Below are positions 1 through 52,723 of a stretch of DNA of 52,723 bases, piece by piece. Origin of the DNA: Bacillota bacterium (GTDB lineage Bacteria; Bacillota_I; Bacilli_A; Erysipelotrichales; Erysipelotrichaceae); assembly GCA_021847325.1 (NCBI GenBank), contig JAJZTY010000002.1, positions 1-52,723 of the forward strand, in the 5' to 3' direction. Under the pieces are notes generated by a model. It worked only from the letters and a program-made list of their open reading frames with translations. It ran no database searches and had not been told where the DNA came from. Numbering within the stretch: the stretch's first letter is position 1; each line of letters starts with the position of its first letter. Made by a program: the position numbers and the translations under genes.

Positions 1-100
1 CTCCATCAGTAATTTGAAGCGGAATCATAAACAATCCTTCCATTTTAATACTCAAATGACTCATCCCACAAGCACTATCTGTCACAACCGCAACTTTCAT
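1..100 (-). CDS. DegV family protein, N-terminal fragment cut by the window edge
   Basis: Minus-strand translation from ATG at 100 gives MKVAVVTDSACGMSHLSIKMEGLFMIPLQITDG, matching the DegV N-terminal pattern (xVxxDSxxxL...PLxI). Not in the ORF track because it is truncated. Confidence 0.7.
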   Translation of the reverse strand, partial: MKVAVVTDSACGMSHLSIKMEGLFMIPLQITDG

Positions 101-104
101 ATTA

Positions 105-142
105 AAAAACCTCTCTTGTGTTAATCGTAACACTGAGAGGTC
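105..142 (-). terminator. Intrinsic terminator/attenuator between two degV genes
   Basis: Minus strand reads CCTCTCAGTGTTACGATTAACACAAGAGAGG followed by TTTTTT: a hairpin with a T-tract. Confidence 0.65.
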
Positions 143-155
143 TTTAACTCAATCA

Positions 156-1010
156 CTAATTCTTCAAAACTGCTTGAATTCCAAATGCATTTAATCCAAC
201 ATGCGCCGCAATACCAGCCGGAAGGATAATGGACTCTGTTTCACAACCTGGAATCACATCTTCCAACGCTTTTTTAAATGATTCAACACGTCCAGACGCA
301 TCACATTCAGGGAAGTAAACTTTATGTGTTTTAGCACTCACACCACGCTTAACCAAATCCTCAATAATTGCTGAGAATAACTTCGCTTCAGTACGTGCTG
401 TGTCAAACTTCTCAATGGTATTAACACTGTAATCAATGTATAAACCTAGTCTTACTTTTAATAAGTTAATCAATGCCGCAACTGGACCTTTAACACGTCC
501 ACCACGAACCAATTGATCAATATTATCTGGAAGAATATACGTCTTACAATCTTTGAATACGCGTTCCGCATACGCTAAGATTGTCTCTACTGATTCACCG
601 TTATTAGCCATTTCTCTTGCCTTAATCGCAACATGACGAATCGGTGCAGCTGCACTACGACTATCTACAAATGTAATATTTTCGATATCATGGGTTGTGG
701 CTGCTAAACGGAATGCTTGATACGTTCCAGATAAATAACTTGCGATAGAGAATACAATGATATGATCATAGTTTTCTCCTTTTAATCGTTCCATCATTTG
801 ATCTAAAAATCCAAGATTCGGTTGAGAAGTCTTTAAATCTTTCTTCGCGTTTAATGCATTAATTATTTCTTGAGGTCCAATATCTAAAAAATCTTTATAC
901 TCTACTCCATCCACCATGACTGACAATGGCGCAATTTCAATACCTAGTTTTTTCGCTTCTTCAGGGAATAGAGAAACCGAAGAATCCGTAATGATACAAA
1001 TTTTACTCAT
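156..1010 (-). CDS. DegV family fatty-acid-binding protein
   Basis: MSKICIITDSSVSLFPEEAKKLGIEIAPLSVMVDGVEYKDF is DegV-like. Start refined to ATG at 1010, preceded by GGAGGATGTC. Confidence 0.9.
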   Translation of the reverse strand: MSKICIITDSSVSLFPEEAKKLGIEIAPLSVMVDGVEYKDFLDIGPQEIINALNAKKDLKTSQPNLGFLDQMMERLKGENYDHIIVFSIASYLSGTYQAFRLAATTHDIENITFVDSRSAAAPIRHVAIKAREMANNGESVETILAYAERVFKDCKTYILPDNIDQLVRGGRVKGPVAALINLLKVRLGLYIDYSVNTIEKFDTARTEAKLFSAIIEDLVKRGVSAKTHKVYFPECDASGRVESFKKALEDVIPGCETESIILPAGIAAHVGLNAFGIQAVLKN

Positions 1011-1032
1011 GACATCCTCCTTGAGTACCCAC

Positions 1033-1062
1033 ATAATAACGAATAGTGTTCACTTTTGTCAA
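1033..1062 (-). promoter_or_regulatory. Putative sigma-A promoter for degV
   Basis: Minus strand TTGACA (1057-1062), 18-nt spacer, TATTAT (1033-1038). Confidence 0.5.
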
Positions 1063-1208
1063 ATAATACAATCTAAATTAGTTAAATTGACTTAAATATT
1101 TTAATAGTAATAATCTAATGACTCAACTTTTATATATTATACACCTTGTAGAGCCATATTCTTGTCTCAGTAGTATGTCTCATATACAATAATGATGAGG
1201 TGAATCTT

Positions 1209-1595
1209 ATGTTAGATCCAAAAACAGTATTAAGTGAAAGTCAAACCATTGCCGTACTAGGTGTAAATAAAGACCATGAATCCTACGCAAACAAAATCGT
1301 TCGTAAAATTAAAGCTCTAAAGAAAACAGCTTACCCAATTAATCCAAAATACGATGAATTGTTCGGAGATGTCGTATATGAATCAATTGAGAAATGTCCA
1401 AGTACACCAGATTTGGTTGTGTTTGTGGTAAATCCTACGATCGGTATTAATTATCTAGAGAATATTAAAGAGTTAGGCATTAAGACAATCTGGCTTCAAC
1501 CAGGTACCATTTCTATTGAACTTTTAGATGAGGCTAAACGTCTTGATTTAAATGTAATAGAAGCTTGTGTATTAGTTGTCGGCAATTATATATAG
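1209..1595 (+). CDS. CoA-binding domain protein (YccU-like)
   Basis: Rossmann-like LSESQTIAVLGVNKDHESYANKIVRKIKALKKTAYPINPKYDELFG, typical of small CoA-binding proteins. ATG at 1209 follows a GATGAGGTG ribosome-binding site. Confidence 0.8.
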   Translation: MLDPKTVLSESQTIAVLGVNKDHESYANKIVRKIKALKKTAYPINPKYDELFGDVVYESIEKCPSTPDLVVFVVNPTIGINYLENIKELGIKTIWLQPGTISIELLDEAKRLDLNVIEACVLVVGNYI

Positions 1596-1614
1596 GACTT
1601 TGTCCTATTTTTTT
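1591..1614 (+). terminator. Intrinsic terminator
   Basis: ATAGGAC-TTT-GTCCTAT followed by a T-run. Confidence 0.8.
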
Positions 1615-1645
1615 GTGTAAGCTTAAAATGATATAATCAAAATAA

Positions 1646-3037
<1,392 letters not shown>

Positions 3038-3066
3038 GATTGAGCACCTTCGGGTGCTCTTCTTTA
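3038..3066 (+). terminator. Intrinsic terminator
   Basis: GAGCACC-TTCG-GGTGCTC followed by a T-rich stretch. Confidence 0.75.
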
Positions 3067-3076
3067 TAAGGTCACT

Positions 3077-3541
3077 ATGAAAATCAAAGAAATAACTCAA
3101 ACAGATATCCCCATTCTTTTAGAACTCATAAAAGAATTAGCCCATTACGAGAAATTATTAGATCAAGTTAGCGCAGACGAAAAACAACTTGCCCAATGGA
3201 TTATTCATGAAAAAAAGGCAAATGCTTTATTACTTGAATATAATCATACAAATGTAGGATTCGTATTATACTTTAATAATTTTTCTACTTTTTTAGGTAA
3301 ACCTGGAATCTACCTAGAAGACTTATACATCAAGGAAGACTATCGAAATAAAGGATTCGGTAAACAAGTCTTTAAGTATCTTGCGAATGAATGTATCCAA
3401 AAAGGATATGGAAGACTTGAATGGTCCGTACTCAACTGGAATGAACCCAGTATACAGTTCTATCAGAATTTAGGTGCACAACCGATGAGTGAATGGACGA
3501 CTTACCGATTAACTGAATCTGAACTTAAGAAACTAATTTAG
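3077..3541 (+). CDS. GNAT family N-acetyltransferase (diamine/spermidine acetyltransferase-like)
   Basis: YLEDLYIKEDYRNKGFGKQVFKYLANECIQKGYGRLEWSVLNWNEPSIQFYQNLGA is a GNAT acetyl-CoA motif with SSAT-like WSVLNWN...FY. Confidence 0.85.
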   Translation: MKIKEITQTDIPILLELIKELAHYEKLLDQVSADEKQLAQWIIHEKKANALLLEYNHTNVGFVLYFNNFSTFLGKPGIYLEDLYIKEDYRNKGFGKQVFKYLANECIQKGYGRLEWSVLNWNEPSIQFYQNLGAQPMSEWTTYRLTESELKKLI

Positions 3542-3585
3542 ATAATATCATTTGCATAATCCTCATCACTTTTATAAACTATATC

Positions 3586-3601
3586 TGTGATTTACATCAC
3601 T
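3586..3601 (+). promoter_or_regulatory. Candidate Crp/Fnr-like operator
   Basis: TGTGA-N6-TCACT (tgtgatttacatcact), directly upstream of the ribosome-binding site of the iron transporter SBP. Confidence 0.35.
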
Positions 3602-3616
3602 TAGAAATGAGGAAAC

Positions 3617-4618
3617 ATGCGTAAGCTTTCACTACTACTCATTCTTCTATTGGCACTCTCAGCTTGTACATCTGTAAAGACTGAAGAATCCAAAGAAGTT
3701 AACATCTATTCTGCTCGTAATTACGATGTGGATAAAGATCTACTAATTCAGTTTGAAAACGAAACTGGAATTAAAGTCAATCTATTCGAAGGTAAAGGAG
3801 ATGAGCTCATTGAACGACTCAAACTCGAACAATCAGAACCCATTGCCGATATCTTTATGACGGTCGGAGCGGAAACACTCTATCCTGCTCTACAAAACGA
3901 TTTATTAGCTGATTTAGGTATTAATAAGGATACTCTAGAATCAGGATACTATGGAGATAAGTGGGTTGCCCTCACACGACGTGCACGAGTTATTGTGTAT
4001 GATAAAGTGAATAACCCTAATCCAACGGTTCAAAATCTCAATGATTTAACCGATCCACAATACAGTGGTCAAATACTCAGTCGTAGTTCAACATCATCTT
4101 ATAACTTAGCCCTTATGGCTCATCAGATTCAATTAAACGGAAAAGATGCGACAAAAGAACTTATGTTGGGATTGGTTAATAATTTTGCGAGAACACCTAC
4201 TGGAAATGATCGCGATCAGGCAAAAGCAGTTATCGCTGGACTTGGTCAATACGCGATTATGTATACCTATTATGTCGCCGCAATGGAACGCTCTTCTGAA
4301 CCTGAAGAAGTCAAAGTTGCGAATCAAATCGGTTTAATTTATCCAACCGAAACACATGTAAATATCAGTTGGATTGGACAAATCAAAAATAGTCCAAATC
4401 CTACCAATGCACAATTACTCATCGAATTCTTACTTTCAGAAACAGCTCAAAAAGAATACGCTGAGAAGAACGGTGAATATCCTGTATTGAACACAATCCC
4501 CGTATCCTCTCTCTTATTACCTTGGGGTGATTTCAATAAAGCAGAAATTGATTATGAAACACTTGGACAATACTCCATTGAGACAGTTCAATTGTTTGAT
4601 GAAGTTGGTTGGGAATAA
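3617..4618 (+). CDS. Ferric-iron ABC transporter substrate-binding lipoprotein
   Basis: Lipobox LLALSAC; VNIYSARNYDVDKDLLIQFENETGIKVN and the TPTGNDRDQ/IGLIYP family pattern of FbpA/FutA-type SBPs; followed by a matching permease and ATPase. Confidence 0.85.
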   Translation: MRKLSLLLILLLALSACTSVKTEESKEVNIYSARNYDVDKDLLIQFENETGIKVNLFEGKGDELIERLKLEQSEPIADIFMTVGAETLYPALQNDLLADLGINKDTLESGYYGDKWVALTRRARVIVYDKVNNPNPTVQNLNDLTDPQYSGQILSRSSTSSYNLALMAHQIQLNGKDATKELMLGLVNNFARTPTGNDRDQAKAVIAGLGQYAIMYTYYVAAMERSSEPEEVKVANQIGLIYPTETHVNISWIGQIKNSPNPTNAQLLIEFLLSETAQKEYAEKNGEYPVLNTIPVSSLLLPWGDFNKAEIDYETLGQYSIETVQLFDEVGWE

Positions 4619-6201
4619 TGTTTACTTGGAAACGTTTTACACAGATAAGTAGTATCCTATGGATATTACTTATCTTTATCTTATTTAGTGAGACCATTAC
4701 ACTCCTATTTACTCCGAGTAATGAGAACTGGCAACACAGTGTTCAATATGTCTTTACGGATGTTAGTGTAAACACATTAATCATTGTTGGATTTTCTACT
4801 TTACTCGCAGGTTTGTTAGGTTTATTTCTCGCAAGTGCAGTCTCCCTATTTGAATTTAAAGGACGAAAACTCTTTAGTTTTCTTTTTTATCTACCCCTAG
4901 CGTTTCCACCTTATGTATTAGCTTATTTCTGGATGTATTTCTTTAGTTATACTGGAACAGTCCAAACACTATTAAGACAATTCAATATTCCCTATTCAAA
5001 TACTTGGTTTGTGATCGATCCAAAAATACTCGCAATTTTTGTATATACATCAAGTTTATTCCCTTATGTGTATATCAGTACGAAAGCTTTAATCAATCGA
5101 ACACTTGGAAATTATATTGAGAACGCGAGAGTTCTAGGATATTCCTATCCAAGAATACTCAGTCGATTAGTTTTCCCATTAAGTTTACCTGCACTATTAG
5201 GCGGTGGACTACTGGTTGCCCTCGAAGTATTAAGTGATTATGGTGTTGTGTCCTATCTAGGTATACCAAGTTTTTCAACTTCCATCGTACGAAGTTGGAT
5301 TCGTTTCCAAGACTTTGATACAGCACTTAGGTTAGCCTCTCTCTTAATGATATTTACATTAATTCTTATCTTTGTGTTTAATACATTAAGTCGTAAGATT
5401 AAGAACTTAATACCAAGTAAGGGTAGACCCCTTATTCCAAGTCAATTAAATAAAACAAATACCATTTTATTAACAACTTTCTTATCACTATTTTTGTTTA
5501 TTACCTTTGGTATTCCACTTTTACAATTAATCAATTGGAGTGTTAAAAGTCTCTCTACTATACGTATACAATCGATTCTACCTAATCTCTTAAACTCTCT
5601 TTACTTAAGTATTGGGGTCACATTAATCATCTTAATATTAAGTTTAATCTTAGCGAATCATAAACGAATTCAGAATGGAATAATAAGTTCTTTGAGTAAT
5701 AAACTGGTTCTATTGGGTTATTCAATTCCTGGATCAGTCATAGGAATACTATGTTTAGTCTTCTTTCTAAATTTAAGAAACTATATTCCATTATCACTTA
5801 ATCAAAGTGCTTTACTTCTTGTATTCGCACTCATTGTTCGATATGTAGGATTATCTTACCAAAGTATGGATCAAGGATTTAATAAAATTGGACTTAAATT
5901 CAATGAAGCATCACAAGTACTTGGACTATCCTATTTCAAGTCTATGATTAAAATCGATATCCCTTTACTCAAACCAGCGTTATTATCTGCTTTCACCATG
6001 GTATTTCTTGATATTATCAAGGAACTACCTCTCAGTTTACTCTTAAGACCGTTTAACTTTAATACGCTCGCAACCCAAGTTCATCAATATGCTAATGATG
6101 AGATGTTAGTGGAATCCGCATTTCCTACACTTATTATTCTAATTCTTTCATTTATTATGATAATGATTCTAGTAAAATTCATTCAAAAGGAGAACAACTA
6201 A
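4618..6201 (+). CDS. Ferric-iron ABC transporter permease (FbpB-like, duplicated permease)
   Basis: About 12 hydrophobic segments; two permease EAA-like motifs (ENARVLGYSYPRILSRLVFPLSLPALLGG; NEASQVLGLSYFKSMIKIDIPLLKPALLSA). Start overlaps the upstream stop (taATG). Confidence 0.85.
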   Translation: MFTWKRFTQISSILWILLIFILFSETITLLFTPSNENWQHSVQYVFTDVSVNTLIIVGFSTLLAGLLGLFLASAVSLFEFKGRKLFSFLFYLPLAFPPYVLAYFWMYFFSYTGTVQTLLRQFNIPYSNTWFVIDPKILAIFVYTSSLFPYVYISTKALINRTLGNYIENARVLGYSYPRILSRLVFPLSLPALLGGGLLVALEVLSDYGVVSYLGIPSFSTSIVRSWIRFQDFDTALRLASLLMIFTLILIFVFNTLSRKIKNLIPSKGRPLIPSQLNKTNTILLTTFLSLFLFITFGIPLLQLINWSVKSLSTIRIQSILPNLLNSLYLSIGVTLIILILSLILANHKRIQNGIISSLSNKLVLLGYSIPGSVIGILCLVFFLNLRNYIPLSLNQSALLLVFALIVRYVGLSYQSMDQGFNKIGLKFNEASQVLGLSYFKSMIKIDIPLLKPALLSAFTMVFLDIIKELPLSLLLRPFNFNTLATQVHQYANDEMLVESAFPTLIILILSFIMIMILVKFIQKENN

Positions 6202-6833
6202 TGTATCTAGATATTAAAAATCTTAGTTTCAAATATGACCAAATAAACATTATTGACTCCTTTAATATGAGTGCACCAAAAGGATCGATTACAACAATCA
6301 TTGGGGAAAGTGGCTCAGGTAAAAGTACTTTATTACGTATTCTTGCAGGTCTAAATAACAGTCAAACTGGAATATTTACATTAGATAATCAGATTGTATT
6401 TAATGAATATAAGAATGTAGAAACACATAAAAGAAAGATTGGTTTAGTCTTTCAGGACTATACTTTATTCCCGCATTTAAACATCGAACAAAATATCGCA
6501 TTTGGAATTCATTCTAAGCATAAGAAAAAAGAACGAATTCAATCCATATTAAAAATGGTTGAACTAGAAAATGACGCTCATAAATACCCTTATGAATGTT
6601 CAGGAGGTATGCAACAACGTGTTGCCTTAGCACGCGCAATTGCGAATCAACCCAAACTCTTACTCTTAGATGAACCCTTTTCAAATCTTGATCAAGACTT
6701 AAAAATACGATTAAGAGACCAATTTATCTCTTGGGCTAAACAAGAAGAGATTACCTTAATATGGGTTACACATGATATGGAAGAAGCATATGCTATATCA
6801 AATCAAGTGATAGAGTTAATTAAAAAGATCTAG
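6201..6833 (+). CDS. Iron ABC transporter ATP-binding protein
   Basis: Walker A GESGSGKST, signature SGGMQQR, Walker B LLLLDEPFSNLD; stop/start overlap with the permease. Confidence 0.9.
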   Translation: MYLDIKNLSFKYDQINIIDSFNMSAPKGSITTIIGESGSGKSTLLRILAGLNNSQTGIFTLDNQIVFNEYKNVETHKRKIGLVFQDYTLFPHLNIEQNIAFGIHSKHKKKERIQSILKMVELENDAHKYPYECSGGMQQRVALARAIANQPKLLLLDEPFSNLDQDLKIRLRDQFISWAKQEEITLIWVTHDMEEAYAISNQVIELIKKI

Positions 6834-6852
6834 AAATTTTAGATCTTTTTTA
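6824..6852. terminator. Bidirectional intrinsic terminator
   Basis: AAAAAGATCTA...TAGATCTTTTTT lies between convergent genes and overlaps the upstream stop codon. Confidence 0.8.
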
Positions 6853-7650
6853 GATATGTAAGTCTCTACGTGGGAATCGTACAAAGGCTAAAGCTAAACC
6901 TATCATTATCCATAATATACATAAACCAATATACATTGGATCAAGTGATAGATTACGAATCACCTCATCATTAGGGAAATATTTAAAGATAAGAAAAGGT
7001 CTCATCCATTCAGAATTCTCAATCATATCATATACTACAGTACCTAAGTAACTCGCTCCCATAACCGATATCATAATCATAGATGCCTTTGTATTATTCT
7101 TTAGTGCACCTGATAAACCAAAGGATACACAATAGAACGCAAACATAACAAGCACCAATCCCAACATCATTAAGAATAATTCTGTATTAATATTTTCATT
7201 CGGTGCGACTTTCGCAATAATTGCGATTGATACGGCATAATCAATACCGACAAACGCTAAGATATAAATAATCCCAGCACATAGCTTTTGAACCAATACC
7301 CAAGTCCGTGTAACTGGTTTTACCATCAAAAACTCTGCTGTTTTATCTCTTTCTTCTTTCGCAAGAATACCCGCTCCTAAAATAATCGCAAAGATTGCGC
7401 CCATAATCACAAGATAGAAATTAATCACACCATAGAAACCACTTAACGAAGTGACTTCTAGATTCACCATTCCAAACATAGCCAAAAAAGCCTTAGGCAT
7501 TTGATTAAACACATCGGTAATGGAAGTATCATTCGCATCATAGAGTGCAGTAAACTTACCCATACCTCCAGCTACCATAGCGATTATTCCTAATCCCCAA
7601 AACATTAAATACTTCCAATACTGCTTCATTTCATGAAGAAATAAGTTCAT
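6850..7650 (-). CDS. ABC-2 type transporter permease subunit
   Basis: Multiple TM segments; GILAKEERDKTAEFLMVKPVTRTWVLVQK motif typical of ABC-2 permeases. Confidence 0.8.
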   Translation of the reverse strand: MNLFLHEMKQYWKYLMFWGLGIIAMVAGGMGKFTALYDANDTSITDVFNQMPKAFLAMFGMVNLEVTSLSGFYGVINFYLVIMGAIFAIILGAGILAKEERDKTAEFLMVKPVTRTWVLVQKLCAGIIYILAFVGIDYAVSIAIIAKVAPNENINTELFLMMLGLVLVMFAFYCVSFGLSGALKNNTKASMIMISVMGASYLGTVVYDMIENSEWMRPFLIFKYFPNDEVIRNLSLDPMYIGLCILWIMIGLALAFVRFPRRDLHI

Positions 7651-7658
7651 ATTCCCTC

Positions 7659-8456
7659 CTACACCGCATGGATGTCTTTACGATCAAAATAGATAAAACT
7701 AAACACAACCATTCCAAGTAATAACGCTATTCCCCATAAGACAAACTCAAGTTCTAGTGAACCCATTAAGACAATCGAATACTTATCAAAAAATTGAAAT
7801 GGAGAGAAATAACGAATCCAAGGATCATCAAAGATCGCCTTTAACATATTCACCACAAAGAAACCAAACACTATACCTAAAGATACAGGCGCAATTGAAC
7901 GTAATCTACGGAAAGTAACACCCAGTAAAACACCAAGTGACGCAAAAATTAATTGTAGATAGAACGTACTTAAGCATACCATTAAGAACGATTGAGTTGA
8001 AAAAGGTGCTAAGGTAACTGAAGAAATTCCTAAATAAGAAGTGAGTGTTAAAAGGATATTTGTCCCAACTAAGATCACTAAAATGGACAATACTTTCGCC
8101 ATTAATATTGACGTACGTTTGACTGGTTTAGTAATAATAAACTCAGTTGTACGTAAACGTAATTCACGACCTGAAGTCCCTAAACCTAACATAATAGCTT
8201 GCGTCGACGCAATGAGTTCAATATAAATCAGTACGAAACAATAAAATCCAATCGCAGAGAAGAATTGATCGATATCAAAACCAAACGCAACTAAGACTTC
8301 CTTAGGATATCGATTAAACACTTCAATTAAATCGGCAGAATTCTGATAGAACGCTGGATACATTAACATAAAGAAATACGCAACACTACATAAAATAAGA
8401 ATCCAAATTAGATTACTTTTAAGATTACTCTTAAGTTCAAAAAGGAAGATATTCAT
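7659..8456 (-). CDS. ABC-2 type transporter permease subunit
   Basis: Multi-TM; LRLRTTEFIITKPVKRTSILMAKVLS parallels the neighbouring permease. Confidence 0.8.
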   Translation of the reverse strand: MNIFLFELKSNLKSNLIWILILCSVAYFFMLMYPAFYQNSADLIEVFNRYPKEVLVAFGFDIDQFFSAIGFYCFVLIYIELIASTQAIMLGLGTSGRELRLRTTEFIITKPVKRTSILMAKVLSILVILVGTNILLTLTSYLGISSVTLAPFSTQSFLMVCLSTFYLQLIFASLGVLLGVTFRRLRSIAPVSLGIVFGFFVVNMLKAIFDDPWIRYFSPFQFFDKYSIVLMGSLELEFVLWGIALLLGMVVFSFIYFDRKDIHAV

Positions 8457-8458
8457 AC

Positions 8459-9343
8459 TTACTCCTTCACATAATAATGCATGAAAATCTCTTCTAAATC
8501 AGGTTCAGTTAAATTAATACGCAATAAATTAAGCTGAGATAATTTATGCATCAAATCATTCACATTACCGTTATATAAGAAGGAAGTATTCCCATCGACA
8601 ACTGTATAGTTAATCATATTATTATCTTTAAATGATTCAGATAAAGGTTCTTCAGTGTCTACCGAAACTTTAAGATACGTATTTTCTTTTAATGAAGCCA
8701 TTGTATCTATACGAACAATCTTACCTTCTTTAATAATCGCAACTCGATCACATAGTTTCTGCACTTCACTTAAAATATGAGATGAGAATAAAACCGTTGC
8801 GCCTCTCTCATTTTCTTCTTTGAGAATATCGAAGAAAGTTTGTTGCATAAGAGGATCTAAACCCCCTGTTGGTTCATCTAATATGATGAGTTTAGGAGAG
8901 TGTAGTAATCCTTGGATAATCCCTACTTTCTTCTTATTTCCATACGATAAGTTATCGATTTTCATGTTTAGATCGACATCTAATCGAGCTGCTAGTTCTT
9001 TTATTTTAGCTTTACAATCTTTATTGTAGAAAGATGCGGAATAGTTCAATAAATCTTTAACCTTCATATTGTCATAATAAAATACTTCAGAAGGTAGATA
9101 ACCTATCTCTTTATGAATCTCTTGATAATCTTTTTGACAATCTAATCCAAAAATAGTTGCACTACCTGAACTGGGTTTAATGAGTGAGAGTAATAAACGA
9201 ATGGTTGTGGATTTACCTGCCCCATTAGGTCCTATAAATCCAAATATTTCGCCTTCTTCTATGGATAAATCCACATCAATAATCCCTCTGGATTTACCAT
9301 AATACTTCGTTAACTTCTTTGTTTCAATGATTGCCATAGACAT
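8459..9343 (-). CDS. ABC transporter ATP-binding protein (exporter)
   Basis: Walker A GPNGAGKST, Walker B LIILDEPTGGLDPL; adjacent to two ABC-2 permeases. Start could be 9337. Confidence 0.9.
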   Translation of the reverse strand: MSMAIIETKKLTKYYGKSRGIIDVDLSIEEGEIFGFIGPNGAGKSTTIRLLLSLIKPSSGSATIFGLDCQKDYQEIHKEIGYLPSEVFYYDNMKVKDLLNYSASFYNKDCKAKIKELAARLDVDLNMKIDNLSYGNKKKVGIIQGLLHSPKLIILDEPTGGLDPLMQQTFFDILKEENERGATVLFSSHILSEVQKLCDRVAIIKEGKIVRIDTMASLKENTYLKVSVDTEEPLSESFKDNNMINYTVVDGNTSFLYNGNVNDLMHKLSQLNLLRINLTEPDLEEIFMHYYVKE

Positions 9344-9411
9344 CTCCTATTTAACGCTATTTTCATCATATGCCTGTAATGTTTATCCTACAAGTAAAAA
9401 AGATATAAAAA

Positions 9412-9434
9412 AGTGACGAAGATAAATCTTCGCC
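9412..9434 (-). terminator. Terminator-like hairpin at the left end of the IS
   Basis: Minus strand GGCGAAGA-TTTA-TCTTCGTC followed by ACTTTTTT. Confidence 0.5.
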
Positions 9435-9462
9435 ATCTTGAAAAATAATGAAAACATAATCC

Positions 9463-10764
9463 ATGATTTATTCATCGTCCTCACGCAAAGGGAATTCAGT
9501 TATACTTTGGGTGAGGACTTTATTGATGATCTCAGATAACCTGGCGATCCCCCTCGCCAAAGTCGCGACACATTCTTTCTCAAAGATGGTGGATCCTTCG
9601 AAGTTGTCCATTCAAAGAATTTTCGTTGCCTATTGGACGTCGTTTCTGCTGGACCCTGAAGTGGTTCATCGTGGTTTACGCCCTGTGATCGTCAAAGAAG
9701 TTCAAAAAATGATGGCCTGCGGAACCCTCGACGCCGGTTTCAAAATCTATGAATGCCCAAACTGTAAGAAAACGCACGTCATCTGTTATACCTGTAAAAG
9801 TCGCTTCTGTAATGCCTGTGGCGTCAAGTATGCCCATCTTCGTGCCTACTCTATTTCAGCCTCGACGCTCGATGTCCCGCATCGCCATGTCGTTTTTACC
9901 ATCGATCACTGCTTACGGGATTATTTCAGAAGAGATCGTGATCTCCTCCATGTCTTGTTTGAAGCCGTCAAGGATACCCTCTTCTATACGTTTGATCGGA
10001 TGAACGGAAAAAAACATACCTTCAAACCTGGCTTCATTCTCACGCTCCATACCTTCGGTCGAGCGCTGAATTGGAACCCCCACATTCACTGTCTCCTTAC
10101 CGAAGGCGGGATGAATGAAGACCAGATCTATAAACCCATCTCCTACATCAACTATGAGGTGCTTCGCAAATCCTTCATGAAATGTCTGTTGGACAAGATG
10201 AAGGCCTTCTATGCCAATCAACCCGCTGTGCTGAGTGAGCTCAAGCAACGGATCAATCAAATTTATCGCGACTATACCGATGGTTTTTATGTCCATGCGC
10301 CGGCGATGGAACAGAAGAATGGCAAGGATGCGGTTACGGCATACATCATCCGCTATGCTGGTCGACCCGTCATGGCTCAAAGTCGGATCCTTGCGCTTGA
10401 TCGTTCGAATCGGATGATCACCTACTTCTATGAAGACCATAAAACAGAGGAGCGCATCGAAGTGACGGAGCCTGTCTTCACGTTCATGAAGAAGCTCATC
10501 GTTCACATCCCAGAATCTCAATTCAAGATGATTCGCTACTATGGGCTTTATGCCAGCTGTCAAACACAACACAAGCCGACTGTGAAAGCCCTGCTTAAAT
10601 CATGTCTAAGCACGCTTCGTAAACACCTTCCCTATCGGCAAAGTCTGATTTCAACCTTTGACACCGACCCTTTGCTTTGTGATTGTGGTCATTATATGGA
10701 ATATATTGGTTTCTGGGTTCCCCCCTCGAAAAGAAATGGAGGTTTTGCTTATGACTCATCCTAA
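9463..10764 (+). CDS. tnpA: IS91 family (HUH/Y2) transposase
   Basis: N-terminal zinc ribbon (CPNCKKTHVICYTCKSRFCNACG), HUH motif WNPHIHCLLTEGG, and YxxxY (AYIIRYAGRP). An alternative start is ATG 9586. Confidence 0.92.
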   Translation: MIYSSSSRKGNSVILWVRTLLMISDNLAIPLAKVATHSFSKMVDPSKLSIQRIFVAYWTSFLLDPEVVHRGLRPVIVKEVQKMMACGTLDAGFKIYECPNCKKTHVICYTCKSRFCNACGVKYAHLRAYSISASTLDVPHRHVVFTIDHCLRDYFRRDRDLLHVLFEAVKDTLFYTFDRMNGKKHTFKPGFILTLHTFGRALNWNPHIHCLLTEGGMNEDQIYKPISYINYEVLRKSFMKCLLDKMKAFYANQPAVLSELKQRINQIYRDYTDGFYVHAPAMEQKNGKDAVTAYIIRYAGRPVMAQSRILALDRSNRMITYFYEDHKTEERIEVTEPVFTFMKKLIVHIPESQFKMIRYYGLYASCQTQHKPTVKALLKSCLSTLRKHLPYRQSLISTFDTDPLLCDCGHYMEYIGFWVPPSKRNGGFAYDSS

Positions 10765-10954
10765 GCATACACATGATGATTCCGCTGGAGATCGCTTGAT
10801 TGACATGAAATGCACGCATTGTGGCTATGAAGAAAAAATGCCTGCTTGGTGTTATGGCGAAGAAGCGGACTACCTAATCGATATTGGGAATCCGGAACCC
10901 CAGCGTTGGCAATGTCCTAAATGTTATAACGAAACGCTTTGTCGAAAACCATAG
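10751..10954 (+). CDS. Small zinc-ribbon protein encoded within the IS (67 aa)
   Basis: ATG 10751 preceded by GGAGG, overlapping the end of tnpA. Contains CTHC...CPKC knuckles (MTHPKHTHDDSAGDRLIDMKCTHCGYEEKMPAWCYGEEADYLIDIGNPEPQRWQCPKCYNETLCRKP). Confidence 0.6.
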   Translation: MTHPKHTHDDSAGDRLIDMKCTHCGYEEKMPAWCYGEEADYLIDIGNPEPQRWQCPKCYNETLCRKP

Positions 10955-11067
10955 CGCTTATATACATCGCCTTCATCTTTCAATCTCATTTACTTTTTGA
11001 GTGCGTTCACATCAGCGCTTCTTTTAATTTGTTTTCTGAGATTTAGAGAACTTTCCTATAAGATAAA

Positions 11068-11086
11068 AAAAGGCATTGATATGCCC
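11068..11086 (-). terminator. Intrinsic terminator of the CHR gene pair, abutting the IS right end
   Basis: Minus strand GGCAT-ATCA-ATGCC followed by TTTTTTT. Confidence 0.65.
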
Positions 11087-11087
11087 A

Positions 11088-11630
11088 TTAAACGATTGGT
11101 AAGATTAAACCCAATACTGCAGCAATTAAAATCAAAAGGATGGGTGTGATCTTTGTTTTAAACAAGATACCGAGTACAACAAAAAATAATCCGATCGACA
11201 CCCATTCAATTTTAAATGGTTCAAATTTGAATAATGTCACACTGACCATTTCATAGGCCGCATAGGCAATTAAAGCTGCGATCGTAGGCCGTATCCCATA
11301 AAAGATTTTTGTTATTAATGGATGATTTTTGAACTTCGTCAAGATGTTCGCAACCACCAACATAAATAATACACCCGTCGCCATGACAGCAATGCTTGCA
11401 AGGAATCCTCCAAAGATACCGCCTGCTTTGAAGCCAGCATAAGTGGCCATATTGATGCCAATCGGTCCTGGAGTTGATTCAGAAATGGCAATCATATCAA
11501 TCAAAGTTGCTTTATCAAACCAAGGATAACGCTCTGCTAAATTATAGAGAAAAGGTAAAGTTGCTAAACCTCCACCAACAGAGAATGTCCCAATGATGAA
11601 GAATTCAAATATCAGAATGAGATAGATCAT
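11088..11630 (-). CDS. Short-chain CHR family transporter subunit (chromate transporter domain), second of pair
   Basis: EFFIIGTFSVGGGLATLPFL...ISESTPGPIGINMATYAGFKAGG is the CHR domain signature; 180 aa. Confidence 0.88.
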   Translation of the reverse strand: MIYLILIFEFFIIGTFSVGGGLATLPFLYNLAERYPWFDKATLIDMIAISESTPGPIGINMATYAGFKAGGIFGGFLASIAVMATGVLFMLVVANILTKFKNHPLITKIFYGIRPTIAALIAYAAYEMVSVTLFKFEPFKIEWVSIGLFFVVLGILFKTKITPILLILIAAVLGLILPIV

Positions 11631-12169
11631 GCTTTGACCTCCGCTTTGGGTTTAAAGTAAATACCCACAACAGCTGAGAAGAGGATTAAAAATATCGGAT
11701 TGACGTGCACAAAAGTAATCAACACAAATGAGATTCCAAATAGAACCACCCCAATCCAATCGATGATGCCTTTTTTACCTAAAGTGTAAGCAGTATTGAC
11801 AATCAAAGCCGCAACCACGATTCGTATCATTTTGAACACATTCAATACTTGTGGGTATTGCATGAAACTTTCCAAGAAAAGCGCAATAATCGTAATGATC
11901 AGAATCGAAGGTAATGCTGATGCAAAACCAGCAACTAAGGCACCTTTCTTCTTGGCAACTTGATAACCTATTAAAGCAGAGGTATTGATGGCAATGATGC
12001 CCATACTGACTTGAGCTACGCCATAGTAATCCAGGAGTTGTTCCTGCGTGATCCAGTCCTTCTTTTCAATGATTTCTTTCTTCACGATCGGCAACATCGC
12101 ATAGCCACCACCAAAAGTGAATAGACCCACCCTAAAGAAGGTAACGAAGATTTCAACGAGTTGTTTCAT
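11627..12169 (-). CDS. Short-chain CHR family transporter subunit (chromate transporter domain), first of pair
   Basis: MKQLVEIFVTFFRVGLFTFGGGYAMLPIVKKEI...YGVAQVSMGIIAINTSALIGYQVAKKKG; 180 aa from ATG 12169; 4-bp overlap with the next CHR gene. Confidence 0.88.
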   Translation of the reverse strand: MKQLVEIFVTFFRVGLFTFGGGYAMLPIVKKEIIEKKDWITQEQLLDYYGVAQVSMGIIAINTSALIGYQVAKKKGALVAGFASALPSILIITIIALFLESFMQYPQVLNVFKMIRIVVAALIVNTAYTLGKKGIIDWIGVVLFGISFVLITFVHVNPIFLILFSAVVGIYFKPKAEVKA

Positions 12170-12179
12170 ACATCTCCTT

Positions 12180-13790
12180 CTAGTAACATGCGATATTGCT
12201 ATCGGTACGAGCCTCACAGCCGCCAACCAAAGTTCCGTTATCAAGGCGTACAATGATTTGACCACGTCCAAATAGGACTGAATTGTAGGTCATCTCAACT
12301 TGATGACCCTTATTGACCAATTGCTTAATAATTGCCGGATCGAAATTATGTTCAACTAAGAATTTCTTACCTTCCATCCATTGCCAGCGTGGCGCATCCA
12401 AGGCACTTTGTGGATTTAATTTGAAGTCAATCATATTCATCGCGACTTGGACATGACCTTGTGGTTGCATATAACCCCCCATGACACCAAATGGACCTAC
12501 AGCTTTGCCATCTTTCAGTAAGAATCCTGGAATGATGGTATGATACGTCTTCTTTCCACCTTCCAGCGCATTCACGTGACTTGCATCAAGACTGAAATCA
12601 CTGCCACGATTCTGTAAAGCGATTCCATCCACCACCATACCACTACCAAAGCCCATATAGTTGCTTTGAATGTAGGAGACCATATTCCCTTCCCCATCCG
12701 CTGTACACAGATAAACGGTACCGGATTGTGGAGGTTTCTTAGGTTCATACATTTTTGCAAAATCGTCAATTTCTCTTGATCTCTCTTCACCAAATTGAGG
12801 AGTAAGTAGATCTTGATAGTTCACACGCATTTTTGTAGGATCACTTACATGTTCTTTCGCATCCATAAAAGCCATTTTCATCGCTTCGAATTGCTTATGA
12901 TACGTATCCACATGTTCCTTATTATTAAAAGCAAAGTTGCGCAAAATATTCAACGCCAACAAGGCTGTGATGCCTTGTCCATTGGGCGGAATCTCACACA
13001 CATCATAACCACGATAATTAACAGATATGGGATCGACCCAGGATACGTCATAAGTACTCAAATCTTCTTTTGTAAAGAAACCTCCAAATTGATTGGACGA
13101 CTCAACGATACGATCCGCAATATCACCTTTGTAAAACGCTTCACTGTCAGATTCACCAATCAAACGCAAGCTCTTTGCGTGATGTGGTAATTTGACGATA
13201 TCACCAAATTCAGGCGTTTTCCCATCAAAGGAAAACGTATCAAACCACGCCTTAAAGGAAGGATCATCGCCCGCAATTTCTTTATAACGCTGATGTGCGT
13301 TTTTCCACATTTGAGCCAATACAGCCCCAACCGGAAAACCGTCTTCTGCGTAACGAATCGCTGGTTCAAGGCATTCAAGTAAACTTAGTTTCCCAAAACG
13401 CTTGTTTAAAGCTGACCAAGCTTTTGGAACACCAGGAACTGTCACAGGTGTCCATCCAAAAACAGGCATCTTATCAACACTTCCATGTTTATCCATAACA
13501 GCTTGGATATTGATGTTTTTAGGAGCTGGCCCTGAGCCATTCAAACCATGAAGTTTATCCTTCATCCATACGAGGGCAAATGCATCCCCCCCGATGCCAT
13601 TCGCTGTAGGTTCTACTACCGTCAAAGCGGCTGCTGTCGCAATCGCTGCATCTACGGCATTACCCCCTTTACGTAAAATTTCAAGTCCAGCTGCAGACGC
13701 GTGAGATGAACCCGTTGCAACCATGCCATTCTTTGCAACGACAACATTGCGTGTACTGGTATAAGGTAAATGTTGATATTCTAGTTTCAT
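12180..13790 (-). CDS. Gamma-glutamyltransferase family protein, no signal peptide (YwrD-like cytosolic type)
   Basis: VVAKNGMVATGSSHASAAGLEILRKGGNAVDAAIATAAALTVVEPTANGIGGDAF and MGGYMQPQGHVQVAMNMIDF motifs of GGT. Confidence 0.92.
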   Translation of the reverse strand: MKLEYQHLPYTSTRNVVVAKNGMVATGSSHASAAGLEILRKGGNAVDAAIATAAALTVVEPTANGIGGDAFALVWMKDKLHGLNGSGPAPKNINIQAVMDKHGSVDKMPVFGWTPVTVPGVPKAWSALNKRFGKLSLLECLEPAIRYAEDGFPVGAVLAQMWKNAHQRYKEIAGDDPSFKAWFDTFSFDGKTPEFGDIVKLPHHAKSLRLIGESDSEAFYKGDIADRIVESSNQFGGFFTKEDLSTYDVSWVDPISVNYRGYDVCEIPPNGQGITALLALNILRNFAFNNKEHVDTYHKQFEAMKMAFMDAKEHVSDPTKMRVNYQDLLTPQFGEERSREIDDFAKMYEPKKPPQSGTVYLCTADGEGNMVSYIQSNYMGFGSGMVVDGIALQNRGSDFSLDASHVNALEGGKKTYHTIIPGFLLKDGKAVGPFGVMGGYMQPQGHVQVAMNMIDFKLNPQSALDAPRWQWMEGKKFLVEHNFDPAIIKQLVNKGHQVEMTYNSVLFGRGQIIVRLDNGTLVGGCEARTDSNIACY

Positions 13791-15400
13791 GCTTTTACGT
13801 TCTCCTCAAATAAGTGGCATGCGACAAAATGATTTGGTTTTGCTTCATGATAAATTGGTTTCTCAGTTTTACAAACATCCATCGCAAATTTACAACGTGT
13901 ATGGAATGGACATCCCTTCGGTTGATTGATTGGACTTGGAACTTCGCCCTGTATGGTATCACGTTTTATTTCATCTTGTATCCTTGGACGAGGTACAGCT
14001 TCCAAGAGTGATTGGGTGTACGGATGTAGAGGTTCATTAAACAAGGTCTTACTGTCTGCGAGCTCACAAGCACTGCCAAGATACATGACAAGAATCCGAT
14101 CACAGAAATGTTTAACGACACCTAAGTCGTGCGTAATGAAAAAATATGTCAATTTAAACTCATCTGAAAGATTATTTAAGAGCTGTAAGATCTGAGCTTG
14201 AACGGAGACATCCAAAGCGGATACTGCCTCATCTAAAACTACAAAATTCGTATTCAATGCAATCGCACGTGCGATTCCAACACGTTGTTTTTGACCACCA
14301 CTTAAAGCATGTGGATACGTGTCATAATACTCAGCTTTCAAACCCACTTTCTCGAGCAAAGCAATCGTCTTTTCCTGACGCACTTCTTTCGAATATTTTG
14401 TATTGATTTTGAAGACTTCTTCAATGGCACTTCCGATAGATTGACGCGGGTCCAATGAGGCTGCAGGATCTTGGAAAATCATCTGCATTTCTCTACGAAT
14501 GGGTTTCATCTCAGAAGAAGATAATTTCGCCAAATTCAAACCAGTTTCATAATTCCCATCCAGCTTCTGTTGGTACTTAGGATCAAGGGTTTGTTCGGTA
14601 ATGGGAAGATAATCTTTACCCTTATAGTTCTGATACGTTTGCTTCTTGATGGTTTTTACCTGCAATCGATATTCATCCAGTTTTGCATCCAATTTAACCA
14701 ATTGTTGCTTCAGCTCTTCTGCTTCCTTTAGCTTGCTGCGATTTGCAGTTTGTTTCTCTACCTCAATCCATTTCTTTTGCGTCTTCGCATCAAGAACTTT
14801 TCGTTCTTTTAAAAGCTGATGAACTTTTTCAGAGATTTTTTGCGCCTCCGCATATTGTTTTTGAATCACTTCAAGGTGTGAACTCAAAATTAAAGAGCCA
14901 ATCGTGCGACTTCCCTCACGTAACTGCCGTGAAGCATTTTTTCTAAGCTCTTTCGAATCATACTGCAGTTTGTCAATCTTTCGACTCAACTGATCATAGC
15001 GTTTTGTGTCTTTTTCACTGCCCAAGACATCTACGCTATCTCTTTGAAGAAATAGATTCTCAATTTCGCGATCTATTTTTAGAGATGCTTGATAAAAGTC
15101 TCTAGCCTTCTTCTGATAAGTTACTAAATTTTGAATCTCTTTGTTCATGTAATCCGGATTCACATCTTCAACAGATTTCCCGTGGTAAACCGTAGATCCG
15201 CTTGTTTGCTTATGTAATTGTAAAAGAACTCGACCTAAGGTTGATTTACCACAACCAGATTCACCAACCACACCGAATTTTTCTCCTTCATAAATTTTGA
15301 AACTGATATCATTCAGTGCCTTAAGTTGAACATTCCGTTTAATTGGAAAGATTTTCTTCAGCTTGCGTACTTCTAGAAGCACTTTACGTTCTTCACTCAT
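13787..15400 (-). CDS. Oligopeptide ABC transporter ATP-binding protein (OppF/DppF-like) with a large internal insertion
   Basis: Walker A GESGCGKST, MIFQDPAASLDPR, SGGQKQRVGIARA, oligopeptide C-terminal CPFHTRC. About 210 extra residues between Walker A and the Q-loop. Confidence 0.88.
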   Translation of the reverse strand: MSEERKVLLEVRKLKKIFPIKRNVQLKALNDISFKIYEGEKFGVVGESGCGKSTLGRVLLQLHKQTSGSTVYHGKSVEDVNPDYMNKEIQNLVTYQKKARDFYQASLKIDREIENLFLQRDSVDVLGSEKDTKRYDQLSRKIDKLQYDSKELRKNASRQLREGSRTIGSLILSSHLEVIQKQYAEAQKISEKVHQLLKERKVLDAKTQKKWIEVEKQTANRSKLKEAEELKQQLVKLDAKLDEYRLQVKTIKKQTYQNYKGKDYLPITEQTLDPKYQQKLDGNYETGLNLAKLSSSEMKPIRREMQMIFQDPAASLDPRQSIGSAIEEVFKINTKYSKEVRQEKTIALLEKVGLKAEYYDTYPHALSGGQKQRVGIARAIALNTNFVVLDEAVSALDVSVQAQILQLLNNLSDEFKLTYFFITHDLGVVKHFCDRILVMYLGSACELADSKTLFNEPLHPYTQSLLEAVPRPRIQDEIKRDTIQGEVPSPINQPKGCPFHTRCKFAMDVCKTEKPIYHEAKPNHFVACHLFEENVKA

Positions 15401-16373
15401 GTGCATATTCCTCTTCTACCTTAAAACAAGCAACTCGATGATGATTGTCATATTCCAATTCACTGGGCACTTCACTACGACACCGATCCATCGCAAATGG
15501 ACAACGAGGATGAAAGCGACAGCCTTTGATATCATCCGTCAACAAAGGGAATGTGCCTGGTATCGGTTTGATTTCAAAGTGATCACTGTCCACATTGGGG
15601 ACAGCATTCATTAATCCAATCGTATACGGATGCTTAGGGTTGTTGAATAGATCCTCAACAGATGCTTCTTCTACTTTACGACCAGCATACAATACAATGA
15701 CACGATCGGCGATTTCAGCCACGACACCTAAGTCGTGGGTAATAAAAAGAATCCCTGCGTCAATGTCCTTCTTTAATTTGTTCATTAAATTTAAAACTTG
15801 TTTTTGGATGGTCACATCCAATGCCGTTGTGGGTTCATCCGCAATCAACAACTTCGGTTTGACAGAGATGACCATGGCAATCATGACACGTTGACGCAAT
15901 CCTCCACTTAATTGAAATGGATATTGCTTTAAACGTTCTTTTGGATTGGATATACCAACAACATTAAGATAATGAATGGCGATCTCAGTCGCATTCTTTT
16001 TATCCACATTACGATGTAACATAATGTTTTCCGTCAACTGATAACCAATCGTTAAGAGTGGATTCAATGCCGTCATGGGTTCTTGAAAAATCATTCCCAT
16101 GTCACGCCCTCTAAATGCATTGCGTTCTTTTTTATTTAATTTTGTAAGTTCTATCTCATTGAGTTTGATAGAACCTGAAACCACTTCTCCATTATTGGGT
16201 AATAAATCCATGATGGCCAAAGTGGTGACACTTTTCCCACAACCACTCTCACCTACGATGCACACTGTTTCGCCTTGGTTCACGTAGAAAGATAAATCAC
16301 GGATGACCGGATAGGGTTTTCCGGCAATCGTAAAGTGGGTCACGAGTTGATTGATGTCAAGTACTTTGGCCAT
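15393..16373 (-). CDS. Oligopeptide ABC transporter ATP-binding protein (OppD/DppD-like)
   Basis: GESGCGKSV, GMIFQEPMTALNPL, SGGLRQRVMIAMV, GCRFHPRCPFAMDRC. Confidence 0.92.
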   Translation of the reverse strand: MAKVLDINQLVTHFTIAGKPYPVIRDLSFYVNQGETVCIVGESGCGKSVTTLAIMDLLPNNGEVVSGSIKLNEIELTKLNKKERNAFRGRDMGMIFQEPMTALNPLLTIGYQLTENIMLHRNVDKKNATEIAIHYLNVVGISNPKERLKQYPFQLSGGLRQRVMIAMVISVKPKLLIADEPTTALDVTIQKQVLNLMNKLKKDIDAGILFITHDLGVVAEIADRVIVLYAGRKVEEASVEDLFNNPKHPYTIGLMNAVPNVDSDHFEIKPIPGTFPLLTDDIKGCRFHPRCPFAMDRCRSEVPSELEYDNHHRVACFKVEEEYAHE

Positions 16374-16391
16374 ATGAATTCTCCTTTTATG

Positions 16392-17933
16392 TTATTCTGT
16401 TACACTCATTTGATTGACATAGAATAACGCACCTGGATCGAGTTCCACGTTCGTCAATCGCTTGTTTGCACCATAGATCAAGAATGTGTTATACAACGGC
16501 ACGACAGCCGCATCTTCCAATATCATTTCATTCGCTGCTTCCAAAGCTTGAATACGGGTATCCAAATCAATGGTGGTCTTGCTTTGGAGCACTAAAGCTT
16601 CAAACTCAGGATTTGCATATTTGATACGATTTGCACCCGCACTTGTGAAGTTTGGTTCAAGCAATTCAGAACCATCACCTGTGACATTTGCCCAAGTAAA
16701 GATACCAATGGCATAGCGATCATCTTTCGTAGCTTCTGTCAGATAAGTCGCAAATTCTTGTGCATCAATCACAACATTGGTGAACCCTACATCTTTCAGA
16801 TTACTTTGAATCATTTCAGCCAACGCTACCAAAGTTGGGTTGTTTTGGGTTAAGAAGACAATTTCTTCATCCCCACATCCACATGCCGCAACCAATTCTT
16901 TCGCTTTTTCAGGATCAAATGGATAACCGAAGTTCTCTGCTTCTTCGGTATAGCCAAGAACACGTGGACCTACAAGACTTCGTGAGAAGACCGCATAGCC
17001 ATCTAGAGATTCAACCCATGCTTCACGATCGATCGCATAAGCAATAGCTTGTCGAACACTCTTGTCGTAGGTGATTTCATTGGATGAAACCGTGGTACGC
17101 ATGCCTAAGTATGTGATTCCTGCACCTTCTTTGGTGTACAGGTTCACATTACTCATCGCTTCGACGCGACCGATTTGATCTACAGGAATCGTTGCGATAA
17201 AATCAGCTTCGCCTGTTTCCAAACGTGCAATGGCTGTCGCAGGTTCGGTAACGATGGTGATCACTAAGTCTTTGATATTAGATAGTTCTCCCCAGTAGTC
17301 TTCATTGCGTGTTAAGACAACCTCACTTCCAGATGTATAACTGACAAATTTATAAGGACCTGTTCCAACTGGATTGATCATCAAGTCTTGTGCGGTATCC
17401 GCTTGTTCGGAGATGATCGCGGAGTTCGTATGTGCCAGTTTCGCTAATAAAACACCATCTGGATACTTCAATTTCAACTCAACTGTATAAGGATCAACGA
17501 CCGTTACCGTTTCAATCGAAGCCGCGATTGATGCACGTGCTGATCCATATTCAGGATTCTTAATGCTTTCCAAGGTGTACTTGACATCATCAGCAGTCAG
17601 TTCTTTGCCATCATGGAATTTAACACCTTCATTTAAAGTAATCGTACAAGTTAAACCATCTTCTGAACAAACAGGGAAATCCTTAGCAAGTAATGGATAA
17701 TAACCAGAACCATCCATTTCACGTTTATACAAGGACTCATAGATTTGCGAGTTGATAGATGACGATGCGGAGTCATTGGTTTTCAATGGTGAAAAGCCAG
17801 ATGGAATCGCTGTGATGATCACATTGATCTTCGCATCTTCAACAGCCACTGGTGCTACAGGGGCATCACTCCCACATGCAGTGAGCACTAAAGCAAAGAC
17901 TAAACTTAGAATTAATTTTTTGATTGTCTTCAT
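16392..17933 (-). CDS. Family 5 (peptide/nickel) extracellular solute-binding lipoprotein
   Basis: Lipobox LVLTAC; WVKFHDGKELTADDVKYTLESI-type SBP_bac_5 motif and VGTGPYKFVSY. Confidence 0.9.
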   Translation of the reverse strand: MKTIKKLILSLVFALVLTACGSDAPVAPVAVEDAKINVIITAIPSGFSPLKTNDSASSSINSQIYESLYKREMDGSGYYPLLAKDFPVCSEDGLTCTITLNEGVKFHDGKELTADDVKYTLESIKNPEYGSARASIAASIETVTVVDPYTVELKLKYPDGVLLAKLAHTNSAIISEQADTAQDLMINPVGTGPYKFVSYTSGSEVVLTRNEDYWGELSNIKDLVITIVTEPATAIARLETGEADFIATIPVDQIGRVEAMSNVNLYTKEGAGITYLGMRTTVSSNEITYDKSVRQAIAYAIDREAWVESLDGYAVFSRSLVGPRVLGYTEEAENFGYPFDPEKAKELVAACGCGDEEIVFLTQNNPTLVALAEMIQSNLKDVGFTNVVIDAQEFATYLTEATKDDRYAIGIFTWANVTGDGSELLEPNFTSAGANRIKYANPEFEALVLQSKTTIDLDTRIQALEAANEMILEDAAVVPLYNTFLIYGANKRLTNVELDPGALFYVNQMSVTE

Positions 17934-17945
17934 TTCTTTCTCCTT

Positions 17946-18824
17946 TTAAGCATTTTCTTTTAAACTCGGATCCAAGACATCCCTCAGCTTGTCTCCGACG
18001 ATGTTGAAGCTGATGACGGTTATCATCACCACAACCCCTGGGATAATTATTAAACTTGGTTGCTTCCACATATAATCGCGGGCTGTCGCGATCATTGCCC
18101 CCCACTCCGGATTGGGCGGTGGCGAACCAAGACCAAGGAAACTTAAGGTCGCAATCGACATGATCGAACTTGCGAGACGCATCGTCGATACGACGATGAT
18201 GACTGGTAAACTATTTTTTAAAATGTGAAGAAATAGAATTCTGAAATCACTCGCTCCCAAGGAGCGTACAGCCGTGACGTAGTCTTCTTCTTTAAGTGAC
18301 AAAACCTTCCCTCGCACCATCCGTGCAAAGCCCGGAATTGACCATACACTGATTGCAATCATTGCATTTGTTGTACTCGCTCCCAACATGGCCACAATCA
18401 ACATGGCCAAGAGGATACCTGGAAAAGTAAAGAGAAGATCCATGAAGCGCATGATGATGTTATCTAATTGTTTATAATAGCCCGCTAACAAACCTAGTGT
18501 TACCCCAAAAATCAAACCAATGAAGGTAGATACAAAGCCTACCCATAACGAGATACGTCCGCCATAAAGGAGTCTCGTCAAGACATCTCGTCCCAAATGA
18601 TCGGTTCCTAAGTAATACCCCTCTACATATCCTTCACTCGCCCAGAAACCAGGTGCTAGTTTTAAGGCGATATTGGTTTCTAGAGGATCATGCGGTGTCA
18701 AGTAAGGAGCAATCAGCACAATTAATATCTCTAATATCAGAAAGAAGAATGCAACGGTTGCCAGTTTATTTTTAAGAAGGTTTGTAAATGCTTTGACCAA
18801 CCAGTTTTCTTTACGTTTTCGCAT
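17946..18824 (-). CDS. Peptide ABC transporter permease (OppC/DppC-like)
   Basis: LGTDHLGRDVLTRLLYGGRISLWVGF and AVRSLGASDFRILFLHILKNSLPVIIV. Confidence 0.93.
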   Translation of the reverse strand: MRKRKENWLVKAFTNLLKNKLATVAFFFLILEILIVLIAPYLTPHDPLETNIALKLAPGFWASEGYVEGYYLGTDHLGRDVLTRLLYGGRISLWVGFVSTFIGLIFGVTLGLLAGYYKQLDNIIMRFMDLLFTFPGILLAMLIVAMLGASTTNAMIAISVWSIPGFARMVRGKVLSLKEEDYVTAVRSLGASDFRILFLHILKNSLPVIIVVSTMRLASSIMSIATLSFLGLGSPPPNPEWGAMIATARDYMWKQPSLIIIPGVVVMITVISFNIVGDKLRDVLDPSLKENA

Positions 18825-18833
18825 ATGCCACCT

Positions 18834-19778
18834 CTACTCGTACGATATCCGTGGATCTACAACCACATACAACAAATCTACCAAGAGATTCACAAAAACA
18901 AAGAAGAATGCAATGACCAACACCGTACTCTGCACAGCAGGATAATTACGCATATTTATTGATGTGAGTAAGTAGGTACCAATACCATTGATTACAAAGA
19001 CTTGTTCCGTGACAATTGCTCCACCCAATAAACCACCGAAGCTGGTCCCAAAGATCGTCAGAATCGGAATCAAAGCGTTACGTAAGGCATGTATCACAAC
19101 AATCGTGCTGTACTTCAGCCCTTTGGAACGTGCTGTTCGGATGTAATCTGACTGCATGACATCCAACATAGCACTTCTGCCCACGCGCATGAAACTTGCC
19201 GCAACGCTCATTCCTAAGGCTATTGAAGGTAGGATGGCTTGTTTGAAACCCAAACTTGTCCAGAAAGGTTCTGTCATACCACCTGTAGGCAACCAACGAA
19301 GCACAACACTGAATAAGAGAATCAACATCGAACCTAACCAGAAGTTCGGGACCGATATCCCTGCTAAGGATGTGGTTGAAATCAAATTATCCAACCATGA
19401 ATCCTTTTTGATGGCAGATAGGATTCCTGCAGGAATTCCAATGATCACCGCCACCAACATCGATGTAAACGCTAGATTCAGAGTATGCGGTAAGCGAACG
19501 ATGATTTCATTCAGTACCGGTTGTCGTGTCACCAAAGATGTACCGAGATTCCCTTGAATTAGATTCGTGAAATAGATCCAATATTGCACTAGGAAAGGTT
19601 TATCCAAACCTAAAAAAACGCGTACACGCTCAATGTCATCCGGTGTCGCATTCGCTCCAGCAACTAACTCAGCTGGATCTCCAGGCGCTAAATAGAGACT
19701 CGCAAAAATGATGAACGAGATCCCAATTAACAGAATGACAATGTTGCCTATACGCTTCAGAACATACCTTAACATAAT
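18834..19778 (-). CDS. Peptide ABC transporter permease (OppB/DppB-like)
   Basis: MLRYVLKRIGNIVILLIGISFIIF...LAPGDPAELVAG...TARSKGLKYSTIVVIHALRNALIPILTIFG. Confidence 0.93.
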   Translation of the reverse strand: MMLRYVLKRIGNIVILLIGISFIIFASLYLAPGDPAELVAGANATPDDIERVRVFLGLDKPFLVQYWIYFTNLIQGNLGTSLVTRQPVLNEIIVRLPHTLNLAFTSMLVAVIIGIPAGILSAIKKDSWLDNLISTTSLAGISVPNFWLGSMLILLFSVVLRWLPTGGMTEPFWTSLGFKQAILPSIALGMSVAASFMRVGRSAMLDVMQSDYIRTARSKGLKYSTIVVIHALRNALIPILTIFGTSFGGLLGGAIVTEQVFVINGIGTYLLTSINMRNYPAVQSTVLVIAFFFVFVNLLVDLLYVVVDPRISYE

Positions 19779-19799
19779 GCCCACCTTTACTATTGCACT

Positions 19800-19828
19800 A
19801 TTATGTTCAATTTTTTCATAACTGTCAA
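19800..19828 (-). promoter_or_regulatory. Strong sigma-A-type promoter for the opp-ggt-CHR operon
   Basis: Minus strand TTGACA (19823-19828), 17-nt spacer, CATAAT (19800-19805). Confidence 0.7.
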
Positions 19829-19981
19829 TAACATTTTCACAAATATTACACTATTTACATACACTTACATTAAGTTGTTACATTTCTTCCATTTATATGT
19901 CTCTATCTGTTTTAGAAACAAAGCTAAAAAAGTGACGAAGATAAATCTTCGCCATCTTGAAAAATAATGAAAACATAATCC

Positions 19982-21283
19982 ATGATTTATTCATCGTCCT
20001 CACGCAAAGGGAATTCAGTTATACTTTGGGTGAGGACTTTATTGATGATCTCAGATAACCTGGCGATCCCCCTCGCCAAAGTCGCGACACATTCTTTCTC
20101 AAAGATGGTGGATCCTTCGAAGTTGTCCATTCAAAGAATTTTCGTTGCCTATTGGACGTCGTTTCTGCTGGACCCTGAAGTGGTTCATCGTGGTTTACGC
20201 CCTGTGATCGTCAAAGAAGTTCAAAAAATGATGGCCTGCGGAACCCTCGACGCCGGTTTCAAAATCTATGAATGCCCAAACTGTAAGAAAACGCACGTCA
20301 TCTGTTATACCTGTAAAAGTCGCTTCTGTAATGCCTGTGGCGTCAAGTATGCCCATCTTCGTGCCTACTCTATTTCAGCCTCGACGCTCGATGTCCCGCA
20401 TCGCCATGTCGTTTTTACCATCGATCACTGCTTACGGGATTATTTCAGAAGAGATCGTGATCTCCTCCATGTCTTGTTTGAAGCCGTCAAGGATACCCTC
20501 TTCTATACGTTTGATCGGATGAACGGAAAAAAACATACCTTCAAACCTGGCTTCATTCTCACGCTCCATACCTTCGGTCGAGCGCTGAATTGGAACCCCC
20601 ACATTCACTGTCTCCTTACCGAAGGCGGGATGAATGAAGACCAGATCTATAAACCCATCTCCTACATCAACTATGAGGTGCTTCGCAAATCCTTCATGAA
20701 ATGTCTGTTGGACAAGATGAAGGCCTTCTATGCCAATCAACCCGCTGTGCTGAGTGAGCTCAAGCAACGGATCAATCAAATTTATCGCGACTATACCGAT
20801 GGTTTTTATGTCCATGCGCCGGCGATGGAACAGAAGAATGGCAAGGATGCGGTTACGGCATACATCATCCGCTATGCTGGTCGACCCGTCATGGCTCAAA
20901 GTCGGATCCTTGCGCTTGATCGTTCGAATCGGATGATCACCTACTTCTATGAAGACCATAAAACAGAGGAGCGCATCGAAGTGACGGAGCCTGTCTTCAC
21001 GTTCATGAAGAAGCTCATCGTTCACATCCCAGAATCTCAATTCAAGATGATTCGCTACTATGGGCTTTATGCCAGCTGTCAAACACAACACAAGCCGACT
21101 GTGAAAGCCCTGCTTAAATCATGTCTAAGCACGCTTCGTAAACACCTTCCCTATCGGCAAAGTCTGATTTCAACCTTTGACACCGACCCTTTGCTTTGTG
21201 ATTGTGGTCATTATATGGAATATATTGGTTTCTGGGTTCCCCCCTCGAAAAGAAATGGAGGTTTTGCTTATGACTCATCCTAA
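19982..21283 (+). CDS. tnpA: IS91 family (HUH/Y2) transposase
   Basis: Translation identical to 9463-10764. Confidence 0.92.
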   Translation: MIYSSSSRKGNSVILWVRTLLMISDNLAIPLAKVATHSFSKMVDPSKLSIQRIFVAYWTSFLLDPEVVHRGLRPVIVKEVQKMMACGTLDAGFKIYECPNCKKTHVICYTCKSRFCNACGVKYAHLRAYSISASTLDVPHRHVVFTIDHCLRDYFRRDRDLLHVLFEAVKDTLFYTFDRMNGKKHTFKPGFILTLHTFGRALNWNPHIHCLLTEGGMNEDQIYKPISYINYEVLRKSFMKCLLDKMKAFYANQPAVLSELKQRINQIYRDYTDGFYVHAPAMEQKNGKDAVTAYIIRYAGRPVMAQSRILALDRSNRMITYFYEDHKTEERIEVTEPVFTFMKKLIVHIPESQFKMIRYYGLYASCQTQHKPTVKALLKSCLSTLRKHLPYRQSLISTFDTDPLLCDCGHYMEYIGFWVPPSKRNGGFAYDSS

Positions 21284-21473
21284 GCATACACATGATGATT
21301 CCGCTGGAGATCGCTTGATTGACATGAAATGCACGCATTGTGGCTATGAAGAAAAAATGCCTGCTTGGTGTTATGGCGAAGAAGCGGACTACCTAATCGA
21401 TATTGGGAATCCGGAACCCCAGCGTTGGCAATGTCCTAAATGTTATAACGAAACGCTTTGTCGAAAACCATAG
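21270..21473 (+). CDS. Small zinc-ribbon protein encoded within the IS (67 aa)
   Basis: Identical to 10751-10954. Confidence 0.6.
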   Translation: MTHPKHTHDDSAGDRLIDMKCTHCGYEEKMPAWCYGEEADYLIDIGNPEPQRWQCPKCYNETLCRKP

Positions 21474-21583
21474 CGCTTATATACATCGCCTTCATCTTTC
21501 AATCTCATTTACTTTTTGAGTGCGTTCACATCAGCGCTTCTTTTAATTTGTTTTCTGAGATTTAGAGAACTTTCCTATAAGAT

Positions 21584-21609
21584 AAAAAATGTCACAAATT
21601 GTGACATTA
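21584..21609 (-). terminator. Intrinsic terminator of murQ, abutting the IS right end
   Basis: Minus strand ATGTCACA-ATT-TGTGACAT followed by TTTTTT. Confidence 0.75.
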
Positions 21610-22506
21610 TTTTAATTTAAGTGCTTTAGATACAAAGCCATTCGCTCTTTCGAGTTTGTTCATCGCATCAGATGCGGAACAGTTCTTTTTAATCATGACA
21701 ATCGCAACTTTTACTTTTAGATTCGCATCGTATAGTGCTGTATGTGCTGTTTTCTCATTAACACCTGTTGCTTGCATAATAATTCGTTTAGCACGATCAA
21801 TTAACTTTATATTACTTGGATTTAAATCTACCATTAAGTTCCCATACACTTTACCCATTTGTACCATGGATGCGGTAGATAACATATTTAATACCATCTT
21901 TGTCGCAGTTCCTGCTTTTAAACGTGTTGAACCTGTCAAGACTTCAGGACCCACTTCGACATCGATCCCAACATCACTGACCTTCGATAACATGGAATCA
22001 GGATTACATGAAATTGAAATGGTATGTGCCCCAATACTCTTAGCGTATTTTAAACCACTAATAACATACGGTGTTCTTCCACTTGCGGCGATTCCTACTG
22101 CCACATCTTTAGAGGTGAACTTAAGTGCTTTGAGTTCTTCGATGATTAATGTCTCAGAGTCTTCTGCTCCTTCAACGGCTGATTTAACTGCGCTATTCCC
22201 TCCCGCAATCAACGCAATAAATTCATCTGTTGTGGAAAAGGTTGGGGGACATTCTGATGCGTCTAGAATTCCTAAACGTCCACTTGTGCCAGCCCCAAAA
22301 TAAATCACTCTTCCTTTCACATTAAGCTGTTTAACAATGATCTCAATCGCATGCGCAATTTTTGGAAGTTCCTTATTCACTGCTAAAGCGACTTTTTGGT
22401 CTTCTTCGTTCATAATTTGAACGATTTCAAGAGGACTAAGTTCATCTAGTTTGAGTGTATTCGGATTCGGTTTCTCTGTTACGAGTTGTTCAATGTGTTC
22501 TGTCAT
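21607..22506 (-). CDS. murQ: N-acetylmuramic acid 6-phosphate etherase
   Basis: GRVIYFGAGTSGRLGILDASECPPTF and TGSTRLKAGTATKMVLNMLSTASMV, characteristic of MurQ. Confidence 0.95.
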   Translation of the reverse strand: MTEHIEQLVTEKPNPNTLKLDELSPLEIVQIMNEEDQKVALAVNKELPKIAHAIEIIVKQLNVKGRVIYFGAGTSGRLGILDASECPPTFSTTDEFIALIAGGNSAVKSAVEGAEDSETLIIEELKALKFTSKDVAVGIAASGRTPYVISGLKYAKSIGAHTISISCNPDSMLSKVSDVGIDVEVGPEVLTGSTRLKAGTATKMVLNMLSTASMVQMGKVYGNLMVDLNPSNIKLIDRAKRIIMQATGVNEKTAHTALYDANLKVKVAIVMIKKNCSASDAMNKLERANGFVSKALKLK

Positions 22507-22528
22507 ACCTCTATTTTACATCAAAAGA

Positions 22529-22551
22529 AAAAAGGCATTACGCCTTTTTAA
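22529..22551 (-). terminator. Intrinsic terminator/attenuator upstream of murQ
   Basis: AAAAAGGC-ATTAC-GCCTTTTT symmetric hairpin between PTS IIA and murQ. Confidence 0.65.
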
Positions 22552-22863
22552 CTATTTTGCCAATTTTTTGTACAATTCAATAAATTCAAGAGCCATTAAC
22601 TTCAATACTTCAGCACTCATAACTTGGTCTTCCGCATGAATTAATAAGATATTCGCTCCTGGATCTTCTCCACCAGCGAATTTTTGAATAAGCTCCGCAT
22701 GTACATGGTGAGCCTCAACGAAGTCTGTATCACCTTGTTTAATCAAAGCTTCAGCTTCTTCGAAATTCCCTTGTTTTGCAGCTTGTAGTGCTTCTACATA
22801 TGAAGAACGAGCGGATCCTGCAGCCGCAATAATTTGAAAACTAACGAGTTCTAGACCTTCCAT
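22552..22863 (-). CDS. PTS lactose/cellobiose family IIA component
   Basis: IIAAAGSARSSYVEALQAAKQGNFEEAEALIKQGD...AHHVHAELIQ...LLIHAEDQVMSAE is the EIIA-Lac/Chb motif. Confidence 0.93.
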   Translation of the reverse strand: MEGLELVSFQIIAAAGSARSSYVEALQAAKQGNFEEAEALIKQGDTDFVEAHHVHAELIQKFAGGEDPGANILLIHAEDQVMSAEVLKLMALEFIELYKKLAK

Positions 22864-22865
22864 GT

Positions 22866-23969
22866 TTACTCCTTTATTTTAAATGGATACTGTTTATATT
22901 TTACTTGATTTAATAGTCGTTTACAAGTAGGCTTAACCATCCCAACCACATTCGCAACCGGACTAGGATGTAAATCTTCAAGTGCTATTTGAACTTCTGC
23001 TTCATAACGATTTGATCGAATATTATCTAAGGTAATACTTAAATAAGGTCGTGCAATTGTATTTTTAGGTGGAACACTTACTTTCTTACGTGTTTGAGTT
23101 GCACGAAGTAGTAAACGAGGTTGATCAGGTCTTGACCAAAGAATTGTTTCAGTAAGAACTTTACGTTGATTTACATCTAAATCCTTATCTAACCACGCTT
23201 CTAATTCCACATAATCACATTTAGCCGCATCACTTACCGCTTTTAATGAATCATAATCCGGCATACTATCCCCAAATAAAATCATATCAAATACACCAGT
23301 ATTACGTAATTCACTAAACGCAATGTGAGGTGGACAATAACGATGTTCCTCAACAGTTGGTATACCATCCCCACTCGTATTTAAATCACTTGGCGATGTT
23401 TGTGATGTAATGAAAACTCCATTTCCTACCCCAAAATCATTGAGTAAATCTGCTGTAAATACCGCATCATCAAAATCCAATCCCGTTTCATTTCTTGGAT
23501 AGAAATTATGACAAGCACGATAATTCTTTATATTTCCTCTTTCATTAATCTTTTCGATGGTCTCTATCAAATGTCCATCATTACTCGTATTATCTTCAAT
23601 GACGAGTCCAAATGGATTATTGGTTAATCGAACAATCTCTTCAATCGCAAACCCACCATCTAAACGAATGACATCAATGTTTAAATCCACAATCGGTTTT
23701 ACATTATCCACTTCTGCCCCAATGCGAGTGAAAACATCTAAGTTCAAATCCGCATGTACTTTCATCCCTAATTCACGAGTTAAATTAAATAATTTTAAAA
23801 ATCCTTCACTTAATAATTCATCTGTTCTCTCAAAACCAAGTGCACCCAATTGTATGGATGTAAATACACGAGTATAACCTAAGGATGATGCTAGAACGAG
23901 TTGTTTCTTTATCGTTTCAAAGTCATAAAAATCAGGATATACACTTAAACCAATCTCTACTTTACGCAT
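22866..23969 (-). CDS. mupG: MupG/DUF871 family protein (6-phospho-N-acetylmuramidase-like)
   Basis: KVEIGLSVYPDFYDFETIKKQLVLASSLGYTRVFTSIQLG, N-terminal TIM-like plus C-terminal domain typical of DUF871; neighbour of murQ. Confidence 0.85.
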   Translation of the reverse strand: MRKVEIGLSVYPDFYDFETIKKQLVLASSLGYTRVFTSIQLGALGFERTDELLSEGFLKLFNLTRELGMKVHADLNLDVFTRIGAEVDNVKPIVDLNIDVIRLDGGFAIEEIVRLTNNPFGLVIEDNTSNDGHLIETIEKINERGNIKNYRACHNFYPRNETGLDFDDAVFTADLLNDFGVGNGVFITSQTSPSDLNTSGDGIPTVEEHRYCPPHIAFSELRNTGVFDMILFGDSMPDYDSLKAVSDAAKCDYVELEAWLDKDLDVNQRKVLTETILWSRPDQPRLLLRATQTRKKVSVPPKNTIARPYLSITLDNIRSNRYEAEVQIALEDLHPSPVANVVGMVKPTCKRLLNQVKYKQYPFKIKE

Positions 23970-23980
23970 ATTGCCTCCAT

Positions 23981-25345
23981 TTACCACCCATATTTGTCTA
24001 CACCCCATTTTTCTTCAACTAATTCTTGTTTCACATAGATTAATGTATTATCTTTAACATCTCTCTGTAAAACAACACCACTTCCAACTACACTATACGC
24101 ACCTACTTTAACCCCTGGCATCAATAAAGCAGATACACCGGTACGACAATAATCCCCTAAGTAACTTGCATTCGCATAGTTATTCGGAAGTTCTTTACGC
24201 CCACGAACATAATGCGCACTGAGTTGATCATCAAAACGCAATGTGCCAGATGTTGTGCCTGCTCCTAAATCTGTATTCTCCCCAATCAATCCATAGTATT
24301 CACCATAATGAACACAATAAACATGATCGAGTGTAACACCGGATAAGAATTCAAATCCCTGATCAAACTTATTACGATTTCCAATCACTGAATGTGAATG
24401 AACTTTACAGTGATTGTATAAGGTACATTCATCCCCGATAACTGTATTTCCTTCTAAGATAACCCCATTCTCAACGATTGTATTATCCCCTACAATAATA
24501 TTTCCTCTCACCCAAACATTATGACCAATACGACTGTTCTTCCCTAGTTTCACAAATCCTTCAATTCGAGCTGTATCTTCAATGAGTGAGTTTTCCCCAA
24601 AACTATTTTTAGTGAGTTCTATACATAATTTATGTGCCATATAAGCATTCGCTTCTAAGACATGCCATGGTTTATCACAATCAAAGATGGGTTCTTTGGA
24701 TATAACAGACTTAAGTATTTTCCCTTCCTTAATAATTTCATTCAATGATTCTTCAATGAATGATTCAAATGGAGAGCCTACTCCTACTTTTAATTGAGTA
24801 AATCGGTTTGGATTATGTTCAGCGGTAAACAAGAAATCACGATCACAGGTAAATCCTACCATTTGATGTGTCATATCATTTCCACGTTGATGAGCCCCAA
24901 ACTGTTTTATAACATCATGATCTAATTGACATGCGATCCAGTTGGTTGGATGTTCACGCAATGGACTAATAAGTACTGTATAACTGGACGCATTCTTTAA
25001 GAATGGAATTAAATCTTCTTTTTGAACTAAACAATCTCCAAATAGAACACAAATATCATTTCCATTAATCTTTTCCATTCCAAACACAAAACTCTCAGCG
25101 CTACCTTTCGTCTGAGTTAGTTCTATGATCTCAACTTGTTTAACTGTCTTAAAATAGGATCGAATGGGATCCGTATGTGTTTTAGAAACTATGACAATAT
25201 GCTCAATTCCTGCTTCAAGACATGTTTCAACAGTATGTGCTAAGAGTGGCTTATTCACAATCGGAAACATGCATTTATTACGTGTACTCTGGTATGGCCA
25301 AAACTTTAAACCTTCCCCCGCCGCAAGAATGATCACTTCTCTCAT
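23981..25345 (-). CDS. Sugar-phosphate nucleotidyltransferase with C-terminal left-handed beta-helix (GlmU/MurU-like architecture)
   Basis: N-terminal EVIILAAGEGLKFWPYQSTRNKCMFPIVNKPLLAHTVE; C-terminal hexapeptide repeats (ILEGNTVIGDECTLYNHCKVHSHSVIG). Confidence 0.8.
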   Translation of the reverse strand: MREVIILAAGEGLKFWPYQSTRNKCMFPIVNKPLLAHTVETCLEAGIEHIVIVSKTHTDPIRSYFKTVKQVEIIELTQTKGSAESFVFGMEKINGNDICVLFGDCLVQKEDLIPFLKNASSYTVLISPLREHPTNWIACQLDHDVIKQFGAHQRGNDMTHQMVGFTCDRDFLFTAEHNPNRFTQLKVGVGSPFESFIEESLNEIIKEGKILKSVISKEPIFDCDKPWHVLEANAYMAHKLCIELTKNSFGENSLIEDTARIEGFVKLGKNSRIGHNVWVRGNIIVGDNTIVENGVILEGNTVIGDECTLYNHCKVHSHSVIGNRNKFDQGFEFLSGVTLDHVYCVHYGEYYGLIGENTDLGAGTTSGTLRFDDQLSAHYVRGRKELPNNYANASYLGDYCRTGVSALLMPGVKVGAYSVVGSGVVLQRDVKDNTLIYVKQELVEEKWGVDKYGW

Positions 25346-25356
25346 AGTTCCTCCTC

Positions 25357-26649
25357 TTATAAACCTACACGTTTATAAATTGAATCCACTTCTTTTAAGT
25401 AAAATTCTAAGGTAAAACACGATTCTATTTCTTCATGATTTAAATATGCTTGAACATCTTTATGATTCAATAATAACATTTTAAAGTCGACTTGTTGATT
25501 CCAAGCTTGCATCGCAATCGGTTGGATTAAATCATAGGCATTTTCACGACTGATGTTCTTATGTTCAATCACATAGGTCATCACACGTTGGGCAAAGATG
25601 ACCCCATGCGTTATTTCTATATTACGACGTACATTCTCTTCAAATACGGTTAAGTTATCAACTAATCGAGTTAATCGATTTAACATGTAATCCAGTAGAA
25701 TGGTCGCATCAGGTAAAATGATTCTTTCGACGGATGAGTGAGAGATATCTCTCTCATGCCATAAAGCGATATCTTCAAAGCTCGTACTCATATAGCCTCT
25801 AAGAACTCTTGATAATCCACAGATATTCTCAAATGAAATTGGATTACGCTTATGTGGCATTGCGCTCGAACCCTTCTGTTTACTTGAGAATCCTTCTTCT
25901 ACTTCACGTACTTCAGTTCTTTGTAAGTGTCTAAACTCTAAACTGATTTTCTCACACGTTGCGCCTATTAGAGCTAACACACTTAAGTAATATGCATGGC
26001 GATCACGTTGTAAAACTTGTGTGGATATCATAGATTTATTTAAACCTACTATCTCACAAACACGATCTTGTAGATCAACGCCTGTATACAAACAGTTCCC
26101 GACTGCACCACTAATCTTACCTACTTCAAGTTCAGAGGATGCCAATTCAAATCGATTGATTTGACGATTGAGTTCATCCACCCATAACGCAAACTTTAAC
26201 CCAAAACTGGTAATTTCCGCATGGACTCCATGCGTTCTTCCCATACATGGTAAATCTTTATATTGGAGTGCTTTTTTCTTTAATACACTAAGTAATTTAT
26301 CTAAATCATCACGTAAGATCTTATTCACTTCTTTGATAATTAATCCCTGAGCTGTATCCACCACATCCGTCGATGTTAAGCCATAATGAATCCAACGTTT
26401 TTCTTCACCCAATGTCTCACTCACAGCACGTGTAAATGCGACAACATCATGTTTCGTATCTTCTTCTATTTCATAGATACGATCAATATTAAAGGATGCC
26501 TTTCTTAAAGCTTCCATTTCGTTATGTGTAATCATACCTTGTTCATGGTAAACTTCACACACCGCAAGTTCAACCTTAAGCCATTGATTGAATTTAGCCT
26601 TATCTTCCCAGAGCTCTGTCATTACAGGCCTTGAATAGCGTTTTATCAT
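25357..26649 (-). CDS. purB: Adenylosuccinate lyase
   Basis: SSAMPHKRNPISFENICGLSR signature; HYGLTSTDVVDTAQ. Confidence 0.92.
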   Translation of the reverse strand: MIKRYSRPVMTELWEDKAKFNQWLKVELAVCEVYHEQGMITHNEMEALRKASFNIDRIYEIEEDTKHDVVAFTRAVSETLGEEKRWIHYGLTSTDVVDTAQGLIIKEVNKILRDDLDKLLSVLKKKALQYKDLPCMGRTHGVHAEITSFGLKFALWVDELNRQINRFELASSELEVGKISGAVGNCLYTGVDLQDRVCEIVGLNKSMISTQVLQRDRHAYYLSVLALIGATCEKISLEFRHLQRTEVREVEEGFSSKQKGSSAMPHKRNPISFENICGLSRVLRGYMSTSFEDIALWHERDISHSSVERIILPDATILLDYMLNRLTRLVDNLTVFEENVRRNIEITHGVIFAQRVMTYVIEHKNISRENAYDLIQPIAMQAWNQQVDFKMLLLNHKDVQAYLNHEEIESCFTLEFYLKEVDSIYKRVGL

Positions 26650-26695
26650 CTCGTTCTCCCTTTTATTTCAGTCAAGTATCGGTTAAACTTTAACC

Positions 26696-27295
26696 ATGAA
26701 TGTTCGAATAAATTGTAACACAAGCCATACCATTATCATCAAAAAATCCGAGTTTATTACCGAACTCTATCGTGTTTTTTCAGTCGATGAGTTTAACACA
26801 ATTTTAAAGGACGCAAAGAAGAGACACCCTAAGGCAACGCATATCTGTACGGCTTATCGTATCCAACAATTTGAGAAAAGTAACGATGATGGAGAACCGA
26901 GTGGTAGCGCTGGTTTACCTATGTTAGAGGTTCTACGTAAACAAAGTATTATAGATGTTTGTGCACTTGTGATTCGTTACTATGGTGGAATTCAACTCGG
27001 TGCTGGCGGATTAACTCGTGCTTATAGTGGTTCTGTCGCTCAAGCCCTAGAAACAGTTAAATTAAATCCAATCATGGATATGTTAGATACCATCATTGAG
27101 TTTCCTATACCATTTACAGATATTATCCTTAATCGTTTAAAGGATATTGAGATACTGAATAAATCATTTACCAATCATGTTCAGTTAACCATTCGATCCA
27201 TCAATGATGATTATCTTTTAGACCTAAAAGAAATCACTCGCGGTCAGTTAACTGTCTTATCACAAACAATAAATGAAGTAGAAAGAAAGCTTTGA
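26696..27295 (+). CDS. YigZ/IMPACT family protein
   Basis: KSEFITELYRV, DDGEPSGSAGLPMLEVL, VCALVIRYYGGIQLGAGGLTRAYS. Confidence 0.93.
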   Translation: MNVRINCNTSHTIIIKKSEFITELYRVFSVDEFNTILKDAKKRHPKATHICTAYRIQQFEKSNDDGEPSGSAGLPMLEVLRKQSIIDVCALVIRYYGGIQLGAGGLTRAYSGSVAQALETVKLNPIMDMLDTIIEFPIPFTDIILNRLKDIEILNKSFTNHVQLTIRSINDDYLLDLKEITRGQLTVLSQTINEVERKL

Positions 27296-27331
27296 TTAAT
27301 TGTTATACAATGTATTACAGAGGTGATCAAA

Positions 27332-27640
27332 ATGAGTATAAGTTTTAGAATAACACCAGAAGAAGAAGTTCAAATTCGCAATTACGCTCAATTCAAAGGT
27401 GTAAGTATTAGTACACTAATTAAAGAAGCTGGATCCACATCAAGCAAAATTAATCTATTATTGGATAGAGAAGCACTTAGTTAATAAAGACCCACGTTCA
27501 ACCGGAAAACATTAACCGCTAATTATTCAGGTTCATGGAGATATCGAGTTGGAGACTACCGTTTAATTGCGGAAATAATGGATGAAGTATTAATTTTACA
27601 CTTACTTATGGTTTCACATAGAAGTCAATCTTATCGATAA
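27332..27640 (+). pseudogene. Decayed RelB/RelE-type toxin-antitoxin remnant
   Basis: MSISFRITPEEEVQIRNYAQFKGVSISTLIKEA resembles a RelB/DUF6290 RHH antitoxin and is truncated. Downstream out-of-frame residues (DPRSTG..LTANYSGSWRYRVGDYRLIAEIMDEVLILHLLMVSHRSQSYR) match a RelE C-terminus with no intact ORF. Confidence 0.75.
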
Positions 27641-27664
27641 AAAAGACGAAATGATTCGTCTTTT
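27641..27664. terminator. Bidirectional intrinsic terminator
   Basis: AAAAGACGAA-ATGA-TTCGTCTTTT. Confidence 0.75.
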
Positions 27665-27675
27665 CTTTTCATTTC

Positions 27676-28563
27676 CTATTTTTTCTTTTCCCATATCGTA
27701 TGTGATTGATACGGAAACATTCCAATCGAATAATAGAATGGTTGATTGGATCCTACAAAAACTCGTTTAGCACCTTCAATAAATACTCGTTTAACCCCTT
27801 CATAGACAAGTGCTTTTGCGAGTCCAAGTCCTCTACATTCAGGAATTGTCGCAAGTGGTTCGATTAATCCGAAATCAAGTTGTTTATCATACCATAATCC
27901 ACAATAAGAGACATAATGACCTTCAGAATTCACAATCGCTAACTTTAATGATAAATCGACATTCTCTCTTAACATCTCTGAATCTGCTTGTCTTTTTTGG
28001 TTATCATCATACACGAGTGGTCCTTCTCCATTCATCTCGTGATTAAATCCTTTCCATAAACAATTTAAATATTCATAAGGATTATACTCTTCTAACATAG
28101 AAATTAATTTATAACCATCTGGCAACGTGTAATTTAAATCATTATTCCCCTTATAAAATACCGCATCATGTTCAGCTTTTGAAGAAGCGATAAACCCATT
28201 TGAATATGCAATTTTTTGAAATGCATCATCTGTTTGAGGTATCACAACTTTCACAAGTCCATTTACACAATAATTCTCATCTACAATCTGAATCATTTCA
28301 TTTTTTAAATATTCATATTCTGGCAAAGTTATACAATAAGCTGTATCCAGTACCGTATCATACGTGACCAATCCTACTATATTATCTTGATCTTCCCATA
28401 ATTGAATCTTGTATAGGTTGTGTTGATCTAGCCAACCATGTGTGATCATCCAATCCCATTGTGCATAAACAAACTCACAATATCCTCGTTGGATGAGAAA
28501 GTCTCTTACTCCTTTATAATCTTCAGTTATTCCTGCTTTATTGATATAGGGTCTTGTTTTTAT
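27676..28563 (-). CDS. GNAT family N-acetyltransferase; coding appears to extend upstream of the first ATG (28449)
   Basis: C-terminal GLIEPLATIPECRGLGLAKALVYEGVKR is GNAT. In-frame upstream residues (KTRPYINKAGITEDYKGVRDFLIQRGYCEFVYAQWDW) resemble the family N-terminus but lack an ATG/GTG/TTG. Confidence 0.7.
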   Translation of the reverse strand: MKTRPYINKAGITEDYKGVRDFLIQRGYCEFVYAQWDWMITHGWLDQHNLYKIQLWEDQDNIVGLVTYDTVLDTAYCITLPEYEYLKNEMIQIVDENYCVNGLVKVVIPQTDDAFQKIAYSNGFIASSKAEHDAVFYKGNNDLNYTLPDGYKLISMLEEYNPYEYLNCLWKGFNHEMNGEGPLVYDDNQKRQADSEMLRENVDLSLKLAIVNSEGHYVSYCGLWYDKQLDFGLIEPLATIPECRGLGLAKALVYEGVKRVFIEGAKRVFVGSNQPFYYSIGMFPYQSHTIWEKKK

Positions 28564-29030
28564 GATGTCTCCATATCATTTAGATTAAACATGAGTTGGA
28601 ATAATACCTTTTTGAGTGTATCTAAGTCCTTTTCTTCAATATTTTTAAAGAATGAGTCCATAAATTTAATTGAAGTTGGAATGAGTTTGTCCCATATTAA
28701 CTTAGATTCTGGTGTCGACTTAATTCTTAATGCTCGAGCATCTTTTGGGTCTTTTGCGATATCAATCATGTTCTTTTCTTTTAACTTAAGCGCAACTTGT
28801 TTAACATTTTGATAAGAACTACCCATTTCTTGTGACAATTCATTTAAAGTAGGCGCAGATTCAAACATCGTATCGAGTATCACCATTAAGAACCATTGTT
28901 TAGAAGTTAAATCAAATTCTTTCAATGCTTTATCCAATTGAGTATCTAATTTTATAGCAGTTATTAATAATGCCCCAAATGAAAATTGTTTAGAGTCCAT
29001 CATTTCAGCTTTTTCATAGTTTATATTCAT
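28560..29030 (-). CDS. MarR family transcriptional regulator
   Basis: LTSKQWFLMVILDTMFESAPTLNELSQEMGSSYQNVKQVALKLKEKNMIDIAKDPKDARALRIKST is a winged-helix MarR pattern. Confidence 0.88.
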   Translation of the reverse strand: MNINYEKAEMMDSKQFSFGALLITAIKLDTQLDKALKEFDLTSKQWFLMVILDTMFESAPTLNELSQEMGSSYQNVKQVALKLKEKNMIDIAKDPKDARALRIKSTPESKLIWDKLIPTSIKFMDSFFKNIEEKDLDTLKKVLFQLMFNLNDMETS

Positions 29031-29045
29031 AAATACCTCTTTCTA

Positions 29046-29086
29046 TTGACATAATATGTTACCTACCTTATTATATAACATGTTAT
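29046..29086 (+). promoter_or_regulatory. Promoter with abutting palindromic operator (likely MarR site)
   Basis: TTGACA (29046-29051), 17 nt, TATTAT (29069-29074), then palindrome ATAACATGTTAT (29075-29086). A related ACATAATATGTTAC lies just upstream. Confidence 0.6.
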
Positions 29087-29116
29087 GTATATACACAATC
29101 TATTTAAGAGATTACG

Positions 29117-29390
29117 ATGAAGAAACATTCAATAGGTTCGAAATGTGTGTTGCTTAGTATTGTATTAATCGCTTTTATAATATTAACAGAAGTGATTAGT
29201 AAGTTTTCATTTTATCTCACAAATTTGATATATCCAAATACACCTTTTCTTATTATTGATTCCTATGGGGTTTATTGGTACATTACGTTACATCATCTTA
29301 AAGTTTGATTCAATTATTCCTTCAATGATTGTTCATGGATTATTGAATGCGGTTATTATAAGTTCTGGATTTTTATTTTCAATGATATAG
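29117..29390 (+). pseudogene. Decayed membrane protein (CPBP/CAAX-protease-like C-terminus)
   Basis: N-terminal TM ORF MKKHSIGSKCVLLSIVLIAFIILTEVIS is frameshifted relative to LLLIPMGFIGTLRYIILKFDSIIPSMIVHGLLNAVIISSGFLFSMI*. Confidence 0.5.
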
Positions 29391-29399
29391 CCACTAACA

Positions 29400-29433
29400 C
29401 AAAAGCACCCCAATTTGACTTGAGGTGCTTTTG
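29400..29433. terminator. Intrinsic terminator
   Basis: AAAAGCACC...GGTGCTTTT. Confidence 0.7.
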
Positions 29434-29481
29434 TAAAGGATATACACAGACAAATACTATCGAAAAGCATTGGCTATATGC

Positions 29482-30129
29482 TTAATCGAACAACTGAATG
29501 GCCGATTCAAAGCTTTCCAACTGGGCATGTATTTTTATGTCAGGGTATGATTCTTTTATCATATCCGGGATATACACAACACTTAAACCGGCACGATTGC
29601 ACGACAACATTCCATTGTATGAATCTTCAAATGCTAGTATTTTTGAAGTATCTGTATTGGATAACTCAATTGCCTTAAGATATACATCAGGAAATGGTTT
29701 TGTGCGTTCTACTTGATTCCCATAAACAATAAACTTAAATCGATCATGTAGATTAAAATATTTTAATATTCTTTCAGCTTTATACTGAAATGTAGAGGTT
29801 ACACAAGCATAAGGTATATTTCGTTCATCTAGAATTTTCATAAATTCTAATGCATATGGTTTTAACGTAACTTCATTCTTTTCTAATCTTTCCCAAAATA
29901 AAGCATCACGTTTATCTCTTAATGACATAGCAAATTCACGATCTTGTGTATATTGATTAATATCATCCACAATTTCTAAGAAACCTAAACCTCTCCAACT
30001 CATAATCGTTTCATATGAAATTGGTATATTATATCGAATGAATGTCTCAAGCCATAGATCACAATAGATTCGTTCGCTATCAACTAAACATCCATCCATA
30101 TCAAAGAATACATATTCAAAGGAACTCAT
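29482..30129 (-). CDS. HAD superfamily phosphatase (beta-PGM-like)
   Basis: YVFFDMDGCLVDSERIYCDLW...AFEDSYNGMLSCNRAGLSVVYIPD. Confidence 0.9.
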   Translation of the reverse strand: MSSFEYVFFDMDGCLVDSERIYCDLWLETFIRYNIPISYETIMSWRGLGFLEIVDDINQYTQDREFAMSLRDKRDALFWERLEKNEVTLKPYALEFMKILDERNIPYACVTSTFQYKAERILKYFNLHDRFKFIVYGNQVERTKPFPDVYLKAIELSNTDTSKILAFEDSYNGMLSCNRAGLSVVYIPDMIKESYPDIKIHAQLESFESAIQLFD

Positions 30130-30761
30130 TATTGTGATAGTGCTTCTATAAAGCGTTTTGCTTCACGTGTAACAGCATCATAATCACCTGTTTTTGCGCC
30201 AGCTGTTAATGATCCACCTACTCCAATCGCAACTGCACCTGCTTTGACCCATTGCGCAATATTGTCGACTGAAACTCCACCCGTTGGCATGAAATTAGCT
30301 TGTGGGAGAGGTGCTTTGAAATCTTTTATAGTTTCTGGACGATATAAATTACCTGGGAAAAGTTTAATAATATCTGCACCATGTTCTAAACATTCAATAA
30401 TTTCATTTACTGTCATCGCTCCTGGTAAATAAGGAACACGATAACGATTACATAAAGTACTAGTAGGTTCATTGAAACTTGGCGATACAACAAACTGTGC
30501 TCCAGCTAAGATGCATAATCGAGCTGTCTCAGAATCTAATACTGTCCCAGCCCCAATCACTACATCCTTGCCTTTATATTCTTGAGTTAAAGTTGAGATG
30601 ATATCCACTGCACCAGGAACAGTCATCGTTACCTCAATCAATTTAATCCCACCTTTTTGAACTGCATCCACAACCTTAAGTCCTTGTTCCTTGGATTCAG
30701 CTCGTATTACAGCTACTAATTTATCCTCCATAATTCGTTTGATAATATCAATTTTATCCAT
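30129..30761 (-). CDS. eda: 2-keto-3-deoxy-6-phosphogluconate (KDPG/KHG) aldolase
   Basis: VIRAESKEQGLKVVDAVQKGGIKLIEVTMTVPGA, VIGAGTVLDSETARLCILAGAQFVVSP, IIKLFPGN, MPTGGVSVDN. Confidence 0.9.
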   Translation of the reverse strand: MDKIDIIKRIMEDKLVAVIRAESKEQGLKVVDAVQKGGIKLIEVTMTVPGAVDIISTLTQEYKGKDVVIGAGTVLDSETARLCILAGAQFVVSPSFNEPTSTLCNRYRVPYLPGAMTVNEIIECLEHGADIIKLFPGNLYRPETIKDFKAPLPQANFMPTGGVSVDNIAQWVKAGAVAIGVGGSLTAGAKTGDYDAVTREAKRFIEALSQ

Positions 30762-31696
30762 TATAGAAGTCCTCTTTTCTTAAATGCATCGATTAAATTA
30801 TCGACCGCAAAATTACTCATATTCTCAATAGCACCTTCGGTAGAAGCTGCACAATGAGATCCTACAATCACATTGTTAAAGTTTAATAAAGGAGATTCTG
30901 AAGCAGGTTCATGTTCAAATACATCAATACCTGCTCCATAAATCTTCTTTTCACTTAGAATTCGTGCAAGATCATCTTCATTTATAATTCCACCACGAGC
31001 CGTATTGATGATAATCGCATTCTTCTTCATACGACTCATGAGATTATAATTCAATAGATACGCTGTCTCAGGTATTAATGGTAAATGTATACTGATAAAA
31101 TCACACGTTTCAATAATTTCATCCACCGAAGTAAATCGAACTTGATGATTATTCGCAAACTCATGGTCTTGGTATGTGTCATACGCTAAGACTTCCATAT
31201 CAAATCCTCTTGCACGGCACGCGACTGCTTTACCAATATTCCCAAAACCCAGAATACCAATTCTCTTTTGATAAATATCAACGGTAACTTTTTTTGACCA
31301 ATCTTTCTTGTGACAAGCTTCATTGATTTCAGTCACTCTTCGTGCAACAGCAAGTATAAGCGCAAAGGCATAATCCGCAACAGCTTGTGAATTTGCGTTC
31401 TTGGTAATATGAACATCAATATTGTGTTTCTTACAATAATCTAAATCAATATTATCCACGCCTACTCCATATTTAGAAATAACGCTTAATTTCTTTGCGT
31501 GCGATAAAACTCTTTCATTTAATGGATCGACTCCAATAATAATTCCATCCACATCTGAAACTAATTCGATTAATTCATCTTCACTTAGAATGGAACCACT
31601 TGGATTTGAAACAATTTCAATTCCATGTTCAAGTAATTGGTTTTTGGCAATATCATTGTATTTACCAAAAGATCGCGGTGTGATTAAGACTTTCAT
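30761..31696 (-). CDS. D-isomer-specific 2-hydroxyacid dehydrogenase (PGDH family)
   Basis: KRIGILGFGNIGKAVACRARGFDMEVLAYD NAD-binding motif; INTARGGIINEDDL. Confidence 0.9.
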   Translation of the reverse strand: MKVLITPRSFGKYNDIAKNQLLEHGIEIVSNPSGSILSEDELIELVSDVDGIIIGVDPLNERVLSHAKKLSVISKYGVGVDNIDLDYCKKHNIDVHITKNANSQAVADYAFALILAVARRVTEINEACHKKDWSKKVTVDIYQKRIGILGFGNIGKAVACRARGFDMEVLAYDTYQDHEFANNHQVRFTSVDEIIETCDFISIHLPLIPETAYLLNYNLMSRMKKNAIIINTARGGIINEDDLARILSEKKIYGAGIDVFEHEPASESPLLNFNNVIVGSHCAASTEGAIENMSNFAVDNLIDAFKKRGLL

Positions 31697-32103
31697 TAGA
31701 ATTCACCCTTAAAACCTTTTATATTACTAATACCCATATTCATAACTTCTTCATACAACTGATCTAATTTCATATAGTTACGCGCATTTAATGACTCAAT
31801 TACCATCGGTAGATTAACTCCAGTAATCAGTCTTACATTTTTTTCACGACTTTTAATCTCTTGATAATTAAACATCACTGAGTTGTATGGTGATGCGCCA
31901 AATAAATCCACTAATACAAGAACTCCTTCTCCTGTATCAAGTAAACTTATATGTTCAAGTACGTTTTCTTTGAATTCAGAAAAATCATCACCTTCATATA
32001 ATCCTAGTGTATTGAACGATTCATTTTGACCCATAATCATTTCAACACTATTCTTTAATCCATCCGCTAGTTTTCCATGCGTTAAAATTAATACACCAAC
32101 CAT
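31696..32103 (-). CDS. PTS mannose-family IIA component
   Basis: VGVLILTHGKLADGLKNSVEMIMG (phosphorylatable His in THG); VLVLVDLFGASPYNSV. Confidence 0.9.
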   Translation of the reverse strand: MVGVLILTHGKLADGLKNSVEMIMGQNESFNTLGLYEGDDFSEFKENVLEHISLLDTGEGVLVLVDLFGASPYNSVMFNYQEIKSREKNVRLITGVNLPMVIESLNARNYMKLDQLYEEVMNMGISNIKGFKGEF

Positions 32104-32112
32104 AAATTTCTC

Positions 32113-33111
32113 CTATTGATTTACGAGCTCAATTAACTCTTTATTAATGAGGTTCAATGGAACTTCACCAGCGGCAACTTTTTCACAATCCGACACACAT
32201 TTCTCACCCATACCTTCTAAACATTCATAGGTATAAGCAGATGTATGTGGTGTGACTGTTATAAATGGACTCGAGAAGAGTGGATGACTTGAATCAATGG
32301 GTTCACCTTCCACAACATCTGTTCCATAACTAAATATTTTACGATCAATAACAGCCTGAATGATGGCACGATCATCAACTAACTCTCCACGAGCTGTATT
32401 AACAATCATGACATGATCTTTCATCTGTTGAATTTGTTCATGTTTGATTAAGTGATAACTTTTATCATTCACAAATGCATTTAATGAGATTATGTCTGAT
32501 TCGCGAAGTAACTCTTCTAAAGAAACGGGAATCGCACCTTTCTCTCTCAATAGTTCATCGGATAGATAAGGATCATATGCTAATAGTCGACATTTGAAAC
32601 CCTCTTTTAATATGGATCCAACTCTTGAACCAATATTTCCAAATCCAATAACACCTGCTGTTTTATGACGGATTTGATATCCCATAAACTCTGCACGACG
32701 TTTCCACTCACCATTTTCTGCCGCTTCTGCCGCACATTTAAGTTGACGAGTTGAATTCATAAGATGTGCTATCGCGTTTTCCGCAACCGCATCTTGTTCG
32801 ACAATTCCTTCCACAATCGTCACATAACAATTGTGTTGAGTGGCCGACGTTACATCGACATTGTTATAGCCGATTCCATGTCGAGTTAAGAGTTTAACGC
32901 CAGGATGATTTTCAAAAAATTCTTTGGTAAAAAACGGAGTGACTGAGGCAATAATGTAGTTATAATCCTTTAATGTTTCCGCGAGCTCTTTTGGATGTAT
33001 ATCACTTGGAAATTTAAAGAACTCGATTGGACCAATTTTCTTGAGTCGATTCAGTTGTTCAGGAAAATACTTCCCGAACGAACTGCTATTTACTATTGCG
33101 ATACGATCCAT
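32113..33111 (-). CDS. D-isomer-specific 2-hydroxyacid dehydrogenase (second paralogue)
   Basis: AGVIGFGNIGSRVGSILKEGFKCRLLAYDPYLS; MIVNTARGELVDDRAI. Confidence 0.9.
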   Translation of the reverse strand: MDRIAIVNSSSFGKYFPEQLNRLKKIGPIEFFKFPSDIHPKELAETLKDYNYIIASVTPFFTKEFFENHPGVKLLTRHGIGYNNVDVTSATQHNCYVTIVEGIVEQDAVAENAIAHLMNSTRQLKCAAEAAENGEWKRRAEFMGYQIRHKTAGVIGFGNIGSRVGSILKEGFKCRLLAYDPYLSDELLREKGAIPVSLEELLRESDIISLNAFVNDKSYHLIKHEQIQQMKDHVMIVNTARGELVDDRAIIQAVIDRKIFSYGTDVVEGEPIDSSHPLFSSPFITVTPHTSAYTYECLEGMGEKCVSDCEKVAAGEVPLNLINKELIELVNQ

Positions 33112-33112
33112 A

Positions 33113-33604
33113 TTAGAATTGTTTTAAAGCTTCTGCGAGAGAGACTTTATTACTGTCCGGTAACATTTGGAAGAAAATTTCTACATTGTATTCTTTATTT
33201 AATTCACGCAATAATTCTGCTTCATCATTTCCGATTGAAACACTGTTAATAATAAATTTGGTATCTTTGCGTTTCGCTATTCCACCAATATTTACTAGTG
33301 TTGCTGGTAATCCTTTTTTAACCGCTTCACTTACTGTAAAAACGGATTTGAAGAGTAATATTGCCTTGTAATTTTCAAATTGAGTGGTATTCCAATATTC
33401 AATCGCTTCATCGATACTCATGACTTTTACTTTGAATCCTGAATGTTCACCAGAACTAATAAAGATTTGTTTCATAAAGTCATCTTTAGCTACTTCAGTA
33501 TCAATAATAAAGATTGCGTTAATGCCTAAACCCTTTGACCATTTAGTCATGACTTGTCCGTGTACTAAACGATCATCGATGCGTGTTAATTGTATTTGTC
33601 CCAT
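33113..33604 (-). CDS. PTS mannose-family IIB component
   Basis: MGQIQLTRIDDRLVHGQVMTKWSKGLGINAIFIIDTEVAKDDFMK; His in DDRLVHGQV. Confidence 0.93.
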   Translation of the reverse strand: MGQIQLTRIDDRLVHGQVMTKWSKGLGINAIFIIDTEVAKDDFMKQIFISSGEHSGFKVKVMSIDEAIEYWNTTQFENYKAILLFKSVFTVSEAVKKGLPATLVNIGGIAKRKDTKFIINSVSIGNDEAELLRELNKEYNVEIFFQMLPDSNKVSLAEALKQF

Positions 33605-33623
33605 GTTGTCCTCCTTTATAGAC

Positions 33624-33651
33624 ACACTCCCACACAGAAGTATGGGAGTGT
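33624..33651 (-). other. Stable intercistronic stem-loop between PTS IID and IIB
   Basis: ACACTCCCA-N10-TGGGAGTGT, perfect 9-bp stem, no T-tract. Confidence 0.7.
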
Positions 33652-33660
33652 AATGGTTAA

Positions 33661-34506
33661 TTAAAGAATATTAAACCAAGCTAATACACCGAGTACTGCT
33701 GTTAATCCTAAAATAGCGTTCGTAACTTTAATTCCCTTCTTAGAGAAGTAGAAGTAAATAGCCATAATTACGGTAAATGGTAATAAACCAGGTAGTAAGC
33801 CATCTAGAATGTTTTGTAAAACGAACTCTTTTCCAGAAATATTAAGTGTGAAGACAGACGCTACTTTTACATAACTGGAAGCGATAATACCCATCATGAA
33901 TAAACCTAATACAGATAGACCTTCGATGATAGCAGTCATTTTCTTTCCACTAACAAGTTCAGTTGCTGCAGCACGTCCTAGTTTATAGCCATTACGTGTA
34001 AAGTAATATCCATATAAGTAAGTAACTAATGTAAATCCGATCCAAGGGAACAATGAACCCATTGGAGATCCAGCTTGTGCCCAAGGCAATGCGATAGCAA
34101 TAAAGATATATTGAACAGTACCAGAGTCGATCGCATCCCCAATACCAGCTAAAGCACCCATTAAACCTAATTTAGTATTGTTAATAAGGTCATGTGTAAC
34201 GGTAACTTCTTCATTATTTGCGATTTGATTTGCGCGTGTTTCTTCTAAAGAAGCGACGATACCTGTAATGGTTCCTCCACCCCAAATAGCTTGAGTGTTA
34301 AAGAACATTAGGTGACGGTGATATGCTTCACGAAGATCATCATCATTCTTATATAATTTTCTTAATAAAGGCATTAATGCTAGTAATAATGATGGAGAGA
34401 TATAACGGTCGAAAGCATGTGGAACTTCATTTGCCCACCACCAACGGAACCAAGCGCCATGTAAATCTTTTTGTGTAATCTTTTCAGGTGTCATATTTTT
34501 ACTCAT
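33661..34506 (-). CDS. PTS mannose-family IID component
   Basis: ITQKDLHGAWFRWWWANEVPHAFDRYISPSLLLALMPLLRKLYKND... GIGDAIDSGTV. Confidence 0.93.
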   Translation of the reverse strand: MSKNMTPEKITQKDLHGAWFRWWWANEVPHAFDRYISPSLLLALMPLLRKLYKNDDDLREAYHRHLMFFNTQAIWGGGTITGIVASLEETRANQIANNEEVTVTHDLINNTKLGLMGALAGIGDAIDSGTVQYIFIAIALPWAQAGSPMGSLFPWIGFTLVTYLYGYYFTRNGYKLGRAAATELVSGKKMTAIIEGLSVLGLFMMGIIASSYVKVASVFTLNISGKEFVLQNILDGLLPGLLPFTVIMAIYFYFSKKGIKVTNAILGLTAVLGVLAWFNIL

Positions 34507-34517
34507 GATATAGCTCC

Positions 34518-35279
34518 TTAATCTTTACTTAAGCGAGTAACAAGAACATAGATAAACGCAAGTACGCTACCTAGAACTGCATATGTAATCATTGTTACGC
34601 CTAATGGTTTTAATACGTATGCTAAGAAGAACGCTAGGATAAAGAACACGATGTATTCTTTTTTACCAATAACGTGAACAGATAACGCGATACCGACTGC
34701 AGCTAATCCACCACCCACAACGGATAGTACATGGAATAATTGACTACTTGCATTCGCTGCTGTGAATTCCGCAATAAATGGAGCTCCATAATATAATGCT
34801 AAGAACATAACTGGTACATAAAGTGCGAAAGATACAATAATTGGTAACCCCATAATAGAGAACCATAAACCTTTATCATTCAATTCTTCTGCAAATTTAT
34901 CGGATAAACGAATAATAAATGTATTTAAGAAGAATCTGAATTGGTATAAGTAACCACCTAATAATCCAACTGGAATAGCGATTGCGATCGCTTCATAAGG
35001 TTCCATCTTAGCTAATAGAGCTACAGGAACTGCGATAGCTGTCGCAACTGCAGGTTCTGAAGGCATTGAACCTCCTGGCGCAATAACGCCCATATAAACT
35101 AATTGAATACCTGCTGTAATAACCATTGCTTCAGGTACTCTACCCATAACTAGACCAACAACTAAGCCAGTCATCATTGGGCTAAAACGCATCGTTAGAG
35201 TTGCATACCCTAAACCACGTGATTGCACAGCTGCTACGAATAACGCAATCAGCAATGCTTGAACTACTGTTAATTCCAT
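34518..35279 (-). CDS. PTS mannose-family IIC component
   Basis: MELTVVQALLIALFVAAVQSRGLGYATLTMRFSPMMTGLVVGLVMG... PGGSMPSEPAVATAIAV. Confidence 0.93.
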   Translation of the reverse strand: MELTVVQALLIALFVAAVQSRGLGYATLTMRFSPMMTGLVVGLVMGRVPEAMVITAGIQLVYMGVIAPGGSMPSEPAVATAIAVPVALLAKMEPYEAIAIAIPVGLLGGYLYQFRFFLNTFIIRLSDKFAEELNDKGLWFSIMGLPIIVSFALYVPVMFLALYYGAPFIAEFTAANASSQLFHVLSVVGGGLAAVGIALSVHVIGKKEYIVFFILAFFLAYVLKPLGVTMITYAVLGSVLAFIYVLVTRLSKD

Positions 35280-35303
35280 GATTTTCCTTTCCTTACCCTA
35301 AGG

Positions 35304-36200
35304 TTATTTTTTTGTAACTGAATGACCACCAAATGCATTTCGTAAAGCTGAAACAACCTTACCCGCAAATGTGTCATTTTGTTTTGAACGATATCGCATC
35401 ATAAGCGATAAACTAATTACAGGCGTTGGAACTTTTAGCTGTAAAGCTTGTTCAACTGTCCATTGAGCTTCTCCACTTGAGTCAGAAGCACCTGTAATCA
35501 TGTCTAGTTTTGGATCGTTTTTAAATGATAGTTCCATTAACTCAACTAGCCAAGATCGAATCACAGAACCATTATTCCAAACTCGAGCAACTTTCTCAAA
35601 ATCAAAGTCATATTCACTCGCCTCTAGAACTTCAAATCCTTCACCAATGGCTTGCATCATTCCATATTCAATCCCATTGTGGACCATCTTTAAGTAATGA
35701 CCACTTCCTGACTTCCCAGCATATAGGCAACCATTTTCAACTGAGATAGCTTGGAATACATCTTTCAAATGATTAAACACTTCTTCTTCTCCACCAATCA
35801 TTAGGCAAGCACCACCTCGTGCACCTGAGGTACCTCCTGAAGTCCCACAATCAAGGAAATGAATCCCCATTTCTTTTAATTGTTTTGCATGTCTTAGTGA
35901 ATCTTGATAAAACGAATTTCCCCCATCAATAATAATGTCACCTGCTTGGCATAATTGACTTACCTGATGAATCACACTGTCTGTAATCTTACCTGCAGGA
36001 ACCATTACCCAAATGATTTTTCGATCACTGAATGACTGTGTGAAATCATTCAAATTTTCATATACGGTTAAACCACATTCTACTGCACCTTGACGCATTG
36101 CCGGATTAACATCATATCCAATTACATCAATTCCGTTATCGCGTAGGTTCATCATGAGGTTTAATCCCATTTTACCTAAGCCTATCATTCCAATCTGCAT
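35304..36200 (-). CDS. 6-phosphogluconate dehydrogenase-like (short NAD-type GntZ/YqeC-like)
   Basis: MQIGMIGLGKMGLNLMMNLRDNGIDVIGYDVN; GDIIIDGGNSFYQDSLRHA; GSGHYLKMVHNGIEYGMMQ. Confidence 0.9.
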   Translation of the reverse strand: MQIGMIGLGKMGLNLMMNLRDNGIDVIGYDVNPAMRQGAVECGLTVYENLNDFTQSFSDRKIIWVMVPAGKITDSVIHQVSQLCQAGDIIIDGGNSFYQDSLRHAKQLKEMGIHFLDCGTSGGTSGARGGACLMIGGEEEVFNHLKDVFQAISVENGCLYAGKSGSGHYLKMVHNGIEYGMMQAIGEGFEVLEASEYDFDFEKVARVWNNGSVIRSWLVELMELSFKNDPKLDMITGASDSSGEAQWTVEQALQLKVPTPVISLSLMMRYRSKQNDTFAGKVVSALRNAFGGHSVTKK

Positions 36201-36252
36201 ACATCCCTCCAGTAATAACATAATTAATCTGCACGTCTTATGTCTTGAACAG

Positions 36253-36280
36253 AGTATACATTAAATGTAAGTGGTTACAA
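36253..36280 (-). promoter_or_regulatory. Putative sigma-A promoter of the sugar-acid PTS operon
   Basis: Minus strand TTGTAA (36275-36280), 16 nt, TATACT (36253-36258). Confidence 0.45.
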
Positions 36281-36295
36281 TAACCATTTTTTTCT

Positions 36296-36398
36296 GTTGT
36301 CAAAGAGAAATTTTTGATTTATCACTTTTTTCCTTAGATAAAGAGAAAATATTGATTAATTCAAAATTTCCGTTGTTAAAGTGGAAAAAATGATTATT
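36296..36398. repeat. Three imperfect 27-bp direct repeats at exact 38-bp spacing
   Basis: Units start at 36296, 36334 and 36372: gttgtcaaagagaaatttttgatttat / ttagataaagagaaaatattgattaat / gttgttaaagtggaaaaaatgattatt. Confidence 0.75.
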
Positions 36399-36426
36399 AG
36401 TTCAATAAGCATAATAAAAGGGTTAA

Positions 36427-38346
36427 TTAACTAACCCTTAATATATATTTCTTAAATTCATCTACAGATTTACTTTGGACTAATCGATGCATAAGTGATC
36501 CATTTGCTAATATCATGGTTAGTGGGTTAGCTAATAACATTAACTGTGGATATCTCTTCGGAAATAAGAACACAAAGATAATTTTAACCTTCGAGCCATT
36601 CCATGTGAATGCCTTAGATGGAATAATAATCATGATACTTGGTTCAGTTCTTTCATCATCATAGAAACGAATCAATGCGGCTTGTTGACGAACTGAAGAG
36701 AAATATCGTTCATGACTATCATGCACTTCTTTTCGCAATGTGACCCTTTGGATACTATTCATCTTTTCTACATCCGCTATAAAATTTATAACTTCTTTAA
36801 TATTTTTGACAGGCACATTGTGGAAGAATCGATCTTGTTTAATATGATCTAGTAGAACTAATAGTCTCTCATTCTTATCTAGTATTCTAAACTTTAAGTT
36901 AGGAATAATGGTTTCATAATCCGATAGATTAGGATAGAAGATAACATTATTCTCCGCTTGCGCAAAACGTTCCATATCCGTCACAATCATGAGATTCGGT
37001 TGTCTAAGTTGATTTGCATCAATCGTGTTACTGATATTAATGGCATACGTATATTGTTCAACTTCTTTGCGTAAACGGCGGGCTAAGGCTTGAGCCATCG
37101 CCTCACCCTTTTCTGATACAATCATGAGCGTTCTACGATCAACCGTTGGCGCGTAGGAGAATTCATTGTTAAAGAAGAAGGCTAGTGTTAAGATATCATT
37201 TCGATTAAATTTAACACTTTGTTCAGATTCCACAAATTCCGCAAATAGAATAGCACATTCCAATGCGATCATCATTTCATCATCTACCGTAACTAAGTCA
37301 ATATCTCGTTCTAAGAAACCAATATTCTTTTGATTGGTAACCATGATTAATAATAAGGCAAGTTTCTTATTTAGATTAATTGGGGAATCAATAAGATTGT
37401 TGTATGGTTCAAAAGTTTGATCCATGAAATTTGTGACTAAGTTTGAGTTATTTGAATAACTTGTCATAAATTGATCTTTATATAACTGATCCAAATGACT
37501 CTTTTCATACAGTAATGAAATAAACAAGGATAAAAATTGCACTTCAAATGAATCTTGATTTGCACCAATTAATTCTAATATTTCTTCAGATGGGGCTATT
37601 AAACGATTAAATATCTTTAATCGACTCACCACATTATCAATACGATGACCTCTTGAAATACGATTATACGATAAAGCCATATAAATTCTTAGACTGTTTA
37701 AATTAACCTCTGAAATGACAATATGGTACTTGTTGATAATCTTACGAATAATCTCAAACTTTTGTATCGGTAAGTCTTCAATCGAAAACCCAAAAGATGT
37801 TTTGAATAAGTATTCTAATGTGCGATGTGACTGTAATATTTCAAAATAACGAGTAAATGTTAATCGTTTTGCGTATTCATCTCCTTCAAACAAATAACCT
37901 TTACCCGGTTTTATTTGTAAGTTTAATTTATTTTCTTTTGTACTGGATTTTATTTCATCAACTAACTTTACGATTGCACGCTTAGGTGAGTATAAATGAA
38001 TCGACAACATCTCTTGAGTTACATATTCTTCTTGGAGTAATAAGTAACAAATTATAAATGCCTTTTGAGTTACTGTATCTTCTAAAGGAGAAAACTCATA
38101 GATTCTTTGATAAAGTTCTTCTTTGTCTTTCGCATCTTTAACAGTAATCGCATACCCAAACCCACGTTTTGATATAAGTTGTATTTTAGTTCGACGTAAG
38201 TATTCATCTAAGATCTTCATCTCATTTTGAACTGTTTTAGTACTTATATCTAAACGATACGAAAAATACTCACTGTCTAAGTAAGTATCTGATTCCAATA
38301 ATATTCGTAATATAATCTTCTGTCGATTTGTTATCATGTTGCCCAA
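36427..38346 (-). CDS. PRD-containing BglG/MtlR-family transcriptional regulator with C-terminal EIIA-like domain
   Basis: N-terminal HTH (RQKIILRILLESDTYLDSEYFSYRLDISTKTVQNEMKILDEYL), PRD-like middle, C-terminal PTS_EIIA_2-like tail. Immediately upstream of the PTS operon. Start may be 38337 (MITNRQ). Confidence 0.85.
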   Translation of the reverse strand: MGNMITNRQKIILRILLESDTYLDSEYFSYRLDISTKTVQNEMKILDEYLRRTKIQLISKRGFGYAITVKDAKDKEELYQRIYEFSPLEDTVTQKAFIICYLLLQEEYVTQEMLSIHLYSPKRAIVKLVDEIKSSTKENKLNLQIKPGKGYLFEGDEYAKRLTFTRYFEILQSHRTLEYLFKTSFGFSIEDLPIQKFEIIRKIINKYHIVISEVNLNSLRIYMALSYNRISRGHRIDNVVSRLKIFNRLIAPSEEILELIGANQDSFEVQFLSLFISLLYEKSHLDQLYKDQFMTSYSNNSNLVTNFMDQTFEPYNNLIDSPINLNKKLALLLIMVTNQKNIGFLERDIDLVTVDDEMMIALECAILFAEFVESEQSVKFNRNDILTLAFFFNNEFSYAPTVDRRTLMIVSEKGEAMAQALARRLRKEVEQYTYAINISNTIDANQLRQPNLMIVTDMERFAQAENNVIFYPNLSDYETIIPNLKFRILDKNERLLVLLDHIKQDRFFHNVPVKNIKEVINFIADVEKMNSIQRVTLRKEVHDSHERYFSSVRQQAALIRFYDDERTEPSIMIIIPSKAFTWNGSKVKIIFVFLFPKRYPQLMLLANPLTMILANGSLMHRLVQSKSVDEFKKYILRVS

Positions 38347-38387
38347 ATTTAAACATATTTTAACTTTTTTGACAAGCTATTCAAAAA

Positions 38388-38410
38388 AGACGAAATGAAT
38401 CGTCTTTTTT
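38388..38410. terminator. Bidirectional intrinsic terminator
   Basis: AAAAAAGACGA-AATGAA-TCGTCTTTTTT. Confidence 0.75.
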
Positions 38411-38819
38411 AGTTCTTATTGAGTCTATTATCCACATCTTCTAATTCTTTATGATCGAAATCCCCAAACCAATCCTTAAGTTTAGATTTTGCCTTTAACT
38501 TAATATCTTCATCCACATACAACGCAACTGCGATTAAGACAGATATTAAAGCAGTCAAATCATCTGAAAATCCTACCACCGGTATAAAATCTGGAATAAT
38601 ATCAATCGGTAAGATAAAGTAACCTAAACCACCAATAATAATCGATTTTGCGATAGGTGGAGTTGTGCTTTTTTGAAGAGTATAAAAGAGTAATAACGCT
38701 AAATAGATAAGCTTAATACCAGCACTCTTCGCAAACTTAAGAATCTTATCAAACAATTTTTCTTCTGAATAAGCATCATGATACTTCTCATCTTTTAGTT
38801 CTTTAATATCCATTTTCAA
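38409..38819 (-). CDS. YkvA/DUF1232 family membrane protein
   Basis: GGLGYFILPIDIIPDFIPVVGFSDDLTALISVLIAV is the DUF1232 signature. Confidence 0.88.
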   Translation of the reverse strand: MKMDIKELKDEKYHDAYSEEKLFDKILKFAKSAGIKLIYLALLLFYTLQKSTTPPIAKSIIIGGLGYFILPIDIIPDFIPVVGFSDDLTALISVLIAVALYVDEDIKLKAKSKLKDWFGDFDHKELEDVDNRLNKN

Positions 38820-38858
38820 CCTCGCTCTATTTACACAGATTATACCATTTAATATGAA

Positions 38859-39338
38859 TTAAACTGTATCTTTGACTGTTATCTTCTTAATCATAATCAA
38901 ACATGGATTCCATTCATCCCATAAGGTTGGAAATACTTCTAACTTCTTAAACCCTACATTCTTATAGAATGAAATCGTTTGATCATATTCAGGATACTTT
39001 CCTTCATCGACTGTTTTAACTTGAATATACGAATATCGTTCTTTTGCGTATTCTTCAAATTGTTTAAATAATAATTTACCTATCCCTTTATGATGATACT
39101 CTTTTTTAACTCCCATACAATGAATCTCACAAGTATCAGGGCTTGTTTCTTTTAGGGTTATAAATCCTGTTAATTGATTATCGTAATACGCTGAAAATAA
39201 CACGAGATGCTTGGATTGTTCGATGTATTCTTTTGTGCTATCGGGTAGTCCAAACCAATCTGGTAGATCTAATAGAATTTCTTCTACAATCTTTGTTTTC
39301 TCATCTGATTGCGTTATTTCATGTATAAGAATATTCAT
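38859..39338 (-). CDS. GNAT family N-acetyltransferase
   Basis: CEIHCMGVKKEYHHKGIGKLLFKQFEEYAKERYSYIQVKTV...YKNVGFKKLEVF. Confidence 0.87.
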   Translation of the reverse strand: MNILIHEITQSDEKTKIVEEILLDLPDWFGLPDSTKEYIEQSKHLVLFSAYYDNQLTGFITLKETSPDTCEIHCMGVKKEYHHKGIGKLLFKQFEEYAKERYSYIQVKTVDEGKYPEYDQTISFYKNVGFKKLEVFPTLWDEWNPCLIMIKKITVKDTV

Positions 39339-39354
39339 CTTATTTGTTCCTCTT

Positions 39355-39915
39355 TTATAAGCTTAGTGCGATAAATGCCATTAGTAAGCCTACTATTAAT
39401 CCACCTAAAACCTTTAAGACATTCTCAAACATCAAACGTTTCTTACGTTGTTTTTGTGTATCTCTATTCACATCTTTCCCATCCATATAATCGACTATTT
39501 CTTGGTAAGTTTGAATGTTTAATTTCTTTTTAAGAACTTCTAATTGATATGCACAGTAAAACATACCCAGCATAAATAATCCAAAGAATGGTAATGTCGC
39601 ATAAAATCCAATTCGTTTTAATAGCGCAAGTGATAAAAACATAAGAATCATTGTGACTAACATTCCAATACTATACTGATTCATCTTCTTATTTGATAAT
39701 TCATCTTTCATCTTTTCAAGATCTCCTTTGACCAGTTCATCGAGAGTAACGTTGAATAGATTGCTTAATAAAAATAGACTGTGTAAATCCGGATAGCTTT
39801 TCTCTGTTTCCCAATTTGAAATGGTTTGACGAGAGACAAATACTTTCTCTGCTAAATCGTCTTGAGACCAGTTTTGGACTTTACGATAATTCTTTATTTG
39901 TGTCGCGATATTCAT
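39355..39915 (-). CDS. XRE family HTH protein with C-terminal membrane domain
   Basis: IATQIKNYRKVQNWSQDDLAEKVFVSRQTISNWETEKSYPDLHSLFLLSNLFNVTLDELV then TM segments. Start refined to 39915. Confidence 0.88.
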   Translation of the reverse strand: MNIATQIKNYRKVQNWSQDDLAEKVFVSRQTISNWETEKSYPDLHSLFLLSNLFNVTLDELVKGDLEKMKDELSNKKMNQYSIGMLVTMILMFLSLALLKRIGFYATLPFFGLFMLGMFYCAYQLEVLKKKLNIQTYQEIVDYMDGKDVNRDTQKQRKKRLMFENVLKVLGGLIVGLLMAFIALSL

Positions 39916-39986
39916 AATTACTCCTTTTAATAAACTCATCTTAGTAAGAATGGTTAATTCTGTCTGTCAAAAGTCTTTGTCATAGA

Positions 39987-40012
39987 CAAAAAAAGCACAT
40001 GTCGTGCTTATT
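39987..40012 (-). terminator. Intrinsic terminator
   Basis: Minus strand AAGCAC-GACAT-GTGCTT followed by TTTTT. Confidence 0.65.
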
Positions 40013-40816
40013 TTACATTCTCCACATCTCACTATACATCAAGAATTGGACATGATCCGCATTGAGCTTCGCAAGATGACGTTGTTTACGTACATCACCT
40101 TCACAATCTTGAAGTAAGAGATTTCGATTCATCATCGTATGCACATACACCATTTTCTTGAGTAAAAACCAATGTACAACAGCAGGATAGATCACTGTTT
40201 CTTTATTCTCTACGAGTGTCACATTGTCCTTAACATTATTTTGAATATTAAGGGATACCGATTGGATGACTTCCAATAAATGGTTATAGTTACGGAAAAC
40301 ATCTGAATCTAACATACGTTGAACGGCACCTGCTTTAAGGCGTTCATTGTGTAGTTTATCCATTGCTTTAAATAGATTAGGATGTTCCGTATTACACGAT
40401 ACACATTGATTCTTTACATTCTCTAAGATAGAACCTTGTTCAGTTAGGGCTAAGTAATATCCCTTGGCTAAGATATACACATCCTCTTTACCCTCTAACA
40501 AGATTAATCCACACATTTCTTTATCTTCATTTAAACCATAGACAAAATAGGGACATACAAACTGATAATCAGGGATTTTTTGAATATCTTTGTAACGAAT
40601 AATTTGATTCGAGATTAAGCTATGATTAATGTTAAAGCGATAGTTGACTAGGATACGAAAATCACAATCCTTCTCTAATATTGTTTTAAACAAATTTAGT
40701 TGGGGATGATCTTCTTCTAGGCTTGCGACATAATCTTCGAGAAATCCATTAAATTCACAATTTGGATTCCCCCTTCGTTGGTCAAGAATTTGCGTTAGTG
40801 TTACAAAAGATTCCAT
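40013..40816 (-). CDS. Hypothetical protein (267 aa)
   Basis: Long ORF with ribosome-binding-site-like upstream sequence; start is 2 nt from the EamA gene stop. No recognisable family. Confidence 0.6.
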   Translation of the reverse strand: MESFVTLTQILDQRRGNPNCEFNGFLEDYVASLEEDHPQLNLFKTILEKDCDFRILVNYRFNINHSLISNQIIRYKDIQKIPDYQFVCPYFVYGLNEDKEMCGLILLEGKEDVYILAKGYYLALTEQGSILENVKNQCVSCNTEHPNLFKAMDKLHNERLKAGAVQRMLDSDVFRNYNHLLEVIQSVSLNIQNNVKDNVTLVENKETVIYPAVVHWFLLKKMVYVHTMMNRNLLLQDCEGDVRKQRHLAKLNADHVQFLMYSEMWRM

Positions 40817-40818
40817 TA

Positions 40819-41685
40819 TTATCCTCCCTTTATTTGGAGAAACAATCGTGGTCCTAACTCAATCGTTACGACCGCCAATAACATCAGACTGCCTCCCACC
40901 AAAACATTTAATGTAAAGGGTTCATTCAATAAGAAGATTGCCCCTAAACTACCAAATAAAGACTCAAGCGTTAATAATAATCCAGATATCGTAGGGCTAA
41001 CACGTTGTTGGCCATAGAGTTGTAAAAATAAAGCTAACCCACTACTTATAATACCCGCATATAGGACATAAATCCAACCCAAAGTAGGAATTCCTTGACC
41101 ATTGAATCCAGCGAAGATGAACCCCAATACACCCATTGTGAATGATTGAATCATCGCAACAGGTATTACATCATCGTGTCGAATCACATGATTTAGGAAT
41201 ATGATATGAAACGCAAACAACCATGCACAACCAATCAATAATATATCACCCACATTAACGGTTAAAGCACCATTCAACGTGAGAAACGCAGTCCCAATGA
41301 CCGCAAAGAATATAGCGAGAAGAACACTTTTCGTTGCCTTTTGTCTTTTCCAAAGTATGACAGGAATAAACACAACATATAGAACTGTTATAAAGGACGA
41401 GTTACTGACAGTGGACAATTGTTGACCATACGTCTGAAACGCCATCCCAATAAACAAGATAAAGCCAGCTAAGATACTTTCTAAGATCAATAATCGATTC
41501 TTCCAAAATTGTTTCTTTAAGGCAAATCCACTTAGAGCTATTCCAGAGAGTAATCCACGCATACCAAGTAGCACAAAGGGCGTCCATCCAACTTCCATTG
41601 CCTTTTCAACTGCCACAAAACTAATACCCCAAAGAAAAGCGGCTGTAAACAAGGCCATTTTTCCGTACAATGCGTTATTTTTCAT
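40819..41685 (-). CDS. EamA/DMT superfamily transporter
   Basis: Ten TM segments; ALYGKMALFTAAFLWGISFVAVEKA...LLTLESLFGSLGAIFLLNEPFT. Confidence 0.9.
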   Translation of the reverse strand: MKNNALYGKMALFTAAFLWGISFVAVEKAMEVGWTPFVLLGMRGLLSGIALSGFALKKQFWKNRLLILESILAGFILFIGMAFQTYGQQLSTVSNSSFITVLYVVFIPVILWKRQKATKSVLLAIFFAVIGTAFLTLNGALTVNVGDILLIGCAWLFAFHIIFLNHVIRHDDVIPVAMIQSFTMGVLGFIFAGFNGQGIPTLGWIYVLYAGIISSGLALFLQLYGQQRVSPTISGLLLTLESLFGSLGAIFLLNEPFTLNVLVGGSLMLLAVVTIELGPRLFLQIKGG

Positions 41686-41731
41686 AAAACTCCCTTAAAT
41701 ATACCTTATAATTATACTTGAGGATTTAAAG

Positions 41732-44368
41732 ATGAACAAGTCTATAATAACGACAGTTATCACACAAAAACACGCTCAGAAAGCCGTGATTAAGCATTTT
41801 ATGGAAGAAAACCCAGTCTTAGTCGGGACTGAGTTTTTAGATTGGAATACTTTGATTAAATCAAATTCGATTACTCCTTCCAATTTAGATTATTTCTGGC
41901 GATGTGCGACATTGATCCATTCTCATAAGAAAGGATTTCCTATCTTATCTAAGAGTTTAAATTATCCAAGCAGTGTGGATGAGTTTATCCGATTTATGGA
42001 AGAAATGGCTGATGAGACGATTAATTTAGAGGATTGTCCAGACACTTCGAATAAGGATAAAGAATTAAAAGAACTTCTTAGATTATTAGATCCTAAGACA
42101 CATCCAAAATGGATATGTTTGAATCAATTTAATACCATAAATGACGCAAGTCATATCAAGATTATTCCATTCTATCAAAGTTATTCCCTTAGAAATCAAA
42201 TCCATAAACTCATAGATAAAGGTGCACAACTTTTACCTTTAGAGAAAGTTGAACCAAAATACGAAGCTTATTACGCTAAGAATCCTAGAATGGAAGCCTA
42301 TGGGGTTGTCCAAAAGATTGCGCAATCACACATCGATTACGATAAAACAGTGATTGTATGTCTAGATCCTGAAACGATTGAACCTTTAACTCATTATTTA
42401 ACTCAATGTGAGATACCTTATACCTATCAAAAATCTAAGACACTTATTGAATCCAGACAATTGATTGATTGTTTGAATTTCGTTTTAAATCCGAATATGG
42501 ATAAATTATTGGATGTGATTAAGAGTGGATTAATCCAAAGTGAAGTTACCCTACAACTCTTACAATACATTGAAATCGCATCTCCGAATCTCAGTGATTT
42601 TAATCAACCCTTTACGCATCTAAAAGATACTTTAGTAGAGAATGATATTTGGGATATACGTAGTATTAAGCATCTTCTAGATATCGAGCGTAAGAGTGAA
42701 TTGATACGAAAAGATTATCTACCTCTGATTAATTTTGATGTGACTTCTTCCATGGATGAAATGATTAAGCAGTTATTTAAGTTATTTGTGTCTTATTCCA
42801 AGAATACAAGCGCATTAAATACCTTAAGACAATGTCTACAAACATCACTTCCTTATTTAAACTCTCTCGATATGATCCCATATCTCATCCATCAATTAGA
42901 ACAGTTATCTCTCTCTGAGACCAGTACAACTGGAATACAGATTGTTGGGCTTAAGGATGCGATGATTCCGTATATGGATCAAATGTTTGTGTTGGGATGT
43001 TCATCGAAGAATTATCCTCAATATCCTGTTCATAGTGGGTTCTTTGATGAAGTGTATTTTAATCAGTTGATAAAAGATACTTCGAGTGAACGTTATCTTT
43101 GGCATATGACGCAATTAGAGACTATCTTCTCTTTATCAAAAAATACTTGTTTTACCTATTCCGTTGGAAATTATGAAGGAAAAGGATCATCCCTATCCTT
43201 TGAGATTGAAGACTTCTTGAAGCGTAAGAAGGGGCCCTCCTTTTCTCCACTTGAACTCATCGAATCAGAAGTTAAACATGAACGTGAGTTTAAACTCAAT
43301 CCAACTATTTCTAAACAACTTTTCTTTAAAGACAATAACCTCTATGGAAGTGTTTCTTCCTTTGAGAGTTTTTTCCGTTGTCCATACCAATACTATTTAA
43401 AATCAGGTTTAAAACTCTATGTTCAAAAACCTTTTACGATTGATAATTCATTGATGGGCACCATATCTCATGCCGTATTTGAACACAGTGTGAAAGATGC
43501 TGGTAAAGATTATCCTAATTATGGATTAAGGCATTTAGATGATACATTGGATCCCATGTTTGATGATTTGAAACGCTTATATCCTAAACAAGTTTCACGA
43601 ATTAATTCGATTCAATCTCGTTCTAAACAACTCATTAAAGAGAGTTTAATTCATTTTAGTGAGTTAGAGAAACATACACAGTATGAACCTCTTCAAGTAG
43701 AGGTTGAGTTTAATCAATCAATACATGTTGATAATGATAAACTGGTACATCTTAAAGGATATATCGATCGCGTGGATGCGCATGGTGAGTATTTTAGAAT
43801 TGTAGATTATAAGAGTAGTGCTAAGTCACTCAAAGAATCATCAGTCCTCAGTGGGAATAAGCTACAACTACCTACCTACGCCTTATTTGGAAAAGAACTA
43901 TTTGATCGTATAGCGTCTGGCATATACTACGCGTCATTTGGGCAGAAGAATACGGTACCAATTGAACCTTATACGTATGCTAAGTCTAAAGGGATAACTG
44001 AGCTTACCCATAAAGATTATGAAGAAGAATATAAAAAGACTAAACAATGGGTGGGTTATACCTTTGACGATGAACAGGGTCAAGATGATACAGCGTCATT
44101 TATTAGTGGATTAAAACTAAAGAATGGGGTTGTGTCTCGTAGTAAAAAAGTATCCTTAGACTTACTTAATCAAGCCATACATGAACTCTATACTCTTCTC
44201 TATCATTCACTTGAAGAAGGAATCATTGATAAAGATGTGGTTAAAGATGGATGTAAGTATTGCGACTATAAGGCAATATGTCAGTTTAGAGGCGAAGAGA
44301 AAGATGAACGAAATCGTACAAGCATCAAATCTATTCTAGAAGGAGCGAGCGATGAAACGGAGTCCTGA
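41732..44368 (+). CDS. addB: Helicase-exonuclease AddAB subunit AddB
   Basis: FESFFRCPYQYYLKSGLKL plus PD-(D/E)XK nuclease (LKGYIDRVDAHGEYFRIVDYKSS) and C-terminal CKYCDYKAICQF; immediately upstream of addA. Confidence 0.85.
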   Translation: MNKSIITTVITQKHAQKAVIKHFMEENPVLVGTEFLDWNTLIKSNSITPSNLDYFWRCATLIHSHKKGFPILSKSLNYPSSVDEFIRFMEEMADETINLEDCPDTSNKDKELKELLRLLDPKTHPKWICLNQFNTINDASHIKIIPFYQSYSLRNQIHKLIDKGAQLLPLEKVEPKYEAYYAKNPRMEAYGVVQKIAQSHIDYDKTVIVCLDPETIEPLTHYLTQCEIPYTYQKSKTLIESRQLIDCLNFVLNPNMDKLLDVIKSGLIQSEVTLQLLQYIEIASPNLSDFNQPFTHLKDTLVENDIWDIRSIKHLLDIERKSELIRKDYLPLINFDVTSSMDEMIKQLFKLFVSYSKNTSALNTLRQCLQTSLPYLNSLDMIPYLIHQLEQLSLSETSTTGIQIVGLKDAMIPYMDQMFVLGCSSKNYPQYPVHSGFFDEVYFNQLIKDTSSERYLWHMTQLETIFSLSKNTCFTYSVGNYEGKGSSLSFEIEDFLKRKKGPSFSPLELIESEVKHEREFKLNPTISKQLFFKDNNLYGSVSSFESFFRCPYQYYLKSGLKLYVQKPFTIDNSLMGTISHAVFEHSVKDAGKDYPNYGLRHLDDTLDPMFDDLKRLYPKQVSRINSIQSRSKQLIKESLIHFSELEKHTQYEPLQVEVEFNQSIHVDNDKLVHLKGYIDRVDAHGEYFRIVDYKSSAKSLKESSVLSGNKLQLPTYALFGKELFDRIASGIYYASFGQKNTVPIEPYTYAKSKGITELTHKDYEEEYKKTKQWVGYTFDDEQGQDDTASFISGLKLKNGVVSRSKKVSLDLLNQAIHELYTLLYHSLEEGIIDKDVVKDGCKYCDYKAICQFRGEEKDERNRTSIKSILEGASDETES

Positions 44369-47300
44369 ACAATGTGCTGCGATTAATACAACCGGTAAAA
44401 ATATCATATTATCCGCTTCTGCAGGTGCAGGTAAAACCACTGTTTTAATTGCGCGTTTAATGAAACGAATTCTTGAAGATGGGGTCAATGTGGATGAAAT
44501 ACTGGCAATGACTTTCACCGATTTAGCTGCGACTGAAATGAAGAAACGACTCGCAAAAGCACTTCAAGAAGAATACCAAAAAAATCAAGATGAACGTATT
44601 TTTAGACAGATTGCCTTACTTGCTTCAGCACGTATCTCAACGATTCACTCTTTCTGTTTAAGTTTAGTGAAGGATTATGCTTATGTTTTAGGGATTAGTC
44701 AGAAACGAGCTAACTCTATTTGTGATGAAGCTTCTTCTAAACTCTATCAAACACAAGCCTTAAATATTGTGTTAGAAAAAGCTTATCAAGCATCAAGTCC
44801 TGAATTTATGGAACTCATAAGTCTCTTACATCATCGACCTGAAGAAGACACAACATTAAGAGAAACGATTCTCGATTTAAGTTCTAAACTCGATGCGAAG
44901 ATTGATCCAGACGCATGGTTAAATCAAATCAAACACGCTTATCGTGACTACACTCACCTCTCTGAATTGGATGAACCGTTTAGATCGTATTTCTTCCAAG
45001 TATTACTCGATGACGTGACATCACTTCAAGATGCGATTAAACCATTTAGACTTAGTTTATCCTTAGACCAACTCAGTGATGAATCCACCTTTCAAATACT
45101 TCACCTCGAAAATCATATTCAACAAGCGCATCAAGCAGTTAAGAATCATGACTACCTTGCATTCCATCAATCCATCCTAAACCTAGGAAACATGCCGGCT
45201 AAAACCTTACGTGGATTAGAAGACAATGTTAAACAAGCACGTGATTATTTCTATGATACGGTAAAATCAGTCGTCACATCTTACTTCAAAGAAGAAGATT
45301 ACTTAATGGATATTGCGAGTCTTAGACGTCCTATTTCTGCACTCATTGATTGTGTGAGTGAATTTAATCGAGTTTATCAATCCATCAAAGAAGAGGCAGA
45401 GGTCTTAGATTTTTCTGATATGGAGAAGATGGCTTTACAGATTCTCAAACACCCTCATTTTGATGTGTCAGATCAATTGCGAAATCAGATAAAAGATATC
45501 TTAGTGGATGAGTTTCAGGATTCCAATGAAGTTCAAGATGAACTGGTAGAGTGTATTAGTCGTGGTAATAATGTGTTTAGAGTGGGTGATGTTAAACAAT
45601 CCATCTATCGTTTTAGAAATGCACGTCCTCAACTCATGAAACGACTCATCGCATCGACACATGAAAATGATCAAACCCTCTATCTCAGTAATAACTATCG
45701 TTCTAAAGAAAATATCGTAGAGTTCAATAATCAAGTCTTCTCTAACTTGATGAATATTCCTGGTTTAGATTCTTCTTATTCTCCACAAGATACCGTTAAA
45801 ATTGGGGTTGATTCACAAAAAGGTGGAGAAACCATTGAACTTCATCTCATAAATGAATTGGAAGAAAGTGAAGAAGAATCGATTAAACTGGATCGATTAA
45901 AAGCGAATCATGTAGCTCAGACCATCATTAAGATGAGACAAGAAAAAGTCTATCCTCGTTGGAAAGATTATGTCGTATTGGTTAAATCCCATCGTTCTAA
46001 ATTAGAGTTAAAGAAAGCATTTGATTCCTATTACATTCCTAATTTTATTGATGTGAAAGCAGGGTTCTATTTATCCTCTTCTGTTCAAGATGTTTTACAA
46101 GTCTTACGTTTCTGTTTAGATCCAAGTGATGAGTTAGCACTAGTGGGTGTACTATTGTCTTCATTCTTTGAGATGAATGAGAATCAATTAGCAGAACTTC
46201 GTATTCAAAGTAAATATTCTATGGTAGATGGTTTTAAACAGCTCTATCCTGATGAATATAAGAACTTAATGGGATTAGTTAAGCAAGCCAATCAACTTCG
46301 TTTAAGTGATTTCTTGAATCATCTTTATCAATTTAATAACTATTACGATAGTCACATTGATACCCAACAACGTACTAACTTAGATTTATTAAGGGTAAAA
46401 GCGCTTGATTTAGATGAAGAGAATTTTAGTTTGATTGAGTTTATTGAAATGGTTGAATCCATCCAAGATGAAAAGACATCAGAGGCCATTCCTGTATCAC
46501 AAGAAGATGATGTGGTTAAGGTCTTAACCATTCACCAATCTAAAGGGTTAGAATGGCCAGTGGTCTTTGTGATGGGTACGAAAGTATTTATGAATCAGAA
46601 TAGTAATAGCTTGGTTCATTATGATAATGATATTGGGATTGCGATGAATACAATTCTCTTACCTGAGCGATTCAAACGTGATAATCCTATGACTCTAGCG
46701 ATTAAGCATAAGGCTCTTAGAGAAGAAAAAGAAGAAGCACTGAGAGTTTGGTATGTCGCACTCACACGAGCTGAGAAGAAACTGATTATTGTGGATAAGA
46801 ATCATAAGAATTTAGATAAAGCACAACTTAACTTAGATCTAATATTAGGCAATAGAGGATACACCTTCTTAACCCATGCCGCAACTCGCAACATCTTCGA
46901 TATCTTTGAGATTAAATATATTGACCCTTCCACAATAGAATCTCATTACGTCCCTCAAACACAAACCACAAAGACATTTACATACATCAAACCAGATAAA
47001 CCAAGTATTGTGTTCAGACGACCTTCTGCCCACGAGTTTAAATCCAATAGTACACAACTCGATTTAGATTATTTCAATGACGGTAAAGAAAGAGGTACAC
47101 GTTTACATAAACTCATTGAAAACCTTCCTACTGATAACTGGACATATGATCTAATCCATTCAATCGATGATAAGAGTACACAAGATGAAAAAGAAGCTCT
47201 TATGGCTTTCTATCAAAGTGAATGGTATTCCAAGATGAAATTGTTGAAACTTTATAAAGAATATCCTTTCATCATCCAACACGATTATGAGATTGTGAGA

Positions 47301-47513
47301 GGAATCATGGATATGATGGCTTGTGATGACCAAACCGTTTATTGTGTCGATTTTAAAACCGATCGACACTTAACGGAAGAAGAGATGATAGAAGTCTATT
47401 CTTCACAGTTAGAGGATTACAGAAAAGCTCTAGAACTCATTTATCCACATCATACGATTCATACTGGATTGTATAGTTTTAAATACAAGAAGATTATGGA
47501 AATCACTAATTAA
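44352..47513 (+). CDS. addA: Helicase-exonuclease AddAB subunit AddA
   Basis: UvrD-like Walker A SASAGAGKTTVLIARL, DEFQDSN, VLTIHQSKGLEWPVVFVMG, C-terminal nuclease GIMDMMACDDQTVYCVDFKTDR. Confidence 0.95.
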   Translation: MKRSPEQCAAINTTGKNIILSASAGAGKTTVLIARLMKRILEDGVNVDEILAMTFTDLAATEMKKRLAKALQEEYQKNQDERIFRQIALLASARISTIHSFCLSLVKDYAYVLGISQKRANSICDEASSKLYQTQALNIVLEKAYQASSPEFMELISLLHHRPEEDTTLRETILDLSSKLDAKIDPDAWLNQIKHAYRDYTHLSELDEPFRSYFFQVLLDDVTSLQDAIKPFRLSLSLDQLSDESTFQILHLENHIQQAHQAVKNHDYLAFHQSILNLGNMPAKTLRGLEDNVKQARDYFYDTVKSVVTSYFKEEDYLMDIASLRRPISALIDCVSEFNRVYQSIKEEAEVLDFSDMEKMALQILKHPHFDVSDQLRNQIKDILVDEFQDSNEVQDELVECISRGNNVFRVGDVKQSIYRFRNARPQLMKRLIASTHENDQTLYLSNNYRSKENIVEFNNQVFSNLMNIPGLDSSYSPQDTVKIGVDSQKGGETIELHLINELEESEEESIKLDRLKANHVAQTIIKMRQEKVYPRWKDYVVLVKSHRSKLELKKAFDSYYIPNFIDVKAGFYLSSSVQDVLQVLRFCLDPSDELALVGVLLSSFFEMNENQLAELRIQSKYSMVDGFKQLYPDEYKNLMGLVKQANQLRLSDFLNHLYQFNNYYDSHIDTQQRTNLDLLRVKALDLDEENFSLIEFIEMVESIQDEKTSEAIPVSQEDDVVKVLTIHQSKGLEWPVVFVMGTKVFMNQNSNSLVHYDNDIGIAMNTILLPERFKRDNPMTLAIKHKALREEKEEALRVWYVALTRAEKKLIIVDKNHKNLDKAQLNLDLILGNRGYTFLTHAATRNIFDIFEIKYIDPSTIESHYVPQTQTTKTFTYIKPDKPSIVFRRPSAHEFKSNSTQLDLDYFNDGKERGTRLHKLIENLPTDNWTYDLIHSIDDKSTQDEKEALMAFYQSEWYSKMKLLKLYKEYPFIIQHDYEIVRGIMDMMACDDQTVYCVDFKTDRHLTEEEMIEVYSSQLEDYRKALELIYPHHTIHTGLYSFKYKKIMEITN

Positions 47514-48330
47514 TCAACGATATCAGAGATTCTATTACATCTTCATAACTTATATCACTTGCGTATTTGTAATCCTTGCGATACTTATTCCATCTATTTT
47601 CTAAAATCTCACTCTTCTTGATTTCTTCAATTATATTAATATGATTCTGAATTTTCTCTAACGAATTTCTATGAAATGCCGTATTATTTAAGCTTAATTG
47701 AAATTCTTTCTTATTAAAAACTTGAGTCTTAGTTAAGATATAGATATCATAAAAATCTCTTGGTCTTGTGTTAAACTCAACTCTACTTAAAACAGTTTCT
47801 ACTTTCTCTGCTAGTATAGTTTCAATATTATAAGCATTTAGTTTGAACACACCCTCATTAAAGAGTTTATTAAAAACAAACTCTTTTTCTTTAGGGGTCA
47901 TCACATCTCCTGTTGTAATATCAATTTGAAATGAAACTTCGATTTTATCGAACCTTGACTTTATACTAACTCGATATCCCCCATAAATGTCATCTTTTCT
48001 TATATGACTTATGTTGTACATCTCATACATTAAATTATCATTTAAATTAATTGAACAAATTGATTGAATAGATTCTAAAAGAAATTCTTCGTTTAATTTT
48101 GTTCTAATAATGGTAGTATCTAAATCCATGGTAGATCTTTTATCAATCCCAACAATTGATGCGATCAAAATACCACCTTTTATCACATAATTATCAACAT
48201 AAATAGACTTAGATATTCTTTCTAAAAATCTTTCGATAACAAAGTTCTGCAAGACAACTTGTGCAGTGATACCTTTCTTAAGTGAGAAGTTTCTAATCTT
48301 AGCTTTAAAACTCATTAAATTATCAATCAT
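47506..48330 (-). CDS. abiEii: AbiEii/AbiGii-type nucleotidyltransferase toxin
   Basis: YVIKGGILIASIVGIDKRSTMDLDTTI nucleotidyltransferase motif; ILAEKVETVLSRVEFNTRPRDFYDIYIL. Confidence 0.88.
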   Translation of the reverse strand: MIDNLMSFKAKIRNFSLKKGITAQVVLQNFVIERFLERISKSIYVDNYVIKGGILIASIVGIDKRSTMDLDTTIIRTKLNEEFLLESIQSICSINLNDNLMYEMYNISHIRKDDIYGGYRVSIKSRFDKIEVSFQIDITTGDVMTPKEKEFVFNKLFNEGVFKLNAYNIETILAEKVETVLSRVEFNTRPRDFYDIYILTKTQVFNKKEFQLSLNNTAFHRNSLEKIQNHINIIEEIKKSEILENRWNKYRKDYKYASDISYEDVIESLISLIN

Positions 48331-48919
48331 TCAGTATCTCCATATACTCTCTGAGTTTTCTATCCACATGATGTTCTTTAGCACATTTCATCAATAACCT
48401 ATTATCTATCTTCTTCATAACTAAAGCTCTTCTTATCCCATCTAAAAATATTTGAATATCAATACGATTTTTACTTCTTAATAAATCAACAATTGTCCTC
48501 TCGAGAGTATAAACAGAAATACTATTCCCAAAGGATGTGCTAATCACATTGATATCTTTATCATGTAACTCTTCCTTTATATAGTAAATTTTGAATTGTT
48601 CCTTAAACTTTGGTGTAGATTTGTATCCACTTGGAACAGTAACTGAATACTCAAAGGGTGTACGATCTGTTAATCCGTATAGAAACAATGCGGTTTCATG
48701 AGAGTATATTATCTGAGGATACTTCTTTTGATATGCATACATTTCATCTTGTATATGACTGGTTGAAACATATACTCCCCTTTCTACTCTTTCAATTAGT
48801 TTATCTCTAACCATTAAAGTTAAGTATAGCCTAGGAATATTATGATTCTTTAAGTCAGAAGTAAGTAATGTACCATTTTTGTCATTTAAGATTTTATTTA
48901 TTTCATCTCTATAATTCAC
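48323..48919 (-). CDS. abiEi: AbiEi-type antitoxin / transcriptional regulator
   Basis: N-terminal wHTH LLTSDLKNHNIPRLYLTLMVRDKLIERVERGVYV; HETALFLYGLTDRTPFEYSVTVP; TLERTIVDLLRSKN. Confidence 0.88.
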   Translation of the reverse strand: MNYRDEINKILNDKNGTLLTSDLKNHNIPRLYLTLMVRDKLIERVERGVYVSTSHIQDEMYAYQKKYPQIIYSHETALFLYGLTDRTPFEYSVTVPSGYKSTPKFKEQFKIYYIKEELHDKDINVISTSFGNSISVYTLERTIVDLLRSKNRIDIQIFLDGIRRALVMKKIDNRLLMKCAKEHHVDRKLREYMEILND

Positions 48920-48938
48920 ACTAAACCTTCTTTCCTTT

Positions 48939-48968
48939 TATACTTACATTGTAATATATATAAGTATA
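48939..48968. promoter_or_regulatory. Inverted repeat upstream of abiE (candidate operator)
   Basis: TATACTTA-N14-TAAGTATA. Confidence 0.45.
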
Positions 48969-49068
48969 ATTGGAAATATATAATTAATTATTTTAAATAT
49001 TTAGTCTACGCAACCATTAGTTGCGTATTTTCAATGTTTGATATCTAGTGTAATTAAACCTATGTCTT

Positions 49069-49084
49069 TATACTTATAAGTGTT
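49069..49084. promoter_or_regulatory. Near-palindrome upstream of the XRE gene, same half-sites as the abiE inverted repeat
   Basis: TATACTTATAAGTGTT. Confidence 0.4.
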
Positions 49085-49096
49085 AAGGAGTTATTT

Positions 49097-49720
49097 ATGA
49101 CATTATCTCAAAAAATTCAAACCTTACGTAAAGAACGTAATCTTACCCAAGAAGCTCTAGCGGATCAATTGAACGTATCTCGACAAGCTTTATCTAAATG
49201 GGAGTTAGGTGTTTCTACCCCTGAAGCGGATAAAATAGTACAACTGAGCGAATTCTTCAATGTCTCAACGGATTATCTATTAAAAGAAACTATTAAAGAA
49301 AATACTAAAACTCAATCCACTTTTATAAATCCAAGTTTTAGTGTAATCCTTCCAATTTCTATTGAACTTATTGGGTTAATTGTATTAATCAATTTATTTG
49401 ATTACTATTATTTAGGTTATATTATTCAAATTCTTGGTGTTGTCCTATTTGAGTTTTTAAGTTCTATTAACCATCTTAGTAATCAATTTTCGAAAGTGTC
49501 TTTATTAAAGTCTAAATATATTTTCACTATTATATCGGTTTGGTTAATTTCTTTAGGTCCTATTTTCGAACTTATTAATCGATTTGATAAGTTTATATTT
49601 TACTTTATTCGAATAAATCTAAGTTTATATAGAATGTTCTTTATTTATGGTGTTTACTTCGTATTTTGTAGTATTACTACTTTCATATTAATTAAGTTTT
49701 ACAAGAAGGCTTCTCTATAG
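49097..49720 (+). CDS. XRE family HTH protein with C-terminal membrane domain
   Basis: LSQKIQTLRKERNLTQEALADQLNVSRQALSKWELGVSTPEADKIVQLSEFFNVSTDYLL then TM segments. Confidence 0.9.
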   Translation: MTLSQKIQTLRKERNLTQEALADQLNVSRQALSKWELGVSTPEADKIVQLSEFFNVSTDYLLKETIKENTKTQSTFINPSFSVILPISIELIGLIVLINLFDYYYLGYIIQILGVVLFEFLSSINHLSNQFSKVSLLKSKYIFTIISVWLISLGPIFELINRFDKFIFYFIRINLSLYRMFFIYGVYFVFCSITTFILIKFYKKASL

Positions 49721-49751
49721 TATTTTATATCTATAAGCAAAAGGGGGAACT

Positions 49752-50204
49752 ATGCGAAAGAATCATATCATTGGGGTAGGGATAATTTTTATCATTCTTT
49801 TAATATTTATGATTAGTTTACCAATCTATCCTAAAGGGACGTACCGATGTACACAGATGGGATATGAGTCTAATGGGGCAAGACTTGTGATTATGGACAA
49901 TAAATATGCTTATATGCCATGGGACGAGGATGATCCAGAGGATGCTCAAGGGATACTCATTCGTGCGAGATTACAGCGACTTACACCATTTGAATTTAAG
50001 TTTATCTTAGCGCCATTTCATGATAATGAAAAAGATTTAGATGTTCGATTAAGAACGAATATGAACTTTAAAGAATTAACATTAAGCGACTTAGATCCTC
50101 AACCACTTTGTATCTATGAAAGTGATAGTCAGGATTTATTTCCTTGGATGAGTGAGAGTGAAAAAGCAGAAATACAGGATTTAGTAAATCAAGTTGAACC
50201 ATAA
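49752..50204 (+). CDS. Hypothetical membrane-anchored protein (150 aa)
   Basis: N-terminal TM helix HIIGVGIIFIILLIFMISLPI. A GGGGG ribosome-binding-site-like stretch precedes the ATG. Confidence 0.6.
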   Translation: MRKNHIIGVGIIFIILLIFMISLPIYPKGTYRCTQMGYESNGARLVIMDNKYAYMPWDEDDPEDAQGILIRARLQRLTPFEFKFILAPFHDNEKDLDVRLRTNMNFKELTLSDLDPQPLCIYESDSQDLFPWMSESEKAEIQDLVNQVEP

Positions 50205-50226
50205 ACTCGTAATATACGAGTTTTCA
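50203..50226 (+). terminator. Intrinsic terminator
   Basis: AAACTCGTA-ATA-TACGAGTTTT. Confidence 0.7.
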
Positions 50227-50341
50227 TTTATCTAAATCAAATATCATTACCTCTTATGAAATAGATTAGCTATAATTAAGTTGGTAGAATAAAAGAAATA
50301 ATAAACACTCAATCAGTTTACCAACACAACAGGAGAAAAAA

Positions 50342-51769
50342 ATGGACTATCGAATAGAAGTAGACTCTCTTGGGGAAGTACAAGTCCCAATAGATGCGCT
50401 CTATGGAGCACAAACAACACGTGCTATCAGTAATTTTACAATCACACGACTTACGACTCATCCTAAGATGATACAAGCGATAGGCATGGTTAAAAAGGCT
50501 GCCGCTATCGCTAACTTTGAATGTGGATACTTAGACCAAGAAAGATTAGGTTATATTATCCAAGCTTGTGATGAAGTCATTAGTGGGTTACACAATAATA
50601 TGTTTATTACAGATGTCATACAAGGTGGTGCAGGGACATCCGTTAATATGTGTGCGAATGAAGTCATTGCGAATCGTGCGGCACAATTAGCGAATCAACC
50701 CATAGGCGTATACGATTATATTCATCCAAATGATCATATTAACTTTGGACAATCCACCAATGATGTATTCCCTACATCGGGTAAACTTGCGGCATTATTC
50801 TTAGTCAATGATCTTCAAAAAGAAGTTCATTTATTACGTTCATCGATTCTTTCTAAGAGTCGTGAATTCTCTAAGATTCTTAAAGTAGGAAGAACTCATT
50901 TACAGGATGCGGTTCCTATTAAATTAGGTCAAGAATTCCATGCCTATGCGACAGCACTTACTCGTGATATTAAACGTATTAACTCCGCATTTAATGACCT
51001 TAAATCCGTTAACATGGGCGCAACTGCCGTAGGGACAGGAATTAATACCGATGAGAAATATAAAGCGATTATCGTTCCTCAATTAAGTAAGATTTGCCAG
51101 ATTAAACTCAGTTCTGCGAAAGACTTAATCGATGGGACACGTAATGTGGATACACTTGTATGGGCATCAAGTTCACTAAAGATATTAGGTGTTAACTTAT
51201 CAAAGATGTGTAATGATTTACGTTTAATGGCATCTGGTCCTAAAGCTGGTTTCTTTGAGATAAGCTTCCCAGAAAGACAACCCGGATCATCCATAATGCC
51301 AGGTAAAGTGAACCCTGTTATCGCAGAAGTTGTGAACCAAGTTGCGTTCAATGTGTTCGGGAATGATGTGACGATCACAAAAGCTGCGGAAGCGGGTCAA
51401 CTTGAACTCAATGTGTTTGAACCTGTACTTTTCTATAACCTATTCGAAATGATTGAAACACTTACCAACGCATGTCGTACTCTACGTTTAAATGCGATGG
51501 ATGGTATCATCGCCAACCGTGAACAACTTGCCTATCTAGTTGAAACTTCTGTTGGATCGATTACTGCCTTAGCTCCTCATATTGGTTATGCGAATTCTTC
51601 TAAGATTGCCAAACAAGCTCTTCATCAGAATCGTAAACTACTCGAAATTATCTTAGAGAGTGGTTTAGTTTCTAAAGAAGATTTAGAAATAATCCTAGAT
51701 ATCGATGCGATGACTCGTCCAGGTATTCCAGGTAAGAAGTTGTTGAAGAAGAAAAATAAGATGAAGTAA
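50342..51769 (+). CDS. aspA: Aspartate ammonia-lyase
   Basis: YRIEVDSLGEVQVPIDALYGAQTTRAISNF; NFGQSTNDVFPT; GSSIMPGKVNPVIAEVVNQVAF. Confidence 0.93.
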   Translation: MDYRIEVDSLGEVQVPIDALYGAQTTRAISNFTITRLTTHPKMIQAIGMVKKAAAIANFECGYLDQERLGYIIQACDEVISGLHNNMFITDVIQGGAGTSVNMCANEVIANRAAQLANQPIGVYDYIHPNDHINFGQSTNDVFPTSGKLAALFLVNDLQKEVHLLRSSILSKSREFSKILKVGRTHLQDAVPIKLGQEFHAYATALTRDIKRINSAFNDLKSVNMGATAVGTGINTDEKYKAIIVPQLSKICQIKLSSAKDLIDGTRNVDTLVWASSSLKILGVNLSKMCNDLRLMASGPKAGFFEISFPERQPGSSIMPGKVNPVIAEVVNQVAFNVFGNDVTITKAAEAGQLELNVFEPVLFYNLFEMIETLTNACRTLRLNAMDGIIANREQLAYLVETSVGSITALAPHIGYANSSKIAKQALHQNRKLLEIILESGLVSKEDLEIILDIDAMTRPGIPGKKLLKKKNKMK

Positions 51770-51771
51770 TT

Positions 51772-51798
51772 AAAAGCCCACCTAATCAGTGGGCTTTA
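51772..51798. terminator. Bidirectional intrinsic terminator
   Basis: AAAGCCCAC-CTAATCA-GTGGGCTTT. Confidence 0.8.
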
Positions 51799-52703
51799 GT
51801 CATACTTGGTATAAAGTATTCTATCATTTGAGCATACTTATCTTGAGCAGCTAAACAGGTATCCATTAAGTATTGCTTTTCTCGATTAAATTCTTTGAGT
51901 CCTCGATAATAGAATAACTTCTTTTCATCATCAATAATAAATGGAATAATTCCATTCTTTAAACATTCTTTAAAGAGTATTAATCTTCCTACTCTTCCAT
52001 TTCCATCTTGAAATGGATGGATTGTTTCAAATTGAAAATGAAACTCAACGATATCTTCAAATGTCTTAGTTTGAATACTATTATACTTCGTTAATAGTTT
52101 TATCATTTCACTTTTAACTTTTGATGGATCTGTTGTCTTAGTATCACCTATCATATTTGGCATTTTCTTGTATTCACCCACATTAAACCAATCTTTACGG
52201 CTATCAGATGTATTCGTTTTTAAGATGCGATGAAACTCTTTGATGATATCTTCATTCAATTCTTGATCTGCCACTTCTAACATTCTGTCGAAACATCTAA
52301 AGTGATTAACAGTTTCTAAGATATCATCAATAGAAGTTACAGATGATTCTTCTAATGCGATTGAGTTAGTCTCGTAAATGAAACGGGTCTGTTCCTCAGA
52401 TAATTGACTTCCTTCAATTCGATTTGTGTTATATGAGAATAATATTTGTGTTTGATGATATAAACAACCTCTTAATTTCATTTTCATTTCTTCTCGTAAT
52501 TGATTCAATAGACTGCGTTCTTCTTCACCTATTAGTTCAAGAATATCTCCAGGCTGACAACTTAAATATATACAGATATCTTCTAGTACTTTCATTGAGA
52601 TTGGTTCATTCTTTGATAGTTTAGCGATTGTTGTGGATGAAAGCCCTATTTTCTTTTGAAGTGTTGTCTTACTTATATTTCGTTCTTTGAGTAATTTAAA
52701 CAA
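51786..52703 (-). CDS. Fic family protein with N-terminal HTH
   Basis: Fic motif HPFQDGNGRVGR; inhibitory-type TNRIEG; N-terminal HTH (SKTTLQKKIGLSSTTIAKLSKNEPISMKVLEDICIYLSCQPGDIL). Confidence 0.9.
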   Translation of the reverse strand: MFKLLKERNISKTTLQKKIGLSSTTIAKLSKNEPISMKVLEDICIYLSCQPGDILELIGEEERSLLNQLREEMKMKLRGCLYHQTQILFSYNTNRIEGSQLSEEQTRFIYETNSIALEESSVTSIDDILETVNHFRCFDRMLEVADQELNEDIIKEFHRILKTNTSDSRKDWFNVGEYKKMPNMIGDTKTTDPSKVKSEMIKLLTKYNSIQTKTFEDIVEFHFQFETIHPFQDGNGRVGRLILFKECLKNGIIPFIIDDEKKLFYYRGLKEFNREKQYLMDTCLAAQDKYAQMIEYFIPSMTKAH

Positions 52704-52723
52704 CTTAGTATAGTGTAGCCGCA

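Follow-up and report, generated by a model that had tools for sequence, protein, structure and literature searches.

An operon of foreign origin bounded by two IS91-family copies inserted at Rho-independent terminators

Transposition of IS91 and IS801 starts at ori, 3' of the transposase gene, and finishes at ter, 5' of it (PMC3189936, PMC5714925). Read-through of ter that carries the DNA next to it, which the earlier note on this locus had stated for IS91/ISCR elements, is indeed published for IS801 and IS91 (PMC3189936, PMC5714925). The targets of IS801 include GAAC and CAAG, and the tetranucleotide at its left end, GAAC, is one of these; its one-ended transposition stops at left-end-like sequences and can take neighbouring DNA on the upstream side with it (PMC3189936). 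The ISCR elements have a rolling-circle HUH transposase, an oriIS, and a terIS, and are thought to move adjacent genes (PMC13393415). In Helraiser, one of the Helitrons, a terminal hairpin brings transposition to an end, and DNA from the flank is captured when the hairpin is read through (PMC4778049). Intrinsic terminators are the sites behind which group IIC introns insert (PMC4424553).

The window analysed here, a stretch of 52,723 nucleotides, contains two direct copies of an IS91-family element, which the earlier note had reported as apparently identical over 1665 nt; this is borne out by 100% identity between 9406-11070 and 19925-21589. Comparison with multi-copy elements and with the copies in the genome of another species of the genus, G100, places the true element within a base of 9406-11064 (copy 1) and 19925-21583 (copy 2), both on the plus strand and 100% identical to each other. 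The 1665 nt repeat reaches 11070 and 21589 because the A-tract of the target is counted in at the right end. The right-hand A-run was considered as part of the IS and rejected, as the preceding bases differ among the copies of multi-copy elements.

Each copy encodes an IS91-family Y2/HUH transposase of 433 aa with HIH and YIIRYAGR motifs (9463-10764 and 19982-21283, plus strand), which matches the NCBIfam model transpos_IS91 at 255 bits (cut-off 125) and the Pfam domains Y2_Tnp and Zn_Tnp_IS91, the latter being the IS91 zinc-binding domain. Its nearest named relatives are from the Erysipelotrichaceae, and its match to an ISCR model is weak and partial (53 bits, cut-off 925). The window element fits the IS91 family in its absence of terminal inverted repeats and its distinct, structured ori and ter ends, which by multi-copy alignment are an A-tract plus hairpin on the left and a TTCYTA motif on the right. 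A HUH/Y2 transposase and a hairpin near the left end are features that it shares with IS91, IS801, and IS1294/ISSbo1, and the conserved right-end motif is CAATTTCCTATACGT in IS1294-like elements and GAACTTTCCTATAAGAT in the window element.

Both window copies are inserted at Rho-independent terminators, a target rule that is absent from the earlier note. Copy 1 ends on the right in ...AGAACTTTCCTATAAGAT, and next to this lie an A-tract and GGCATTGATATGCCC (11065-11086, minus strand), which form the cargo's own terminator, that of the chr genes, with a stem of 5 by the metric used below. Copy 2, or the whole unit, has as its target an A-tract and a TGTCACAAATTGTGACA hairpin (21584-21608, minus strand), at which the murQ operon terminates. 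The IS right (ori) end comes first, then the A-tract, and then the hairpin of the convergent gene, with the join at the distal edge of the T-tract, and by comparison the hairpin and T-tract are left intact beside the IS. The chr terminator is present uninterrupted, without the IS, in G100, and the chr hairpin is therefore the target rather than part of the element. A hairpin beside murQ, read by eye, is also present and IS-free in both G100 and the genome G140. A nearly identical IS does occur in G100, where four right junctions lie at contig ends and a clear hairpin is seen at three of these. The location of the copies in intrinsic terminators means that their orientation is fixed and that the cargo ends at operon boundaries.

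Relatives of the transposase were gathered from 273 family, 316 order, and 392 phylum genomes, these sets overlapping. Right ends were located by a 16 nt weight matrix that stops before the flank and is therefore blind to it, built from 6 elements, 5 of them multi-copy elements of other genomes and the sixth that of the window. In the class Bacilli, a stem of at least 6 was found within 16 nt of the right end in 50 of 58 distinct insertions (86%), which are separate events but belong to one clade with a common transposase history. Such stems are present at 97 of 553 host A5-runs (17.5%; Fisher 3e-26 against the insertions) and at 60 of 328 positions further downstream in the same loci, and with a stem of at least 7 the figures are 49/58 insertions versus 65/553 host A5-runs. 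An earlier, strict metric anchored on the first A4-run gave 38/53, an under-count in which A-tracts such as AAAATAAAA were mis-parsed; the offset-based stem metric was adopted after it failed, so the choice was not fully blind. The comparison of folding energies is free of this choice and gives the same answer as the stem counts (median -10.7 versus -5.0 kcal/mol, Mann-Whitney 4e-15). The 8 of 58 insertions with a stem below 6 include copy 1 of the window and one misplaced right end, and a clear hairpin is absent at two of four copies in G448.

In 37 of 56 insertions a convergent gene ends no more than 160 nt from the right end; the corresponding figure for random positions is 73 of 600. The left flanks show no such pattern (stem of at least 7 in 2/25). 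The controls were IS1294-like elements taken from plasmids of enterobacteria other than Shigella, and these mostly abut CAAG, GAAC, GCAC, or CCAG, with a stem of at least 7 in 1 of 10. It is very improbable that the association with terminators arises from survivorship or from a passive bias towards DNA that is intergenic, A/T-rich, or single-stranded. Terminator sites would be benign and survivors enriched there, but where the right end falls on the A-tract, and in which orientation, is fixed to a few nucleotides, the left flanks and most host A5-runs lack hairpins, and the IS1294-like elements behave differently.

In the one- or two-contig genomes G315, G113, and G467, near-identical copies of the element are each followed by a different hairpin. 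The presence of a hairpin at most right ends would also be expected if it were a variable terminal structure of the element and not host DNA, but its differences among otherwise identical copies, and the chr hairpin that stands in G100 without an IS, leave that explanation with next to no probability.

The transposase tree groups the 29 Bacilli sequences in a single clade, separate from the IS1294-like and Vibrio sequences (97/94); the Vibrio mediterranei IS91 was used in the tree only, its ends being undefined. The Bacilli transposases of G293 and G289 fall outside this clade, in a part of the tree where long branches meet, as the program warned.

The left end of the element resembles its target. 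Copy 1 begins at its ter side with TAAAAAA and a hairpin (9406-9435, minus strand), constant in 7 copies, and a terminator scan calls the left ends of both copies terminator-like (9435-9414 and 19954-19933). An A-rich tract followed by a hairpin opens the IS in every well-defined subgroup, for example TAAAAAAGTGACGAAGATAAATCTTCG in the window, TAAAAAAAGGACAAAAATAAATTTTGTCC in G315, and GAACAAAAGTGAATAAATTCAC in G467, and the last genome also has a left terminus intermediate between the A-tract and GAAC types, GAACAAAA. An A-tract plus hairpin, read on the opposite strand, is a Rho-independent terminator. That the IS left end is itself of this form suggests, from the sequences, that the transposase probably recognises one common structure at ter and at the target.

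A left terminus that resembles the target is shared with the IS91 family. In the IS1294-like elements the left terminus is GAAC followed by a hairpin, and the insertion sites are GAAC or CAAG. The family target is a tetranucleotide (GAAC, CAAG) and the left terminus starts with GAAC, whereas in the window clade the target is an A-tract plus hairpin (50/58) and the left terminus starts with an A-tract. The Bacilli clade thus appears to keep the left-end and target logic of IS801, with an A-tract plus hairpin replacing the tetranucleotide.

Between the two copies lies the 8.85 kb opp-ggt-CHR cargo described in the earlier note, and its gene content stands as described, in the order oppB-oppC-oppA-oppD-oppF-ggt-chr-chr, all on the minus strand. 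The genes encode oppB-like (18834-19784) and oppC-like (17946-18824) permeases, an oppA-like family 5 solute-binding lipoprotein (16392-17933), oppD-like (15393-16373) and oppF-like (13787-15406) ATPases of the Opp/Dpp type, a gamma-glutamyltranspeptidase in which a signal peptide is not evident (12180-13790), and two proteins of the CHR (chromate transporter) family, the first at 11627-12271 and the second at 11088-11630. The top promoter-like match of the region, TTGACA-17-CATAAT, is a match to consensus within the cargo (19800-19828, minus strand). The combination of an Opp/Gsi-type importer, a gamma-glutamyltranspeptidase with no evident signal peptide, and a CHR pair suggests, from the gene families, that gamma-glutamyl peptides or glutathione are probably taken up by the products of the operon and cleaved in the cytoplasm. 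The sulfur-redox genes that are found beside this operon in G100 agree with a function of this kind.

On the left, the cargo is closed by its own terminator, which lies directly against copy 1. On the right it ends upstream of the top promoter match, at about the point at which the preceding gene terminates in G100. The cargo is thus a single transcription unit, bracketed through same-facing terminators at both boundaries, an arrangement that also gives copies in direct orientation. Cargo between two IS copies in a defined orientation is the layout of a composite transposon, which likewise has two direct copies around its cargo; the difference is that here the limits of the cargo are set by terminators, giving one operon, and the mobile unit is a putative one.

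The cargo had been proposed to be acquired from elsewhere, and comparison with G100 supports this. G100 has the same operon, with an IS on neither side, at 89% nucleotide identity over 8.84 kb, compared to approximately 68-72% for those parts of the rest of the window that match. The cargo proteins are 94-98% identical and their fourfold-degenerate sites 49-73% identical, while for murQ, mupG, glmU, and purB the proteins are 61-82% identical and the fourfold-degenerate sites, at 24-39%, are near saturation. The contrast in GC between cargo and flanks that was counted by hand in the earlier note is real, but smaller than that count, being 41.1% for the cargo against 34.2-34.3% for the flanks; the IS itself is 44.5%. 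The DNA surrounding the operon in G100 is 43-44% GC, and the composition of the operon is thus G100-like and unlike its present host. Since 11% divergence persists, the operon probably came directly from a relative of G100 and not from G100.

In G100 the operon sits between msrB and a gene here called CoADR, a pyridine-nucleotide-disulfide-oxidoreductase/rhodanese/TusA/DsrE fusion. The CoADR-msrB interval of the host (G000:C111, 32% GC) lacks the operon and has two unrelated ORFs there instead. The operon is also absent from the murQ loci of G100 and G140, which carry other adjoining DNA, and the exact empty join of 9405 to 21590 was not found; nor was a second genome with the whole 12 kb unit.

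The assembly of the host genome, G000, is MAG-like, with 169 contigs that total 1.80 Mb, a completeness of 81%, and a contamination of 3%. It is therefore necessary to consider an assembly chimera, in which a host with a single IS in its murQ terminator has been joined, through the identical 1665 nt repeats, to the operon of a G100-like species from the same sample, where it would lie between two identical copies of the IS. The nature and contamination of the assembly, the composition and divergence of the cargo, which match another species, and the 100% identity of the copies of an IS that also breaks contigs in G100 are all as a chimera would have them. Two mis-joins would be required, however, and no other fragments of the IS, nor further copies beyond these two, were found in the assembly. 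In addition, a search with 27 kb around the G100 operon finds in the bin only host-type orthologs at 67-75%, the exceptions being two stretches of approximately 115 nt at 82-88%, which makes a chimera improbable. Subject to this caveat, the window contains a genuine IS91-bounded operon of foreign origin.

The reading considered likely is that these elements are a terminator-targeting clade, and that the operon was bracketed by them in a donor related to G100 before it came into the murQ terminator of the host. In that donor, copies would have entered the terminator of opp-ggt-chr and the terminator of the preceding gene, and these two terminator insertions would bracket a single transcription unit. 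This unit, or the operon and copy 2 alone through a one-ended event stopping at the chr terminator, may then have entered the murQ terminator of the host. It is unlikely, though less so than a chimera, that the operon came by ordinary homologous or conjugative transfer and that the IS copies later entered the terminators at its edges independently. Terminator targeting by itself predicts direct-orientation copies at operon edges, and recently inserted copies would be identical; set against this, the site of the operon is without it in G100 and G140, and homology to G100 ends at or near both IS junctions, so that no donor flank was transferred, as transfer of an IS-bounded segment predicts.

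The foreign origin is supported, and the route is deduced from the arrangement. That the 12.2 kb was acquired as one unit, as had been proposed, is plausible. The locus is explained equally well by three routes. The whole copy 1-cargo-copy 2 unit may have transposed; the operon and copy 2 may have moved by one-ended transposition that ended at the chr terminator, copy 1 having inserted earlier or afterwards; or a circle of IS and cargo may have recombined with an IS that was already resident.

A candidate composite was also seen in the one-contig genome G579, where two copies of the same type in direct orientation lie around 4.0 kb of minus-strand ORFs, one for a hydrolase of the beta-lactamase family and two that match nothing in Pfam. 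A hairpin that ends this gene group lies against the first copy, and a hairpin behind dnaN against the second. PADLOC gave zero matches for the window transposase, one CHR protein, and two of the G579 cargo proteins.

The window elements are apparently an undescribed, terminator-targeting branch of the IS91 family: no IS91-family or other DNA transposon targeting terminators was found in the literature searched, which covered few subscription journals and no ISfinder records. Group IIC introns are a parallel in target, but they are RNA-based retroelements, where the window clade has a putative rolling-circle DNA transposase; Helitrons share a related HUH mechanism but are eukaryotic and have no terminator target. 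It is suggested, tentatively, that a rolling-circle transposase here may have swapped its 4 nt target for an A-tract plus DNA hairpin that is also present at its own ter end.

If so, each intrinsic terminator would serve as a landing site and also stand in for ter, and read-through transposition would halt at terminators, packaging whole operons with promoter and terminator. For the IS, terminators offer a landing that is safe, abundant, and diverse in sequence, with the terminator of the host staying intact. Transcription units are bounded by terminators, so a pair of insertions, or a single one combined with read-through, brackets complete operons, and this would make the IS an operon mover. 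It is a testable explanation for the movement of whole nutrient-uptake operons between related Bacilli, and with these elements the reading of DNA structure, as opposed to sequence, by a HUH transposase could be studied in bacteria.

The interval between the ABC ATPase gene (window 6201-6833) and murQ is variable across the genus (window 6850-9343; loci L041 and L042). In the window it is occupied by the ABC exporter operon and the composite, and in two compared genomes, G140 and G100 (another species of the genus, with an IS-free copy of the operon beside msrB), by different DNA of approximately 1.1-1.4 kb. The msrB region of G100 has orthologs on two contigs of the host assembly (L232 on G000:C111 and L233 on G000:C114; 70% and 72% at the nucleotide level), which suggests either paralogy or a mixture of strains within the bin.

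Pieces of the window IS, 125 nt in length, terminate contigs of G100 (L080, L083, L084, L087; L082, L092, L093, L094), a sign that at least four copies of the IS have been collapsed in the G100 genome. A second direct pair of IS copies from the same clade is present in the one-contig genome G579 (L216, G579:C1:1274000-1291999, at ~4965-12115), where they adjoin dnaN and enclose 4 kb of minus-strand ORFs, one of which encodes a beta-lactamase-family hydrolase.

Reading the window sequence by eye, there is a small ORF of ~67 aa within the IS (10751-10954, and the equivalent stretch of copy 2), which is preceded by GGAGG, overlaps the end of the transposase gene, and lies downstream of it. It contains CxxC pairs and is possibly a second IS protein, of zinc-ribbon type.

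In other genera of the family, ggt and opp genes are found in similar order, with 66-67% nucleotide identity (L005-L010, from G114, G111, G024, G010, G057, and G090), and the operon is therefore an old, recurring module.
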